Shown in pieces: positions 1 to 64,000 of a stretch of 64,000 bases of DNA (position 1 is the stretch's first letter; every line of letters begins with the position of its first letter). The stretch is from Brachybacterium squillarum M-6-3 (GTDB lineage: Bacteria > Actinomycetota > Actinomycetes > Actinomycetales > Dermabacteraceae). A program made the position numbers and the translations under genes. The notes beneath the pieces are model-generated. The model did no database searches. It was not told the origin of the DNA and saw nothing but the letters and a program-made list of their open reading frames with translations. The stretch is taken from positions 62,001 through 126,000 of the forward strand of contig NZ_AGBX01000005.1 in assembly GCF_000225825.1 (NCBI RefSeq). Reading direction: 5' to 3'.

Positions 1-668
1 CCCACGAGCTGCGCACCCCGCTCACCGCGATCCGCGGCTACACCGAGATGCTGCGGCTCGCCGAGCCGCTCAGCGCCCAGGGCCTGCGGTCCGTGGACCG
101 GCTCGACGCGCAGTCCGCCCGCATGACCTCCCTGGTGGAGGACCTGCTGCTGCTGACCCGGCTCGACGACGGCGCGCCCCGCAGCGAGGAGGACGTGGAC
201 CTCGGCGAGGTGGTGCTGGAGAGCGTGATGGACGCCCGCGCCACCGCCCCCGGCCACGGCTGGGACGTCTCCGTGCCCGACGCCCCGGTGACCGTGCACG
301 GCGACGCCCGCCAGCTCACTCAGGTGGTGGTGAACCTGCTCTCCAACGCCCGCAAGCACACCCCGGCCGGCACCCGGGTGGCCGTGCGCCTGGACACCGT
401 CGCGGCGGCCCCCGGGACGAAGGGTGCCCCGGCGACGGCGCGGCTGCAGGTGCGCGACGACGGCCCCGGCATCGACCCCGAGCTGCTGCCGGACATCTTC
501 TCCCGCTTCACCCGCGCGGACCGGGCACGCTCCGGCAGCGAGAACACCACCGGGCTGGGCCTGTCCATCGTCAAGGCCATCGCCGAGGCACACGGCGGCG
601 GCGTCGCGGTGGCATCCCGCTCCGGCGAGACCGTCTTCACCCTCACCCTACCGCTGCTGCCCGCCTGA
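1..668 (+). CDS. sensor histidine kinase, C-terminal part (5' end outside window)
   Basis: This is the catalytic half of a two-component sensor kinase. The reading frame is open from the first bases and starts inside the H-box: [17 protein letters not shown], whose His (bases 3-5) is the predicted phospho-acceptor. The HATPase_c domain follows, with an N-box ([16 protein letters not shown]), a G1 box ([11 protein letters not shown]), an F-box region ([13 protein letters not shown]) and a G2 box ([18 protein letters not shown]). The protein ends soon after this domain, as in OmpR-partner kinases. The sensor domain, membrane segments and any response regulator lie upstream of the window, so the signal is unknown. 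The next gene, ileS, has its own promoter and is unlikely to be co-regulated. Confidence 0.93.
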
Positions 669-685
669 GCACCCGGCCGCGTGGC

Positions 686-691
686 TACACT
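686..691 (+). promoter_or_regulatory. -10 box of ileS
   Basis: TACACT matches the actinobacterial TAnnnT -10 consensus. The predicted start of transcription is near base 698, just before the first stem of the T-box leader. No clear -35 box is visible. Confidence 0.6.
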
Positions 692-697
692 GGTCGC

Positions 698-948
698 ATC
701 GGCATCGACCCGGCCATCACCGGCGAGCCGCGGGAAGAACGGCCACCCTCCGTGGGCGGCCCTGTAGAACCCGCCGGGACCAGCCCGTCACAGCTGAGGA
801 ACGAGGGGAGGCCCCCCGCGTCGGTCCGTCCGGCGTCGTGGGCCCCAACCGAGGTGGTACCGCGCCCCCGCCCGCCGGGAGCGTCCTCGGGCAGCAGACC
901 TGTCCGTCGCGGGACCCGCTCCCGCCGCCCCACCCGGAGGCCCCTCGT
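698..948 (+). ncRNA. ileS T-box riboswitch (translational type)
   Basis: The leader of ileS has the hallmarks of a tRNA-sensing T-box. Bases 849-864 read CCGAGGTGGTACCGCG, the T-box core. CCGAGG (849-854) pairs with CCTCGG (885-890). A 7-base bulge UGGUACC (855-861) follows, then GCGC (862-865) pairs with GCGT (881-884). The UGGU of the bulge would pair with the tRNA 3' end, with its last U facing an A discriminator, as in tRNA-Ile. A short stem I is formed by CGGC (700-703)/GCCG (727-730) and CCGG (710-713)/CCGG (720-723). Its loop holds AUC (716-718), an Ile codon followed by A, as expected for the specifier. In the alternative fold, CCTC (885-888) pairs with GAGG (937-940) in the ribosome binding site, so control is probably at translation. 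Actinobacterial ileS T-boxes of this short-stem type are an established class. Confidence 0.85.
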
Positions 949-949
949 C

Positions 950-3900
950 ATGGCGTACCCGCGCACCGGCACCGCCCTCGTCCCCTCGCCGAACCTCCCC
1001 GCGCTCGAGAACCGGGTGCTGGAGTTCTGGCGCATCGACGACACCTTCCGCGCCTCGATCGCGCAGCGCGAGGGCGCCGAGGAGTTCGTCTTCTACGACG
1101 GCCCGCCCTTCGCCAACGGCCTGCCGCACTACGGCCACCTGCTCACCGGCTTCGTCAAGGACGTGGTGCCGCGCTTCCGCACCATGGACGGGCTGAAGGT
1201 CGACCGTCGCTTCGGCTGGGACACCCACGGCCTGCCCGCCGAGCTGGAGGCGATGCGGGAGCTCGGCATGACCGAGAAGGCCGAGATCGAGCAGATGGGC
1301 ATCGAGCAGTTCAACGCCGCCGCCCGCGCCTCGGTGCTGAAGTACACCAAGGAGTGGGAGGAGTACGTCACCCGGCAGGCCCGCTGGGTCGACTTCGAGA
1401 ACGACTACAAGACGCTCGACCCCACCTTCATGGAGTCGGTGCTGTGGGCCTTCAAGACCCTGTACGACAAGGGCCGCGCCTACGAGGGCTACTCGGTGCT
1501 GCCGTACTGCTGGAAGGACCAGACGCCGCTGAGCTCCCACGAGCTGCGGATGGACGACGACGTCTACCAGGACCGGCAGGACCCCTCCGTCGTCGCCACC
1601 TTCCCGCTGGAGGGGGACAAAGCCGCCCAGCTGGGGCTGGAGGGTGTGAAGGCCCTGGCCTGGACCACCACCCCCTGGACCCTGCCCACCAACTTCTCCC
1701 TCGCCGTCGGCCCCGAGATCGAGTACGTCACCGTGCCCGCCGGACCCGAGGGCGCCGCCGATGGCACCGCCGCCGGTGAGGGCACCTTCCTGCTCGCCGC
1801 CGACCTGGTCGCCGCTCACGCCACGAACCTCGGCTACGGCGGCGACGGTGAGGCCGCGCTCGCCGCCGCGGGGGAGAGGCGCTACAGCGGCGCCGAGCTG
1901 GAGTACCTGGCCTACCGGCCGCTGTGGGACGTGTACTCCGCCGACCGCGAGCAGTGGGGCACCCAGAACGCCTGGGTCGTCGTGGTCGCCGACTACGTCT
2001 CCACCACCGACGGCACCGGCGTGGTCCACCAGGCCACCGCCTACGGCGAGGAGGACCAGAAGGTCAACGCCGCCTACGGCATCCCCGTCATCGTCTCCGT
2101 CGACGAGGCCGCCCAGTTCCTGGACTACTTCCGCGGCACCGCCCTGGACGAGATCACCGGGCTGCAGGTCTTCGAGGCCAACCGCCCGATCATCCGTAAC
2201 CTGCAGCGGATGGGCCGGCTGTTCGCCGAGACCAGCTACGTGCACTCCTACCCGCACTGCTGGCGCTGCCGGAACCCGCTGATCTACAAGGCCGTCGGCT
2301 CCTGGTTCGTGAAGGTCGCCGACCAGCGCGAGCGGATGCTGGAGCTGAACCAGCAGATCGACTGGGTGCCCGGGAATGTCAAGGACGGCCAGTTCGGCCG
2401 CTGGTTGGAGGGCGCCCGCGACTGGGCCATCTCCCGCAACCGCTACTTCGGCACCCCCATCCCGGTGTGGCAGAGCGACGACCCCGCCCACCCCCGCACC
2501 GACGTCTACGGCTCCCTCGCCGAGATGGAGGCCGACTTCGGGCGGGTCCCCACCGACGAGCTCGGGGAGGTGAACCTGCACCGTCCCTACATCGACGAGC
2601 TGACCCGCCCCAACCCGGACGACCCCACCGGGAACTCCACCATGCGCCGCGTCACCGACGTGTTCGACGTCTGGTTCGACTCCGGCTCGATGCCCTTCGC
2701 GCAGGTCCACTACCCCTTCGAGAACACCGAGTGGTTCGAGGGGCACAACCCGGCCGACTTCATCGTCGAGTACATCGGGCAGACCCGCGGCTGGTTCTAC
2801 GTGATGCACGTGCTGTCCACCGCGCTGTTCGACCGGCCCGCCTTCTCCAGCGTGATCTGCCACGGCATCGTGCTGGGCGAGGACGGGCAGAAGATGTCCA
2901 AGTCCCTGCGCAACTACCCGGACGTGCGGGAGATGTTCGACCTCTACGGGGCCGACGCGATGCGCTGGTTCCTGATGTCCTCGCCGATCCTGCGCGGCGG
3001 CAACCTGGTGGTCGACGAGCCGAAGATCCGCGACGCCGTCCGCCAGACCGTGCTTCCGCTGTGGAACGTGTGGTCCTTCCTCGCCATGTACGCCAACGCG
3101 GCCGGCGAGAAGGACGCCGAGGGCCGCCCCGCCGGGTACCTCGGCGAGGACCGCCACGAGTCCACCGCCGTGATGGACCGCTACCTGCTGGCCCGCACCG
3201 GGCAGCTGGTGCGCGAGGCCGGCGCCCACTTCCGCGAGCTCGCCATCGCCGACGCCGCCGAGGACATCCAGGGCTACCTGGACATGCTCACCAACTGGTA
3301 CGTGCGCCGCTCCCGCGACCGCTTCTGGGAGGGCGAGGAGCAGGCCATCGACGTGCTCGCCACCTGCCTGGAGACCCTCTGCCGGGTGGCGGCCCCGCTG
3401 CTGCCGATGGTGACCGAGGAGATCTGGCAGCAGCTCACCGGCGGCCGCTCCGTGCACCTGACCGATTGGCCCGACGCCGAGCTGTTCCCCGCCGACGACG
3501 CCCTGGTCGCCGCGATGGAGCAGGTGCGCGTGGTGGCCAGCGCCGGCAACGCGCTGCGCAAGAAGGAGGGCCTGCGCGCCCGCCTGCCGCTCGCCGAGCT
3601 GACCGTGGTCCACCACGACCCCGGCCAGCTCGAGCCCTTCGTCGAGATCATCGCCGAGGAGCTGAACGTCAAGGCCGTGCGCCTGCTGGACGTGGCCAGC
3701 CCCGAGGCACAGGGCATGGGCGTCGAGCAGCGGCTGTCCGTCAACGCCCGCGCCGCCGGGCCGCGGCTGGGCAAGCAGGTGCAGCAGGCCATCCAGGGCG
3801 CCAAGTCCGGCGACTGGTCCGTGGCCGAGGACGGCACCGTCACCGCGGGCGGCCTGGAGCTGGCCGCGAGCGAGTTCTCGCTGGACCTGGTGGCGGGGGA

Positions 3901-4249
3901 GTCCGCCGCCCTGGAGGGGCGCGCCGTGGGCGTGCTGCGCGGCGGGGACTTCCTGGTGCTCGACACCCGGGTCACCCCCGAGCTGGCCGCCGAGGGCACC
4001 GCTCGTGATGTGATCCGCGCGATCCAGGCGGCCCGCCGCGAGGCCGGGCTGGACGTCTCGGACCGCATCGTGCTGACCGTCGCCGGGGACCCGGAGGTGG
4101 TCGCCGCCGTCGAGGCGCATCGCGAGCTGGTGGCTGGGGAGGTGCTGGCCCGCGTGATCGAGGTGCCGGCCGAGCCCGCCGCGGGTGCCCACCGCGCCGA
4201 GGAGAAGGTCACCGGCGGCACCGTCCGCCTCTCCGTCGCCAAGGCCTGA
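950..4249 (+). CDS. ileS: isoleucyl-tRNA synthetase
   Basis: A class I aminoacyl-tRNA synthetase of 1099 residues that charges tRNA-Ile in the cytoplasm. The HIGH-type motif is HYGH at residues 60-63 (within [14 protein letters not shown]), and KMSKS is at 648-652. The CP1 editing domain lies between them ([15 protein letters not shown]). The length and the long C-terminal extension fit the larger type-2 IleRS common in Actinobacteria and eukaryotes; this subtype call is inference. The frame stays open upstream to base 752. The ATG at 950 is chosen because it follows a GGAGG (936-940) at 9 bases, starts at the conserved N-terminus, and is preceded by the T-box leader, which would otherwise be translated. 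Confidence 0.97.
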
Positions 4250-4307
4250 TCGGGAGGCGGGGACGACAGGGCCTGGCCAGGCCGGCCCCGCCCGGTCCCG
4301 ACCTGTC

Positions 4308-4341
4308 GGCGGCTGACGTCCACCACGGGACGTCAGCTGCC
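4308..4341. terminator. hairpin between convergent ileS and hydrolase gene
   Basis: GGCGGCTGACGTC (4308-4320) pairs with GACGTCAGCTGCC (4329-4341) around an 8-base loop, with one G-U pair. It lies between two convergent genes and probably ends transcription from both sides. There is no clear U-tract. Confidence 0.65.
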
Positions 4342-4366
4342 GACTCCTTCGCCCCGTCCTCGGCGC

Positions 4367-6055
4367 TCATCCGCTGCCCACCGCTCCGCGGCCGACGGTG
4401 ACCACCGCCGATTCCTCCACCAGCACCCCGGGCCCGAGGTAGGTGCCCTCCAGTTCGGCCTGCAGCGTGACGAGGTCCGGGTCGGTGCGGGCGGCGCGCG
4501 CGATCGAGCCGGCGTAGCCGCCGACGGGGTCGTCCCCGGCCCCGGTGGCGTCATGGTTGGCGGGCAGCCACCCGGCCACGTCGCTCGGGTAGCCGGGCAG
4601 CACCACCTCCGCGTGTCGGGAGCCCACCGGCAGACTGCCGTCGACGCCGATCCCCTGCAGGTCCAGCAGCGGCACCGGGTCCCCGGCGATCCCGAGCCCG
4701 GCAAGCCCCGGGGCGTGGGAGACGTTCAGCGTGGCGGTGTCGGCCCGGGCCGGGATCACCGTCTGCACGGGGGAGCCGTAGCTGAGCACGTGCGTCACCT
4801 CGTACCCTCCCGACGCACCGTCAGGTGCGTTGAAGGTCGGGTCGGCGGCGAGCCGCGCGGCGACGATCCCGCCCTGCGAGTGCCCCACCAGCATCACCCG
4901 GGAGCCGGCAGGCACCCCGGCCACCTGCATCGCGGCGCGCACGTCGTCCATCGCCGCCGTGTCCTGCCCGGCCACCATGCGCAGGTTCGAGGCCCAGTCC
5001 CGGGAAGCGCCCTGCTGGCCCCAGGCTCCGGGCGCCTCCCAGATCCGGGCGCCCTCGGTGGGCGGCACCTGCACCAGGAACACCGGCTCCCCGCCGTCCG
5101 CCGGGCGCAGGGTCTGCACGCCGATGTTCCCGGCGGCCAGGGCATCGCCCTCCGGATTGGGCACGCGCAGGGCGTCGTTGCCGAGCACCAGGTCCACCAG
5201 GTCCTGCGGCGCCGTCCCACCGGAGGTGATCCGCACGTCCGTGAGCCGGCCGCCGGGGCGGTCGTCCAGCAGCGGCGAATCCCGCCCGGTCAGCGCCTCC
5301 ATCCCGACCACTGCCGCGGAGCCCGTCGTCACCAGGCCCGCCGCCCCCAGCTCGGCGACCGTCGGCACCCGCTGCCCGCTGGCCCACGCCTCGACCAGAT
5401 CACCCAGATGGGACGCGTCGCCCTCGAGCTGGCCGAGGTCCGCGGTCCACAGGCCCAGCAGCTCCCCGCCCGCGCTCAGCAGCCCGACCTGCGTCGCCAG
5501 TCCTCGGTCGAGGCGTTCGGCGACGTGCCCGGCCAGGTGAGACCCCGCCAGTTCCAGCGGCGCCTCCACCCCGTCGGGCAGCCAGAGCGCGTCCCGGTGG
5601 AGGTACCCGGGGGAGGCCTGCGGGAGGGCGGCCGCGGGCGTGGGCAGGGTCGGCGGGGGAGCGGTCGACTGTGGTCTGGCGGGCGACGGCGCGGTCGGCG
5701 ACGGCCCCGCCGCCCGAGCGCCGGCCGGTGCTGCCATGGCTCCGCCGAGCACCGGAGCCGAGGCGGCGGCCGGGACGGCGGAGGTCTCGTCCTGCTGCGC
5801 GGCGTGCTCCCGCAGCCCGGCGGCGAGATCGGCGAGTTCGTGCCCCAGCGCGTCCAGTACCGGCGCCTCCTGCTTCCACCACCGTCCGCGCAGGGCCTCG
5901 GCGTCGGCCCCGTGCCAGGCCGTCCCCGTCAGGCGTCGCGCGAGGCGGTCCCGCAGTGCCGCGACGACCTCCGCGGCGCGACCCCAGGCCTCGGCCGCCT
6001 CCTGCACCCGGGCCGTGTCCATGCCCCAGAAGCCCGGGGTCGCGACGCCGCTCAT
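4367..6055 (-). CDS. alpha/beta hydrolase with WXG100-like N-terminal region
   Basis: A 562-residue protein of unknown substrate. The C-terminal half has a lipase/esterase nucleophile elbow, GHSQGG, at about residues 391-396, followed by strands typical of alpha/beta hydrolases (VLSYGSPVQTV), so Ser393 is the likely nucleophile. The first 100 residues look alpha-helical and carry a W-x-G-like turn (TGTAWHGADAEALRGRWW), as in WXG100/ESX-type proteins. A Pro/Ala-rich linker (about residues 95-160) separates the two parts. No signal peptide is visible, so export by a type VII-like route is possible but unproven. The gene stands alone and is convergent with ileS. The ATG at 6055 is the first good start; a start a few codons downstream is possible. 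Confidence 0.75.
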   Translation of the reverse strand: MSGVATPGFWGMDTARVQEAAEAWGRAAEVVAALRDRLARRLTGTAWHGADAEALRGRWWKQEAPVLDALGHELADLAAGLREHAAQQDETSAVPAAASAPVLGGAMAAPAGARAAGPSPTAPSPARPQSTAPPPTLPTPAAALPQASPGYLHRDALWLPDGVEAPLELAGSHLAGHVAERLDRGLATQVGLLSAGGELLGLWTADLGQLEGDASHLGDLVEAWASGQRVPTVAELGAAGLVTTGSAAVVGMEALTGRDSPLLDDRPGGRLTDVRITSGGTAPQDLVDLVLGNDALRVPNPEGDALAAGNIGVQTLRPADGGEPVFLVQVPPTEGARIWEAPGAWGQQGASRDWASNLRMVAGQDTAAMDDVRAAMQVAGVPAGSRVMLVGHSQGGIVAARLAADPTFNAPDGASGGYEVTHVLSYGSPVQTVIPARADTATLNVSHAPGLAGLGIAGDPVPLLDLQGIGVDGSLPVGSRHAEVVLPGYPSDVAGWLPANHDATGAGDDPVGGYAGSIARAARTDPDLVTLQAELEGTYLGPGVLVEESAVVTVGRGAVGSG

Positions 6056-6245
6056 GCGTCCGCCCCGCGCTGCCTCGGGCGCGGCAGGACGAGAGCGGCG
6101 TCCGCGTCCGCTCGCCCCCTCCCGCCCTTCGTCCTCCGGTTCCCCATGGCCCGGAGCATAAGGACCCGCCGGGACGGGGAGCGGCCCTCGTCACCCCTGG
6201 GGGACGGCCCCGCGATGGGGAGGGACCGCGCCCAGGCCCGGCTCG

Positions 6246-6251
6246 TAGACT
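6246..6251 (+). promoter_or_regulatory. -10 box of folC
   Basis: TAGACT is a good TAnnnT hexamer, 38 bases ahead of the folC GTG. It predicts a short leader with its own ribosome binding site (AGGAG, 6279-6283). Confidence 0.6.
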
Positions 6252-6288
6252 GGCCCGCGCCCCGCCCCATCCGTTCCCAGGAGCCCTT

Positions 6289-7659
6289 GTGCCTCGTCCG
6301 TCCCGTCCGGAGCTGTCCCCCCGGCTGCGTGAGGTCTACGCCGCCCTGCTGGAGCGGGCCCCCGAGAACCGGATCGCCCCCGACCTCGGCCGCATCACCC
6401 GGCTGATGGAGCTGATGGGCGACCCGCAGAACTCCTACCGCAGCGTCCGCATCGCCGGCACCAACGGCAAGACCACCACCGCCCGCATCCTCGAGCGGAT
6501 CCTGCGGGAGGCCGGGCTCCGCACCGGCCGCACCACCAGCCCCCACCTGCGCAGCCCCGCCGAGCGGATCGCCATCGACGGCGAACCCATCGACGAGGAG
6601 GGCTTCGTACAGGCCTACGAGGACGTGCTGCCCTTCGCCGAGATGGTCGACGCCGAGTCCCTCGCCGCGGGCGGCGTGCGCCTGACCTACTTCGAGATGC
6701 TCACCGCGATGGCCTTCCAGGCCTTCGCCTCGGCGCCCGTCGACGTCGCCGTCGTCGAGACCGGGATGGGCGGCACCTGGGACGCCACCGGCGTGGTCGA
6801 CCCCGACGTCACCGTCATCACCCCCATCGGCCTGGACCACCAGGAGTACCTCGGCGACACCATCGCCGAGATCGCGGGGGAGAAGGCCGGCATCCTCACC
6901 CAGCGCGCCACCGCCGTGATCGCCGTCCAGGGCGAGGAGGACGCCGCGATGGTCTTGCGCGAGCGCATCGCCGCACTCGGAGCCGAGGTCGCCTTCCAGG
7001 ACGAGCAGATCGGCGTCATCGCCCGCACCCCCGGCGTCGGCGGGCAGCTGCTGACCCTGCAGGGCATCGCCGGCCGCTATGAGGAGGTGTTCCTCTCCCT
7101 GCTCGGCGCCCACCAGGCCGACAACGCGCTGATGGCCGTCGCCGCCGCCGAGGCCATGCTGGGCGACGGGGAGCGCGCGCTGGACGGGGAGCTGCTCTCC
7201 GCGGCGCTCGACACCGTCACCTCCCCGGGCCGCGCCGAGGTGGTGCGGCAGTCGCCCACCGTCATCGTCGACGCGGCCCACAACCCCGCCGGGGCCCTCA
7301 CCCTGGTGGAGACGGTGCGCGAGAACTTCCGCTTCACCCGCACCGTGGGCCTGGTCGGCATCCTGGAGGAGAAGGATGCCGAACAGATCCTCGCCGTGCT
7401 CGAGCCGCTGCTGGACCACGTCGTCATCACCCGCTCCTCCTCGCCGCGCGCCATCCCCGCCGACCAGCTCGCCGAGATCGCCCGCGACGTCTTCGCCGAC
7501 GAGGACCGGGTGCTCGAGGTGGCCGCCCTGCCCGACGCCATCCAGGTGGCCGTCGACCTCGCCGAGAGCGACGGCGATCAGTTCGGCGGGGTCGTCGCCG
7601 CCGGCTCCGTGACCCTGGCCGCGGAGGTCCGCGACCTGCTCGGCGCGGAGGGCGAGTGA
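6289..7659 (+). CDS. folC: bifunctional folylpolyglutamate synthase/dihydrofolate synthase
   Basis: A 456-residue Mur-ligase-type enzyme that adds glutamate to dihydropteroate and folates (folate synthesis and retention). The ATP-binding P-loop is GTNGKTTT at residues 57-64. Further family motifs are TSPHLRSPAERIAIDG, ETGMGGTWDATGVVDP and VDAAHNPAGA. The frame is open far upstream, but conserved sequence starts only here. The GTG at 6289 follows AGGAG at 5 bases and the -10 at 6246. The gene overlaps the following DUF4233 gene by one base (TGATG), so the two are likely translated together. The order folC-DUF4233-ndk is common in Actinobacteria. Confidence 0.95.
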   Translation: MPRPSRPELSPRLREVYAALLERAPENRIAPDLGRITRLMELMGDPQNSYRSVRIAGTNGKTTTARILERILREAGLRTGRTTSPHLRSPAERIAIDGEPIDEEGFVQAYEDVLPFAEMVDAESLAAGGVRLTYFEMLTAMAFQAFASAPVDVAVVETGMGGTWDATGVVDPDVTVITPIGLDHQEYLGDTIAEIAGEKAGILTQRATAVIAVQGEEDAAMVLRERIAALGAEVAFQDEQIGVIARTPGVGGQLLTLQGIAGRYEEVFLSLLGAHQADNALMAVAAAEAMLGDGERALDGELLSAALDTVTSPGRAEVVRQSPTVIVDAAHNPAGALTLVETVRENFRFTRTVGLVGILEEKDAEQILAVLEPLLDHVVITRSSSPRAIPADQLAEIARDVFADEDRVLEVAALPDAIQVAVDLAESDGDQFGGVVAAGSVTLAAEVRDLLGAEGE

Positions 7660-8180
7660 TGAGCGCCAAGCCCACCGGCCGCGAGCGGGTCCGCCGCGGC
7701 GCCCTCACCCCCTCGCCCCGTCCGCACGGCGCGCAGCGCATGTTCTCCTCCACCACCCTGGTGGTCGAGGCACTGGTCGTGTTCTTCGCGGTGCTCGTCG
7801 CCCACCAGCTCGTGCCAGACCAGCGCTCCCTGACCTGGGTATGGGGCCTCGGCACCGGCCTCGCCCTGCTGGCCTGCGCCGGGATGCTGCGCCGCGGCGG
7901 CGCCTGGACCTACCTGCTCGGCATGGTGCTGCAGATCCCCGTGGTGCTGCTGGGCCTGCAGGTGCCGGCCATGTGGCTGATCGGCGGCGCCTTCGCCGCG
8001 CTCTACGTCTACGGCGTGATCGCGGGGCACCGCTTCGACGCGGAGAAGGACGCCGTGGACGCCCGGGTGCTGGCCGCCGAGGAGGCCGCGGGGGAGCGGG
8101 TCGAGGACCCGCGCTCCGAGGAGCAGATCGCCGCCGAGGACCCGCAGCGTGACCCCCGCACTTACCGCCGCGAGCCCTGA
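7659..8180 (+). CDS. DUF4233 membrane protein
   Basis: A 173-residue protein with about four hydrophobic segments: LVVEALVVFFAVLVAHQL, VWGLGTGLALLACAGML, WTYLLGMVLQIPVVLLGL and MWLIGGAFAALYVYGVI. It has a charged N-terminus and an acidic C-terminal tail. This matches DUF4233, a family almost always found directly after folC in Actinobacteria; its function is unknown. The ATG at 7659 shares a base with the folC stop (TGATG). A GTG three bases upstream is in frame, but the overlap geometry favours the ATG. Co-expression with folC is very likely. Confidence 0.88.
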   Translation: MSAKPTGRERVRRGALTPSPRPHGAQRMFSSTTLVVEALVVFFAVLVAHQLVPDQRSLTWVWGLGTGLALLACAGMLRRGGAWTYLLGMVLQIPVVLLGLQVPAMWLIGGAFAALYVYGVIAGHRFDAEKDAVDARVLAAEEAAGERVEDPRSEEQIAAEDPQRDPRTYRREP

Positions 8181-8244
8181 GCGCCGGACCCCTGAGCACC
8201 CGACCGCGCCGGGGCCGGCGTGCGGGGCGCCCGGTTCCTCTGGA

Positions 8245-8250
8245 TACAGT
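8245..8250 (+). promoter_or_regulatory. -10 box of ndk (leaderless)
   Basis: TACAGT ends 6 bases before the ndk ATG, so the transcript should begin at the A of the start codon. Confidence 0.65.
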
Positions 8251-8256
8251 GGGGGC

Positions 8257-8682
8257 ATGACCGCTCAGCGCACCCTCGTCCTGCTCAAGCCCGACGCCGT
8301 CCAGCGCGGCCTGCGCGGGGAGATCATCCGCCGTATCGAGGCCAAGGACTACGACATCGTGGCCCTGGTCCAGCGCACCGCCACCGCCGAGGAGCTCGCC
8401 GCGCACTACGCCGAGCACGAGGGCAAGCCCTTCTACCCCGGCCTCGTCGAGTACATGGGCTCCGCTCCGCTGGTCGCGATCGTCGTCGAGGGCGAGGGAG
8501 TCATCGCCGGCTTCCGCTCCCTGGCCGGCGCCACCAACCCCACCGCCGCCGCGCCCGGCTCGATCCGCGGCGACCTCGCCCGTGAGCGCGACCTGCCGGT
8601 GATCCAGAACCTCGTGCACGGCTCCGATTCCGAGGAGTCCGCCGCCCGCGAGATCGCGATCTGGTTCCCCGAGCTGGGCTGA
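8257..8682 (+). CDS. ndk: nucleoside diphosphate kinase
   Basis: A 141-residue enzyme that transfers phosphate from ATP to other (d)NDPs through a phospho-histidine. The active-site His is His121 in NLVHGSDS. The N-terminal TLVLLKPDAVQRGL and the segment GATNPTAAAPGSIRGD are family hallmarks. The length is normal. The frame is open upstream to 8149, but the ATG at 8257 is where family similarity starts. It sits 7 bases after a -10 box, with no ribosome binding site, so a leaderless mRNA is predicted. A strong hairpin follows the gene. Confidence 0.97.
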   Translation: MTAQRTLVLLKPDAVQRGLRGEIIRRIEAKDYDIVALVQRTATAEELAAHYAEHEGKPFYPGLVEYMGSAPLVAIVVEGEGVIAGFRSLAGATNPTAAAPGSIRGDLARERDLPVIQNLVHGSDSEESAAREIAIWFPELG

Positions 8683-8699
8683 TCCCCGCCATTCTCCGC

Positions 8700-8731
8700 G
8701 CGACCCCGTCCTGTCCGCAGGACGGGGTCGC
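8700..8731 (+). terminator. ndk terminator hairpin
   Basis: GCGACCCCGTCCTG (8700-8713) pairs perfectly with CAGGACGGGGTCGC (8718-8731) around a 4-base loop, 17 bases after the ndk stop. It is GC-rich and has no U-tract, as is common in Actinobacteria. Confidence 0.75.
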
Positions 8732-8827
8732 CCCGTCCTGGGCCGCTCGATGGGCGGGCGGCGACGTGATCCCGATCGCACCACGCCGCGTCGTCCACCG
8801 CCTCCCGCGCTGCGCGTCCGCTCGGTG

Positions 8828-8833
8828 CACAAT
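8828..8833 (+). promoter_or_regulatory. -10 box of small membrane protein gene (leaderless)
   Basis: CACAAT lies 6 bases ahead of the ATG at 8840, the leaderless spacing seen at several other genes here. Confidence 0.5.
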
Positions 8834-8839
8834 GTGCCC

Positions 8840-9037
8840 ATGCCCCTGAGCCTCGTCACCGTCGTGTTCCTGCTGCTGGCCCTCGTGGTCGCGGTGGGGA
8901 TCGTCGCCGTCGTGGCCCTGCCGAACATGCGGGACGAGCAGGGGGACGACCCCCTCCGGCGGGCCCAGCGCCACCAACAGCAGCGCACCGCCGCCCGCAG
9001 CGCCGAGCGCCACCGCTCCCGCACCGGCCGCCCCTGA
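8840..9037 (+). CDS. small single-pass membrane protein
   Basis: A predicted 65-residue protein. Residues 4-27 form one strongly hydrophobic helix (LVTVVFLLLALVVAVGIVAVV). The rest is a polar tail rich in Arg and Gln, probably cytoplasmic. I do not recognise the family. The frame extends upstream to 8750, but the ATG at 8840 fits a leaderless start 7 bases after CACAAT. The gene stands alone between the ndk terminator and the ftsY promoter, which supports a real small gene rather than a shadow frame. Confidence 0.6.
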   Translation: MPLSLVTVVFLLLALVVAVGIVAVVALPNMRDEQGDDPLRRAQRHQQQRTAARSAERHRSRTGRP

Positions 9038-9126
9038 GCGCCCCCGCCGTCCCGGCACGGACCCGTCGCCGGGGAGCGGGCATACCGGGCGGGTCCTCCC
9101 CACAGGTCCGGGGCCGGGACGCCCCC

Positions 9127-9132
9127 TAGACT
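9127..9132 (+). promoter_or_regulatory. -10 box of ftsY
   Basis: TAGACT, 51 bases upstream of the ftsY GTG. It predicts a leader of about 45 bases with a GGAGGTGA ribosome binding site (9172-9179). Confidence 0.6.
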
Positions 9133-9182
9133 GTCGGCTGACCTCGCCGCGGCTGCGGCGTCCCCGACCCCGGAGGTGACCC

Positions 9183-10715
9183 GTGGATCCGAACGACATC
9201 CTTGCGCTCGTCGCGGGCGGCGGCGGCGCCCTGCTGGTGATGGGCGCCGGCGCCTGGTACGGCTTCCGCGGTCGCCACCGCCGCTCCTCCGACGACACCG
9301 AGCAGCAGCAGACCGGACCGTCCGGTGAGCAGGAGTCCGGCGGCACCGCGACCGCCGTCAAGGAGCGCCCCGCGGCTCCCACCTGGGCCGACACCCTCTC
9401 TGCCCCCGCCCCGAGTCGGGAGCCCGATGCGGCTTCCGCGGACGGCACGGCGACCGTCGAGGAGCAGGCGCCCGCCTCAGCCCCCGAGGCACAGCCCGTC
9501 ACCCCCGCCGCGCCCGAGGACGCCCCGGCGGCCGCGGAGCGCCCCGTCGTGCGCGGCCCCGAGGATCAGGCCGAGACCGCCGCCGGGACCGCCGCTCCCG
9601 AGGCCGCGGCCGCTCCGCCCGTCGAGGAGACCTCCCCCGCCGCGGTCCCTGCGGACACCATCCCCGCGGACACCGCCCCCGCGGACACGGCCCCGCCGGC
9701 CGAGGCCGCCCCGGCGGACGCCACCACCACCGAGCAGGCCCCCGCCGCCCCGGCGCTGGACACCCCCGAAGCCCCCGCCGACCGCATGGTGCGCCTGCGC
9801 GAGCGCCTGGCGCGCTCCGGCTCCCTCGGCCGCGGCATCCTCGGCCTGCTCACCCGCTCCACCGTGGACGAGGACACCTGGGACGAGATCGAAGAGACCC
9901 TGCTGCTCGCGGACCTCGGCCCCGACGCCACCGACGAGCTGCTGGGGAACCTCCGTCGCCGCATCCAGGTGCTCGGCACCGACGACCCCGCCGCCGTGCG
10001 CGAGGTGCTGCGCGAGGAGCTCGTCTCCCTCGTCGACCCCTCCCTGGACCGCCGCCTCGCCGCCACCTCCCGCACCGCCCCCGACGGCACCACCGTCCCC
10101 TCGGTCGCGCTCATGGTCGGCGTCAACGGCACCGGCAAGACCACCACCGTCGGCAAGCTCGCCCGGGTGCTGGTCGCCGCCGAGCGCACCGTCGTGCTCG
10201 GCGCCGCCGACACCTTCCGCGCTGCCGCCGCCGACCAGCTCGCCACCTGGGGCGCCCGCGTCGGCGTGGACACCGTGCGCGCCGACCGCGACGGCGCCGA
10301 CCCCGCCGCCGTCGCCTTCGACGCCGTCAAGCAGGGCATCGAGCAGCAGGTCGACGTCGTCATCATCGACACCGCCGGCCGCCTGCAGAACAAGAAGGGC
10401 CTGATGGACGAGCTCGGCAAGGTGCGCCGCGTCGCCGAGAAGGGCCTGCACGGCGACCACGTCGCCGAGGTGCTGCTGGTGCTGGACGCTACCACCGGCC
10501 AGAACGGCATGCAGCAGGCCCGCGTCTTCCGCGAGGCCGTCGACGTCACCGGCATCGTGCTCACCAAGCTCGACGGCACCGCCAAGGGCGGCATCGTCGT
10601 CAACGTGCAGCGGGAGCTCGGGGTGCCGGTGAAGATGGTCGGACTCGGCGAGGGCATGGACGACCTCACGCCCTTCGACCCCCACGGTTTCGTGGACGCC
10701 CTGCTGGACGCCTGA
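9183..10715 (+). CDS. ftsY: signal recognition particle receptor FtsY
   Basis: A 510-residue SRP receptor GTPase. It docks Ffh-ribosome complexes at the membrane for co-translational insertion. The N-terminus has a hydrophobic segment (ILALVAGGGGALLVMGAGAWYG) able to anchor it directly, as in other actinobacterial FtsY. An acidic, Ala/Pro-rich spacer with short repeats (ADTIPADTAPADTAP) follows to about residue 195. The NG domain has G1 GVNGTGKTTTVGKLA (from residue 313), DTFRAAAADQLATWG, G3 DTAGRLQNKKGLMDEL, and LTKLDGTAKGG with the TKLD guanine-specificity motif. The start is GTG with a good ribosome binding site. Its partner Ffh is encoded about 4.4 kb downstream. Confidence 0.97.
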   Translation: MDPNDILALVAGGGGALLVMGAGAWYGFRGRHRRSSDDTEQQQTGPSGEQESGGTATAVKERPAAPTWADTLSAPAPSREPDAASADGTATVEEQAPASAPEAQPVTPAAPEDAPAAAERPVVRGPEDQAETAAGTAAPEAAAAPPVEETSPAAVPADTIPADTAPADTAPPAEAAPADATTTEQAPAAPALDTPEAPADRMVRLRERLARSGSLGRGILGLLTRSTVDEDTWDEIEETLLLADLGPDATDELLGNLRRRIQVLGTDDPAAVREVLREELVSLVDPSLDRRLAATSRTAPDGTTVPSVALMVGVNGTGKTTTVGKLARVLVAAERTVVLGAADTFRAAAADQLATWGARVGVDTVRADRDGADPAAVAFDAVKQGIEQQVDVVIIDTAGRLQNKKGLMDELGKVRRVAEKGLHGDHVAEVLLVLDATTGQNGMQQARVFREAVDVTGIVLTKLDGTAKGGIVVNVQRELGVPVKMVGLGEGMDDLTPFDPHGFVDALLDA

Positions 10716-10838
10716 GACCGCCGGCGTCGAGGCGAACCCGGAGGAACCGGACTCTCCTCCCCGGATCGCCACCGGGATCGTGTCCACCGCCACCCCGGAA
10801 CGTCCACCCTGCGACCTGCCCCATCACGGAATGGTCAC

Positions 10839-10867
10839 GGCCCCCTCCCGGCATGCGGGAGGGGGCC
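10839..10867 (+). terminator. ftsY terminator
   Basis: GGCCCCCTCCCG (10839-10850) pairs perfectly with CGGGAGGGGGCC (10856-10867) around a 5-base loop and is followed by TTCT. It is the most classical Rho-independent terminator in the window. Confidence 0.85.
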
Positions 10868-10957
10868 TTCTGCTCGGACGATGAGCGCACGACCACCCCG
10901 GTCGGACGGCCGCGCACGGCCCGCCGTGCCCGCCGCCCCTCCCACCCAGGAGCCGAC

Positions 10958-12295
10958 ATGGAGCCCTTCACCCTCGACACGGGGGCGACCGCCTGGATCC
11001 TCATGAGCGCGTCCCTCGTGCTGCTGATGACCCCCGGCCTGTCCCTGTTCTACGGAGGCATGGTGCGCGCCCGCACCGTCCTCAACATGATGCTGATGTC
11101 GTTCACCTCGATGGGCGTCGTCGCCATCGCCTGGGTGCTCGGCGGCTACTCGATCGCCTTCGGCAGCGACATCGGCATGCTGTTCGGCAACCCGCTGGAG
11201 TTCTTCGGCCTCAACGGCACCGACGAGCAGTCCATCCTCGCCGGCAGCGGCGTGCCCTTCCTGGTGGCCGCCGGCTTCCAGATGACGTTCGCGATCATCT
11301 CCACCGCCATCATCTCCGGCGCCGTGGCCGACCGCATCAAGCTCGGCACCTGGATGGTCTTCGCCGCGGTGTGGGTGCTGCTGGTCTACGCACCCCTGTG
11401 CCACATGGTCTGGGGCGGCGGCCTGCTGGGCGGCGACGGAGTCTTCGCCTCGATCGCCGAGCCCGTCGACTTCGCCGGCGGCACCGTGGTCCACATCAAC
11501 GCCGGCATCGCCGGCCTCGTGCTCGCCGTCATCGTCGGCGCCCGCCGCGGCTTCGGCAAGGAGCCGATGAAGCCCCACAACCTGCCGCTGGTCATGCTCG
11601 GCGCAGCCCTGCTGTGGTTCGGCTGGTTCGGCTTCAACGCCGGCTCCGCCGGCACCGCCGACGCCACCGCGGGTCTGGCCTGGGTGAACACCACCGTCGC
11701 CACCGCCGGCGCGATGCTCGGCTGGGCCCTGGTGGAGAAGATCCGCGACAAGCACGTCACCAGCCTCGGCGCCGCCTCCGGCGTGGTCGCGGGCCTGGTC
11801 GCCATCACCCCGGCGGCCGCCGCCCTGAACCCGGTCACCTCCATCGTGATCGGCCTGATCGCCGGCATCTGCTGCGCCCTCGCCGTGGGGCTCAAGTACC
11901 GCTTCGGGATCGACGACTCGCTCGACGTGGTCGGCGTGCACCTGGTCGGGGGCCTCGTCGGCACCATCCTCATCGGCGTCCTCGCCACCGACGGCGGCCT
12001 GACCTTCGGCGGCGGCGTCAGCCTGCTGATCGTGCAGATCCTGGTCGCGCTCTCCGCGATGATCTACTCCGGCGTGCTCACCACGATCCTCGCCCTGGTC
12101 CTCAAGGCCGTCATGGGCTGGAGGATCCCCGAGAACGACGAGGTGGCGGGCATCGACATCACCCACCACGCCGAGTCCGGCTACGATCTGGCCGGGGGAT
12201 CCCTCACCCGACGCGACCGCGGCGCCGCCCGTCCCGCGCCCGCCACCCCCACCCGCGCCGAGACCCCGGCCGCGACCGCAGGAGACGCCCGATGA
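10958..12295 (+). CDS. amt: ammonium transporter
   Basis: A 445-residue Amt/Mep/Rh channel protein of the plasma membrane. The N-terminus begins an early membrane helix (TAWILMSASLVLLMTPGLSLFYGGMV, residues 11-36), with about ten more helices after it. Family motifs include DFAGGTVVHINAGIAGLVLA (signature with the pore His), GAALLWFGWFGFNAGSAG and DDSLDVVGVHLVGGLVG. The C-terminal tail after about residue 405 is polar and extended. The ATG at 10958 follows AGGAG at 7 bases. Its stop overlaps the glnK start (ATGA). The amt-glnK-glnD order marks a nitrogen-sensing operon in which PII binds and blocks the channel. I could not find a convincing GlnR box upstream. Confidence 0.95.
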   Translation: MEPFTLDTGATAWILMSASLVLLMTPGLSLFYGGMVRARTVLNMMLMSFTSMGVVAIAWVLGGYSIAFGSDIGMLFGNPLEFFGLNGTDEQSILAGSGVPFLVAAGFQMTFAIISTAIISGAVADRIKLGTWMVFAAVWVLLVYAPLCHMVWGGGLLGGDGVFASIAEPVDFAGGTVVHINAGIAGLVLAVIVGARRGFGKEPMKPHNLPLVMLGAALLWFGWFGFNAGSAGTADATAGLAWVNTTVATAGAMLGWALVEKIRDKHVTSLGAASGVVAGLVAITPAAAALNPVTSIVIGLIAGICCALAVGLKYRFGIDDSLDVVGVHLVGGLVGTILIGVLATDGGLTFGGGVSLLIVQILVALSAMIYSGVLTTILALVLKAVMGWRIPENDEVAGIDITHHAESGYDLAGGSLTRRDRGAARPAPATPTRAETPAATAGDAR

Positions 12296-12630
12296 AGCTC
12301 ATCACCGCCATCATCCAGCCGCACGCCCTGCAGGGCGTCACCGACTCCCTGCGCGAGTACGGGGTCAGCGGCATCACCATCACCGAGGTCGCCGGCTACG
12401 GCCGCCAGGGCGGCCACACCGAGGTCTACCGCGGCGCCGAGTACACCATCGACACCATCCCCAAGGTGAAGGTCGAGGTGCTCGCCGACGACGCCGACGA
12501 GAAGGACATCATCGACCTCGTGGTCGCCGCGTCCCGCACCGGACGCATCGGCGACGGCAAGGTCTGGAGCACCGAGGTCGGCACCGTGGTCCGGGTCCGC
12601 ACCGGTGAACGGGACACGGATGCCCTCTGA
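12292..12630 (+). CDS. glnK: PII nitrogen regulatory protein
   Basis: A 112-residue PII signal protein. It binds ATP/ADP and 2-oxoglutarate and reports nitrogen status to the ammonium channel and other targets. The T-loop is present (TEVYRGAEYTIDTIPKVKVE) with Tyr51, the residue uridylylated in enterobacteria and adenylylated in Corynebacterium and Streptomyces. The C-terminal signature is TGRIGDGKVWSTEV. It overlaps the amt stop by ATGA and overlaps the next gene by 11 bases. Linkage to amt is why glnK is preferred to glnB. Confidence 0.95.
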   Translation: MKLITAIIQPHALQGVTDSLREYGVSGITITEVAGYGRQGGHTEVYRGAEYTIDTIPKVKVEVLADDADEKDIIDLVVAASRTGRIGDGKVWSTEVGTVVRVRTGERDTDAL

Positions 12631-14965
12631 GGAGCTTCCCGGCCGCCGGCTGACCCAGGTCCTCCACGCCGGCTTCGCGGACGCCCACGCCGGCCCCCAG
12701 CGCAGGCTCGATCAGGCATCGCTCGTCGATGACTGGCTGATCGGGCTCTGGCAGGGGGCCGGCGCCCCGGCGTCCGGGGCCGCCCTGGCCGCGATCGGCT
12801 CCCTGGGGCGGCGCGACCTCGGCCCCGGCAGCGACCTGGACCTGGTGCTGCTGGTGGACCCCGACCAGCTCGGTCGCGAGGAGACCTCCCGCCTCGCCAG
12901 CGCCCTCTGGTACCCGATCTGGGACTCCGGCACCTCCCTGGACCACGCCCTGCGCAGCCCCCTCGAGTGCGAGCAGGTGGCCCGCGACGACCTCCGCGCC
13001 GCCGTGTCCCTGCTGGACCTTCGGCTGGTCGTGGGCGACGCCGAGCTGGTCAGCGACGCCGCCCGGCGGGTGCGCGACCAGTGGCGCCGCGGCGCCCGTC
13101 GCCGCATCGGCGAGCTGGTGGAGCTCGCCGCGGACCGCTCCAACCGCTACGGGCCGCTGGCGCACTCCACCGAGCCGAACCTGAAGTCCGACCGCGGTGG
13201 CCTGCGCGACGTCACCGTGATCCGCGCGATCGCCGAGAGCTGGCTCGCCGACCACGACCACGCGGTGGTCGACGCCGCCGCCCGCACCCTGTGCGACGCC
13301 CGCGACGCGCTGCAGGCCGTCACCGGCCGCTCCGGCACCCGCCTGGGCCGCGCCGACCAGGACGCCGTCGCCGCGCTCACCGGCCACGACACCGCCGACG
13401 ACCACCTCGCCGTGCTCGCCGAGGCCTCCCGCTCCGTGAGCTGGGAGCTGCACCGCACCATCCGCGCCGCCGAGGCGGCCGCGGCCCGCGGCGGCTCCGG
13501 CACCCGCGGCCAGGGCACCGACCGTCGCCCCGCCATCACCCGCCACGGACACGGCGTGCTCGTGCAAAGCGGGGAGGTCTCCGTCGACCCCCGCGAGGAC
13601 GACCCGCTGCGGGACCTCGCCGCGGTCCGCCACGCCGCCACCCGCGGGCTGCCCCTCGCCGACGCGACCCTGGCCCGCATGGCCGAGGCGCCCATCGTCC
13701 CCTTCACCCCCGCCCAGCGCGACACCCTGGTCGACGCCCTCGCCGGGGAGCACATCGCCGAGGTGTACGAGGCGCTGGACATCAAGGGCATCTTCGCCCG
13801 CTGGGTGCCGGGCTGGGACGCGGTGCGCAACCGCCCGCAGCGCTCCGCCGTCCACCGCTTCACCGTGGACCGCCACCAGCTGGAGACCGTCAAGGAGGTC
13901 CAGCGCTTCCTGCCTCGGGTGCAGCGCCCCGACCTGCTGCTGGTCACCGCCCTGCTGCACGACCTCGGCAAGCGCGCCGACGCCCGCGACCATTCCGCCG
14001 AGGGTGCCCCGCTGGCCGCGGAGGCCGCCCGCCACCTCGGCTTCGACGACACCGACGTGCGCACCATCTCCACCCTGGTCCGCGAGCACCTCACCCTGGT
14101 CTCGCTGGCCACCGGGCGGGACCTGGCCGACCCGGCCACCCTGCAGGAGCTGCTGGCCGCGGTGCGCTTCGACCCGCTGATCCTGGAGATGCTGCGCGCC
14201 CTCACCGAGGCCGACGCGATCGCCGCCGGTCCCGCCGCCTGGTCCTCCTGGCGCTCCGCCCTGGTGGACCACCTCACCGCCCTGGCCAGGGACAAGCTCA
14301 CCGGCACCGCCCCCGCGCCGCGCCTGCTGCTGGCCCCGCAGCGCTCCGCCCAGGAGGCTGTGCTCGCCGCCGTGCGGCGTTCGGACAGCGCCCAGGTGCT
14401 CTACCCGGCCCCCACCGAGGACGAGCCCATCTCCCAGATCTGCCTCGGCGCTCCCGACGGCGCCGGGGTGTTCGCGGCGATGGCCCGGGTGCTGGCCCGT
14501 CAGCGCATCGACGTCCGCTCCGCCGTGGTGGTGACCATGGAGGGCGTGGCCGTGAACACCTGGTGGGTCTCCGGCACCCAGGACGACCTGCCCCACCCCA
14601 GCGCCCTGCGCACCGCCCTGGACCGCGAACTGGCCCACCGCGACCGCGCCGACGCCCGGGTGCTGGAGCTGGAGCCCGCCGAGCCGCCCCGCACCACCGA
14701 CGACACCCCCGTGGTCACGCTGCTGCCGGGCGCCTCCTCCGAGGCGACGGTGGTGCAGGTCAACGCCCGCAACCGCCCCAGCCTGCTGGCGGACGTCGCC
14801 GAGACCATCACCCTGCACCGGCTGCAGGTGCGCAGCGCCCATGTGATGACCCTCGGCCAGCGCGCCATCGACGTGCTCTACCTGACCGATGCGCGGGGGA
14901 GGGCCCTGGACGCACCCACCGTCGGCCGCATCATCGCCGCCCTGATGGACGCCGCCGCCACCTGA
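12620..14965 (+). CDS. glnD: PII nucleotidyltransferase/deadenylylase GlnD
   Basis: A 781-residue bifunctional enzyme that modifies and demodifies PII. The nucleotidyltransferase site is GSLGRRDLGPGSDLDL (residues 60-75) with the DxD metal ligands. An HD phosphohydrolase domain follows (LLHDLGKR, His447-Asp448), then two C-terminal ACT domains (about residues 610-690 and 705-780) that sense glutamine. In Actinobacteria the modification is usually adenylylation; the sequence alone cannot show this. The ATG at 12620 lies inside the end of glnK. An in-frame GTG at 12605 is an alternative. No separate ribosome binding site is clear, so coupling to glnK is likely. Confidence 0.93.
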   Translation: MPSEELPGRRLTQVLHAGFADAHAGPQRRLDQASLVDDWLIGLWQGAGAPASGAALAAIGSLGRRDLGPGSDLDLVLLVDPDQLGREETSRLASALWYPIWDSGTSLDHALRSPLECEQVARDDLRAAVSLLDLRLVVGDAELVSDAARRVRDQWRRGARRRIGELVELAADRSNRYGPLAHSTEPNLKSDRGGLRDVTVIRAIAESWLADHDHAVVDAAARTLCDARDALQAVTGRSGTRLGRADQDAVAALTGHDTADDHLAVLAEASRSVSWELHRTIRAAEAAAARGGSGTRGQGTDRRPAITRHGHGVLVQSGEVSVDPREDDPLRDLAAVRHAATRGLPLADATLARMAEAPIVPFTPAQRDTLVDALAGEHIAEVYEALDIKGIFARWVPGWDAVRNRPQRSAVHRFTVDRHQLETVKEVQRFLPRVQRPDLLLVTALLHDLGKRADARDHSAEGAPLAAEAARHLGFDDTDVRTISTLVREHLTLVSLATGRDLADPATLQELLAAVRFDPLILEMLRALTEADAIAAGPAAWSSWRSALVDHLTALARDKLTGTAPAPRLLLAPQRSAQEAVLAAVRRSDSAQVLYPAPTEDEPISQICLGAPDGAGVFAAMARVLARQRIDVRSAVVVTMEGVAVNTWWVSGTQDDLPHPSALRTALDRELAHRDRADARVLELEPAEPPRTTDDTPVVTLLPGASSEATVVQVNARNRPSLLADVAETITLHRLQVRSAHVMTLGQRAIDVLYLTDARGRALDAPTVGRIIAALMDAAAT

Positions 14966-15090
14966 GCCGTCGGGCGGCGGAGGCCGGCGAACGCCGATGC
15001 CCGTGCCGGATCGCGTCGTCGGACCGGTGCCCGCGGACGGGCGTGGGCGTTCTCTCCCCGGGCGTCCTGGGGCGGCGCCGACCCGGCCAC

Positions 15091-15096
15091 TACACT
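15091..15096 (+). promoter_or_regulatory. -10 box of ffh
   Basis: TACACT, followed by a leader of about 27 bases with GAGGGG (15115-15120) ahead of the GTG. Confidence 0.6.
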
Positions 15097-15129
15097 GGTG
15101 CGGTCCACACCACCGAGGGGAATCGCTCC

Positions 15130-16725
<1,596 letters not shown>

Positions 16726-16783
16726 CTCCCGCCCGCCCGGCGCCGGCCCGGCCCTTCACCTGCCCCTGGCGCCGTTCCGCCTT

Positions 16784-16829
16784 CGATGCCCGGGAATCTT
16801 CCACGTGAGGGGAAGATTCCCGGGCATCG
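16784..16829. repeat. 46-bp palindromic repeat, copy 1
   Basis: CGATGCCCGGGAATCTTCC (16784-16802) is a perfect 19-base match to the complement of 16811-16829. It lies 58 bases after the ffh stop and could also terminate ffh. Copies 2 and 3 have the same total length (46 bp) and the same 3' arm core (GGAAG..TTC..GG.CATCG), so this is a repeated element, not only a terminator. Confidence 0.85.
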
Positions 16830-16887
16830 CCGTCTGCACGACCCGTGCGCCCCCTGCAGCTCATCGGCGCTGGCAGGACGGCCTCCG

Positions 16888-16933
16888 CGACGTCCGGGTT
16901 TCTTCCACCTGAGTGGAAGGTTCTCGGACATCG
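16888..16933. repeat. 46-bp palindromic repeat, copy 2
   Basis: Arms 16888-16908 and 16913-16933 enclose the loop CTGA. The outer seven to eight pairs and the inner CTTCCAC/GTGGAAG pair well, while the middle has mismatches. The 3' end ACATCGCCG resembles copy 1 (GCATCGCCG). It lies 58 bases after copy 1. Confidence 0.8.
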
Positions 16934-17020
16934 CCGTGCTGCCCTAGCGGCGCCAGTCCTCCACACGGGCTCGTCGTCCACCGACGCGTCGAGGCATCGG
17001 CCATACCGCGTCGTCGTGCC

Positions 17021-17026
17021 TACGGT
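17021..17026 (+). promoter_or_regulatory. -10 box of DUF559 gene (leaderless)
   Basis: TACGGT ends 6 bases before the ATG at 17033, so the mRNA should start at or next to the ATG. Confidence 0.6.
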
Positions 17027-17032
17027 GCGTCC

Positions 17033-18028
17033 ATGGCCGTTCGCCCAGAGGATCTCCGCCGCGGCGCGATCTACGCCAGTGCGACGCTCCTGGGCGCGGG
17101 TATGCACCCCAGGCAGATTGCCTCGGCGAAGATGACTCGGGTCCTGCCCGGGTTCTGGGCACGCAGCGATGCGCTTCCGACGCTCGGCGAGATCGCCCGG
17201 GTGCTGCAGGAGACGCTGCGTCCGGGATGCCTGATCAGCCATCAGACAGCGGCCGAGCTGCTGAGATTCCCGCTGCCGATCCCCATGACGCACGCTGGCG
17301 GCGCGGCCCTGCACTGTCGGGGCCCGGGGGGCGCTCCTCGCACCGCCGGCAATCTCGTCGTCGTCCACGCGGCCGAGGGAGACCGGGAGCCGGTGCCTCT
17401 CCGAGGGCTCTGGCTGACCGACCCGGTCTCGACCCTGCGCGACCTGGCGCCGCGGCTCACCCATCCCGACCTCGTCGCCTGCGTCGATGCCCTCGTCTCA
17501 CAGGGCAGGGGAGCCTTGTTGGACCGGCCGCTTGAGCGGGTCAGGGAGGAAGCCGAGTCGTTGCGAGGGCCCGGCAGTGCCCGGCTGCGAGCGGCGGTGG
17601 CGCAGGCTCGGGAACGGGTGTGGTCTCCCATGGAGAGTCGGTTCCGCCTGCTCCTGACCGCCGCGGGATTTCCGTGCCCCACGATGAACCTGCAGGTCAG
17701 CGATCCTGCGACCGGGCAGATGTTCGTCATCGACATGGCGTACGAGCAATGGATGGTCGCGATCGAGTACGACGGCGACGGGCACCGTACCGAGGCCCGG
17801 CAGTGGCGCCGAGACCTGCACAAGAACGAGGTGCTGCATCAGCTCGGGTGGACGGTGCTGAGGGCGAGTGTCGACGACTACCGCCACCCGGAGCGCTTCC
17901 TCCGCCGGCTGGAGCATGCGCGGTCTGCGGAGCACCCCACTCGTCAGGCGATGTCCACAGAGCTTCCGCGAGAGTGGAAGATTCCCCGACATCGGAGCGG
18001 CACGGCCGAGGTGCGGGGCCTGACGTGA
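17033..18028 (+). CDS. AbiEi-like/DUF559 nuclease-fold protein
   Basis: A 331-residue protein of a kind common in Actinobacteria, usually annotated as DUF559 or AbiEi-antitoxin-like. The N-terminal 70 residues (HPRQIASAKMTRVLPGFWAR) resemble the winged-helix part of AbiEi-type proteins. The C-terminal 110 residues match the DUF559/Vsr-like PD-(D/E)xK fold: Glu in PMESRFRLLLTAAGF, then VIDMAYEQWMVAIEYDGDGH with Asp234, Glu245 and Asp247, and GWTVLRASVDDYRHP. DNA cleavage is plausible but unproven. No AbiEii-like toxin partner is next to it. Codon choice is looser than in its neighbours, which suggests acquisition. Two 46-bp palindromes lie upstream, and a third overlaps its 3' coding end. Confidence 0.8.
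   Translation: MAVRPEDLRRGAIYASATLLGAGMHPRQIASAKMTRVLPGFWARSDALPTLGEIARVLQETLRPGCLISHQTAAELLRFPLPIPMTHAGGAALHCRGPGGAPRTAGNLVVVHAAEGDREPVPLRGLWLTDPVSTLRDLAPRLTHPDLVACVDALVSQGRGALLDRPLERVREEAESLRGPGSARLRAAVAQARERVWSPMESRFRLLLTAAGFPCPTMNLQVSDPATGQMFVIDMAYEQWMVAIEYDGDGHRTEARQWRRDLHKNEVLHQLGWTVLRASVDDYRHPERFLRRLEHARSAEHPTRQAMSTELPREWKIPRHRSGTAEVRGLT
17949..17994. repeat. 46-bp palindromic repeat, copy 3 (inside the DUF559 gene end)
   Basis: Arms 17949-17969 and 17974-17994 enclose GAGA. The 3' arm (GTGGAAGATTCCCCGACATC) is close to the arms of copies 1 and 2, while the 5' arm has diverged in its middle. The copy encodes part of the C-terminus of the DUF559 protein (about residues 306-321). Confidence 0.7.
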
Positions 18029-18042
18029 GGTGCGGGCAAGAC

Positions 18043-18072
18043 GCTGGGGCTGGGGCTGGGGCTGGGGCTGGG
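18043..18072. repeat. five tandem GCTGGG hexamers
   Basis: Five perfect copies of GCTGGG give runs of four G separated by CT on the + strand, a pattern able to form a G-quadruplex. The repeat lies between the DUF559 gene and the amidohydrolase -10 box (59 bases downstream). It is a likely slippage site. Confidence 0.9.
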
Positions 18073-18130
18073 GCCGCGGCTGGCAGTGCTGAGGCGGGGG
18101 CAGGCCCCACCCGGGGCGGAGGAGGCTCGG

Positions 18131-18136
18131 TAGGGT
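18131..18136 (+). promoter_or_regulatory. -10 box of amidohydrolase gene (leaderless)
   Basis: TAGGGT, 6 bases ahead of the ATG at 18143. Confidence 0.6.
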
Positions 18137-18142
18137 GGCGGG

Positions 18143-19339
18143 ATGAGCGATGACGCGGTGGTGAGGTGGCCGGAGGCCGGAGAGACGCCCTCGTACCGGA
18201 GGGATGCGGCAGCCGGCGCGGCAGGTGCTGCGGCCGCCGGGGTCGACGGCCCGGTGTGGCACCTGCGGGGGCCGGTCCTCACGGGTCCGGGGGAGGAGCT
18301 GGCCGAGGCGTGGGTGGTCGACGGCAGGATCCTGCACGAGCGGCCCGAGCTGCCGGCGGGCACCGAGGTCACGAGCATCGACGGTTTCGCGGTGCCCGGC
18401 CTCGCGGACCTGCACTGCCACATCGGGATCAGCGACGAGGGCACCGGCACCAGCCTCGACGTCGCCCGGGCCCAGGCACGCACCGACCGCGACACCGGGG
18501 TGCTGCTGATCCGCGACGCCGGCTCCATCACCGACACCGCGCCGCTGCAGGCCGAGGCCGACCTGCCGCGGCTGATCCGCTGCGGGCGGCACGTGGCCCG
18601 CAGCCGCCGCTACCTGATCGGCTACGCCGAGGAGGTCGAGCCGGGCGACCTCGCCGCGACCGTCACCGCCCAGGCGCGTCGGGGCGACGGCTGGGTGAAG
18701 CTCGTGGGGGACTGGATCGACCGTGACGCCGGGGACCTCACCCCCACCTGGTCCGGCGCCGACTTCGACGCCGCCGCGGAGGCCGCCCACGCCGCCGGGG
18801 CCCGCATCACCACCCACACGTTCGACGAGGAGACCCTGCCGCTGGTGCTCGCGGCCGGGTTCGACTGCCTCGAGCACGCCACCGGCCTCACCGACGAGAC
18901 CATCCGCGCCACCGCCGCGGCCGGTATCCCCGTGGTGACGACCTTGGTCAACGTCGGCGAGTTCGAGGCCTACGCCGCCCAGGGTGAGCGGAAGTTCCCC
19001 CGCTATGCCGCGCACATGCGGAGGCTGCGCGCGGATCGCTACCGCCGCACCCGTGATGCCCACGACGCCGGGGTCCCCCTGCTGGTGGGCACCGACGCCG
19101 GGGGAGTGCTCGGCCACGGCATCGTCCACCAGGAGCTCGACGAGCTCGCCGCCGCGGGCCTCAGCCCCATCGCGATCCTCGAGGCGGCCAGCTGGGGCCC
19201 CCGTCGGTTCCTCGGCGTCCCCGCCCTCGAGGACGGCGCCCCCGCCGACCTGCTGGTGCTCCCCACCGATCCGCGCGAGGACCATCGCGCCCTGCGGGAG
19301 CCGGAACTGATCCTGCTCGCCGGACGCCGCGTGGGCTGA
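18143..19339 (+). CDS. amidohydrolase family protein (imidazolonepropionase-like)
   Basis: A 398-residue metal-dependent hydrolase of the amidohydrolase superfamily. Visible parts are the strand-1 metal site in GLADLHCHIG (His91, His93), a Lys in GWVKLVGDW, His in ITTHTFDEETL and LEHATG, and the late Asp in GTDAGGVLGHG. C-terminal strands (GVPALEDGAPADLLVLP) close the small composite domain. The pattern fits the imidazolonepropionase/prolidase-like branch, but the substrate cannot be read from sequence. The ATG sits directly after a -10 box, and the mRNA is predicted to be leaderless. A hairpin separates it from the downstream transporter gene. Confidence 0.85.
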   Translation: MSDDAVVRWPEAGETPSYRRDAAAGAAGAAAAGVDGPVWHLRGPVLTGPGEELAEAWVVDGRILHERPELPAGTEVTSIDGFAVPGLADLHCHIGISDEGTGTSLDVARAQARTDRDTGVLLIRDAGSITDTAPLQAEADLPRLIRCGRHVARSRRYLIGYAEEVEPGDLAATVTAQARRGDGWVKLVGDWIDRDAGDLTPTWSGADFDAAAEAAHAAGARITTHTFDEETLPLVLAAGFDCLEHATGLTDETIRATAAAGIPVVTTLVNVGEFEAYAAQGERKFPRYAAHMRRLRADRYRRTRDAHDAGVPLLVGTDAGGVLGHGIVHQELDELAAAGLSPIAILEAASWGPRRFLGVPALEDGAPADLLVLPTDPREDHRALREPELILLAGRRVG

Positions 19340-19353
19340 GCCCGGCATCGACG

Positions 19354-19377
19354 GCCCCGCCACCACCGCGGCGGGGC
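19354..19377 (+). terminator. hairpin after amidohydrolase gene
   Basis: GCCCCGCC (19354-19361) pairs with GGCGGGGC (19370-19377) around an 8-base loop, just after the stop codon. Confidence 0.5.
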
Positions 19378-19418
19378 ATCGGGCTGTGCACGACCACGGC
19401 GCGCACCCGGCGAGGCGA

Positions 19419-19424
19419 TAGCGT
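19419..19424 (+). promoter_or_regulatory. -10 box of Nramp gene (leaderless)
   Basis: TAGCGT, 7 bases ahead of the ATG at 19432. Confidence 0.55.
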
Positions 19425-19431
19425 GCGGGGC

Positions 19432-20844
19432 ATGCACTCCGAGGACGCAGCGCAGAGCCCCCGCACCCCCGACCACGGCCCGGACCGCCCCGACGCCGGG
19501 CGCGGCAACGCCTCCGAGACCCCGGGCGGACCGGAGCGGGACGCGCCGTCCACCTCGACCGCCCCCGCCACGGCATCCGACGCCCCGCCCCGCTGGAAGC
19601 TCATCGGCCCCGGCCTGGTCGTCGCCGCGACCGGCATCGGCGCCGGCGACCTGGTCGCGACCCTGGTCGCCGGCTCCCGCTTCGGCTACGCCCTGCTCTG
19701 GGCGGCCGTCGCGGGTGTGCTGATCAAGATCGTGCTCGTCGAGGGCGCGGGCCGCTGGACGCTGGCCACCGGGCACTCCGTCTTCGAGGGCTGGCGGCGG
19801 CTGGGCCGGTGGACCTCCTGGTACTTCGGCCCCTACATCGTCGTGTGGGGCTTCGTGTACGGCGCGACCGCCATGTCCGCCTCCGCGCTGCCGCTGGCCA
19901 CCCTGGTGCCGCAGCTTCCCGGCCTGCGCGACCTCGCCGTCGTGCAGGACATCCCCTTCCTCGCCTACGCCGTGCTCTCCGGCCTGATCGGTGCCGCCCT
20001 GGTGTGGACCGGCCGCTACAAGGGGCTGGAGAAGATCATCGCCGTGCTGGTCGGCGTCATGTTCGTGACCGTCGTCGGGGCGGCCGCGGTGACCGTGCCG
20101 CACCTGGGCCAGATCCTCGGCGGCCTGGTCCCGCGCATCCCCGAGGGCGGTCTCGTCTACGCCCTCAGCATCGCCGGCGGCGTGGGCGGCACCATCACCC
20201 TGGCCGCCTATGGCTACTGGCTGAGCGAGAAGGGCTGGTCCAGCCCTCGCTGGATGCGGGTGATGCGCATCGACAACGCGATGGCCTACGTGATCTCCGG
20301 GGTCTTCGTGATCTCGATGCTGATCGTCGGCGCGGAGCTGCTGTACTCCGCCGGCATCGCCATCGAGGACGGCGACCAGGGCCTGCTCGACCTCGCCGCG
20401 GTCCTCGCCGACCGCTATGGCACCGTGATGAGCTGGGTGTTCCTGCTGGGCTTCTGGGCCTCGTCGTTCTCCTCGGTGCTGGGCGTGTGGAACGGCGTCC
20501 CGGTGATGTTCGCCGACTTCTTCGGCCACCTGCGCCGCCTGCCCGAGGACCATCCCGACCGGCACATCGGCGGACGCTACTACCGCTGGTACGTGCTGTG
20601 GCTGACCTTCCCGCCGATGCTCCTGCTGCTGCTCGGGCGGCCGGTGCAGGTGATCATCGCCTACGGCGTGCTCGGGGCGTTCTTCATGCCGTTCCTGGCG
20701 CTGACCCTGCTGTTCCTGCTGAACTCGCGGCACGTGCCCGAGCGCTGGCGCAACCACTGGCCGGCGAACGTGGTGCTGGCCCTGGTGGCGGTGCTGTTCC
20801 TGGTGCTCGGGGTGCAGCAGCTGATCTCGACCCTCGCCGGCTGA
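19432..20844 (+). CDS. Nramp-family transporter lacking the DPGN metal motif
   Basis: A 470-residue membrane protein. A polar N-terminal stretch of 55 residues is followed by about eleven hydrophobic segments, beginning with LIGPGLVVAATGIGAGDLVATL. This matches the Nramp/LeuT-fold family, where the first helix normally carries a DPGN metal-binding motif. Here the position reads GIGAGD (Asp73), so the classical Mn/Fe site is absent. The helix-6 region reads ALSIAGGVGGTITLAAYGYW. This places it with divergent Nramp relatives, whose substrates may be other ions or non-metals; the cargo is not predictable here. An in-frame GTG at 19423 overlaps the -10 box, so the ATG at 19432 is preferred. Confidence 0.82.
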   Translation: MHSEDAAQSPRTPDHGPDRPDAGRGNASETPGGPERDAPSTSTAPATASDAPPRWKLIGPGLVVAATGIGAGDLVATLVAGSRFGYALLWAAVAGVLIKIVLVEGAGRWTLATGHSVFEGWRRLGRWTSWYFGPYIVVWGFVYGATAMSASALPLATLVPQLPGLRDLAVVQDIPFLAYAVLSGLIGAALVWTGRYKGLEKIIAVLVGVMFVTVVGAAAVTVPHLGQILGGLVPRIPEGGLVYALSIAGGVGGTITLAAYGYWLSEKGWSSPRWMRVMRIDNAMAYVISGVFVISMLIVGAELLYSAGIAIEDGDQGLLDLAAVLADRYGTVMSWVFLLGFWASSFSSVLGVWNGVPVMFADFFGHLRRLPEDHPDRHIGGRYYRWYVLWLTFPPMLLLLLGRPVQVIIAYGVLGAFFMPFLALTLLFLLNSRHVPERWRNHWPANVVLALVAVLFLVLGVQQLISTLAG

Positions 20845-20918
20845 GGCCGCACCGCAAGGACCCGGAGCTGTGCCCCGCCGCACATGCCTGCCGGTGGAAC
20901 CCCGGGGCCACGGCCTGG

Positions 20919-20924
20919 CATAAT
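20919..20924 (+). promoter_or_regulatory. -10 box of the rpsP operon
   Basis: CATAAT, 130 bases upstream of the rpsP start. It predicts a leader of about 124 bases. Confidence 0.5.
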
Positions 20925-21054
20925 CGCTTCCTGTATGTGCCCGGACCGGCCCTCTACCCGTCCAGGTACGGCACCCCGAGCACCGTCAGCGCCCGCATCA
21001 CCCCACAGGCAGCGGCGGGGCTCACCCGAACATCCTGAAGGAGAGTCCACGACC

Positions 21055-21531
21055 GTGGCCGTCAAGATCCGTCTGAAGCGCATGGGCAAGATCCGTGCAC
21101 CGTACTACCGCATCGTCGTGGCCGACTCGCGCAAGAAGCGCGACGGCGCCGTGATCGAGGAGATCGGCAAGTACCACCCCACCGAGGAGCCCTCGCTGAT
21201 CGAGGTCACCTCCGACCGTGCGCAGTACTGGCTCGGCGTGGGCGCGCAGCCCACCGAGCAGGTCGCCGCGCTGCTCAAGGTGACCGGTGACTGGCAGACC
21301 TTCAAGGGCGAGAAGGGCTCCGAGGGCTCCCTGAAGTCCGCCGAGGCCAAGACCTCCGCCGAGGACCTCATCGCCGAGGCCGACAAGGCCGCCGCCGCCT
21401 CCCGCGAGGGTGCGCAGAAGGCCAAGGAGTCCTCCGACTCCGAGACCGCCGAGGTCGAGGCCGGCTCCGAGGAGGCTCCCGCCGAGGGCGAGACCACCGA
21501 GGACGCCGACGCCGCCACCGACGAGGCCTGA
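21055..21531 (+). CDS. rpsP: 30S ribosomal protein S16
   Basis: A 158-residue ribosomal protein. The first 85 residues are the conserved S16 body ([19 protein letters not shown], then [11 protein letters not shown] and [11 protein letters not shown]). The remaining 70 residues are an acidic, Ala/Glu-rich tail, a common actinobacterial extension of no known role. The GTG at 21055 follows AAGGAG (21038-21043). The frame is open upstream from an ATG at 20935, but conserved sequence begins only here. It heads rpsP-khpA-rimM-trmD, a co-transcribed set for 30S assembly and tRNA modification. Confidence 0.97.
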
Positions 21532-21532
21532 G

Positions 21533-21775
21533 ATGAGCGCCCGCGCCGAGGCCCTCGACCACCTGGTCCGCGGCATCGTCGACAACCCCGACGACGTCCG
21601 CGTGGCCGAGAAGTCCACCCGTCGTGGCCCGCTGCTCGAGGTCCGGGTCGACCCCGCCGACCTCGGCCGGGTGATCGGCCGCTCCGGTCGCACCGCCCGC
21701 GCCCTGCGCACGGTCACCGCGGCGATCTCCGACGAGGACGTGCGCGTGGACATCGTGGACGTCGATCGGCGCTGA
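21533..21775 (+). CDS. khpA: KH-domain RNA-binding protein KhpA
   Basis: An 80-residue single KH-domain protein. The GxxG loop reads VIGRSGRTARALR, within the usual frame LEVRVDPADLGRVIG. KhpA proteins bind RNA, and in Firmicutes they act with KhpB in cell-wall and small-RNA biology. The ATG follows the rpsP stop by one base (TGAGATG), giving tight coupling. The position between rpsP and rimM is conserved in Actinobacteria. Confidence 0.93.
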   Translation: MSARAEALDHLVRGIVDNPDDVRVAEKSTRRGPLLEVRVDPADLGRVIGRSGRTARALRTVTAAISDEDVRVDIVDVDRR

Positions 21776-21796
21776 GCAGCCCCATCGCATCACCGT

Positions 21797-21829
21797 CGAG
21801 AGCGGCACTGCACGGCAGTGCCGCTCTCG
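21797..21829 (+). terminator. hairpin between khpA and rimM
   Basis: CGAGAGCGGCACTG (21797-21810) pairs perfectly with CAGTGCCGCTCTCG (21816-21829) around a 5-base loop. With no new promoter visible before rimM, it may be a partial terminator or a processing site that lowers rimM-trmD relative to rpsP. Confidence 0.65.
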
Positions 21830-21883
21830 TCGTCCCGGGGCCCGGCCCCGCCCGAGAAGCCCCCAGCAGCACGGAGGACAACC

Positions 21884-22456
21884 ATGAGCACCCGTGAGGT
21901 CATCGTCGCGACCATCGGCCGCGCCCACGGACTGCGCGGCGAGGTCGCCCTCCGCCTGCGCACCGACCAGCCCGAGGAGCGCCTGCTCGAGGGCACCGTC
22001 TTCGAGCTCCCCGGCGGTCGCCGCCTCACCCTCACCGGCACCCGCGTCCAGCAGGACCGCTGGTACGCCCGCTTCGCCGAGGTGCCCGACCGCACCGCCG
22101 CCGAGGCCCTGCGGGAGACGGATCTGGCCGTCGAGGTCGACGAGGAGACCGAGGCCGAGGAGGACCCCGACGCCTGGTACCCCTCGCAGCTGCGCGGTCT
22201 GCGCGTGGTCGACACCGCCGGCCGGGAGCTCGGCACCGTGCAGACCGTCCAGCACTACCCGGCGCAGGACCTGCTGGTCGTGCGCACCGCCGACGGCTCG
22301 CGCGTGCAGCTCCCGCTGGTCGAGCAGCTGGTGCCCCAGGTCGACCTCGAGGCCGGGGTCGTCACCGCCGACCCGCCCGGCGGCCTGTTCGAGGAGCTGC
22401 CCGAGGCCGACGGGGAGACCGACGGCCCCGCCGACGCACCCGTCGAGCAGGGCTGA
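21884..22456 (+). CDS. rimM: 16S rRNA processing protein RimM
   Basis: A 190-residue 30S maturation factor that binds S19 near the head of the small subunit. The N-terminal RimM domain starts [17 protein letters not shown], and the C-terminal PRC-barrel includes [17 protein letters not shown] and the typical [18 protein letters not shown]. The ATG at 21884 follows ACGGAGGA at about 6 bases; the upstream open frame runs through the hairpin and is not coding. It is followed after 4 bases by trmD. Confidence 0.95.
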
Positions 22457-22460
22457 TCCC

Positions 22461-23201
22461 GTGCGGATCGACGTCCTCACCATCTTCCCCGAGTACCTGG
22501 CGCCGCTCGAGCTGAGCCTGCTGGGCAAGGCCCGCCGTCAGGGCCTGGTCGACCTGCACGTCCACGACCTGCGCGACTGGACCCACGACCGCCACCGCAC
22601 CGTGGACGACAGCCCGCTGGGCGGCGGCGCCGGCATGGTGATGAAGCCCGAGCCGTGGGCGGAGGCCTTCGCGGCCGTCCGCGCCGCGGGCCGGGCCGAG
22701 ATGGGGGAGCAGGCGCAGCCGTTGGTCGTCTTCCCGAACCCCGCCGGGGCGCCCTTCGCCCAGGCCACCGCCCAGGCCTGGTCGGAGCGGGAGTGGATCG
22801 TCTTCGCCTGCGGCCGCTACGAGGGCATCGACGAGCGGGTCTACGAGCACCTGGACGCCGAGGGCTACGAGGTGGCGCTCGCCTCGCTGGGCGACTACGT
22901 CCTCAACGGCGGTGAGGTCGCCGTGCTCGCCATCACCGAGGCCGTGGTGCGCCTGGTGCCGGGCGTCGTCGGCAACGCGGAGAGCCTGCGCGAGGAGTCC
23001 CACGCCGAGGGCCTGTTGGAGTACCCGCTGTACACCCGGCCCGCCGCCTGGACGGACCCGGCCGGGACCCTCCGCGAGGTGCCGCCGATCCTGCTGTCCG
23101 GCGACCACGCGAAGATCGCGGCCTGGCGCCGGGAACGCTCCCTCGAGCGCACGGCCGAGCGCCGTCCCGACCTGCTGGGCCCCGCGCCGACCGAGGGCTG
23201 A
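22461..23201 (+). CDS. trmD: tRNA (guanine-37-N1)-methyltransferase
   Basis: A 246-residue SPOUT methyltransferase that methylates G37 next to the anticodon and prevents +1 frameshifts. The N-terminus [13 protein letters not shown], the loop [12 protein letters not shown], the knot segment [16 protein letters not shown] and the motif [20 protein letters not shown] are all typical. The GTG start lies 4 bases after rimM, so the two are translated from one transcript. rplS follows but has its own promoter. Confidence 0.97.
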
Positions 23202-23292
23202 GCACCCCCGGGGTGACGCACTCGACAGGTCGATCCGGCGCTGACCTGCGCTCCCACCGTCCGCGAGGCTTGCCGGGCGGTGCACCGCCTGG

Positions 23293-23298
23293 CACAAT
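23293..23298 (+). promoter_or_regulatory. -10 box of rplS
   Basis: CACAAT, with a predicted transcript start near 23305. Confidence 0.5.
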
Positions 23299-23304
23299 GG
23301 CCCC

Positions 23305-23521
23305 TTGTGCACGCCGTGCGCCCCTCTGCCTCAGGGGAGGGACGCGACAGACGGCCGGGCAGATCCGTGGCGATGGGAGTCGCCGCCAGAGGCCCAGCAC
23401 ACCGGCACGGGAGCGGGACCCCGGTCCCCGCCCGCCGGATCGTTGGTTCACCACGGGCACCCCGACGGGGCGCCCCGCGAACGACGCCGTCCGACCTGAG
23501 GCGGAGGGCAGGAGACACATC
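23305..23521 (+). promoter_or_regulatory. long rplS leader
   Basis: About 217 bases without a convincing gene lie between the predicted start of transcription and the rplS ATG. They hold GC-rich inverted repeats such as CCCCT/AGGGG near 23321-23339. A structured autoregulatory leader is possible, as for other r-protein genes, but I do not recognise a known motif. Confidence 0.35.
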
Positions 23522-23872
23522 ATGCAGAAGCTCGATGAGCTCGACAAGGCCTCGCTGCGCGAGGACGTCCCGGCCCTGCGCGCCGGCGACAACGTCAAGG
23601 TCCACGTGAAGGTCGTCGAGGGCAACCGCTCCCGCGTCCAGGTCTTCCAGGGCTACGTCATCGGCCGTCAGGGCCACGGCATCGGCGAGACCGTCCGCGT
23701 GCGCAAGGTGTCCTTCGGTGTCGGCGTGGAGCGCGTGTTCCCGCTGCACGCCCCCTCGATCGAGAAGTTCGAGATCCTCTCCCGCGGCGAGGTGCGCCGC
23801 GCGAAGCTGTACTACCTGCGCGGCCTCACCGGCAAGAAGGCCCGCATCAAGGAGAAGCGCGAACACTCCTGA
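23522..23872 (+). CDS. rplS: 50S ribosomal protein L19
   Basis: A 116-residue ribosomal protein at the 30S-50S interface. It has the usual core: FRAGD-like [51 protein letters not shown] and the C-terminal [21 protein letters not shown]. The ATG at 23522 follows AGGAG at 6 bases. The long upstream extension in the same frame is non-conserved leader. Confidence 0.97.
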
Positions 23873-23909
23873 GCGCGCACGGCGGCGCCCGGACACTGCG
23901 GATCACCCC

Positions 23910-24512
23910 GTGAGCACCCCGGCGCCCGCCCCTGCCTCCGACGGACGGCGGCGACCCCACACCCTGGTGGTCGCCGCCGTCTGCGTCGTCCTGCTGCTGG
24001 TCGCCGCCGGGCTGGTGCGCCACCTGGTGGCCCAGCCCTTCCGGGTCCCCTCCTCCTCGATGGCGCCGACCCTGCAGGTGGGGGACGTGATCCTCGCCGA
24101 CCGCTCCACCCGCGGCACCGCCGAGCGAGGCGCCGTGGTGGTGTTCGACGGCTCCGACTCCCTGGGACAGGACGGCTCCGCCGGGGGCCGCTACTGGGTC
24201 AAGCGGGTGATCGCCGTCGGCGGCGACCGGGTCACCTGCTGCACCGACGCCGGGGCGATCACCGTCAACGGCGAGGTGCTCGACGAGACCTACCTGCCCG
24301 AGGGCACCGCGCCCAGCGAGGTGACCTTCGACCTGGAGGTGCCCGAGGGCCGCATGTTCGTGCTCGGCGACAACCGCGACGACTCGACCGATTCGCGCAA
24401 CCTGCTGGGTGCGCCCGGCGGCGGCATGATCCGCGTCGAGCACGTGGTGGGGGAGGTCCACGAGGTGGTGTGGCCTGCCTCGCGTCGCGGCCCGATCGCC
24501 GGGGCGTCCTGA
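23910..24512 (+). CDS. lepB: type I signal peptidase (first of two)
   Basis: A 200-residue membrane-bound Ser/Lys protease that removes signal peptides outside the membrane. There is one N-terminal membrane helix (LVVAAVCVVLLLVAAGLV, residues 19-36), then the catalytic Ser50 in PSSSMAPTL, Lys98 in YWVKRVIAVGGD, and the box E motif VLGDNRDDSTDSR. Compared with the second copy it has a shorter cytoplasmic N-terminus. The GTG start lies 37 bases after rplS, and no strong promoter of its own is seen, so it may be read with rplS. Confidence 0.93.
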   Translation: MSTPAPAPASDGRRRPHTLVVAAVCVVLLLVAAGLVRHLVAQPFRVPSSSMAPTLQVGDVILADRSTRGTAERGAVVVFDGSDSLGQDGSAGGRYWVKRVIAVGGDRVTCCTDAGAITVNGEVLDETYLPEGTAPSEVTFDLEVPEGRMFVLGDNRDDSTDSRNLLGAPGGGMIRVEHVVGEVHEVVWPASRRGPIAGAS

Positions 24513-24535
24513 GAGCCCCGTACCCCGTTCGGGGC

Positions 24536-24541
24536 TAGGAT
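24536..24541 (+). promoter_or_regulatory. -10 box of second lepB (leaderless)
   Basis: TAGGAT, 7 bases ahead of the ATG at 24549. Confidence 0.6.
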
Positions 24542-24548
24542 CGCCGCG

Positions 24549-25316
24549 ATGAACGAGCCCGAACCCAGCCCCCGCGCCGAGACGGCCGCGCCCGACGGCG
24601 GAGCCTCCGGCGAGCAGACCGCGCGCCACGGCCACAGCCATTCCGCGCGCCGGCGCATGCCGTTGTGGCTGGACACCGTGGTGACCATGGTGATCGCCCT
24701 GCTGATCGCCGTCCTGGTGAAGACCTTCCTGATCCAGCCCTTCTACATCCCCTCCGCGTCGATGAACCCGACGCTGCTGAACGACGACAAGATCCTCGTC
24801 TCCAAGCTCAGCCCGGGCGTGTTCGACCTCGAACGGGGCGACGTGATCGTCTTCGAGGACCCCGCCGACTGGATCCCCGGCGACGCCACCGAGGACCCCA
24901 CCCCGCGGGTGCGGCTGATGATGATCCTCTCCGCCGTGGGGCTGGCCCCCGATCCCTCCCAGGACCACCTGGTCAAGCGTCTGATCGGGCTGCCCGGCGA
25001 CCACGTCGTCTGCGAGGAGCAGGGCGGGACGCTGACGGTGAACGGGGTGGAGCTCGAGGAGCCCTACATCAACCCGGAGACCCCGGCCTGCCAGGTGGCC
25101 TTCGACGTCACCGTGCCCGAGGACAGCGTCTGGGTGATGGGCGACAACCGCTACTCCTCCGCGGACTCGGCATACCACGAGTCCCAGGGCGAGGACGGCT
25201 TCGTGCCGATGGACGACGTCACCGGCCGGGCCGTGGTGATCTTCTGGCCCGCCGACCGCTGGTCGGGCCTGGGCAGCGGCCGCGAGGCCTTCGCCGACGT
25301 CCCCGCCTCCGAGTGA
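24549..25316 (+). CDS. lepB: type I signal peptidase (second of two)
   Basis: A 255-residue signal peptidase. A His/Arg-rich cytoplasmic start is followed by a membrane helix (VVTMVIALLIAVLVKTFLI, residues 44-62), Ser71 in IPSASMNPTL, Lys143 in HLVKRLIGLPGDHV, and VMGDNRYSSADSAYH. An insert between box C and box D (DPADWIPGDATEDPTPRVRL) is typical of actinobacterial LepB. It shares only motifs with the preceding copy, so the pair is an old duplication with probably different substrate sets. It has its own leaderless promoter and overlaps rnhB by GTGA. Confidence 0.94.
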   Translation: MNEPEPSPRAETAAPDGGASGEQTARHGHSHSARRRMPLWLDTVVTMVIALLIAVLVKTFLIQPFYIPSASMNPTLLNDDKILVSKLSPGVFDLERGDVIVFEDPADWIPGDATEDPTPRVRLMMILSAVGLAPDPSQDHLVKRLIGLPGDHVVCEEQGGTLTVNGVELEEPYINPETPACQVAFDVTVPEDSVWVMGDNRYSSADSAYHESQGEDGFVPMDDVTGRAVVIFWPADRWSGLGSGREAFADVPASE

Positions 25317-26053
25317 GCCCCGTCCTCCCCACCCTGGAGGTGGAGCAGGAGCTCGCCGCCGCCTGCGGCCCCGGGCCGCGCCTGGTCGTCGGCATCGACG
25401 AGGTGGGCCGCGGCGCGCTTGCCGGCCCCGTCGCGATGGGTGCCTGCGCCGTCCTCGTCAGCGACGGCATCGCCGGGTCGCTGCCCGAGGGCGTGCGCGA
25501 CTCCAAGGCCCTCAGCGCCCGCCGTCGCGAGGCCCTGGTCGAGCCGATCCGAGAGGCCGCCATCGCCAGCGCCGTCAGCTGGGCCACGGCCGAGGAGATC
25601 GACGCCGAGGGCATCGTCCCCGCCCTCACCCTGGCCGCCCTGCGCGGCCTGGACGGGCTCGGCATCACCCCCGACGCGATCCTGCTGGACGGCAACACCG
25701 ACGTGCTGACCCCGGCCCTGGCCGCCCGCGGCGGCATGGTGCCGCGGGTGAGCCTGCGGGTGGGCGCGGACCGCGACTGCGCGAGTGTGGCCGCCGCCAG
25801 CGTGCTCGCCAAGGTCGCCCGCGACGCGCACATGGTGGAGCTGGACGCCGAGGCGCCCGAGTTCGGCTGGGCGGGCAACAAGGGCTACGGCTCCGCGGCG
25901 CACCGCGAGGCCATCGACCGGCTCGGACCGCACGGGCGACACCGCCGCAGCTGGAGGCTCGGTTCCCGGCCGGCTCCCGGCCGCGGGGGAGTACGGTGGG
26001 ATCCCCCGCCGACGGCGGGACAGCAGAACCCCGTGGGTGAGGAGCGTCGGTGA
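25313..26053 (+). CDS. rnhB: ribonuclease HII
   Basis: A 246-residue nuclease that cuts at ribonucleotides embedded in DNA. The first metal-binding pair is Asp29-Glu30 in GIDEVGRGALAGP, with further catalytic Asp in ILLDGN and GADRDCASVAAASVLAK. The family core ends near GPHGRHRRSWRL. About 30 further residues (Gly/Pro/Arg-rich) look like read-through into the leader of the next gene. The start GTG overlaps the lepB stop by 4 bases, and the end overlaps the DUF2469 start by 4 bases. Confidence 0.95.
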   Translation: MSPVLPTLEVEQELAAACGPGPRLVVGIDEVGRGALAGPVAMGACAVLVSDGIAGSLPEGVRDSKALSARRREALVEPIREAAIASAVSWATAEEIDAEGIVPALTLAALRGLDGLGITPDAILLDGNTDVLTPALAARGGMVPRVSLRVGADRDCASVAAASVLAKVARDAHMVELDAEAPEFGWAGNKGYGSAAHREAIDRLGPHGRHRRSWRLGSRPAPGRGGVRWDPPPTAGQQNPVGEERR

Positions 26054-26352
26054 ACAGCCAGGATCTCGAGAACTACGAGTCCGACCTCGAGCTGCAGCTC
26101 TTCCGGGAGTACCGCGACGTGGTCAGCCTGTTCACCTATGTCGTCGAGACCGAGCGCCGCTTCTACCTGGCCAACCAGGTGGACCTGCAGGTGCGCTCCG
26201 CCGGCGGCGAGGTGTTCTACGAGCTGCGGCTGGCCGACGTGTGGGTGTGGGACATCTACCGCTCCAACCGCTTCGTGCGCTCCGTGCGGGTGGTGACGTT
26301 CAAGGACGTCAACGTCGAGGAACTCTCCAAGCCGGACATCTCCCTGCCCTGA
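26050..26352 (+). CDS. DUF2469 family protein
   Basis: A 100-residue acidic protein that matches DUF2469, highly conserved in Actinobacteria and nearly always after rnhB. Recognisable are the start ENYESDLELQLFREYRDVV and the end FKDVNVEELSKPD. No function is established. The GTG start overlaps the rnhB stop (GTGA). A TACGGT at 25992-25997 could be an extra promoter within the rnhB end. Confidence 0.92.
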   Translation: MNSQDLENYESDLELQLFREYRDVVSLFTYVVETERRFYLANQVDLQVRSAGGEVFYELRLADVWVWDIYRSNRFVRSVRVVTFKDVNVEELSKPDISLP

Positions 26353-26376
26353 CGCCCGGGCAGCGCGCCGCGGGCA

Positions 26377-26760
26377 TCACGGGAGCTCGCGCAGTGGGGA
26401 CGTGAGATCGCCTCCGGCGTCACCGGTGTTGATCGCCCCGGCGCGCTCGATGGGGATCGCCTGGGCACCCTCGGTCGGGACCGGGCAGTGTTCCACGCCG
26501 CGGGGGACCACGAAGACCTCCTGCGGGCCCGGCACCACGTTCCCGTCGCGCCGCTGGATCGTCACCTCGCCCTGGATCACGTGGAACAGCTCATCGGTCC
26601 CGGGATGCGTGTGCCAGACGAACTCGCCCGGCAGCGACACCACCTTCACCTCGTGATCGTTCAGGCTCGCCAGGCGGTGCGGTTGCCAGGGGCCGGGAAG
26701 CTGCGTGAGGGCTTCCTCGACGTTGCAGGGTCCGGGAGCTCGGGTCTCGGGGATTTCCAT
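26377..26760 (-). CDS. cupin-domain protein
   Basis: A 127-residue single-domain cupin. The metal-binding motif reads HTHPGTDELFHVIQGE, followed by the second cupin strand set (FVVPRGVEHCPVP) with its His. Substrate is unknown; small cupins of this type include isomerases and dioxygenases as well as sensors. The ATG at 26760 is preceded, on the minus strand, by TACGAT 6 bases upstream, so the mRNA is predicted to be leaderless. The gene faces the rnhB-DUF2469 operon, ending 24 bases from it. Confidence 0.85.
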   Translation of the reverse strand: MEIPETRAPGPCNVEEALTQLPGPWQPHRLASLNDHEVKVVSLPGEFVWHTHPGTDELFHVIQGEVTIQRRDGNVVPGPQEVFVVPRGVEHCPVPTEGAQAIPIERAGAINTGDAGGDLTSPLRELP

Positions 26761-26766
26761 GCGGGG

Positions 26767-26772
26767 ATCGTA
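26767..26772 (-). promoter_or_regulatory. -10 box of cupin gene (leaderless)
   Basis: On the minus strand TACGAT is followed by 6 bases and the ATG. Confidence 0.6.
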
Positions 26773-26860
26773 GCCACCCGCTGGTCCTCCCCATTGGTGG
26801 GGTGTCCCCAGAATCGTGCAAGGCCTCGCCACGCAGCGCGCGGGCCCGAAGGCTGGGGGC

Positions 26861-27367
26861 ATGGACACCGCCCCCGCCTCCGATCCTCGTCTCTCCTCCG
26901 ATCCGCCCCTCGCCCCCGCGACCGCTTCGCCCCCGGCTCCCGGCTCCCGACGACGGCCCCCGCCCCCGGCTCCCGACGACGCCCCGGAGCTGCCCCGTCC
27001 CGTGCGGCGGATGACCAGCGGGGAGCTCGGCCGGATGGGGGAGACGCTCGCCGCGCACCGGCTGCGCGCCCTGGGCTGGCAGATCGTCGCCCGCAACCTG
27101 CGCCTGGGCCGCTCCGGCGAGATCGACGTGGTGGCGCTGGACGGCGAGACCCTCGTCTTCCTCGAGGTGAAGACCCGTCGCAGCTACGTCACCGGGGTGC
27201 CGCAGGCCGCCGTCACCCCGCGCAAGCTCGCCCGGCTGCGGCAGCTCGTGGGCCGCTACCTGATGGAGCACTCCACGCCGCACCGGGACGTGCGGATCGA
27301 CGTGATCGCCGTGCACGCCCATGGGGACGACACCTGCACCGTGGAGCATCTGCGGGCGGTGGGCTGA
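26861..27367 (+). CDS. YraN/UPF0102 family nuclease-fold protein
   Basis: The conserved part starts at MTSGELGRMGETLAAHRL (ATG at 27011) and matches UPF0102, a small PD-(D/E)xK-like family: GEIDVVALDGETLVFLEVKTR holds the Glu, Asp and ExK residues. In bacteria it is linked to comM and dprA, as here, but its role is not settled. The ATG at 26861 (168 residues) adds a 50-residue Pro/Ala-rich leader. It is kept because AAGGCT lies 6 bases upstream in leaderless geometry; the 27011 start (118 residues) matches the usual family length and is a real alternative. Confidence 0.88.
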   Translation: MDTAPASDPRLSSDPPLAPATASPPAPGSRRRPPPPAPDDAPELPRPVRRMTSGELGRMGETLAAHRLRALGWQIVARNLRLGRSGEIDVVALDGETLVFLEVKTRRSYVTGVPQAAVTPRKLARLRQLVGRYLMEHSTPHRDVRIDVIAVHAHGDDTCTVEHLRAVG

Positions 27368-27368
27368 G

Positions 27369-28931
27369 ATGGGCCACGCCCGCACCCTGTCGATGTCCCT
27401 CACCGGCCTGGAAGGCACCCTGGTGGAGGTCGAGGCCGACGTCGCTCCCGGCCTGCCCGCCTTCCACCTGGTGGGGCTGCCGGACTCCTCGACGCTGCAG
27501 GCACGGGAACGGGTGCGGGCCGCCGCCGCGCACGTCGGCTGCGCGCTCGCCCCGCGACGACTCACGGTGAACCTGATCCCGGCCTGGCGGCCCAAGCACG
27601 GCACCGGATTCGACCTCGCCATCGCCCTGGCGGTCCTCGCCGCCCAGGGCGCCCTGCCCGGTGCCGGCCCGGGCGGCGGACTGGACTCGACACTTCTGCT
27701 GGGGGAGCTGGGCCTGGACGGACGCCTGCGGCCGGTGCCCGGGGTCCTCCCGGCCCTGATCGCCGCCCGAGCCCAGGGCATCGCCCGCGCCGTGGTGCCC
27801 GCCGCGAACCTCGCCGAGGCCCGCCTGGTGGAGGGACTGGAGGCGGACGCCGCCGAGGACCTGGGGGAGCTGCTGCACCGCTTCGGCGCGGACGTCCCCG
27901 CGGGTGGCTCCGGCCCCGCCGCCCTGGCCCCGCCGCCGGTCGATGACGACCCGAGCGAGGACACCCCGGGCCCGGACGGTCCCGATTTCGCCGACGTGAT
28001 CGGGCAGCGGCAGGCACGCCGCGCGGCCGAGGTCGCCGCCGCGGGCGGACACCACCTGCTGATGGTCGGCCCGCCCGGCTCGGGCAAGACGATGATCGCC
28101 TCCCGCCTGCCCGGGATCCTGCCGGGGCTCGAGCTGGAGGACGCCCTCACGGTCTCCGCGATCCACTCCGTGGCCGGACACTTCGACGCCGCCCGGGGCC
28201 TGCGCCGTCGCCCTCCCTTCGAGAGTCCCCATCACAGCGCCACCCCCGCGGCGGTGGTCGGCGGCGGGGCGGGCATCGCCGGGCCCGGCGCGATCTCCCG
28301 CGCCCACGCCGGGGTGCTCTTCCTCGATGAGGCCCCCGAATTCCCCGCCCGGGTGCTGGAGGCGCTGCGCGAACCCCTGGAGACCGGCGACATCACCCTG
28401 CACCGTGCCCGCGGCGTCGCCCGCTACCCGGCCCGCTTCCAGCTGGTGCTCGCCGCCAACCCGTGCCCCTGCGGGATGGCGGTCGGCAAGGGCACCGACT
28501 GCACCTGCACCCCGCTGCAGCGTCGGCGCTACCTCGCACGGCTCTCCGGCCCGGTGAAGGACCGCATCGACATGCGCATCGAGGTGCCCGCGGTGGACGT
28601 GCACGCGGTCGGCGGCGCCACGGGGGAGACGAGCGCCGCGATCGCCGCACGGGTCGCGACGGCCCGGGACCGGCAGCGGCGACGCTTCGCCGGTCGCTCC
28701 TGGGCCCTGAACGCGCAGCTGCCCGGGCCGAGCCTGCGCGGCGAGTTCGCCCCCGAGGCCGGGGACCGTCGACTGCTGGACCGGGCCGTGGAGACCGGGC
28801 GCCTCACCCTGCGCGGACACGACCGGGTGCTGCGCCTGGCCTGGACGATCGCCGACCTCGACGGGCACGAGCGGCCCACCGCCGAGCACATCGGGGAAGC
28901 CCTCACCCTCCGTGAAGGAGACCGCCCATGA
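27369..28931 (+). CDS. comM: YifB-type Mg-chelatase-like AAA ATPase (ComM)
   Basis: A 520-residue ATPase. The N-terminal ChlI domain (LVEVEADVAPGLPAFHLVGLPDS and NLIPAWRPKHGTGFDLAIAL) leads into an AAA core with Walker A GPPGSGKTMIASRLPGILPG and Walker B GVLFLDEAPEF, then a zinc-like segment with NPCPCG and CTCTP. In Vibrio, ComM is a helicase that helps branch migration during transformation. Linkage to yraN and dprA supports a role in DNA uptake or recombination. It starts one base after yraN and overlaps dprA by ATGA. Confidence 0.93.
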   Translation: MGHARTLSMSLTGLEGTLVEVEADVAPGLPAFHLVGLPDSSTLQARERVRAAAAHVGCALAPRRLTVNLIPAWRPKHGTGFDLAIALAVLAAQGALPGAGPGGGLDSTLLLGELGLDGRLRPVPGVLPALIAARAQGIARAVVPAANLAEARLVEGLEADAAEDLGELLHRFGADVPAGGSGPAALAPPPVDDDPSEDTPGPDGPDFADVIGQRQARRAAEVAAAGGHHLLMVGPPGSGKTMIASRLPGILPGLELEDALTVSAIHSVAGHFDAARGLRRRPPFESPHHSATPAAVVGGGAGIAGPGAISRAHAGVLFLDEAPEFPARVLEALREPLETGDITLHRARGVARYPARFQLVLAANPCPCGMAVGKGTDCTCTPLQRRRYLARLSGPVKDRIDMRIEVPAVDVHAVGGATGETSAAIAARVATARDRQRRRFAGRSWALNAQLPGPSLRGEFAPEAGDRRLLDRAVETGRLTLRGHDRVLRLAWTIADLDGHERPTAEHIGEALTLREGDRP

Positions 28932-30133
28932 CCACTGCGCACCGACCCCTCGGCGCGGCCGCGTCGCCGGAGCACCGCGCCCGGGTCACCTGGTCCCTGC
29001 TGGCCGAGCCCTCCGACGCGATGGCCCTGCACACCTGCCGCCTGCTCGGCGCGGCCGAGGCCCTCGCCCTGGTACGCCGCGCCACCGCCACCGACCTCGC
29101 CCGCGCCATCGGCGACACCCTGCCCCGGGACGCCACCGAAGCCGCCTCCCCGGAGCCCGCCGAACGCTCCCGCCTGGCCCTGGAACGCTGGCGCCGCCGC
29201 GCCGAGGGCCTGGACGTCGCCGCGGTCCTGGCTGACGCGGCCGAGCGGGGCATCCGCACCGTGGTGCCCGGCGAGGAGGAATGGCCTCCGCGCCTCGACG
29301 ACCTGCAGGAGAGCGCTCCGCACTGCCTCTGGCTCAGCGGCCCCGGCCACCTCGGAGCGCTCGTCGATCCGCCGACCCTCGCGCTGGTCGGCTCGCGCGC
29401 CAGCACCCCCTACGGCGAGGACACCGCCACCTCCCTCGCCGCCGGGCTGGCCGCCCGCGGTGGCACCGTCGTCTCCGGCGGCGCCTACGGCATCGACGCC
29501 GCCGCCCATCGCGGGGCCCTCGCCCCCGAGGAGGGCGCGACGGTGGCCGTCCTCGCCGGGGGCCTGGACCGGCTCTACCCCCGCGGCAACACCACGCTGC
29601 TGCGGGAGATCCGGGACCGGCACCTGCTGGTGGGGGAGGCACCGCCGGGCACCGCCCCCACCCGCTGGCGCTTCCTGGCTCGCAACCGTCTGATCGCGGC
29701 CCTGTCCGGCGCGGTCGTGGTGGTGGAGGCGAACTGGCGCTCGGGGGCGTTGAACACGGCCCGGCACGCCGATGAGCTGTCCCGCCCGGTGGGGGCGGTG
29801 CCCGGCCCGGTGTCCTCCGCGGCCAGCGCCGGCTGTCACCGGCTGGTGCGGGAGCGCGGTGCGGTGCTGGTCACCGACCTGCCCGAGGCGCTCGAGCTGA
29901 TGTCCGGCATCGCGCCGGGGGAGGAGCCTCCCGTGCAGGACGAGCTGGACCTGCTGGAGCCCGCGGACCGACGGGTGCTGGACGCGGTGCCGCCCCGCTC
30001 CACCGCGAGCCCCGCCCACCTGGCGCGGGAGACGGGCATCGACCCCGCCCGGGTCGAGGCGGCCGTGGCCCGGCTGTCCCTGCTCGGTCTGGTCGAGACC
30101 GTCGGGGAGCGGGTGCGTCGGGCCCGTCGATGA
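28928..30133 (+). CDS. dprA: DNA processing protein DprA
   Basis: A 401-residue protein that loads RecA onto incoming single-stranded DNA. The N-terminal region is helical and variable. The Rossmann-like core has ALVGSRASTPYGEDTA, SGGAYGIDAAAHRGAL, LAGGLDRLYPRGNTTLLREI and RFLARNRLIAALS. A C-terminal winged helix (STASPAHLARETGIDPARVEAAV) is present. The start overlaps comM by 4 bases. Full competence machinery is not in the window, so transformation is not shown. Confidence 0.95.
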   Translation: MTTAHRPLGAAASPEHRARVTWSLLAEPSDAMALHTCRLLGAAEALALVRRATATDLARAIGDTLPRDATEAASPEPAERSRLALERWRRRAEGLDVAAVLADAAERGIRTVVPGEEEWPPRLDDLQESAPHCLWLSGPGHLGALVDPPTLALVGSRASTPYGEDTATSLAAGLAARGGTVVSGGAYGIDAAAHRGALAPEEGATVAVLAGGLDRLYPRGNTTLLREIRDRHLLVGEAPPGTAPTRWRFLARNRLIAALSGAVVVVEANWRSGALNTARHADELSRPVGAVPGPVSSAASAGCHRLVRERGAVLVTDLPEALELMSGIAPGEEPPVQDELDLLEPADRRVLDAVPPRSTASPAHLARETGIDPARVEAAVARLSLLGLVETVGERVRRARR

Positions 30134-30154
30134 TGACGCCCTTCGGCGGTGCGC

Positions 30155-30160
30155 GATGAT
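30155..30160 (+). promoter_or_regulatory. possible -10 box of xerC (leaderless)
   Basis: GATGAT, 6 bases ahead of the ATG at 30167. It is a weaker match than the others. Confidence 0.4.
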
Positions 30161-30166
30161 GGGGGC

Positions 30167-31165
30167 ATGAGCGAGGAGAGGGACAGGCCGCGTGAGGACG
30201 CCGCGCTGCTGGACGCCTTTGTCGACCATCTGCGTCTCGAGCGCGGACGCTCCGAGCACACCCTGCGCGCCTATCGCCGTGAGGCCGCCGACCTCCTGAC
30301 CCACCTGCGCGCGGCCGAGCGGATCGAGGTCACCGAGGTGGACGTGGCGGCACTGCGCTCCTGGCTGTCGGCGCGCGCGGAGACCGGCGCAGCCGCGCCC
30401 ACCCTGGCCCGCTCGGCCGCCGCCGCGCGCACCTTCGTCACCTGGCTCGCCACCACCGGTCGCATCCCGCACGACGTCGGCGGCCGCCTGCGCGCGCCGC
30501 GCCGCGGACGCCACCTGCCCACCGTGCTCAGCACCGCCCAGGCCGGCGACCTCTTGGACGCGCATCGCCAGCCACCTCCCGCCGACACCGCCGACCCATC
30601 AGCCGCCACCGCTCCGGGTACGAAGGAGAGCGCGGACCCGCAGGCGCAGGCCGTGCGCCTGCGGGACGCCGCGGTGCTCGAGCTGCTCTACTCCTCCGGG
30701 CTGCGGGTCTCCGAGCTGGTGGCACTGGACCGGGACGGCATCGACCGCGCCGAGGCCACCGTCCGCGTGCTCGGCAAGGGCGCGAAGGAGCGGGTCGTCC
30801 CCGTCGGCCGACCCGCCGTCGCCGCCCTCGACGACTGGGAGCAGCAGGGGCGCCCCGTCCTCGCCGCCGTCGCCGGCGCGGCTCCGGGGGACGCCCTGTT
30901 CCTCGGGGTGCGCGGCCGCCGCCTCGGTGATCGCGCCGTGCGGGACATCGTGGACCGCTGGGCCCGGGACGCCGGCATCGCCCGCCACGTCTCCCCGCAC
31001 ACCCTGCGCCACAGCGCCGCCACCCATCTCGTCGAGGGCGGCGCCGACCTGCGCAGCGTCCAGGACTTCCTCGGGCACTCCTCACTCGCGACCACGCAGA
31101 TCTACACGCACGTCAGCGCCGAGCGCCTCCGCCGCACCGTCGAGCAGGCGCACCCCCGCGCCTGA
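30167..31165 (+). CDS. xerC: tyrosine recombinase XerC
   Basis: A 332-residue tyrosine recombinase, likely the chromosome-dimer resolvase that works with XerD at dif. The N-terminal SAM-like DNA-binding domain starts FVDHLRLERGRSEHTLRAYR. The catalytic domain holds Arg in LYSSGLRVSELVAL, Lys in LGKGAKERVVPV, HTLRH (His-x-x-Arg), His in FLGHSS and the Tyr nucleophile in TQIYTHV. Length is slightly above average because of an Ala/Asp insert near residue 140. Its last 53 bases overlap, head-on, the convergent peptidase gene. Confidence 0.93.
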   Translation: MSEERDRPREDAALLDAFVDHLRLERGRSEHTLRAYRREAADLLTHLRAAERIEVTEVDVAALRSWLSARAETGAAAPTLARSAAAARTFVTWLATTGRIPHDVGGRLRAPRRGRHLPTVLSTAQAGDLLDAHRQPPPADTADPSAATAPGTKESADPQAQAVRLRDAAVLELLYSSGLRVSELVALDRDGIDRAEATVRVLGKGAKERVVPVGRPAVAALDDWEQQGRPVLAAVAGAAPGDALFLGVRGRRLGDRAVRDIVDRWARDAGIARHVSPHTLRHSAATHLVEGGADLRSVQDFLGHSSLATTQIYTHVSAERLRRTVEQAHPRA

Positions 31166-31895
31166 GCCGCGCGGCGCTCGACGCTCCTGCCGGTACCGCC
31201 GCCGTCAGCGGGGGACCGGTGCCCCGATCGCCCTCCCAGGGAAGCAGCACGCTCGGCCCCCACAGCCCCAGCAGCAGCGCCGGGTCCAGGTAGTCATGGC
31301 CGCGACGCGCCCCCAGGTGCAGGCACAGCTCCGGCGCGCAGTGCGAGGCCCCTGCCGCGTCGGCGACGGTGCCCAGCAGGTCCCCGGTCTCCACCCGGTC
31401 GCCCTCCGCCACGGCAGCGTCCACCGACTCATAGGTGGACAGCAGCCCGTCCGCGTGGACCACCGAGACCGTGCCCCGCCCCGCCACCGTCCCCGCGAAG
31501 CGCACCGTGCCCGCCTCGACGGCCCGCACCTCCGTCCCCGCCTCCACCGGCCCCAGGTCCAGGCCCCGATGCCCCGCCGCATAGCGGTGCTCCGGCGCCT
31601 CGAAGGGCGCCGCCACCGGGGGCGGCCCCGCCACGGGCCACCGCCAGCGCGGCCCCTCGGCGCCGCCCGACGCCATCGCGAGCAGCAGTCCCAGAGCCAG
31701 GGCGGACGCGGCTGCGACGATCCGGGGGAGTCCCCGGCCGCGCGTCGGGGGATCGTGCGGGCCCTTCCGGGTGCGCGCAACCGGCACTGATGGCCGGGGG
31801 ACGGCTGCTGCGACAACCACGACCGCGCGCGCGGACGGTGGGTGGGTGACGGCGGGTGAGAAGGAGCGGACGGATCGTGGCGAGAGGGCATCCAT
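31113..31895 (-). CDS. M23-family peptidase-like secreted protein
   Basis: A secreted or membrane-anchored LytM-like protein. A hydrophobic segment (IVAAASALALGLLLAMASG) serves as signal or anchor. The peptidase domain has HRYAAGHRGLDLG (His and Asp zinc ligands), GTVSVVHADGLLSTYE, and CAPELCLHLGARRGHDYLDP. The last motif has Cys where classical LytM has the first His of HxH, as in a known actinobacterial group, so zinc binding and activity are uncertain. The ATG at 31895 gives 260 residues; the frame is open to 31955, and a GTG at 31787 is also possible. The 3' end overlaps the xerC end. Confidence 0.78.
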   Translation of the reverse strand: MDALSPRSVRSFSPAVTHPPSARAVVVVAAAVPRPSVPVARTRKGPHDPPTRGRGLPRIVAAASALALGLLLAMASGGAEGPRWRWPVAGPPPVAAPFEAPEHRYAAGHRGLDLGPVEAGTEVRAVEAGTVRFAGTVAGRGTVSVVHADGLLSTYESVDAAVAEGDRVETGDLLGTVADAAGASHCAPELCLHLGARRGHDYLDPALLLGLWGPSVLLPWEGDRGTGPPLTAAVPAGASSAARLRRGGAPARRCGGGARR

Positions 31896-32072
31896 CCCTC
31901 CATCGCAGACCGCCGGAGCCCACCCGGCCAGCCCGGCTGGCGAACGGGGGACCATGGGCCGTTGGGGAGGACCCGCGCCCCGCGAGGGAAGCCCCTCGAC
32001 GGGTACCCGACCGACCCCGATGCGCCGGGCCGGGGTGACGCATCACGCGCGCTCCCGTGTCGGGGCGTCGGA

Positions 32073-32078
32073 TAGACT
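32073..32078 (+). promoter_or_regulatory. -10 box of rpsB
   Basis: TAGACT, with predicted transcription start near 32085. Confidence 0.6.
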
Positions 32079-32084
32079 GGCAAC

Positions 32085-32375
32085 AGCATCCGCTGGGTCC
32101 GCAGTCGTGGTTTCGCTGTGTATCCCACTGCATCCCTGTGCTCCGTGCCCGGCAGATGACTTCGCGTGCCCACCAGGGCCCGCCGGCCGACGGTCCCCGT
32201 CCGCCCCGCAGCGAGCTCCGGCCCGCCGCGAGGATCCGGGGCGGCCTGCGATCCCGGGCACCAGGCCTCGCACCGACCGGTGGCGGGGGACAACCGAGAA
32301 AGCAGGTCCTGCGCGAGGACCACGGACGCCCCGCGGGGCGCGTCGTGCGAGCCCAGGGCCAGAGAAGGAACGATC
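32085..32375 (+). promoter_or_regulatory. long rpsB leader
   Basis: About 290 bases of non-coding leader. Two hairpins can be read near its end: GGTCCT (32305-32310)/AGGACC (32316-32321), and a GC palindrome around GCCCCGCGGGGC (32328-32339). Feedback control by S2 is known in other bacteria; whether this leader does so is inference. Confidence 0.4.
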
Positions 32376-33266
32376 ATGGCAGTCGTCACCATGCGCCAGC
32401 TCCTCGAGAGCGGCGTCCACTTCGGGCACCAGACCCGTCGCTGGAACCCCAAGATGCGCCGCTTCATCTTCACCGAGCGCAACGGCATCTACATCGTCGA
32501 CCTCATGCAGACCCTGTCGTACATCGACAAGGCCTACGACTTCGTCAAGCAGACCGTCGCCCACGGCGGCACCCTGCTGTTCGTCGGCACCAAGAAGCAG
32601 GCCCAGGAGTCGATCCAGGAGCAGGCCACCCGCGTGGGCATGCCCTACGTGACCCACCGCTGGCTGGGCGGCATGCTCACCAACCTGCAGACCGTCTCCG
32701 CGCGCGTGAACCGCCTCAAGGAGCTCGAGCAGATCGACTTCGACGATGTGGCCTCCTCCGGCCGCACCAAGAAGGAGCTGCTGATGATGCGCCGCGAGAA
32801 GGACAAGCTCGAGAAGACCCTCGGCGGCATCCGCGACATGGGCAAGGCCCCCAGCGCCGTCTGGATCGTGGACACCAACAAGGAGCACCTCGCCGTCGAC
32901 GAGGCGCAGAAGCTGAACATCCCGATCGTCGCGATCCTGGACACCAACTGCGATCCCGACGAGGTCGCCTACCCGATCCCGGGCAACGACGACGCGATCC
33001 GCTCCGTCACCCTGCTGACCCGCGTCATCGCCGATGCCGTGGCCGCCGGGCTGCAGGAGCGCTACGCCAAGTCCGAGGGCGGGGAGAAGAACGTCTCCGC
33101 CGTCGACGCGGAGCCCCTGGCCGAGTGGGAGCGCGAGCTGCTCGAGCAGTCCGAGACCCAGCAGCAGGACGCCCCGGCCGAGGAGTCGGTGGCCGCCGAG
33201 TCCACCGAGGCCCCCGCCGAGGAGACCCCCGCCGCCGAGTCCACCGAGGCCCCGGCCGCCGAGTGA
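32376..33266 (+). CDS. rpsB: 30S ribosomal protein S2
   Basis: A 296-residue ribosomal protein. The S2 core begins [20 protein letters not shown], and includes [29 protein letters not shown] and [20 protein letters not shown]. The last 45 residues form an acidic Glu/Ala/Thr/Pro tail with the repeated motif AAESTEAPA, absent in E. coli but frequent in Actinobacteria. The ATG follows AGAAGGA at about 7 bases. It starts the rpsB-tsf unit. Confidence 0.97.
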
Positions 33267-33272
33267 TCCCCC

Positions 33273-33303
33273 GGGTCGGGGGCGGCGATCCCGCCCCCGA
33301 CCC
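33273..33303 (+). terminator. hairpin between rpsB and tsf
   Basis: GGGTCGGGGGCGG (33273-33285) pairs perfectly with CCGCCCCCGACCC (33291-33303), loop CGATC. With no promoter in between, it is probably a partial terminator setting the S2 to EF-Ts ratio. Confidence 0.65.
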
Positions 33304-33359
33304 CACCCGGGCGCCTGCGCGCCCGCCCCTCATTCACCCCCTCCATCAGGAAGAGGACC

Positions 33360-34184
33360 ATGGCTAACTACACGGCAGCCGACATCAAGGAGATCCGCGA
33401 GACCACCGGCGCGGGCATGCTCGACGTCAAGAAGGCGCTCGACGAGGCCGACGGCGACAAGGCCAAGGCCGTCGAGCTGATCCGCGTCAAGGGCCTCAAG
33501 GGCATCGCCAAGCGCGAGTCCCGCGACGCCTCCGAGGGCCTCGTGGCCGTCGACGTGCGCGACGCCGAGGGCGGCCAGACCGGCACCCTCGTCGAGATCA
33601 ACTGCGAGACCGACTTCGTGGCCAAGAACGACAGGTTCGTCGCCCTGGGCGACGAGGCCGTGGCCGCGGCCGTCGAGTCCGGCGCCACCGAGCCCGCGCA
33701 GCTCGCCGAGACCCCCTTCGGCGAGGCGCTGACCACCGCCGGCGCCACCATGGGCGAGAAGATCGAGGTGCGTCGCATCGGCCGCGTCACCGGCGAGGTC
33801 GTCACCTCCTACATGCACCGCACCAACAAGGACCTGCCCCCGCAGGTCGGCGTGATCGTCGCCTCCGACGCCGCAGGCGCCGAGGTGGCCCGGGACGTGG
33901 CGATGCACATCGCCGCCTACTCCCCGGCCTTCCTCACCCGCGACGAGGTCCCCGCCGAGACGGTCGAGAACGAGCGTCGCATCGCCGAGGAGACCGCGAA
34001 GAACGAGGGCAAGCCCGAGAAGGCGCTGCCCAAGATCGTCGAGGGCCGCCTCAACGGCTTCTTCAAGGAGAACGTGCTGCTGGACCAGGCGTTCGCCAAG
34101 GACCCGAAGCAGACCGTCGGCAAGGTCATCGAGGCCGCCGGCGGCACCGTGACCGGTTTCGTCCGGTTCCGCGTCGGCAACTGA
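33360..34184 (+). CDS. tsf: elongation factor Ts
   Basis: A 274-residue guanine-nucleotide exchange factor for EF-Tu. The N-terminal UBA-like domain reads [20 protein letters not shown]. The signature [17 protein letters not shown] and the dimerisation core [18 protein letters not shown] follow. The ATG lies after AGGAAGAGG (about 4 bases). It is read with rpsB, and a strong hairpin closes the unit before pyrH. Confidence 0.97.
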
Positions 34185-34242
34185 CATCCCGCCGGCCGCC
34201 CCCGGGCGGCCGGACCGGCCCGCGTGAGCGTGGCCACCAGCT

Positions 34243-34273
34243 CGCGGCCCCGCACCATCGGTGCGGGGCCGCG
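34243..34273 (+). terminator. tsf terminator
   Basis: CGCGGCCCCGCACC (34243-34256) pairs perfectly with 34260-34273 around the loop ATC. It ends just upstream of the pyrH -10 box. Confidence 0.75.
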
Positions 34274-34277
34274 TCGG

Positions 34278-34283
34278 TATCAT
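34278..34283 (+). promoter_or_regulatory. -10 box of pyrH
   Basis: TATCAT, followed by a leader of about 26 bases with GGAAGGA (34303-34309). Confidence 0.6.
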
Positions 34284-34315
34284 CGGCCGGGAGCCCGCCG
34301 CCTGGAAGGACCCCC

Positions 34316-35071
34316 ATGACCCAGACCATCACCTCGCAGATCCCCGTCCTGCCGAGGAAGGAGGACGGTCGTCGCGTCCTCCTCAAGCTCTCCGGCGAGG
34401 CCTTCGGCGGCGGCGCCGTGGGCGTGGACCCCGACATCGTCTCCCGCATCGCCGGGGAGATCGCCGAGGGCGTCACCCAGGGCGTCGAGTGCGCCGTCGT
34501 CGTCGGCGGCGGCAACTTCTTCCGCGGCGCCGAGCTGTCCCAGCGCGGCATGGACCGCCGCCGCGCCGACTACATGGGCATGCTCGGCACCGTGATGAAC
34601 TGCCTGGCCCTGCAGGACTTCCTGGAGCAGAAGGGCATCTCCACCCGCGTGCAGACCGCCATCACCATGGGCCAGGTCGCCGAGCCGTACCTGCCGCTGC
34701 GTGCCGTGCGCCACCTCGAGAAGGGCCGCGTCGTGATCTTCGGCGCCGGCGCCGGCATGCCCTACTTCTCCACCGACACCGTCGCCGTGCAGCGCGCGCT
34801 GGAGATCGGCTGCCAGGAGGTGCTGATGGCCAAGAACGGCGTGGACGGCGTCTACACCGCGGACCCCCGCAAGGACCCCGACGCCACCAAGATCGAGCAC
34901 ATCACCTACAACGACGCCCTGCAGCGCGGCCTCAAGGTGGTCGACGCGACCGCCTTCAGCCTCTGCATGGACAACGCCCAGCCGATGATGGTCTTCGGCC
35001 TGGACGACCCGGGCGCCATCACCCGCGCGATGGTCGGCGACCGCATCGGCACCGTCGTCACCGGCGGCTGA
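34316..35071 (+). CDS. pyrH: uridylate kinase (UMP kinase)
   Basis: A 251-residue amino-acid-kinase-fold enzyme that makes UDP from UMP. The motifs are [61 protein letters not shown] and [16 protein letters not shown]. Bacterial PyrH is a hexamer controlled by GTP and UTP. It has its own promoter after the tsf terminator and is followed by frr, also with its own -10 box. Confidence 0.97.
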
Positions 35072-35146
35072 GCGCCTCCACCCGCAGCGCGCCGCGGACC
35101 GACGAAGCCCGGCCCGCGGCGCACCCCGGTCCCGCCCCGCGTGCGG

Positions 35147-35152
35147 GACAAT
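35147..35152 (+). promoter_or_regulatory. -10 box of frr
   Basis: GACAAT, giving a leader of about 32 bases with GAGGAG ahead of the ATG. Confidence 0.5.
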
Positions 35153-35190
35153 GGACCCCACACCCCGAGAACCTCGCGAGGAGCAGCGAC

Positions 35191-35757
35191 ATGAGCGATG
35201 ACATCCCTGGCATCCTGAAGGACGCCGAGTCGAAGATGGCCAAGACCATCGACGTGACCAAGGAGGAGTTCTCCGCGATCCGCACCGGCCGCGCGAACGC
35301 CGCCATGTTCCAGGGCATCACCGTCGAGTACTACGGCGCGCCCACCCCGCTGAACCAGCTCGCCTCCCTGCAGTTCCCCGAGGCCCGCACCGTCATCGTC
35401 ACCCCCTACGACAAGACGGCGATGGGGGCCATCGAGACCGCCCTGCGCGACTCCGACCTCGGCGTGAACCCCGCCAACAACGGCGACACCCTGCGCATCG
35501 TGCTGCCGGCCCTGACCGAGGAGCGCCGCCGCGAGTACGTCAAGCTCGCCAAGACCAAGGCCGAGGACGGCCGGGTGGCCGTGCGCGGCACCCGCGGCAA
35601 CGCCAAGAAGGCCATCGAGAAGCTGGTCAAGGACAAGGAGATCGGCGAGGACGAGGGCGCGCGCGCCGAGAAGGAGCTCGAGGCCGTCACCAAGAAGCAC
35701 GTCGAGCAGGTCGACGAGGCGCTGGCCGCCAAGGAGACCGAGCTGACCACCGTCTGA
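35191..35757 (+). CDS. frr: ribosome recycling factor
   Basis: A 188-residue protein that splits post-termination ribosomes with EF-G. The core is intact: FSAIRTGRANAAMFQGITVEYYG, LQFPEARTVIVTPYDKTAMGAIE, NPANNGDTLRIVLPALTEERRREYVK and VAVRGTRGNAKKAIEKLVKD. The ATG at 35191 is the conserved start; the open frame upstream overlaps pyrH in another frame. Confidence 0.97.
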   Translation: MSDDIPGILKDAESKMAKTIDVTKEEFSAIRTGRANAAMFQGITVEYYGAPTPLNQLASLQFPEARTVIVTPYDKTAMGAIETALRDSDLGVNPANNGDTLRIVLPALTEERRREYVKLAKTKAEDGRVAVRGTRGNAKKAIEKLVKDKEIGEDEGARAEKELEAVTKKHVEQVDEALAAKETELTTV

Positions 35758-35800
35758 TCCTCCGCCCCGCGCCGACACCCACGCCAGGAGCCTTCGCGCC

Positions 35801-36766
35801 GTGAGCACGCCGTCCTCCAGTCGACCGACCGCCCCGAGCAGCTTCGGGGCGGTCATCGGCGAGCCCGACGACGAGCTGCTCGAGGAGGACACCGCCCAGT
35901 CGCAGGCGGCGGGCGCCGAGGTCGCGGAGGACGAGGCGCCCCCGGCGGAGCCGAAGCGCCGCGGACCCGGACGGAACCTGCCGGCCGCGATCGCCGTGGG
36001 CCTCGGCCTCGGCGCGCTGCTGGTCGGCACCCTGTTCCTGCTGCCGCAGGCCTTCCCGGCGCTCGCGGCCCTCGCCTTCGTGCTCGCCATGATCGAGCTG
36101 ATCCGCGCGCTCGGCGAGGGCGGGCTGCGGGTGCCGCCGGTGCCGCTGCTGGTCGGCGTGGTCGGGATGGTGGTCTCCACCGTGGTGCTCGGCGCCGACG
36201 GGCTGCTGATCGCCACCGCCGCCGCGGTCTGCGTGCTGATCCTGTGGCGGGTGACCGAGTCGATGGGGCTGACCGCCCTGCGCGACGTCGCCGGGGGCGT
36301 GTTCGCCCTGGCCTGGGTGCCCTTCCTGGGCTGCTTCACGATCCTGCTGCTGGAGCGCGAGAACGGCCCGATGCTGGTGTTCCTCGCGATCCTGGTGCCG
36401 GTGGGCAACGACGTCGGCGGCTACATCACCGGCGTGCTGTTCGGCGCCCACCCGATGGCCCCGTCGATCAGCCCCAAGAAGAGCTGGGAGGGCTTCGCCG
36501 GCTCCCTGCTGCTCGGCGTGGGCAGCGCCGTTGCGCTGTCCGTGCTCGCCCTGGACCTGCCCTGGTGGATCGGCGCCGTCATCGGCGTCGTGCTCGTCGT
36601 CATCGCCACCTGCGGCGACTTCTGCGAGTCCCTGCTCAAGCGCGACCTCGGCATCAAGGACATGGGCCACCTGCTGCCCGGCCACGGCGGCATCCTGGAC
36701 CGCATCGACTCCATGCTGCTGGCCGCCCCCACCACATTCATCCTCCTGGAGGTGCTGCTGCCATGA
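35801..36766 (+). CDS. cdsA: phosphatidate cytidylyltransferase
   Basis: A 321-residue membrane enzyme that makes CDP-diacylglycerol for phospholipid synthesis. A polar N-terminal stretch of about 55 residues is followed by 7-8 hydrophobic segments. The family signature is complete near the C-terminus: SPKKSWEGFAGSLL, and KRDLGIKDMGHLLPGHGG with GILDRIDSM. The GTG start follows CAGGAG at 13 bases. The stop overlaps the rlmN start by ATGA, so the two are coupled. Confidence 0.96.
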   Translation: MSTPSSSRPTAPSSFGAVIGEPDDELLEEDTAQSQAAGAEVAEDEAPPAEPKRRGPGRNLPAAIAVGLGLGALLVGTLFLLPQAFPALAALAFVLAMIELIRALGEGGLRVPPVPLLVGVVGMVVSTVVLGADGLLIATAAAVCVLILWRVTESMGLTALRDVAGGVFALAWVPFLGCFTILLLERENGPMLVFLAILVPVGNDVGGYITGVLFGAHPMAPSISPKKSWEGFAGSLLLGVGSAVALSVLALDLPWWIGAVIGVVLVVIATCGDFCESLLKRDLGIKDMGHLLPGHGGILDRIDSMLLAAPTTFILLEVLLP

Positions 36767-38061
36767 GCCAGACCCCGCCCGCCGCGAGCGGAACCGACTC
36801 GGTCACCGCCCTGCCCCAGCCCCGCGTCGGCAACCCCGACCTCTCCCGCGAGGCCGTGCCCGGGGAGAAGATCGCGCTCGCGCCCGGCCAGCTGCAGCTG
36901 CGTCCCACCCGCCGCGGCAAGCCGCCGGCGCATCTGGCCGACCTGACCATGGCCGAGCGCATCGAGGCCGTCACCGAGATGGGACTGCCCGGCTACCGCG
37001 CCAAGCAGCTCTCCGTGCACTACTTCGAGCGGTACACCACCGACCCGGCCGACCTCACGGACCTGCCGCAGGATCGCCGCCAGGAGCTGGTGGACCGCTT
37101 CTTCCCGACGCTGCTGACGCCCGTCTCCCGGCAGTCCGCCGACCACGGCGCCACCCAGAAGTTCCTCTGGCAGCTCTTCGACGGCTCCATGGTCGAGTCG
37201 GTGCTGATGCGCTACAGCGACCGCGTCACCCTGTGCATCTCCTCCGAGGCCGGCTGCGGCATGAACTGCCCCTTCTGCGCCACCGGCCAGATGGGCCTGA
37301 CCCGCAACCTCTCCACCGCCGAGATCCTCGAGCAGGTGCGCATCGCCAACCACCTGCTGGCCACCGACCAGCTGCCCGGCGGCACCGGCCGCGTCTCCAA
37401 CATCGTGTTCATGGGCATGGGGGAGCCGCTGGCCAACTACCGGCCCGTCGCCACCGTCTGCAAGCGCCTGAACGCCCCCGGCCCCGAGGGTTTCGGCATG
37501 AGCGCCCGCCACATCACCGTCTCCACCGTGGGCCTGGCCCCGGCGGTGCGGAAGCTGGTCAAGGAGCAGATCCCGGTCACCCTCGCGGTGAGCCTGCACG
37601 CCCCCGACGACGCCCTGCGCGACGAGCTGGTGCCGATCAACACCCGCTTCGACGTCGACGAGATCCTCGATGCCGCCCACGAGTACTTCGAGGCCACCGG
37701 CCGCCGGGTCAGCATCGAGTACGCCCTGATCCGGGACATCAACGACCAGGCCCATCGGGCGGCCCTGCTGGCCGAGCGGCTGATCGAGCACGGCGGCGCC
37801 CACTGGGTGCACGTGAACCCGATCCCGCTGAACCCCGTCAAGGGCTCCAAGTGGACCGCCTCGGACCCGCTGGTGGAGAAGCAGTTCGTGCAGACCCTGC
37901 GCGACCACGGCATCTCCGCCACCATCCGCGACACCCGCGGCTCGGACATCGACGGCGCCTGCGGGCAGCTCGCCGCGGAGGTCATCGAGTCCGACTCCCA
38001 CCGCGAGGACCGCGAGGCCCGGGTGGCGCGCGTCGAGGCCGTGGCCGGCGCCGTCTCCTGA
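36763..38061 (+). CDS. rlmN: dual-specificity rRNA/tRNA adenine-C2 methyltransferase RlmN
   Basis: A 432-residue radical-SAM enzyme that methylates C2 of A2503 in 23S rRNA and A37 of some tRNAs. The radical-SAM cluster is Cys165, Cys169 and Cys172 (CGMNCPFCATG). Other motifs are LPGYRAKQLSVHYF, VFMGMGEPLANY, SLHAPDDALRDELVPIN and the C-terminal DTRGSDIDGACGQL with a catalytic Cys. An N-terminal stretch of about 55 residues is longer than in E. coli. The start overlaps cdsA. Confidence 0.97.
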   Translation: MSQTPPAASGTDSVTALPQPRVGNPDLSREAVPGEKIALAPGQLQLRPTRRGKPPAHLADLTMAERIEAVTEMGLPGYRAKQLSVHYFERYTTDPADLTDLPQDRRQELVDRFFPTLLTPVSRQSADHGATQKFLWQLFDGSMVESVLMRYSDRVTLCISSEAGCGMNCPFCATGQMGLTRNLSTAEILEQVRIANHLLATDQLPGGTGRVSNIVFMGMGEPLANYRPVATVCKRLNAPGPEGFGMSARHITVSTVGLAPAVRKLVKEQIPVTLAVSLHAPDDALRDELVPINTRFDVDEILDAAHEYFEATGRRVSIEYALIRDINDQAHRAALLAERLIEHGGAHWVHVNPIPLNPVKGSKWTASDPLVEKQFVQTLRDHGISATIRDTRGSDIDGACGQLAAEVIESDSHREDREARVARVEAVAGAVS

Positions 38062-38098
38062 CCCGCGTGGCCTGCACGGCCGCGCCAGCCCGCCCCGT

Positions 38099-38104
38099 TA
38101 GAGT
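38099..38104 (+). promoter_or_regulatory. -10 box of DivIVA-like gene
   Basis: TAGAGT, with a leader of about 36 bases and an AAAGGA ribosome binding site. Confidence 0.55.
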
Positions 38105-38146
38105 GGGGGAGCGAATCCGCCCTCCCGGGCCAGAAAGGACCCCCTG

Positions 38147-38695
38147 GTGAGCAACTCCTTCGAGCGCGTCTCCCGCTTCAGCGTCGGCTACGACATGAAC
38201 GAGGTCGATGAGTTCCTGGCCCGCGCCCGCACCGCCTACGAGGGGCGGGAGGCCGACTTCCAGGGCGCCGACATCACCACCGCCAGCTTCGGCACCGAGC
38301 GCGGCGGCTACGACATGCGCATCGTCGACGAGGCGCTGGACCGCCTCTCCGATGCCTTTGCCCTGCAGTCGCGGGACGACGCCATCGCCGCCAAGGGCGA
38401 GTCGGCCTGGGTGGCGGAGCTGACCGAGCGCGCCGACGTGCTCAAGGAGCGCCTGGAGCGTCCCGCCGGGGAGCGCTTCGCCCCGGCCGCCGCCGGGGAG
38501 CCTGCTTACGACAAGTCCGACGTCGACTCCCTGTGCGACCAGCTCGTCGCCTACTTCACGGAGGGCCTGCCGATGAGCGTCGACGACGTGCGCCGGGCCG
38601 CCTTCCGCCGCCGCCGCGGAGCCGACGGCTACCGCGAGGCCGTGGTGGACGTCTACCTCGACCATGTCGCGGACGTGATGGCCTCCGTGCCGTGA
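38147..38695 (+). CDS. DivIVA-domain protein
   Basis: A 182-residue protein built from three related segments of the DivIVA N-terminal type: FSVGYDMNEVDEFL (residues 11-24), RGGYDMRIVDEALDRL (52-67) and AYDKSDVDSLCDQL (about 122-135). Unlike Wag31/DivIVA it lacks a long coiled coil, so it is not the main polar scaffold. The C-terminal part is Arg-rich (RRAAFRRRRGADGYREAVVD). Such short proteins occur beside rlmN and the site-2 protease in Actinobacteria; the function is unknown. The GTG start follows GAAAGGA at 10 bases. Confidence 0.8.
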   Translation: MSNSFERVSRFSVGYDMNEVDEFLARARTAYEGREADFQGADITTASFGTERGGYDMRIVDEALDRLSDAFALQSRDDAIAAKGESAWVAELTERADVLKERLERPAGERFAPAAAGEPAYDKSDVDSLCDQLVAYFTEGLPMSVDDVRRAAFRRRRGADGYREAVVDVYLDHVADVMASVP

Positions 38696-38703
38696 TCCCT
38701 GCG

Positions 38704-38739
38704 ATGACCAGGGCCGAGGAGCGGGCGCCGCTCCGATGA
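38704..38739 (+). CDS. possible 11-codon uORF overlapping the site-2 protease start
   Basis: ATG at 38704 encodes MTRAEERAPLR and stops at TGA 38737-38739, overlapping the protease ATG (38736) by 4 bases (ATGA). It may couple translation to the protease. No strong -10 or ribosome binding site precedes it, so it could be chance. Confidence 0.3.
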   Translation: MTRAEERAPLR

Positions 38740-40073
38740 GCGTGCTGCTGTTCGCGCTCGGCATCCTCGTCGTCGCCCTCGGGCTGGCGCTGTCGATCGC
38801 CCTGCACGAGATCGGGCACCTGGTGCCCGCCAAGGCCTTCGGGGTGCGCGTCACCCAGTACATGATCGGCTTCGGGCCGACGGTCCTCTCCCGCCGCCGC
38901 GGGGAGACCGAGTACGGCATCAAGGCGATCCCTCTGGGTGGCTACATCCGCATGATCGGCATGTACCCGCCGCACCGCGGCGAGCCGGCCGGCACCGTCC
39001 GCGAGGACTCCACGGGCTTCTTCCAGCAGATGGCCGAGGAGGCCAAGGAGGCGGAGACCGCAGAATACGATCCGGCCGATTCCCACCGCACCTTCGTTGC
39101 CCTCTCGGTGCCGAAGAAGCTGGTGGTGATGCTCGGGGGACCGACGATGAACCTGCTGATCTCCGCCGTGCTGATGGGCATCCTGGCCTGCGGCATCGGC
39201 CTGCCCGCGGTGACCCCCACCGTGCAGTCCGTCTCCGAGTGCGTGCTGCCGGCGGACGCCCCCGAGGGCACCTCCTGCGAGGGACAGCCGGAGGCCCCCG
39301 CGAACGCGGCGGGCATCCTGCCCGGGGACGTGCTGCGCAGCATCGACGGCCAGGAGATCTCCACCTGGGACGACGTCACCACTGCGGTGCGCGGCGCCGG
39401 GGACCGTACGGTCGAGGTGGTCGTCGAGCGCGACGGGCAGATGCTCACCCTGGAGGCCACGCCCATCGTCGACGAGCGTCCCGCGCTGGACGAAGATGGC
39501 GAGGTGCTCTACGCCGAGGACGGCACCCTGCACACCCAGGAGGTCGGCTTCCTCGGCGTGGCCGGCACCCCGGACCTGGTGCGGCAGTCCCCGGCGGCGG
39601 TGCCGGGACTGGTGGGCACCGCCTTCGTGCGCACCGCCGAGATCGTGGTGACCCTGCCGGTGCGGCTGTACGACGTGGCGGTCGCGGCCTTCGGCGGCGG
39701 GGAGCGCGACCCGAACGGGCCGCTCGGGGTGGTGGGCGTGTCCCGCCTGGCCGGGGAGGTGGCCTCCGCCGACCAGCCCGGCTTCGAGCTGCGGGAGAAG
39801 GTCGGCACCCTGATCTCGATGCTGGCCTCCCTGAACATGGCCCTGTTCGTCTTCAATCTGCTGCCGCTGCTGCCCCTGGACGGCGGGCACGTGGCCGGTG
39901 CCCTCGTGGAGGGTGCGCGGCGGAGGATCGCCCGCTGGCGCGGACGCCCCGACCCGGGCCCGGTGGACATCTCCCGGATGCTGCCGGTGACCAACGCCGT
40001 CGCGCTCGTCTTCATCGGCATGACCCTGCTGCTGCTCTACGCGGACATCGTCAATCCGATCACCCTGTTCTGA
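38736..40073 (+). CDS. site-2 (RseP/Rip1-type) intramembrane metalloprotease
   Basis: A 445-residue integral membrane protease of family M50 that cuts membrane-bound regulators such as anti-sigma factors. The zinc site HEIGH is at residues 24-28 in the first helix. A PDZ domain follows (AAGILPGDVLRSIDGQEISTWDDV, about 190-220), then the second active-site motif NLLPLLPLDGGHVAG. An acidic insert lies between helix 1 and the PDZ domain. In most Actinobacteria this gene sits between dxr and ispG; here neither is present, a notable difference. Its start overlaps a tiny ORF by ATGA. Confidence 0.95.
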   Translation: MSVLLFALGILVVALGLALSIALHEIGHLVPAKAFGVRVTQYMIGFGPTVLSRRRGETEYGIKAIPLGGYIRMIGMYPPHRGEPAGTVREDSTGFFQQMAEEAKEAETAEYDPADSHRTFVALSVPKKLVVMLGGPTMNLLISAVLMGILACGIGLPAVTPTVQSVSECVLPADAPEGTSCEGQPEAPANAAGILPGDVLRSIDGQEISTWDDVTTAVRGAGDRTVEVVVERDGQMLTLEATPIVDERPALDEDGEVLYAEDGTLHTQEVGFLGVAGTPDLVRQSPAAVPGLVGTAFVRTAEIVVTLPVRLYDVAVAAFGGGERDPNGPLGVVGVSRLAGEVASADQPGFELREKVGTLISMLASLNMALFVFNLLPLLPLDGGHVAGALVEGARRRIARWRGRPDPGPVDISRMLPVTNAVALVFIGMTLLLLYADIVNPITLF

Positions 40074-40125
40074 CCGTCCGGGGTCCTCGTTCCCGGGAGG
40101 GCCCCGTGGCGGGGGGCTGCGGGGC

Positions 40126-40131
40126 GATAAT
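40126..40131 (+). promoter_or_regulatory. -10 box upstream of the GNAT gene
   Basis: GATAAT, 6 bases ahead of the ATG at 40138, which opens a 24-codon ORF rather than the GNAT frame. Confidence 0.55.
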
Positions 40132-40137
40132 GGACGG

Positions 40138-40212
40138 ATGCTTCCCGACCCCGCCCCGGCGACCCGCCGTGCGCACCGGCGCCCCGCCGCACGGGCCGTC
40201 CGGGGGCGCTGA
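40138..40212 (+). CDS. possible leaderless 24-codon uORF before the GNAT gene
   Basis: The ORF starts exactly where a transcript from the GATAAT box should begin and encodes an Arg/Ala/Pro-rich peptide (MLPDPAPATRRAHRRP...). Its stop TGA (40210-40212) is one base before the in-frame GTG (40214) of the GNAT gene and 7 bases before the ATG (40220). Coupled or re-initiated translation is plausible. Confidence 0.4.
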   Translation: MLPDPAPATRRAHRRPAARAVRGR

Positions 40213-40219
40213 GGTGGCG

Positions 40220-41101
40220 ATGTTCCGACGGGGGAGCCGCGTGCGCGCCCTGCGCGGCGCCGAGCTGGAGACGGCGCGCCGCCTGGCCCTGCGCGAGCCG
40301 GTGGCCAACGCCCTGGCGGGGGCCCGGCTGCTGGACCTCACCCGCCACGGCAGCCCTGGCGCCGAGTTCTCCCTGGCCGGGGAGGAGGGCGCACCCGAGG
40401 GGCTGCTCTGGCACGGGGTGAACATCTCCCCGCTCACGGCGACCGACCGCGCCCTCGAGGACTTCGGCCGCCATCTGGCCGGAGGTCCGCGCCGCGCGAG
40501 CTCCGTGGTGGGGCCGCGCCGGGCGGTGGAGCGGCTGTGGGCGCCGCTCGGGGACGCCTGGAGCCCGCAGGTGCGCGAGTACCGCTGGAGCCAGCCGCTG
40601 CTGCTGGCCGATCCCGCCCCGACCGCCGACCCCGACACAGGGGAGTCCCCCGAGCCCTCCTCGGCGGGACCGGCCGGGCTGCGCCCCGCCCGGGCGGGGG
40701 AGGAGGCCGCGGTCTTCCCGGCCTCGGTCGCGATGTTCCGCGAGGAGGTGGGCATGGACCCGACCCGTGGCGACGGCGGACGCTCCTACGGCCGCCGGGT
40801 CGCGGACCTGGTCCGTGCGGGCCGCACCTACGTGGTGATGGAGGCGGGCCGCGTGGTCTTCAAGGCCGACGTCGGCGCGGTGTTCGGTCCGGTGGCGCAG
40901 ATCCACGGGGTATGGGTGCGGCCCGACCGGCGCAGCCACGGCCTGGGCCGGACGGCGATGGCGGAGCTGGCGACCCTGGTGCGCCGCGACCACGCCCCGC
41001 AGGTCTCCCTCTACGTCAACGCCTACAACGAGGCGGCCCGCCGCGCCTACGCCGCCGCCGGATACCGCCAGGTCGGTGAGCTCAGCACGATCCTGTTCTG
41101 A
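40220..41101 (+). CDS. GNAT-family N-acetyltransferase (DUF4081-type)
   Basis: A 293-residue protein. The N-terminal half matches the DUF4081 region found in actinobacterial acetyltransferases; the C-terminal half is the GNAT core with IHGVWVRPDRRSHGLGRTAMAEL (the acetyl-CoA pyrophosphate loop) and VNAYNEAARRAYAAAGY. The acceptor substrate is unknown. This gene usually stands between ispG and proS in Actinobacteria; here ispG is missing. The frame is open far upstream. Possible starts are ATG 40220, GTG 40214 and ATG 40130; the last overlaps the -10 box and is rejected. Confidence 0.85.
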   Translation: MFRRGSRVRALRGAELETARRLALREPVANALAGARLLDLTRHGSPGAEFSLAGEEGAPEGLLWHGVNISPLTATDRALEDFGRHLAGGPRRASSVVGPRRAVERLWAPLGDAWSPQVREYRWSQPLLLADPAPTADPDTGESPEPSSAGPAGLRPARAGEEAAVFPASVAMFREEVGMDPTRGDGGRSYGRRVADLVRAGRTYVVMEAGRVVFKADVGAVFGPVAQIHGVWVRPDRRSHGLGRTAMAELATLVRRDHAPQVSLYVNAYNEAARRAYAAAGYRQVGELSTILF

Positions 41102-41128
41102 CGTGCTCGCGGACACCGGGGCACGGGC

Positions 41129-42541
41129 TCAGGCGGGGGCGTCGGCGGGCAGCTGCGCGTCGAGGGCGAGCAGCGTGTTCGCGGCGGTCCAGGCCAGCGG
41201 GGCGACCGCGGCGGGGCGGCCGTCGAACAGCACCTTCTCCGGCAGGGAGCCCTCGGAGGTGCGGTGGGCGTCCAGCCAGTCCAGCACGCCGCCCGCGTCA
41301 TCCGCGGCGCCGAGGCGGGCGAAGGCCAGGCAGAGCAGGCTGGTCGAGGGCGTCCAGGAGATGCCGTCGTGCTTCCAGCGGGCGCCCGGGGCGATGCCCC
41401 CGGCGTGGCGCGCCAGCTCCTGCTGCATCGCGCGCAGGGCCGTGACGTCGGTGTGCTCGACATCCCCGGTCGCCCCCAGCAGCGCCAGCGCCGAGTCCGC
41501 CCCGCCGCGGCGGGGGTAGCGCTGCATGCCGCGGGCGCCGAAGGTGTCCCCGAGCAGGACCGACTGCGCCTGGGCGGAGCCCGCCGCGGCGATCGCGCCC
41601 GCCGGGTCGAGCGTCTCCACGGCGCGCAGCCCCGCCAGGGTCGCGGCCGCCACCCCCAGCGTGACCGTGCGTTCGGGCACCTCCCAGTAGTCGGGGGAGG
41701 CCGGTGGCAGCACCGTGCCGCCGCGGGTGGTCTCGTGCAGGAGGGCCCCGGAGCGGTCGATCAGCGGCTCCAGCCGGGTCAGCGCCGACGATCGGGCCGC
41801 CTCGTCGAGGCTCGCGACGACCTCTCCGGCGGCCCACAGCAGCAGCCCCGCCCCGTCGAACTGGGGGGAACGGCCGTCGGGGGCGTTCGCCGTGCCCGGC
41901 ACGTAGCGCGCCTCGAACCAGGCGCCGGGCTCCTGCAGCCCCTGCAGGTGCGCCAGGACCTCCAGGGCCCGTTCACGATGCCCCACCCGGGCCAGGGCCA
42001 CGGCGCAGAAGGCGGCGTCCCGGGGCCAGACGAAGCGCCAGTTCCGGGACCATCCCGCCACGGGCGCGGGCAGGCCGTCCTGCAGCACCCAGAGGTCCGC
42101 GAGAGCCGCCTCGGCCAGCTCCCGCCGACCCGGGTCCAGACGTTCCCGCCAGGCCGCCGTGCCCGCGGCGAACTCCTCCGCGCGGGCGGACACCGCCGCC
42201 CCGGTGGGCACCGTCGCCAGCAGACGCGTGCCCGGGTGCAGGGCGCCGCCCTCGCCGCGTCCGCCGATCAGGCGGCGTCGACCGTCCGCGTCCATCGCCA
42301 CGGTGCCGGAGTACAGCGGCACGACGGTGCGGGGGTCCACCGCCCGGTGCCGCAGCCGCCAGGCGCTCGCGCCCAGGCCTGCGGCGAGCAGGGGTGCCCC
42401 CAGCAGCACTGCGCGTCGGCGCGGGGAGCGGGTCGCCCGGTCTGCCGGGGCTGGCCTCGCGAGGTCGGTCTGCGGTTCGGGCTCCGGGGGCGTCGAGGCG
42501 CGGGGCGCGGACCCTCGGCCCGGTCTCGACATGCCGGCCAT
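41129..42541 (-). CDS. secreted GH15-like (glucoamylase-family) protein
   Basis: A 470-residue protein predicted to be exported. An Arg-rich N-terminus leads to SPRRRAVLLGAPLLAAGLGASAW, a possible twin-arginine or anchor signal (about residues 49-71). The rest is an alpha/alpha-toroid like glycoside hydrolase family 15: RNWRFVWPRDAAFCAVALARVGHRERALEVL and ISWTPSTSLLCLAFARLG. Catalytic acids cannot be assigned with confidence. It lies divergent to proS and convergent with the GNAT gene. The ATG at 42541 follows GGAGG at 4 bases; ATG 42532 is an alternative. Confidence 0.78.
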   Translation of the reverse strand: MAGMSRPGRGSAPRASTPPEPEPQTDLARPAPADRATRSPRRRAVLLGAPLLAAGLGASAWRLRHRAVDPRTVVPLYSGTVAMDADGRRRLIGGRGEGGALHPGTRLLATVPTGAAVSARAEEFAAGTAAWRERLDPGRRELAEAALADLWVLQDGLPAPVAGWSRNWRFVWPRDAAFCAVALARVGHRERALEVLAHLQGLQEPGAWFEARYVPGTANAPDGRSPQFDGAGLLLWAAGEVVASLDEAARSSALTRLEPLIDRSGALLHETTRGGTVLPPASPDYWEVPERTVTLGVAAATLAGLRAVETLDPAGAIAAAGSAQAQSVLLGDTFGARGMQRYPRRGGADSALALLGATGDVEHTDVTALRAMQQELARHAGGIAPGARWKHDGISWTPSTSLLCLAFARLGAADDAGGVLDWLDAHRTSEGSLPEKVLFDGRPAAVAPLAWTAANTLLALDAQLPADAPA

Positions 42542-42755
42542 CGCCCCTCCTGCCTCAGCTCGTGCCCCACCCCTGCCGGACGGCAGGCGGGCGCGGACCA
42601 GCCTACGGCCCACGAGGGGAGTGGCCGCGCGGGGGGCGTGCCCGGGGTGAGCCCGCGACGGCGCCGCCGCGGCGTGGCACAGGCCGCCCCGGCGCGTGCG
42701 TGGGGGCACGGGAGGAATGCCCGCGGACCCGGCGAACGGACCAGTCCCTGACCAG

Positions 42756-42761
42756 TACGAT
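42756..42761 (+). promoter_or_regulatory. -10 box of proS
   Basis: TACGAT, predicting a leader of about 50 bases. Confidence 0.5.
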
Positions 42762-42818
42762 GGGTCGGATACCCGCGCCATGACGCGGCGGCTGCCCCAC
42801 CGTCCGAAAGGCTCCTCC

Positions 42819-44600
42819 ATGATCCGCATGTCCTCCTCCTTCATCCGCACCCTGCGCGAGGACCCGTCGGACGCCGAGGTCGCCAGCCACAAGCTGCTGG
42901 TGCGCGCCGGGTACATCCGCCGCTCCGCGCCGGGCGTGTACACCTGGCTGCCGCTGGGTCTGCGGGTGATGCGCAAGGTCGAGCAGATCGTGCGCGAGGA
43001 GCAGGACCGCATCGACGGTCAGGAGCTGCTGTTCTCCGCGCTGCAGCCGCGCGAGCCCTACGAGGCCACCGGGCGCTGGGAGGAGTACGGCCCCACCCTG
43101 TTCCGCCTGCACGACCGCAAGCAGGCCGACTACCTGCTGGCCCCCACCCACGAGGAGATGTTCGCCCTCGCGGTGAAGGACCTGTTCAACTCGTACAAGG
43201 ACCTGCCGGTCATGCTGTACCAGGTCCAGACCAAGTACCGCGACGAGGCCCGCCCGCGGGCCGGCCTGCTGCGGGTGCGCGAGTTCGTGATGAAGGACGC
43301 CTACTCCTTCGACGTCTCCGACGAGGGCCTGGACCGCTCCTACGAGAAGCAGCGCGGCGCCTACCAGCGCACCTTCGACCGCCTCGGCCTGCCCACCGTG
43401 ATCTGCCAGGCCGACGCCGGGGCGATGGGCGGCTCCCGCTCCGAGGAGTTCCTCCACCCCACCCCCATCGGCGAGGACACCTTCGTGGTCTCCGAGGGCG
43501 GCTACGCCGCGAACGTCGAGGCCGTCACCACCGTCGCCCCCGCCGCGCTGGGCGAGGATGATATCGCCGCCCTGCCGGCCTCCCACGTCGAGGACACCCC
43601 GGGCGCGAGCACCATCGCCGCCCTCACCGAGTTCTCCAACCACGCCTTCCCGGGCCTGGGCACCACCACCGAGGACGGCACCTGGACCCGCTACGAGATG
43701 CTCAAGCACCTCGTCTACCTGCTCACGCACCCCGACGGCAGCACCGAGCCGCTCGTGATCGCCCTGCCCGGCGACCGCGAGGTCGACCCCAAGCGCCTGG
43801 AGACCGCGGTCGCCCCGGCGATCGCCACCGCATTCACCGAGGAGGACTTCGGGCGCCACCCGGTGCTGCGCAAGGGATTCATCGGCCCCGCCGGGCTGGG
43901 CCTGGACGCCCCCTCCAAGATCCGCTACCTGGTCGACCCGCGCGTCGTGCCCGGCACCCGCTGGGTCGCCGGCGCCGGCGAGGCCGACCGGCACGTCTAC
44001 GACCTGGTCTACGGCCGCGACTTCACCGCCGACGGCACCATCGAGGCGGCCGCCGTGCACGACGGCGACCCGGCCCCCGACGGCTCCGGCCCGCTGCGCC
44101 TGACCCGCGGCATGGAGATGGGGCACATCTTCCAGCTCGGCCGGAAGTACGCCGAGGCGCTGGACCTCAAGGTGCTCGACGAGAACGGCAAGGCCGTCAC
44201 CGTCACCATGGGCTCCTACGGGATCGGCGTCACCCGCGCCGTGGCCGCCATCGCCGAGGCCTACCACGACGAGAAGGGCCTGGTCTGGCCGCGCTCGGTC
44301 GCCCCCGTGGACGTGCACGTGCTCGCCACCGGGAAGGACGCCGAGGTGTTCGAGGAGGCCGCCCGCATCGCCGCCGCCCTCGAGGAGGCCGGCTACGAGG
44401 TGCTGCTGGACGACCGCCCCAAGGTCTCCCCGGGCGTGAAGTTCAAGGACGCCGAGCTGCTGGGAATCCCCACCTCCGTGATCGTCGGCCGGGGCCTGGC
44501 CGGCGGCATCGTCGAGGTGCGCGAGCGCGCCGACGGCACCGTCGAGGAGGTCGCCCCCACGCAGGTGGTCGAGACCGTCCGCGCCCGCGTCGAGAGCTGA
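42819..44600 (+). CDS. proS: prolyl-tRNA synthetase
   Basis: A 593-residue class II synthetase. Motif 1 is [18 protein letters not shown], motif 2 is [21 protein letters not shown] and motif 3 is [18 protein letters not shown]. The INS editing domain that removes Ala-tRNA-Pro is present between motifs 2 and 3, so this is the bacterial type. A C-terminal anticodon-binding domain ([16 protein letters not shown] onward) ends the protein. The ATG at 42819 follows GAAAGG at 7 bases; an in-frame ATG at 42780 would add 13 residues. The gene ends in a hairpin facing the DUF4439 gene. Confidence 0.97.
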
Positions 44601-44617
44601 CCCCCGCGACCCGCTGA

Positions 44618-44643
44618 TGCCCGGCGGTCGGCCCCGCCGGGCA
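44618..44643. terminator. hairpin between convergent proS and DUF4439 gene
   Basis: TGCCCGGCGG (44618-44627) pairs with CCGCCGGGCA (44634-44643), loop of 6. It probably acts in both directions. Confidence 0.65.
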
Positions 44644-44663
44644 CCGCCGCGAGGGGCCGTCGC

Positions 44664-45779
44664 TCAGGCGCCGCGGTCCGAGGCGGCCAGCTCCTCGTCC
44701 ACCGCGAGGGAGGGCAGCGGGTCCAGCTCGCCCACCAGCCCCGCGAGGGTCCCCGCCTCCTGCAGGGAGGCCGCGATCGGCAGCGGGCGCCGCCCGAAGG
44801 GCGCCGCGCCCGCCAGGGCCAGCTGGGCGGTGAGCAGGGACTGCGCCACCTGGGTGGGCAGCTGCGCGGCCGTCGCCTCGTCCAGCGGCTCCGTGGGCAG
44901 GGCGTAGACGGCGGCGCGGGTCACGACCGGACCGCCGTCCTGCTCGGCGATCGCGGCGAGCTGCTCGGCCCGCTCCCGGTGCAGGGCGGCGGCCTGCTCG
45001 TGGTCCTCGCGGACGGAGTCCTCGCTGCGGGCGGCGAGCACCTCGTGCACGTACCCCGCGTACCACTCCTCCTGCTGGGCCTGCTCAAGGGTCAGGTGGT
45101 AGTCGGACTCGGCGCCGATCGAGGGCGGGTCCGTCTCCGGCACCTCCCGGGCGGGCTCGATGTCCTCCGCCTCCCGCGGGGCGGACCATTCGCCCTCGCC
45201 GCTGGCGGCGGCCAGGCGCAGGGCGGCCCACTGGATGTGCGCGCCGATCGCGGCGACCGGCCGGGTGAGGGAGCCGGAGACCTGCCGGGCCGCATCGGTG
45301 GTGAGCTCGCGCAGCTCCAGCAGCAGCGCCAGCAGCCCGGGCACGTCGGCGGCCACCTCGGTGGGGGAGGCGCCCGCCGCGGACCCGGTCCGCTCACCGT
45401 CCTCCGTCTCCGACTCCGCGCCGGTCAGCAGCGCGGCCCGCTGCACCGGCAGGGCCGCGGCCAGGCCCTCGACCGCGGCGGCCGTCGCCTCGGCGTCGGC
45501 GCCCCCGGGGTCCTCCAGGCCGTCGGCGGCCGCGCGCGCCGCGTCCAGCAGGGCGAGCAGCTCGGCGCGGTAGATGTCGTCGATGCCCGGCGGGGGAGGG
45601 GTGTAGGCGGCCGGGCCGCCGAGCTCCACCTGCCCGCAGCCCGCCAGGGCCAGCAGCGCGCCGCCCAGCAGCAGCCCGCGCCGTGGCACCAGGGACCGGG
45701 TGGCCGGGACGGGGTGCGAGCACTCGGCGGGCGGAGCGGAGGGGACAGGCGGGGACGGCAGGGGGCGGGGACCGGACAC
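44664..45779 (-). CDS. DUF4439 lipoprotein
   Basis: A 371-residue predicted lipoprotein. A signal peptide (RRGLLLGGALLALAGCGQ) ends in the lipobox LAGC at about residues 45-48. The C-terminal half is a helical bundle of ferritin-like type (TLEQAQQEEWYAGYVHEVLAARSEDSV), matching DUF4439, often next to rimP-nusA in Actinobacteria. No function is known. A long acidic middle part is variable. The GTG at 45779 is preceded on its strand by GAGAAT and 6 bases, leaderless spacing; a downstream GTG just before the signal peptide is an alternative. Confidence 0.82.
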   Translation of the reverse strand: MSGPRPLPSPPVPSAPPAECSHPVPATRSLVPRRGLLLGGALLALAGCGQVELGGPAAYTPPPPGIDDIYRAELLALLDAARAAADGLEDPGGADAEATAAAVEGLAAALPVQRAALLTGAESETEDGERTGSAAGASPTEVAADVPGLLALLLELRELTTDAARQVSGSLTRPVAAIGAHIQWAALRLAAASGEGEWSAPREAEDIEPAREVPETDPPSIGAESDYHLTLEQAQQEEWYAGYVHEVLAARSEDSVREDHEQAAALHRERAEQLAAIAEQDGGPVVTRAAVYALPTEPLDEATAAQLPTQVAQSLLTAQLALAGAAPFGRRPLPIAASLQEAGTLAGLVGELDPLPSLAVDEELAASDRGA

Positions 45780-45785
45780 GGGATG

Positions 45786-45791
45786 ATTCTC
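45786..45791 (-). promoter_or_regulatory. -10 box of DUF4439 gene (leaderless)
   Basis: GAGAAT on the minus strand, 6 bases before the GTG. Confidence 0.45.
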
Positions 45792-45834
45792 GCATCGGCC
45801 CGTCCCGGGGCGACATCGCGCGCCCCCGCCGCTC

Positions 45835-45840
45835 TATCCT
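45835..45840 (+). promoter_or_regulatory. -10 box of the rimP-nusA operon
   Basis: TATCCT, with transcription predicted to begin near 45847. Confidence 0.55.
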
Positions 45841-45857
45841 GGAGGGCATCCCGGCGC

Positions 45858-45908
45858 ATGCCCCGCCGGCCCCGACAAGTCCATAGGCAGGAGGTGAGCG
45901 AGCGATGA
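45858..45908 (+). CDS. possible 16-codon uORF overlapping rimP
   Basis: ATG at 45858 encodes [16 protein letters not shown]. The stop TGA (45906-45908) overlaps the rimP ATG (45905) as ATGA. It begins about 11 bases after the predicted transcript start. The rimP ribosome binding site (AGGAGGTGAG) lies inside it, so its translation could affect rimP initiation. Confidence 0.4.
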   Translation: MPRRPRQVHRQEVSER

Positions 45909-46483
45909 GTGGAGCCGACGCCCACCCTGCCCTGCAGGAGGCCGCCCGGTCCGTGCTGTCCCAGCACGATCTCGTCCTCGAGGAACTGGTGGTGCGGCCC
46001 CGTCCCGGCGGCCCCGAGGTCTCCCTGGTGGTGGACCTCCCCGAGGACCGTCTCGGCAGCGCCGACCTCGACGCGGTGGCCGCCGCCACCACCGATCTGA
46101 ACGCGGTCATCGACGCCGATGACTCCCTGCTCGGCCCGGACCCGGCCGTGCTCGAGGTGACGACCCCCGGCGTGGACCGTCCGCTGACGGCCGCCCGTCA
46201 CTTCCGACGCGCCCGTGGGCGCCTGCTGGTGCTCTCCCGCCACGACGGCGAGGTGCACCGCGCACGGATGCTCGCCGTGCGCGAGGACGGCACCCTGGTG
46301 CTGCGCCCCGAGCCGGGCCGGGACGAGAAGGGTCGCCCCGTGAAGCTGCCGAAGGGCGCGCCCGACCGCCTGGAGATCTCGGTGGACGACGTCGAGCATG
46401 CCCGGGTCGAGGTCGAGTTCGACCCGCCGGAGGACCTCGAGGCGTTGATCGCCGAGGCCGAGAACGACGAGCAGGAGAGCTGA
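45905..46483 (+). CDS. rimP: ribosome maturation factor RimP
   Basis: A 192-residue 30S assembly factor. The N-terminal domain holds [20 protein letters not shown] and the typical [24 protein letters not shown]. The C-terminal SH3-like domain leads to [13 protein letters not shown] and an acidic tail. The ATG follows AGGAGGTGAG at about 7 bases. One base separates its stop from nusA. It heads the conserved rimP-nusA-ylxR-infB cluster. Confidence 0.95.
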
Positions 46484-46484
46484 G

Positions 46485-47462
46485 ATGGACATCGACATGA
46501 GCGCCCTGCGCGCCCTCGAGCGGGAGCGGGACATCCGCCTGCCCGTGCTGCTGGACGCGATCCGCACCGCGCTGCACGCCGCCTACCTGCACACCGACCA
46601 CCCGGTGCGGGACTCCGAGGTGATCATCGACGAGCGCACCGGCGAGGTGCGGGTGCTCGCCCGCGAGACCGACAGCGAGGGCACCGTCGTCGAGGAATGG
46701 GACGACACCCCCGAGAACTTCGGCCGCGTCGCCGCCTCCACCGCCCGCCAGGTGATCTTCCAGCGCATCCGGGACCTCGAGGACGAGGCCGTGCTCGGCG
46801 TCTACGCCGACCGGGCCGACGACATCGTCTCCGGCGTCATCCAGCAGGGCCGTGACCCCCGGATGGTGCTGGTGGACCTCGGGGACGTGGAGGCCGTGCT
46901 GCCCCCGCACGAACGGGTGCCGGGGGAGGACTACACCCACGGCCGCCGCCTGCGCGCCTACGTCACCGAGACCCGCCGCGGCCCCAAGGGCCCGCAGATC
47001 ACCCTGTCCCGCTCCCACCCCAACCTGGTGCGCCAGCTCTTCGCGCTCGAGGTGCCCGAGGTGGCCGACGGCAGCGTGGAGATCGCGGGCGTGGCCCGCG
47101 AGGCCGGGCACCGCACCAAGATGGCCGTCCGCGCCACCGTGCCGGGGCTGAACGCCAAGGGCGCCTGCATCGGCCCGATGGGCTCCCGCGTGCGCTCGGT
47201 GATGAACGAGCTCAATGGCGAGAAGATCGACATCGTCGACTTCGACGAGGACCCCGCGGCCTACGTCACCAACGCGCTCTCCCCGGCGAAGATCTCCAGC
47301 GTCGTGGTGATCGACGAGGTCGCCCGCGCGGTGCGGGCCACGGTGCCGGCCGCCCAGTTCTCCCTCGCCATCGGCAAGGACGGGCAGAACGCGCGCCTGG
47401 CCGCGAAGCTCACCGGCTGGAAGATCGACATCCGCCCCGACGAGGAGCCCACCGGGGACTGA
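46485..47462 (+). CDS. nusA: transcription termination/antitermination protein NusA
   Basis: A 325-residue RNA polymerase-binding factor. The N-terminal domain starts [18 protein letters not shown]1 follows ([19 protein letters not shown]), then two KH domains ([18 protein letters not shown] and [21 protein letters not shown]). It lacks the C-terminal acidic repeats of E. coli NusA, as usual in Actinobacteria. The coupling to rimP (TGAGATG) implies co-expression. Confidence 0.97.
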
Positions 47463-47601
47463 ACAGGGCACTGAGCGTCCGCGGCACCACCCGCGCCCGG
47501 GCGCGTCCCGGGTCGCCGGGGTGTCCGCCGGGCGCGTCCGCCCCGGGCGAATCGGGTGTGTCCCACGCCTCCCCGGTGCGCGGCGCCCGGCGGAGGTCGG
47601 C

Positions 47602-47607
47602 TACACT
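47602..47607 (+). promoter_or_regulatory. -10 box upstream of ylxR
   Basis: TACACT, predicting an 80-base leader, so ylxR-infB can be transcribed apart from nusA. Confidence 0.55.
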
Positions 47608-47693
47608 GAACCGGCTGTCCATCCAGGTCGGCGGCGCTCCCTCCGGGGGTCGCGCGGACCCGGGAGGACGTCCGGGATGGAGGAGGAGCGGCC

Positions 47694-47996
47694 ATGCAGA
47701 GCCCCTCACCCCACCGTCCCGAACGCACGTGCGTCGGCTGTCGGCAGACAGCGCCGCGCGCGCAGCTGGTGCGTCTGGTCCGGGAGGAGACTCCCGACGG
47801 GAGTGCGCCGCGCGTCCGACTCGACCCCACCGGGGCCGCCTCGGGACGCGGGGCCTGGCTCCACCGTGACGCATCGTGCCTCGACCTCGCCCTGCGGCGG
47901 GGCGGCCTCGCCCGGTCCTTCCGGGGCAGGGTCGATGCCGGTGCCCTCACCGGCGACCTCCAGCAGTACGAGCCCACCATCCCGTGGAACAGGTAG
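47694..47996 (+). CDS. ylxR: YlxR family RNA/nucleoid-associated protein
   Basis: A 100-residue basic protein (DUF448). The hallmark RTCVGCRQTAPRAQLVRLV is at residues 10-28, with GRGAWLHRDASCLDLALRRG later. YlxR has been linked to RNA binding and, in Bacillus, to transcription control. The conserved place between nusA and infB supports the call. The ATG follows GGAGGAG at about 6 bases. Confidence 0.94.
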   Translation: MQSPSPHRPERTCVGCRQTAPRAQLVRLVREETPDGSAPRVRLDPTGAASGRGAWLHRDASCLDLALRRGGLARSFRGRVDAGALTGDLQQYEPTIPWNR

Positions 47997-48092
47997 AAGA
48001 ACACATGGACATCCGATGAGTACTCACCTATGAGCACCCTCAGGAACTAATGGTCCGCGCCCTCTTGTCGGCCGGACCGGGACAGGAGAATT

Positions 48093-50990
48093 GTGGCTAA
48101 GGTCCGCGTCCACGAGCTCGCCAAGGAGCTCGGACAGCCGAGCAAGGTCGTTCTGCAGAAACTGCAGGACATGGGCGAGTTCGTTCGCTCCGCCTCGTCG
48201 ACCATCGAGGCACCCGTCGCCCGTCGCCTCCGCGGGGAGTTCCCCGCGCCGAAGGCCGACGCGCCCGCCGCCCCCGGCGGCGCCCCCAGCACCCCCAAGT
48301 CCGGCGCCAAGCCGGCCGCCGCGAAGGCCTCCGAGCCCGCGGCCGCCGAGAGCGCGCCGGCCGAGAAGCCCGCCCCTGCGGCGGCACCCGCCTCCGAGGA
48401 GGAGCCCTCCTCGAAGCCCACCGGCCCGAAGCCCGGCGGCGCCCCCAAGCCCGGGGCGAAGCCGGCCACGCAGGCCGAGTCCGCCCCGGCGGAGACCCCG
48501 GCGAGCAGCGAGGTCCCGGCCTCCGAGCCCGCCGCGCCCGCCTCCGAGGAGCGCCCCTCCGCGCCCAAGCCCGGCGGGGAGCGTCCCGCCGCGCCCAAGC
48601 CCGGCGGTGCCCGCCCCGGCAACAACCCCTTCGCGACCTCGCAGGGCATGCCCCGTCCCGGTCAGCGCCCCGGCGGTCGCCAGGGCGGCGGCCGACAGGG
48701 CGGCCGTGACGGCGGCAGCGCCCGTCCCGGCAACAACCCCTTCGCCAGCTCCCAGGGCATGCCCCGTCCCGGCCAGCGTCCCGGCGGCCCCCGTCCCGGC
48801 GGCCAGCAGGGCACCGGTCAGGGCCAGGGCGGCCAGGGCCAGGGTGGCGGTCAGGGCGGCGGCCAGCGCGCCCCCCGTCCCGGCATGCCCACCCCCGGCA
48901 TCATGCGCCAGCACTCCAGCGGCGGCCTCGCCGACGCCAAGCAGGGCGGCGGCGGACCCCGTGGCGGCGGTCGTGGCGGTGCCCGTCCCGGCGGCGGCCC
49001 CGGTGGCGGCGGCCCCGGCGGCGGTGGCGGCCCCCGTGGCGGTCGCGGCGGTCGCGGCAGCACCCAGGGCGCCTTCGGGCGCGGCGGCAAGCCCGCGCGC
49101 TCCCGCAAGTCGAAGCGCGCGAAGCGTCAGGAGTTCGAGCAGCAGCAGGCCCCGGCGCCGGGCGGCGTCTCGATCCCGCGCGGCAACGGCGCGACGATCC
49201 GTCTGCGTCGCGGCGCCTCGCTGACCGACTTCGCCGACCGCATCGACGTCAACCCCGCCTCGCTGATCACCGTGCTCTTCGCGATGGGCGAGATGGCCAC
49301 GGCCACCCAGTCCCTGAACGAGGACACCTTCGGTCTGCTGGGCGAGGAGCTCGGCTACAAGATCGAGATCGTCTCCCCGGAGGACGAGGAGCGCGAGCTG
49401 CTCGAGCAGTTCGACATCGACCTCGACCAGGAGCTCGCCGACGAGGACGATGCGGACCGCCTGCCGCGCTCGCCTGTCGTCACCGTCATGGGCCACGTCG
49501 ACCACGGCAAGACGCGTCTGCTGGACACCATCCGCAGCGCCAAGGTCGCCGCGGGCGAGGCCGGCGGCATCACCCAGCACATCGGCGCCTACCAGGTCGA
49601 TGTGGAGCACGAGGGCCAGGACCGCGCCCTGACCTTCATCGACACCCCCGGCCACGAGGCGTTCACCGCCATGCGTGCCCGTGGTGCCGACGTCACCGAC
49701 ATCGCGATCCTCGTGGTCGCGGCCGATGACGGCGTGATGCCCCAGACCATCGAGGCGCTGAACCACGCCCAGGCGGCCGACGTGCCGATCGTGGTCGCGG
49801 TGAACAAGATCGACAAGGAGGGTGCGAACCCCCAGAAGATCCGTCAGCAGCTCACCGAGTACAACCTGATCGCCGAGGAGTACGGCGGCGAGACGATGTT
49901 CGTGGACGTATCCGCACGGGAGAACCAGAACATCGACGCGCTGCTGGAGGCCGTCCTGCTCACCGCGGACGCCTCCCTCGACCTGCGGGCCAACCCCGAC
50001 AAGGACGCCCGCGGCGTGGCCATCGAGGCGAACCTGGACCGCGGTCGCGGCCCGGTCGCCACGGTGCTCGTGCAGCAGGGCACCCTGCGGGTCGGCGACG
50101 CGATCGTGTGCGGCACCGGCCACGGCCGTGTCCGCGCGATGCTCGACGAGAACGGCTCGCCAGTGCAGGAGTCGGGTCCGTCCCGTCCCGTGCAGGTGCT
50201 CGGCCTGACCTCGGTGCCCGGCGCCGGTGACAACTTCCTGGTCGCCCAGGACGAGCGCACCGCGCGCCAGATCGCCGAGAAGCGGGAGGCCGCCCAGCGC
50301 GCCGCCTCGCTGTCCAAGGCCCGCAAGCGGATCTCCCTCGAGGACATCACCGAGCACATGGCGGCCGGAAAGGTCGAGACGCTCAACCTCATCCTCAAGG
50401 GCGACGCGGCCGGCGCGGTCGAGGCGCTCGAGGAGTCGCTGCTCGGCATCGACGTCGGCGAGGAGGTCCAGCTGCGGATCATCGACCGCGGTGTCGGCGC
50501 CATCACGATGAACAACATCAACCTGGCGGTCGCCTCCGACGCGGTGATCATCGGCTACAACGTGCGGGCCGAGGGTCCGAACGCGGACTACGCCGACCGC
50601 GAGGGCGTGGAGATCAAGTACTACAGCGTGATCTACCGGGCCATCGAGGAGATCGAGCAGGCGCTCAAGGGCATGCTCAAGCCGGAGTACGAGGAGGTCG
50701 AGACCGGGTCCGCCGAGATCCGCGAGATCTTCCGCTCCTCGAAGTTCGGCAACATCGCCGGCTCCATCGTCCGCAGCGGCACCATCCGCCGCGGCACGAA
50801 GGCGCGCATCACCCGCAACGGCGTGGTGGTCACCGAGAACATCGAGATCGCCGGTCTGCGCCGCTTCAAGGACGATGTCACCGAGGTCCGCGAGGGCTTC
50901 GAGTGCGGCATCAACCTGGGGTCCTTCAACGACCTGCAGCTCGAGGACGTCATCACGACCTACGAGACGCGGGAGAAGCCCCGCAGCTGA
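48093..50990 (+). CDS. infB: translation initiation factor IF-2
   Basis: A 965-residue GTPase that brings initiator tRNA to the 30S subunit. The first 370 residues are a long actinobacterial extension: an N-terminal IF2-N domain ([17 protein letters not shown]), an Ala/Pro-rich linker, and a Gly/Arg-rich part with the motif [21 protein letters not shown] repeated twice (from 48609 and 48719). The G domain has GHVDHGKT (467-474), DTPGHEAF and NKIDKEGAN. Domains II-IV follow with normal length. The GTG start is preceded by GGACAGGAGAA. Confidence 0.97.
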
Positions 50991-50996
50991 TCCCCT

Positions 50997-51033
50997 GGCC
51001 GGCCGGGCCGCCACCACGGTGGCCCGGCCGGCC
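50997..51033 (+). terminator. hairpin after infB
   Basis: GGCCGGCCGGGCC (50997-51009) pairs perfectly with GGCCCGGCCGGCC (51021-51033). It lies in the 60-base gap before the methyltransferase gene and may partly stop transcription from infB. Confidence 0.65.
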
Positions 51034-51050
51034 CCCGGGAACGGAACCCC

Positions 51051-52190
51051 ATGACGAGCACCGTCCTCGTGCTGAGAGCGCCCTCGACCAATCGCGTGTA
51101 CACGCGGTCGGCCGGGGCGCTCTCGCACGCCGAGGCGCACTGGGTGCTCGGCGCCCGCACCGGCGGCCAGGCCCCGACGGTGCGGGAGCGTCTCGTCTCC
51201 GGCATGGACGCCCTCGAGGTGACCCTGCCGGACGCCGACGACGAGGCGGAGCGGGAGCGGACCCTGCGCTGGCTGGGACGGCTCTCGGCCAGCCACGGCC
51301 TGCTCGAGGTCGTGCGGGAGGACGAGCAGGGCGGGGCACCGCTGCTGCGCCCCCTGGAGGTCCCCGCCGCGTTGCGCCACCCCGACGACCTGGAGACGGT
51401 GCAGCGCTACCCCGGCAAGACCAACGAGCAGTTCACCGCGCTGCTGGTGAACCTCGCCGCCGCCCTCTCCACGCGGGGCGAGCGGCTGCTGACGGGGGAG
51501 CTGGACCTGCTGGACCCCATGTGCGGCCGCGGCACCACTCTCAGCCGGGCCCTGCGGCTCGGTCTCAGCCCGATCGGGGCCGAGATCGACGCCGGCGACG
51601 TCGAGGCCTATCGCACGACCCTCGCCACCTGGCTGCGCACTCACCGCTTCAAGCACCGCCTCGAGGAGGGCGCACTGAGCCTGCACGGTCGGCGCCTGGG
51701 CCGCCGCCTCGACGTGGAGCTCGCCCCCGACAAACAGGCCCAGAAGGCCGGCGAGGGCCAGTCGCTCACCGTGCTGGGCTGCGACGCCCGTCGCCTCGGT
51801 GAGCTGCTGCCCGCCCGCTCCCTCGACGTGATCGTCGCGGACCTGCCCTACGGCGTGCAGCACGGCTCGAAGGGCCGCGAACGCTGGGAGCGCTCCCCGC
51901 GGGAGCTGCTCGCCGAGCTCGCCCCCGTCTGGGCCGGGCTGCTGCGTGAGGGCGGCGCCGTGGCCCTGGCCGCCAACCGCCACACCCTCGACCACCAGCA
52001 GGCGGCGGACGCCCTCGCCGCCGCCGACCTCCGCCTGGTCAGCGCCGACGGCGCCTTCCGCCACCGCGTGGACCAGTCCATCGACCGCGACGTGCTGCTC
52101 GCGGTCCCCGCCCGCCACCCGCGGCGCGAGCAGCTCGAGGCGCTCGGCCGCACCCCGCTCACCCGTCCCGATCAGGAGGACCCCGCATGA
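51051..52190 (+). CDS. putative RNA methyltransferase (TRM11-like class I)
   Basis: A 379-residue SAM-dependent methyltransferase. The SAM site is [14 protein letters not shown] (from Asp155), and the catalytic motif IV is DLPYG (Asp264). That combination is typical of N2-guanine/adenine RNA methylases of the TRM11/RlmKL group. The N-terminal 150 residues are a divergent substrate-binding part without a clear THUMP signature. It sits between infB and rbfA, overlapping rbfA by ATGA, so a role in rRNA or tRNA modification is inferred. I do not know a named orthologue. Confidence 0.8.
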
Positions 52191-52663
52191 CCGAGAACCC
52201 CCGCGCCCGACGCCTCGCCGGCCGCATCCAGCAGATCGTCGCCACCATGCTCGACACCCGGGTGAAGGACCCGCGGCTCGGTAGCGTCACCGTCACCGAG
52301 GTGCGCGTGACGGGCGACCTCCAGCACGCCACCATCTTCTACACCGTGTTCGGCGGGGACGAGGACCGCGAGGGCACCGCCGCGGCGCTGGCCAGCGCCA
52401 CCGGCATGCTGCGCCGCGAGGTCGGCCGTCAGACCGGCGTGCGCCTGACCCCCACCCTCGAGTTCGTGCCCGACGCGGTGCCGGAGAACGCCCGCGCCAT
52501 CGAGGACCTGCTGGTCACCGCCCGCAGCCGCGACGAGGAGCTGGCCCGCACCAAGGAGGGCGCCGCCTACGCCGGTGAGGCCGACCCCTACAGGGCGCCC
52601 CGCGACGAGGACGAGGACCTCGACGAGGACGACCAGGAGGACGGCGCGGAGCCCCGCGCGTGA
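52187..52663 (+). CDS. rbfA: ribosome-binding factor A
   Basis: A 158-residue 30S maturation and cold-shock factor with a KH-like fold: [40 protein letters not shown], and [23 protein letters not shown] strongly acidic tail of 30 residues ([14 protein letters not shown]) is typical of Actinobacteria. It overlaps the methyltransferase gene upstream and truB downstream by 4 bases each, so the three are translated as a unit. Confidence 0.96.
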
Positions 52664-53592
52664 GCGCCTCCCACGGCATCCTCCTGGTCGACAAGGCCCC
52701 GGACCGCACCAGCCACGACGTGGTGGCCCGGGTGCGGTGGCTGCTGGGCACCAAGAAGGTCGGCCACGCCGGCACCCTGGACCCGATGGCCACCGGGCTG
52801 CTGCTGCTCGGCGTCGGCCAGGGCACCCGGCTGCTGACCTACCTGGTGGGCCTGGACAAGACCTACACCGCGACCATCCGCCTCGGGCAGGCGACCACCA
52901 CCGACGACCGCGAGGGCGAGGCGATCGGCGATCCCCGCGACACCGCCGGGATCGACCCCGCCGCCCTCGAGGCGGCGCTGGAGGGCCTGCGCGGGGACAT
53001 CCTGCAGGTGCCCTCCACCGTCTCCGCGATCAAGGTCGACGGGAAGCGCGCCTACGCCCGCGCCCGGGCGGGGGAGGACGTCGAGCTCGCCGCCCGCCCC
53101 GTCCGCATCGCCGAGCTGACCGTGCACGGGAGCCGCCGCGAGGGGCCGTTCACGGACCTCGACGTCACCGTCACCTGCTCGTCCGGGACCTACGTGCGGG
53201 CGCTGGCCCGCGACCTCGGGGACGCCCTCGGCCTCGGCGGGCACCTCACCGCGCTGCGCCGCACCGCCGTCGGCCCCTTCGCCGTCGCGGACGGGTTGCA
53301 CGTGCCCGCCCGCGGAGAGGGCGACGACGTGCCGCTGCCGCTGCGGGGGCTCGGGGAGACCGCCGCCGCGGTGCTGCCGACCGTTCCCGTCGATGCGGCC
53401 GGCGCCGCCGACCTCGCGGACGGCCGCCGCATCCCCCGCACCGTCGAGCCCGCCCCTGCGCCGCTGCCCCGGCACCGCGAGGAGGAGGCCGTCGCCGCCC
53501 TCGCCGCCGACGGTGCGCTGTGCGCCGTGCTGCGCCCCGAGGGTCGGCGCTGGAAGCCGCAGCTCGTGGTCCCCGTCGACGCCCGCTGCTGA
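52660..53592 (+). CDS. truB: tRNA pseudouridine-55 synthase
   Basis: A 310-residue enzyme that makes the universal pseudouridine 55 of the T-loop. The catalytic Asp41 lies in [16 protein letters not shown]. Other motifs are [38 protein letters not shown] and [23 protein letters not shown]-like C-terminal part follows. The GTG start overlaps rbfA (GTGA). A very long hairpin ends the operon. Confidence 0.97.
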
Positions 53593-53616
53593 GCTTCGCC
53601 CCCGGCAACATCCCGG

Positions 53617-53663
53617 GCACGAGCAAGGCCCCGTCCGATCATCGGACGGGGCCTTGCTCGTGC
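53617..53663. terminator. bidirectional terminator between truB and the L,D-transpeptidase gene
   Basis: A 23-base perfect inverted repeat (53617-53639 with 53641-53663) with one base at its centre. It starts with GCACGAGCAAGGCCCCGTCC. The genes converge on it, so it likely works from both sides. Confidence 0.85.
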
Positions 53664-53695
53664 TCACCGGCGGGGCCGGCTCCGGGGGCGGTCGC

Positions 53696-55240
53696 TCAGT
53701 AGTGCGACTCCACCCGGACACCGATCCCGGCCCAGTCGTACAGCCACTTGGCGTCGGACACCGGCAGGTTGATGCAGCCGTGCGAGCCCGAGTAGCCGAA
53801 GGACGAGCGCCACGGGGCGCCATGGAAGCCGTAGCCCCCGTGGAAGTACTGCACCCAGGGGACGTCCTCGGTGTAGTAGTACTCCTCGTCGTCCTCGTCG
53901 TAGCGGGACGCGTTGGTCATGTCCTGCATGTCGTAGCGCAGGTAGATCTCGTAGGTGCCGGTGACCGTCTCGTAGCCCTCGCCGCCGTCCACCATGCTGC
54001 GGGGGCCCCACACCGGGGTGTCGCCCACGTAGGCGGTGACGCTCTTGTCGGAGAGGTTCACGTCGATCCACTTCTCACCGGTCGGGGTCGCCTCCTCCTC
54101 GTCCTCGGTGGTGGCCTCCTCCTCGGAGGACTCCTCCTCGGTGGCCTCGTCCTCCTCCTCGGGGGCGGCGACCTGCTCGACGTCCGCCTCGACGGTGCGG
54201 GACTCGAAGGTGGCCTCCAGGGCGGTGGTGCCCTTCAGCGCCTCGATCAGCTGATCGGCGACGGCATCGGTGTTGGTCACCTCGAGGCCATCGGTCTTCT
54301 CGGCGACCACCTCGACGACCTCGCCGTCGGCGTCGACCTGCTCGATGCCGTCCTTCGCCTCGACGGTGGACTTCGCGGCGCGCTCGGAGACCCACTCGCG
54401 CACGGCGTCCTCGTCGACGGAGAGCTCGAGGCTCTTCCCGTCCTCGGACTCGGCGACGGACATCCAGGAGCTGCGGCGCTCGGAGGAGATCTCCAGCGTG
54501 TCGCCCTCGGGGTCGGTGACGGTCATGGACTGCTCGAGCACCGAGGCGATCGAGGCCAGGGTCTCCTCGGCCTCCTCGGTGGTGATGGCCGGGGCGATCT
54601 CCTCGATCGGCTGCTCCACGGAGAAGTCCGAGAGGGTCGCGGCCTGCGCGGTCACGGTCTCGACGAGCTCGGTCGGGTCGACGCCCAGCCCCGGGGTGGC
54701 CTCGGAGACGGACCACTCGTCGGCGTCCTCGTCGTAGCTGACGGACGCGTTCACCGGGTCGGTGCGGTCCTCGGGCACCAGCGAGGAGGCGAAGTCGGAG
54801 ACGGCCTGCTCGTCGACGGACACGACCGGGTCGACGGGGTGCTCCCCGGACCAGGTGGAGGAGATGACGGCGCCGAAGTCGTCCTCGCGCTCGACGGCGG
54901 CGGCAGCGGTGGCATCCGCGTCCACGCTCGCCCCGAGGTCGGCGAGGGAGACCTCGTGCACCTCGTCGTCGGCGGTGACGGAGACGGTGACGCCCTCCGC
55001 CCGCTCGGCGACCATGCTCGAGATCTGCGCCGGGGTCTGGCCGGACACGTCCTGGCCGAGCACGGTGGTGCCGGGGAGCGCCTTGCCCTCGAACTGCTTG
55101 GCGTAGGCCAGCGCGCCACCGGTGAGGATCACGGCCAGCACCGCGACGATCGCGAGCAGCACGAGGGTGACCCGGCGGCGACCACCGCGGGAGGCGCCCG
55201 AGGGCCCTCCGGCCGTGGCCGGATCGGTCACGTTGGTCAT
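53696..55240 (-). CDS. L,D-transpeptidase with VanW-type repeats
   Basis: A 514-residue cell-wall enzyme that makes 3-3 peptidoglycan cross-links or links proteins. One N-terminal membrane helix (VTLVLLAIVAVLAVILTGGALAY) anchors it. The long extracellular middle part has two PG_binding_4-like repeats rich in acidic residues, and a Glu/Thr-rich linker precedes the catalytic domain. The YkuD active site is SGSHGCINLP with Cys489 and its His. The ATG at 55240 is chosen because the upstream 44 codons look like leader and include no signal. Its gene is monocistronic. Confidence 0.93.
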   Translation of the reverse strand: MTNVTDPATAGGPSGASRGGRRRVTLVLLAIVAVLAVILTGGALAYAKQFEGKALPGTTVLGQDVSGQTPAQISSMVAERAEGVTVSVTADDEVHEVSLADLGASVDADATAAAAVEREDDFGAVISSTWSGEHPVDPVVSVDEQAVSDFASSLVPEDRTDPVNASVSYDEDADEWSVSEATPGLGVDPTELVETVTAQAATLSDFSVEQPIEEIAPAITTEEAEETLASIASVLEQSMTVTDPEGDTLEISSERRSSWMSVAESEDGKSLELSVDEDAVREWVSERAAKSTVEAKDGIEQVDADGEVVEVVAEKTDGLEVTNTDAVADQLIEALKGTTALEATFESRTVEADVEQVAAPEEEDEATEEESSEEEATTEDEEEATPTGEKWIDVNLSDKSVTAYVGDTPVWGPRSMVDGGEGYETVTGTYEIYLRYDMQDMTNASRYDEDDEEYYYTEDVPWVQYFHGGYGFHGAPWRSSFGYSGSHGCINLPVSDAKWLYDWAGIGVRVESHY

Positions 55241-55454
55241 GTTGTGGTTCCCATCCTGGCGGCCACGGGTCCACGCCGTGCGCACGCCCCCTGACGCGCG
55301 CACGAGATGGACAGGGTCGGTCCCGGGGTGCCGCCGTTCCCGCCACCATACTGGAGGGAGGTATCCGGGCATCAGAGCACCTGTGCCCGATGTTCGTCAC
55401 AGCTCGGGCACGATCCGTCCCTCCCGGACGCCCGCGGGGAGCCGCCGAGGGGGC

Positions 55455-55460
55455 TACAGT
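55455..55460 (+). promoter_or_regulatory. -10 box of ribF
   Basis: TACAGT, 7 bases before a GTG that opens a 25-codon ORF overlapping ribF. Confidence 0.6.
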
Positions 55461-55467
55461 GTGCGCC

Positions 55468-55545
55468 GTGGTCGTGCAGCCGGCCCCGTCGCACCGCCGT
55501 CCGTCGCCCCCCCAGCCGTCCCGGGAAGGACCCCGCCCGCCGTGA
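55468..55545 (+). CDS. possible leaderless 25-codon uORF overlapping ribF
   Basis: GTG at 55468 falls exactly at the leaderless position of the TACAGT promoter. The ORF encodes a Pro/Arg-rich peptide (MVVQPAPSHRRPSPPQ...) and its stop TGA (55543-55545) overlaps the ribF GTG (55542) by 4 bases. Translational coupling to ribF is the obvious reading. Confidence 0.5.
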   Translation: MVVQPAPSHRRPSPPQPSREGPRPP

Positions 55546-56558
55546 GCCGCACGCCCATCTGGCACTCCGTCCAGGAGGTGCCCGCCGACCTCGGGCCCAC
55601 CGCGGTGTCGATCGGCAACTACGACGGCATCCATCGCGGCCACCGCTTCGTGCTGGACCAGCTGCTGCACCAGGCGGCCAGCCGCTCCCTCACCCCGGTG
55701 GCGCTGACCTTCTGGCCGCACCCGCGCCACGTCATGCACACCCCCGGCGATCCGCCGCTGCTGACCGGCCATCAGGACCGCGACCGGCTGCTGCTGCTCT
55801 CCGGCGTCGGCGGGGTCCTCGATCTCGATTTCACCTGGGAGTTCGCCCAGCACTCCGCCGAGGACTTCGTGCGGATCTTCCTGGTCGAGGCCCTCGGCGC
55901 CCGCTGCGTGGTGCTCGGCGAGGACGCGCGCTTCGGGAAGGCCAACAGCGGCGACATCTCCACCATGCGCGAGCTGGGGGAGCGCTACGGCTTCGATGTG
56001 GTCACCGTCGAGGAGCTCGGCGCCACGGGCGAGGGCAGCGACCGCATCTCCTCCTCCGTGATCCGCTCCCTGCTGCTCGAGGGTCGCGTCGCCGAGGCCA
56101 ACGCGATGCTCGGCCGCCTGCACACCGTCACCGACGTCGTCCACCACGGGTTCCGACGCGGCCGTGAGCTGGGCTTCCCCACCGCGAATCTCGGCCCCGA
56201 GCCCCAGGGCCTGGTGCCCGCGGACGGCGTCTACGCGGCCTACCTCACGGTGATCGACCAGGACCCCACCCATGCCGGCACATCGCCGCTGGCCGGCGTG
56301 CCCGCCACCGTCTCCATCGGCACCAACCCCACCTTCGCCGCCGAGGGCGTGCCCGCCCGCACCGTCGAGGCCTACGTGCACGACGACCACACCCTGGACC
56401 TCTACGGCGACACCGTGCGTCTCGAGCTGGTCGACTTCCAGCGCCCCACCCTGAAGTTCGACGGCATCGACAGCCTGGTCGCCCAGATGCACCACGACGT
56501 CGAGGTGACCCGGCGCACTCTCGCCGAGGCGGACTCCCGGCCCGCACAGGCCGACTGA
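55542..56558 (+). CDS. ribF: bifunctional riboflavin kinase/FAD synthetase
   Basis: A 338-residue enzyme that makes FMN and then FAD. The N-terminal FAD synthetase domain has [10 protein letters not shown] (residues 25-34, a variant of GxFDGxHxGH), [10 protein letters not shown] and [14 protein letters not shown]. The C-terminal kinase domain has [24 protein letters not shown] and [11 protein letters not shown]. The GTG start overlaps a tiny upstream ORF. There is no FMN riboswitch upstream. rpsO follows with its own promoter. Confidence 0.96.
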
Positions 56559-56564
56559 TATCCT
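56559..56564 (+). promoter_or_regulatory. -10 box of rpsO
   Basis: TATCCT directly follows the ribF stop codon. Transcription is predicted from about 56571. Confidence 0.55.
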
Positions 56565-56570
56565 CGTCCC

Positions 56571-56748
56571 GCCGTCAGAACGGCCGCGGAGAGCGATCCC
56601 GCACCCGTCACCGGCATCCACCGCCTCGTGCACACCCTCCCCGATCGGGAGGCGCACCCCGGCGCGGGTGCCCTCAGGGATGCGACCGCTCGCCCAGAGA
56701 GCCCGGGTCAGCAGGATCCGGGCGCCGCGCAACGATTTCAGGAGAGCC
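56571..56748 (+). promoter_or_regulatory. long rpsO leader
   Basis: About 178 bases with no gene. S15 represses its own mRNA through varied leader structures in several bacteria. I see GC-rich stretches but no motif I recognise with confidence. Confidence 0.35.
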
Positions 56749-57018
56749 ATGGCCTTCGACACCGCCACCAAGCAGGAGATCATCAAGGAGTACGGGACCA
56801 CCGAGGGCGACACCGGTTCCCCCGAGGTCCAGATCGCGCTGCTCACCCACCGCATCACCTACCTGACCGAGCACCTGAAGACCCACAAGCACGACCACCA
56901 CACCCGTCGTGGTCTGATGCTGATGGTCGGTCAGCGCAAGCGCCTGCTGCAGTACCTGCAGCGTGTCGACATCGAGCGCTACCGCTCGCTGATCAAGCGT
57001 CTCGGCATCCGCCGTTGA
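56749..57018 (+). CDS. rpsO: 30S ribosomal protein S15
   Basis: An 89-residue ribosomal protein that binds 16S rRNA early. The sequence is fully typical: [44 protein letters not shown] and [21 protein letters not shown]. The ATG follows CAGGAGAG at about 5 bases. It is followed by pnp after a hairpin, the ancient rpsO-pnp pair. Confidence 0.98.
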
Positions 57019-57024
57019 CCCCCT

Positions 57025-57053
57025 CCGCCGCTCGCCCCTCGGGCGGGCGGCGG
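57025..57053 (+). terminator. hairpin between rpsO and pnp
   Basis: CCGCCGCTCGCCC (57025-57037) pairs with GGGCGGGCGGCGG (57041-57053), loop CTC, with one G-U pair. In E. coli this region holds a terminator and an RNase III site that controls pnp; here the role is inferred. Confidence 0.6.
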
Positions 57054-57239
57054 TTGCATGTGCCCGCCGACCCGGTCGGGCACGGGCCCGGGCCGCACGG
57101 CCCGCAGCGCCCACGACCACCCGCCCCACCGAGTTCGGTCCTCGGCAGTGACCTGCGGAAGGGATCCCCGGATCCCGCCCCGCGGATGACTGACGAAGGC
57201 CGCACCGGCCGGGGCACCCCCTTCACCAAGGAGAACCCC

Positions 57240-59486
57240 ATGGCCATGGAAGGCCCTGACATCACCGCCACCACCGCCGTCATCGACAACGGCTCCTTCG
57301 GTCGCCGCGAGGTGCGATTCGAGACCGGCCGGCTCGCCCAGCAGGCCGCCGGCGCCGTCTCCGTCTACCTCGACGACGACACGATGGTCTTCTCGGCCAC
57401 CGCGGTGTCCAACAAGCCCAAGGACCAGTTCGACTTCTTCCCGCTGACGGTGGACGTCGAGGAGCGGATGTACGCCGCCGGCCGCATCCCCGGCTCCTTC
57501 TTCCGTCGCGAGGGCCGCCCCGGCACCGACGCGATCCTCGCCGCCCGCCTCACCGACCGCCCGCTGCGCCCGGCCTTCGTCAAGGGCCTGCGCAACGAGG
57601 TCCAGGTCGTCCTCACCGTGATGGCCTGCAACCCCGACGACGCCTACGACGTCGTCGGCATCAACGGCGCCTCCGCCTCCACCCAGATCTCCGGTCTGCC
57701 CTTCTCCGGCCCCATCGGCGCCGTCCGCATCGCCCTGATGCCGACCGTTCAGGGCGGCCAGTGGGTCGCCTTCCCGACCTTCACCCAGCTCGACGAGGCC
57801 GTCTTCTCGATGGTCGTCGCCGGCCGGATCGTCGAGGACGACGTCGCCATCATGATGGTCGAGGCCGAGGCCACCGACCACTCCTGGAACCTCATCTCCG
57901 AGCAGGGCGCCATCGCCCCCACCGAGGAGGTCGTCGCCGAGGGCCTGGACGCCGCCAAGGTGTTCATCCGCACCCTGTGCGAAGCCCAGCAGGAGCTGGC
58001 CAAGACCGCCGCCAAGCCGGTCCGCGAGTTCCCCCTGTTCCTGGACTACCAGGACGACGCCTACGAGATCGTGTCCGGCGCCGCCTCCGAGCGCCTCGGC
58101 CAGGTCATGTCCATCGCGGGCAAGACCGAGCGCGAGGAGCGCACCGAGGAGCTGCTCGCCGAGGTCCAGGCCGAGCTGACCGCCGAGGGCGCCGCCCTGG
58201 CCGGCCGCGAGAAGGAGGTCACCGGTGCCTACCGCGCCCTGACCAAGAAGCTCGTGCGCCAGAAGATCCTCACCGAGGGCGTGCGCATCGACGGCCGCGG
58301 CCTGCGCGACATCCGCCAGCTCTCCGCCGAGGTCGAGGTGCTGCCCCGCGTGCACGGCTCCGCCCTGTTCCAGCGCGGCGAGACCCAGATCCTGGGCGTC
58401 ACCACGCTGAACATGCTCAAGATGGAGCAGCAGATCGACTCGCTCGGCCCGGTCGACCGCAAGCGCTACATCCACCACTACAACTTCCCGCCGTACTCCA
58501 CCGGCGAGACCGGCCGCGTCGGCTCCCCGAAGCGCCGCGAGATCGGCCACGGCATGCTCGCCGAGCGCGCCATCGTGCCGGTGCTGCCCAGCCGCGAGGA
58601 GTTCCCCTACGCGATCCGTCAGGTCTCCGAGGCCCTCGGCTCCAACGGCTCCACCTCCATGGGCTCGGTCTGCGCCTCCACCCTGGCGCTGCTGAACGCC
58701 GGCGTGCCGCTGAAGGCCCCGGTGGCCGGCATCGCCATGGGCCTGGTCTCCGACCAGGTCGGTGGTGAGACCCGCTACGCGGCGCTGACCGACATCCTCG
58801 GCGCCGAGGACGCCTTCGGCGACATGGACTTCAAGGTGGCCGGCACCTCCGAGTTCGTCACCGCGATCCAGCTGGACACCAAGCTCGACGGCATCCCGGC
58901 CTCCGTGCTGACCGCCGCGCTGTCCCAGGCCCGCGAGGCCCGCCTGCACATCCTGGGTGTGCTGGGCGAGGCCATCGACACCCCCGACGAGATGAGCCCG
59001 CACGCCCCCCGCGTGCTCGCGGTGACCATCCCCGTCGACAAGATCGGTGCGGTCATCGGCCCCAAGGGCCAGATGATCAACCAGATCCAGGACGACACCG
59101 GCGCCGACATCACCATCGAGGACGACGGCACCGTCTACATCGGCGCCACCGACGGCCCCTCCGCGGAGGCCGCCCGCGCCGCCGTGAACGCCATCGCCAA
59201 CCCGATGGTCCCCGAGGTCGGCGAGCGCTACCTCGGCACCGTGGTGCGCGTGGTCGACTTCGGCGCCTTCGTCTCGCTCACCCCGGGCAAGGACGGCCTG
59301 CTGCACGTCACCCAGCTGCGCAAGCTCAACGGCGGCAAGCGGGTCGACAACGTCGAGGACGTCGCCCAGGTCGGCCAGAAGATCGAGGTCGAGATCCGCG
59401 AGATCGACGCCCGCGGCAAGATCAGCCTCGCCGTGATCGAGGACGAGGCCGAGGGCTCCGAGGAGTCGGAGTCCGCCTCCGAGTGA
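57240..59486 (+). CDS. pnp: polyribonucleotide nucleotidyltransferase (PNPase)
   Basis: A 748-residue phosphorolytic exoribonuclease that degrades mRNA 3' to 5' and can add tails. Two RNase PH domains (first: [18 protein letters not shown]; second: [31 protein letters not shown]) are joined by a helical domain. The second has the catalytic loop [22 protein letters not shown]. The C-terminal KH domain ([20 protein letters not shown]) and S1 domain ([24 protein letters not shown]) are intact. The ATG follows AAGGAG at 6 bases. Confidence 0.98.
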
Positions 59487-59512
59487 TCCGGGTCTGATCC
59501 CCGCCTGAGCGG

Positions 59513-59546
59513 ACGGGCGGCATCCCCTGCCGGGGGTGCCGCCCGT
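59513..59546 (+). terminator. pnp terminator
   Basis: ACGGGCGGCATCCCC (59513-59527) pairs with 59532-59546 with one G-U pair and a 4-base loop. Confidence 0.7.
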
Positions 59547-59646
59547 TCCGCGTCCCGGGGCGCGGACGGGGAGCCCGGCTCGCGGTCCCCGCCGGACCGC
59601 TCCGTGAGCCGCCCCACGCCGATCCGGCACCGGCCGGGGACCGTGG

Positions 59647-59652
59647 AACAAT
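59647..59652 (+). promoter_or_regulatory. -10 box of M16 peptidase gene (leaderless)
   Basis: AACAAT, 6 bases before the ATG at 59659. Confidence 0.5.
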
Positions 59653-59658
59653 CGACCG

Positions 59659-60999
59659 ATGCCTGTTGACCTGTCCTTCGACGACCCCCGCTCCGACGAG
59701 GTGCTCGACGCCGCCGCCGGGGTGCGCCGCAGCATCCTGCCCGGCGGGGTGCGCCTGGTGACCCAGACCGACCGCAGCGTGCGCAGCGCGACCCTCGGGA
59801 TGTGGCTGCCGGTGGGCTCCCGGGACGAGCGGCCCGAGCATGCGGGCTCCACCCACGTGCTGGAGCACCTGCTGTTCAAGGGCACCGCCCGGCGTTCCGC
59901 GATGGACATCGCCACCGCCTTCGACGAGGTCGGCGGCGAGTCCAACGCCGTCACCGCCAAGGAGCACACCCTGTACTACGGGCGGGTGCGCTCGGCGGAC
60001 CTGCCGATGGCGCTGGACGTGCTCACGGACATGATCACCGCCCCCTCCTTGGAGGAGGACGCCCTGGCCACCGAGCGCGAGGTGATCCTCGAGGAGCTCG
60101 CGATGGCCGAGGACGACCCCGGCGACGTCGGCTACGAGACCTTCCTGGCCGACGTGCTGGGTCCGGACACCCCCATCGGCCGACCCGTCGGCGGCACCGC
60201 CGAGAGCGTGAACGCCCTGGGCATCGAGGACGTCCGCGCCCATTTCTCCGAGCACTACCGCCCGGAGAACCTGCTGGTCACCGCCGTGGGCGACGTCGAC
60301 CACGAGCAGCTCTCCGAGCAGCTCGTGGCCGGGCTGCGACGCGGTGGCTGGGTGCTGGAGGACGGCGCCGTGCCGACCGTCCGCCGTCGTGAGGCCCACC
60401 CGGAGATGATGCTCGGGGGCGCCGCGGGCGGGCACGAGGTCGCCGCGATCCGGCCGCACCTGCTGGCACGCCCCGCCGAGCAGACCCACATCTACCTCGG
60501 CGGCACCGGACTCAGCGCCGTCCACGAGGACCGCCACGCCCTGTCGGTGCTGATGTCGATCCTCGGCGGTGGCATGTCCTCCCGGCTGTTCCAGAACATC
60601 CGCGAGCAGCGGGGCCTGGCCTACACCGTCTACTCCTTCAGCGCCGCCTACCGCGACGCCGGCCTGTTCGGCCTCTACGCCGCCTGCCGCCCCGCCCGCA
60701 CCGCCCAGGTGGTCGAGCTGCTCGGCGAGGAGCTCGCGACGATGGGGGAGCGCGGCGTGGACCAGGCCGAGATGCGCCGCGCCCGCGGCCAGATCACCGG
60801 CTCCTTCGCCCTGGGCCTGGAGGACACCAGCAGCCGCATGGGCCGCCTCGGCACCGTGGAGCTGGTGCACGGCACCTACACCGGGGTCGACGAGACCCTC
60901 TCCCGCATCGCCGCCGTCGAGGCGGAGGACGTGCGCCGCCTCGCCGCGCAGCTCGCCTCCTCCTTCTCCACCCGGGTCGACGTCGGCCCGGAATCCTGA
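59659..60999 (+). CDS. M16-family zinc peptidase
   Basis: A 446-residue peptidase of the insulinase family. The inverted zinc motif is HVLEH (His66, Glu69, His70), and the third ligand lies in TEREVILEELAMAEDDP. The C-terminal inactive half carries GGGMSSRLFQNIREQRGLAYTVYSF. It is probably a cytoplasmic peptide-degrading enzyme (no signal peptide). The place between pnp and dapB is conserved in Actinobacteria. It starts directly after a -10 box; the mRNA would be leaderless. Confidence 0.93.
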   Translation: MPVDLSFDDPRSDEVLDAAAGVRRSILPGGVRLVTQTDRSVRSATLGMWLPVGSRDERPEHAGSTHVLEHLLFKGTARRSAMDIATAFDEVGGESNAVTAKEHTLYYGRVRSADLPMALDVLTDMITAPSLEEDALATEREVILEELAMAEDDPGDVGYETFLADVLGPDTPIGRPVGGTAESVNALGIEDVRAHFSEHYRPENLLVTAVGDVDHEQLSEQLVAGLRRGGWVLEDGAVPTVRRREAHPEMMLGGAAGGHEVAAIRPHLLARPAEQTHIYLGGTGLSAVHEDRHALSVLMSILGGGMSSRLFQNIREQRGLAYTVYSFSAAYRDAGLFGLYAACRPARTAQVVELLGEELATMGERGVDQAEMRRARGQITGSFALGLEDTSSRMGRLGTVELVHGTYTGVDETLSRIAAVEAEDVRRLAAQLASSFSTRVDVGPES

Positions 61000-61036
61000 G
61001 CATCCAGAGCCCCCCGAACCCCCGCAAGGAGCAGCC

Positions 61037-61804
61037 ATGAGCAGCACCCCCACCTCGCCGATCCGCGTCGCCGTGATCGGGGCCGCCGGCCGTATGGGCT
61101 CGCAGGCCTGCGCCGCCGTCGAGGCCGCCGACGACCTGGAGCTGGTGGCGAGCCTCCGCCGCGGCGACGACCTCCAGCAGGTCGTGGACGCCGGCGCGCA
61201 GGTGGCCGTGGACCTCACCGTGCCCGCCGCCACCCGCGAGAACGTCGCCTTCCTGATCGAGCACGGCATCCACGCGGTGGTCGGCACCACCGGCTGGGAC
61301 GAGGACTCCCGCGAGGCCGTGCGCGCGCAGCTGTCCACGCATCCCGGTGTCGGTGTGCTGATCGCCCCCAACTTCGCGATCGGGGCGGTGCTGGCCATGC
61401 GCTTCGCCGAGGTCGCGGCGCGCTACTACGAGAGCGCCGAGATCATCGAGATGCACCACCCGGACAAGCTCGACGCCCCCTCGGGCACCGCCGCCCACAC
61501 CGCCGCCGCGATCGCCCGCGGGCGCGCCGCCGCCGGGCTCGGCCCGGTGCCGGACGCCACCGAGAAGGACCCGGAGGGCGCCCGCGGGGCCGTGGTGGAC
61601 GGCGTGCACGTGCACGCGGTGCGTCAGCGCGGCCTGGTCGCCCATGAGGTCGTGCAGTTCGGCGGGGTGGGGGAGCAGTTCGCGATCCGTCACGACTCCT
61701 TCGACCGCGCCAGCTTCATGCCGGGCGTGCTGCTGGGCGTCCGCGAGGTCGCCGCGCACCCGGGCCTGACCGTCGGCCTGGACGGCTACATGGACCTGGG
61801 CTGA
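61037..61804 (+). CDS. dapB: 4-hydroxy-tetrahydrodipicolinate reductase
   Basis: A 255-residue NAD(P)H reductase of lysine and diaminopimelate synthesis. The nucleotide-binding loop is VAVIGAAGRMGSQ. Substrate-binding motifs are GTTGWDEDSR, APNFAIGAVL and EMHHPDKLDAPSGTA with the catalytic Lys and His. The C-terminus contains FMPGVLLGVREVAAHPGLTVGLD. The ATG follows AAGGAG at 6 bases; the gene starts 37 bases after the peptidase gene and is probably read with it. Confidence 0.97.
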   Translation: MSSTPTSPIRVAVIGAAGRMGSQACAAVEAADDLELVASLRRGDDLQQVVDAGAQVAVDLTVPAATRENVAFLIEHGIHAVVGTTGWDEDSREAVRAQLSTHPGVGVLIAPNFAIGAVLAMRFAEVAARYYESAEIIEMHHPDKLDAPSGTAAHTAAAIARGRAAAGLGPVPDATEKDPEGARGAVVDGVHVHAVRQRGLVAHEVVQFGGVGEQFAIRHDSFDRASFMPGVLLGVREVAAHPGLTVGLDGYMDLG

Positions 61805-61857
61805 GCCCCGATCCACCGTCCCCTCCCGCCGCCGACACCCCCAGGACCCCTCGCCCG

Positions 61858-62274
61858 ATGCGCCAGAAGCTCTTCGTCCTCGCCCTGCTGCTGATCACCG
61901 CCGCCTACTGCTGGGGGCTGGGCTGGATCGCCTGGGGCTTCTCCCGCGCCGGCGGCGTGGTGGGCTGGGGCCTGGCCGCCGCGCTGGTGGTGCTGCTCGC
62001 GCTGACCGTGTGGGTCACCTGGCGGGAGGTGATGTTCGGCCTGGCCGCCGGGGGGCTGGCCCGTCGCTACGCGCCGCCGGCCGGGCCGCTCGAGGACCCC
62101 GCCGAGGAGTTCGAGGTCGCCCGCGCCCGCATCCAGGGCCTCGAGCAGGCCGGGGACCCCGTCACCTGGCAGGACTGGCTGCGCCTGGCCTACGCCTACG
62201 ACGCCCTGCGGGACCGCCGCCAGGCCCGCCGCCACACCCGCCGCGCCATCGCCGTGGAGCGCGAGACCCGCTGA
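61858..62274 (+). CDS. small two-helix membrane protein with a TPR-like tail
   Basis: A 138-residue protein of unknown function. There are two hydrophobic helices (LFVLALLLITAAYCWGLGWIAW and VGWGLAAALVVLLALTVWVTW), then a cytoplasmic part whose end (WLRLAYAYDALRDRRQARRHTRRAIAVE) has the spacing of one TPR unit. The position after dapB is common in related genomes, as best I recall. No ribosome binding site is strong; expression with dapB is likely. Confidence 0.75.
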   Translation: MRQKLFVLALLLITAAYCWGLGWIAWGFSRAGGVVGWGLAAALVVLLALTVWVTWREVMFGLAAGGLARRYAPPAGPLEDPAEEFEVARARIQGLEQAGDPVTWQDWLRLAYAYDALRDRRQARRHTRRAIAVERETR

Positions 62275-62281
62275 GGCGTGC

Positions 62282-62911
62282 TCAGGGCGCCAGCAGCCGG
62301 GTGAAGGTCTCCAGGGTGCGCTCGAGGTCGATCGAGGGGGCCAGCAGCCACTGGATCTGCAGGCCGTCCGAGGCCGCCACCAGCAGGGCCGCGACGTCCT
62401 CCGCGTCCACGTCGTCCCGCACCGTGCCGGCGGCCTGATCGCGGCGCAGCCGCTCGGCGAGGTCCGCGCGGACCGCCTCGAAGCGTCCGCCGATGTACTC
62501 CTGGGTGGGGCTGGCCTCGGCCCGGAGGGCGGCGGCCAGCAGCGTGGAGTACAGCTCCACCAGGCCGGGCACCTCGACGTTCAGCCGCGCCGCGGTGGTC
62601 ATGATCTCCACCGCCCCCGGCTCCGGCCCGGCCGTCTCCGGGCGGGCCTGCTCGGCGTGCTCGTGCACGGCCAGCAGCAGCTGCTCGCGGGAGGGGAAGT
62701 AGTGCAGCAGGGCCGCGTGGGAGACGCCGATCGCCTCGCCGATGCGGCGCAGCGAGGTGCCCTCGGCGCCGCGCTCGCGGAACACCTCGATGGCCCGGTC
62801 CAGGATCTGCCGGCGGCGGGCGACCCCCTTGGCGTAGGCGCCGGGACGGCCCCGGCCGCCGACCTCCGTCGGCGGGGGAGCGGGCTGCGGGGAGGGGTCC
62901 GGACGCGTCAC
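62282..62911 (-). CDS. TetR-family repressor
   Basis: A 209-residue regulator. The N-terminal helix-turn-helix is clear (RRQILDRAIEVFRERGAEG, TSLRRIGEAIGVSHAALLHYFPSREQLL). The C-terminal ligand domain is variable; the inducer is unknown but may be a sugar-related compound, given the divergent operon. The GTG at 62911 is chosen because TAGTGT lies 7 bases upstream on its strand; the frame is open further. A perfect 20-bp inverted repeat between the two promoters is its likely operator. Confidence 0.88.
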   Translation of the reverse strand: MTRPDPSPQPAPPPTEVGGRGRPGAYAKGVARRRQILDRAIEVFRERGAEGTSLRRIGEAIGVSHAALLHYFPSREQLLLAVHEHAEQARPETAGPEPGAVEIMTTAARLNVEVPGLVELYSTLLAAALRAEASPTQEYIGGRFEAVRADLAERLRRDQAAGTVRDDVDAEDVAALLVAASDGLQIQWLLAPSIDLERTLETFTRLLAP

Positions 62912-62918
62912 GTGATCC

Positions 62919-62924
62919 ACACTA
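62919..62924 (-). promoter_or_regulatory. -10 box of tetR gene (leaderless)
   Basis: TAGTGT on the minus strand, 7 bases before the GTG. Confidence 0.5.
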
Positions 62925-62930
62925 CAGACA

Positions 62931-62950
62931 AAACCTCCGCGTGGAGGTTT
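62931..62950. promoter_or_regulatory. predicted TetR operator
   Basis: AAACCTCC and GGAGGTTT form an inverted repeat around GCGT. It covers the -35 regions of both divergent promoters, so binding should repress both genes. Confidence 0.75.
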
Positions 62951-62956
62951 CTCCCG

Positions 62957-62962
62957 TAGGGT
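62957..62962 (+). promoter_or_regulatory. -10 box of the isomerase operon
   Basis: TAGGGT, just downstream of the operator. The leader to the ATG at 63026 is about 57 bases. Confidence 0.5.
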
Positions 62963-63025
62963 GGGGTGCATCACGCCGCTCCGTGCGTGTGGACCCAGAC
63001 GACGACGTGTGGAAGAGGTTCCGCG

Positions 63026-63850
63026 ATGGCATTGCCCCGCGCATCAGTTCAGCTCTATTCCCTGGCCTCCGCCTTCAGTGCCGACATGGACGGCTCCCTG
63101 GCCAAGCTCTCCGAGATCGGCCTCGAGTACGTCGAGGCCTTCGACTTCGTGCGCCGGCCCGCCGAGATCCGTGCCGCCCTGGACAAGGCGGGCCTGGCCT
63201 CGCCCACCGGGCACGCGCCCCTGCTCTCCGACGAGCTGTGGACCCCGGACGGCTCCATCCCCACCCCCAGCCAGGACGAGGTCTTCGAGGCCGCCGCCGC
63301 GATCGGCATGCAGACCGTCATCGACCCGATGGTCCCCACCGAGCGCTGGCTCACCGAGGACGGCGTGAAGGACATCGCCGAGCGCATGAACGCCGCCGCC
63401 GAGAAGGCCGCCGGCTACGGCCTCACCGTCGGCTACCACAACCATGCCCAGGAGTTCCTGGCCGACTTCGAGGGTCGCACCGCCTACCAGCTGTTCCTCT
63501 CCCTCGCCGAGCCCGCCGTGCGCCTCGAGCTGGACCTGTTCTGGGCCCTGGTCGGCGGGCAGGACGTCGTCGGCCTCGTCGGCGAGCTCGGCGACCGGCT
63601 GCTGGCCATCCACGTCAAGGACGGCGTCGCCCCCGCCGGCAACCCCTTCGCCCCCGACGCCCCGCCGTTCCGCTCCGACAGCCTGGACCAGCGCCACGCC
63701 GGCGACGGTGACGTGCCCACCGTCGAGGCCCTGCAGGCCGCCACCGACCTGCGCTACGCCGTCATCGAGTACGACCACGCCCCCGGCGACGTCTTCGAGG
63801 ACGTGGCCGACAGCTACCGTTTCCTCATCGAGAAGGGACTCGCGGCATGA
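63026..63850 (+). CDS. sugar phosphate isomerase/epimerase (TIM barrel)
   Basis: A 274-residue protein of the AP-endonuclease-2/xylose isomerase-like family. It has typical metal-site strands: YVEAFDFV, YHNHAQEF, RLELDLFWAL and LLAIHVKDG, with Glu, His and Asp residues in place. The substrate is probably a sugar or inositol derivative but not known. The ATG at 63026 follows GGAAGAGG at 7 bases; the upstream open frame includes the leader. It overlaps a Gfo/Idh/MocA oxidoreductase gene by ATGA, a common pairing in carbohydrate catabolism. Confidence 0.88.
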   Translation: MALPRASVQLYSLASAFSADMDGSLAKLSEIGLEYVEAFDFVRRPAEIRAALDKAGLASPTGHAPLLSDELWTPDGSIPTPSQDEVFEAAAAIGMQTVIDPMVPTERWLTEDGVKDIAERMNAAAEKAAGYGLTVGYHNHAQEFLADFEGRTAYQLFLSLAEPAVRLELDLFWALVGGQDVVGLVGELGDRLLAIHVKDGVAPAGNPFAPDAPPFRSDSLDQRHAGDGDVPTVEALQAATDLRYAVIEYDHAPGDVFEDVADSYRFLIEKGLAA

Positions 63851-64000
63851 GCGCGCGCCGTCGCACCGGACCCGTCGGCGTCGGCCTGATCGGCGTCGGC
63901 GTCATCTCCGACACCTACCTGGAGAACCTCGGCTCCTTCCCCGACGTGGAGGTGCTCGCCCTCGGCGACCTCGACGTCGAGCGCGCCCGCAGCCAGGCCG
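63847..64000 (+). CDS. Gfo/Idh/MocA-family oxidoreductase, N-terminal part (cut by window end)
   Basis: The first 51 codons are present. They read MSARRRTGPVGVGLIGVGVI and continue SDTYLENLGSFPDVEVLALG-DLDVERA, a Rossmann NAD(P)-binding start (GLIGVGVIS) typical of the family. It overlaps the isomerase gene by 4 bases and belongs to the same TetR-controlled operon. The substrate is unknown. Confidence 0.85.
   Translation, partial: MSARRRTGPVGVGLIGVGVISDTYLENLGSFPDVEVLALGDLDVERARSQA

Follow-up and report, generated by a model that had tools for sequence, protein, structure and literature searches.

A Vsr-like nuclease gene bracketed by matched palindromes: a candidate palindrome-nuclease unit of Actinomycetota

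In the genome of Brachybacterium squillarum M-6-3, a gene for a DUF559 nuclease-like protein is accompanied by three copies of one palindrome, which raises the question of whether the gene and the palindromes belong together. The locus lies in a stretch of 64,000 nucleotides (contig NZ_AGBX01000005.1, positions 62,001 to 126,000), hereafter called the window, and window coordinates are used below unless a contig or locus is named.

The nuclease-like gene (17033..18028, plus strand, 331 aa, MTES_1575/DUF559 type) is located between ffh (end at 16725; assigned on the basis of its sequence) and an amidohydrolase gene (18143-19339). Its start at 17033 was picked by comparison with relatives, and a longer GTG start at 16913 is possible. 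The first-pass annotation had placed three 46-bp inverted repeats here, and their positions are correct. Copy 1 (16784..16829) and copy 2 (16888..16933), which follows 104 bp after copy 1 and is 82% identical to it, lie 5' of the gene, and copy 3 (17949..17994; 72% identity to copy 1) is the 3' partner, within the last codons of the ORF. The three copies can be aligned in register without gaps, and each folds much more strongly than its dinucleotide shuffles (z-scores of -7.2, -4.7 and -3.8 for copies 1 to 3; 0/200 shuffles for each). The 19-base perfect pairing that had been claimed for copy 1 was also found, with an 8-base centre. The core pattern of the palindromes has five matches in the window, versus 0.3 expected. 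Inspection of the sequence revealed no T-run behind any of the three copies, and an Rfam scan of the window found nothing, including no intron family. Two other repeats were observed in the window: a short tandem repeat of GGGGCT directly past the nuclease gene (18041-18075) and, at 53617-53663, the strongest perfect hairpin of the window, with 22-bp arms (GCACGAGCAAGGCCCCGTCCG...), which is unrelated to the palindromes of the nuclease gene.

The Vsr-like nuclease fold that had been attributed to the protein holds. Residues 228-295 (17714..17917, plus strand) form a C-terminal MTES_1575/DUF559 nuclease domain, identified by Pfam above the curated cut-offs (PF18741, E 3e-10), by alignment, by Foldseek and by a profile match. 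The best relevant Foldseek match of this domain is the catalytic domain of the homing endonuclease I-Bth0305I (PDB 3r3p; probability 1.00, TM-score 0.73 on the target), with a modest E-value of 0.018 and mitoribosomal proteins ranking close by, and 3r3p ranks first in the sequence profile search (E 6e-4). An alignment of 16 relatives showed no variation at S198-P199-E201, E245-Y-D247, H251, D261 and K264 and next to none at D234, E201 being just upstream of the nuclease domain. Among these 16 aligned members, Pfam matches were solely to MTES_1575, DUF559 and DUF2726, with no HUH transposase domain. The region N-terminal to the nuclease domain, of about 200 residues, has no firm assignment, and the hints of a winged-helix DNA-binding domain there, as in AbiEi antitoxins, are weak matches of two relatives. 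The AbiEi-like label given earlier to the gene is weak: PADLOC AbiEi models matched two relatives (L031 and L027; E about 1e-4 to 1e-2) and gave no match for the window protein, and no DUF1814/AbiEii toxin gene, the partner of AbiEi, lies beside the window gene, the next gene being the amidohydrolase. Searches with NCBIfam and PADLOC revealed just weak similarity to defence nucleases (PADLOC PDC-S37, mREase_II) or to AbiEi.

The predicted structure of the protein has a pLDDT of 87.6, with values below 50 for residues 302-331. This C-terminal tail (17936..18025, plus strand), predicted to be disordered, is largely encoded by copy 3 and is missing in the aligned relatives. Since relatives lack the tail and it is predicted to be disordered, it is more apt to regard copy 3 as a palindrome on the downstream side through which the ORF reads. 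The earlier suggestion that a hairpin had entered the gene end was not borne out, the downstream copy being the usual second member of a pair, as comparison with other loci indicates.

We studied 116 loci, with one genome per species, in Brachybacterium and in further actinobacterial genera, among them Oerskovia, Isoptericola, Jiangella, Cellulomonas, Sanguibacter, Agrococcus and Leifsonia. The nuclease gene family is present in all 38 Brachybacterium genomes. At the 53 Brachybacterium loci, the density of hairpins with a score of at least 16 is 0.48 per kb around the gene, versus 0.05 per kb in 400 kb of control DNA; that 14 of these loci were counted in the wrong orientation matters little, because both flanks were counted. 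At the 63 loci of other genera, the density is 0.91 per kb close to the gene, versus 0.07 per kb farther away. At least one strong hairpin was found near the gene in 84 of the 116 loci. The palindromes are 44-90 bp long (median about 60 bp); between the matched end of the gene and the start of the downstream palindrome there are usually no more than about 130 bases. A search for a core shared across all palindromes gave a weak tendency, namely CCA...TGG near the loop in Brachybacterium. Judged by hairpin density, bracketing pairs and matched flanks, the tie between DUF559-type genes and palindromes that was proposed for this locus holds far past it.

The palindromes are matched within a locus and mostly different between loci. 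Under a strict hairpin criterion, two mutually homologous hairpins bracket the gene in 44/116 loci (18 pairs in direct orientation, 12 inverted and 14 undecided), and control DNA of 493 kb, in which 68 hairpins were found, contained no homologous bracketing pair. Local alignment of the flanks reached a score of at least 25 in 24/49 Brachybacterium loci versus 41/2352 cross-locus pairs and in 39/59 loci of other genera versus 140/3422, the cross-locus controls being partly inflated by base composition. As a within-genome control, which covers Brachybacterium, gene-sized brackets elsewhere in the genomes reached this score in 20/500 cases, the top ones resembling long coding similarities. In an even sample of the phylum (149 genomes, 37 of them with the gene family), the flanks scored at least 25 in 13/28 loci versus 0/756 cross-locus pairs, and at least 22 in 16/28 versus 1/756. 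The strict short-loop criterion recovered one pair in 28 in this sample of distant relatives, though the flanks still match; the repeats there are often less perfect or longer-centred, and several look like long-centre palindromes. In the distant relatives L360, L352 and L364, the flanking repeats are inverted and some are long-centred, unlike the direct pairs elsewhere.

Palindrome and protein also change together. Palindrome similarity is correlated with protein similarity (Mantel rho 0.24, reached by 0/2000 permutations), only among close proteins, and the mean palindrome score is 40.8 within a locus versus 8-10 for most other pairs. The two palindromes of an Oerskovia locus share one inner stem, which is specific to the species. 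Some stem changes are paired: among the 11 copies of the palindrome family of Brachybacterium sp. FME24, changes on both sides occur at 5/23 stem positions, a number reached by 8/500 shuffles. The number of cells changed on both sides was reached by 96/500 shuffles, so that these paired changes, which rest on single-sequence changes, are modest evidence.

Further copies of the palindromes are dispersed in the genome of the cognate gene. In the window genome (G000; 3.19 Mb, 8 contigs), three more copies of the window family were found, at 550096, 586081 and 592322 of contig C8, each of them apparently intergenic and a short way past a gene end according to the ORF lists. All three are confined to 42 kb of this contig. 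The same genome contains three divergent paralogs of the nuclease gene, and the one at C8:259379 (41% identity) likewise has a hairpin of 44-46 bp on either side, in a sequence unlike the window family. The FME24 family has two copies beside its gene and nine elsewhere in that genome, five of the nine within 104 kb of one contig (G029:C28:59910-163393). The window family occurs in 1/38 Brachybacterium genomes, the one with its cognate gene, and the FME24 family in 0 of 37 congeners of FME24; copies unconnected with the gene, or present in genomes without it, the outcome that would have spoken against the first-pass proposal, were not seen for these two families. A Jiangella family was found in 5/5 Jiangella genomes, at roughly ten loci each and with many near-perfect solo palindromes, and in 0/3 other genera.

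Presence and absence of genes and palindromes could be followed at three kinds of orthologous site. Fifteen Brachybacterium species carry the nuclease gene between ffh and the amidohydrolase gene, and in 14 others this site is empty. At one empty site there is a lone palindrome that resembles the two gene-flanking copies of a congener, and our reading of the site in G037 suggests two degenerate palindrome-like remnants and no gene. Of the 17 members of one clade in the protein tree, 14 are ffh-site genes, and the other three, nested among them, are located elsewhere; two of these relocated members come from genomes in which the ffh site is empty (G015 and G023). A site beside greA in Oerskovia is occupied, with three palindrome versions, decayed or empty. 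In Jiangella, a 67-bp solo palindrome is missing at the same gene junction in four sister species. At the ffh, greA and Jiangella sites, neither base-exact insertion ends nor target duplications were found, and presence and absence are demonstrated without a base-exact empty site. The intergenic region between an SMP-30-like gene and glpK contains palindromes of differing families across Brachybacterium species (L024:5000-5360; G000:C8 about 550000-550330). In G000, this region also contains a second, unrelated palindrome (GCCCCGCTTTTCGACGTTTCC...).

We suggest, with a probability of about 0.68, that the locus is a palindrome-nuclease unit, in which a Vsr-like nuclease of the EDxHD type would recognise the cognate palindrome that brackets its gene and drive the spread of this palindrome. 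The enzyme may recognise the palindrome as a duplex, a cruciform or a single-strand hairpin, and copying would start with a cut at or near the palindrome or its target. New copies might then arise by repair copying or by another route, seeding the palindrome in intergenic DNA as short non-autonomous elements, and the copies within a genome would be kept alike by homogenisation. The gene itself would mostly stay at one site and be vertically inherited, with occasional relocation and loss. In favour of such a unit are the matched pairs, the restriction of palindrome families to genomes with the cognate gene, their dispersed copies, the joint change of palindrome and protein, the presence and absence at orthologous sites, and the similarity of the enzyme to I-Bth0305I; binding, cutting and the route of copying are inferred. 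Some of our results count against such a unit: copies per genome are low (about 5-14), no matched pair is detectable for many genes of the family, several ffh-site relatives have no clear palindrome, and neither clean element ends nor target duplications were seen at the sites compared. Moreover, gene conversion between repeats 1-2 kb apart could explain part of the matched pairs.

Other explanations would give the palindromes a different role. They might be operators through which the protein, binding with its N-terminal region, would control its own gene in the way of AbiEi/Rv2827c-type antitoxins at promoter inverted repeats; Rv2827c and AbiEi bind 23-bp inverted repeats in their own promoters (PMC7319586), palindromes lie 5' of the start in many loci, and two relatives have weak AbiEi matches. 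Operators would not call for a matched copy 3' of the gene or for further copies beside unrelated genes, the lengths of 44-90 bp exceed those of such operators, and the gene that follows in the window encodes an amidohydrolase and not a DUF1814 toxin. We consider regulation unlikely as the explanation, although an operator role can coexist with a palindrome-nuclease unit. Another enzyme might instead spread the palindromes, with the nuclease gene as a cargo that had become trapped between two copies or was directed towards them. The ffh site that has one palindrome and no gene would fit such a history, as would the excess of solo over flanking copies in FME24. However, very different palindrome families bracket the same enzyme family in many genera, palindrome similarity follows protein similarity, and families are restricted to the genome carrying the cognate gene, which makes a passive role for the nuclease quite improbable.

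The two remaining explanations appear very improbable. Solo copies tend to sit right past gene ends in the window genome and in FME24, as would be expected if the palindromes were transcription terminators, insulators or similar ordinary hairpins and surrounded the gene by chance. Yet terminators need neither homology on both sides of one gene nor genome-specific families, and both the lack of homologous pairs among the control hairpins and the lack of T-runs behind the window copies argue against them. The weak matches of the nuclease domain to PDC-S37 and mREase_II would be consistent with a device for self-recognition or defence, in which the palindromes would identify DNA as self or as invading and the enzyme would act on them without any role in their spread. 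Such a device would leave the lineage-specific dispersal unexplained, and an unsystematic reading of loci brought to light neither a methylase nor any other recurring partner.

The classical example of a bacterial gene tied to dispersed palindromes is the REP/RAYT system. On balance, we favour the view that the Actinomycetota harbour a REP-type system of their own, separate from RAYT, in which Vsr-like/EDxHD nucleases would recognise, copy and homogenise their own long palindromes, with a specificity that changes quickly together with the protein. We found no earlier description of a link between DUF559 and palindromes in the open-access literature. A second case in another phylum, built on an unrelated enzyme, would show that such partnerships evolved repeatedly. 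It would also give the DUF559/MTES_1575 family a testable role, make part of the dispersed actinobacterial palindromes traceable to a gene, and offer naturally matched enzyme-palindrome pairs of differing specificities for the study of hairpin and palindrome recognition.

Several known systems share features with these loci. The EDxHD homing endonuclease I-Bth0305I (3r3p) has the same catalytic fold with conserved acidic and His residues (E/D/E-x-D/H), and genes of this type are likewise present or absent at the same site between relatives. In our case, however, the gene is free-standing and intergenic instead of lying within an intron or intein, it is bracketed by two full palindromes where a homing endonuclease has one split target site (a split cut site may exist here as well), and its product has an extra N-terminal region of about 200 residues. 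AbiEi-type antitoxins of type IV toxin-antitoxin systems share the upstream inverted repeats and, in two relatives, a weak N-terminal similarity. Our loci differ in the nuclease C-terminus of the protein and in the matched repeats, which flank the gene on either side and recur at other places in the genome; in the window, no DUF1814 toxin adjoins the gene. Insertion sequences of the IS200/IS605 type and MITEs also have one gene between two hairpin-forming ends and short gene-less derivatives, whereas at our loci we found no HUH or DDE transposase domain, no multi-copy identical units and no target duplication.

RAYTs are reported to be flanked by two REPs, to coevolve with them and to correlate with the abundance of cognate REPs (PMC2817692). 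Membership of the RAYT family was considered for the nuclease genes and rejected: there is no HUH transposase domain, the GTAG tag that marks the palindrome end in the RAYT system was found in 2/88 palindromes, and copy number is low. The RAYT enzyme is a HUH tyrosine transposase, IS200/IS605-like, and here the enzyme is a Vsr-like nuclease; the palindromes are also longer (44-90 bp), they have about 5-14 copies versus more than 100 for typical REPs, and the orientation of the pairs is mixed. What the nuclease loci have in common with REPtrons (Nunvar 2010, PMC2817692; Bertels and Rainey 2011, PMC3116915; Di Nocera 2013, PMC3733652) is a single gene with two flanking palindrome copies, a palindrome that changes together with the protein, cognate palindromes dispersed in the gene's own genome, and orthologous genes that keep their place while the repeats change. 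The proposed palindrome-nuclease unit resembles RAYT/REP in its architecture and in its population behaviour.
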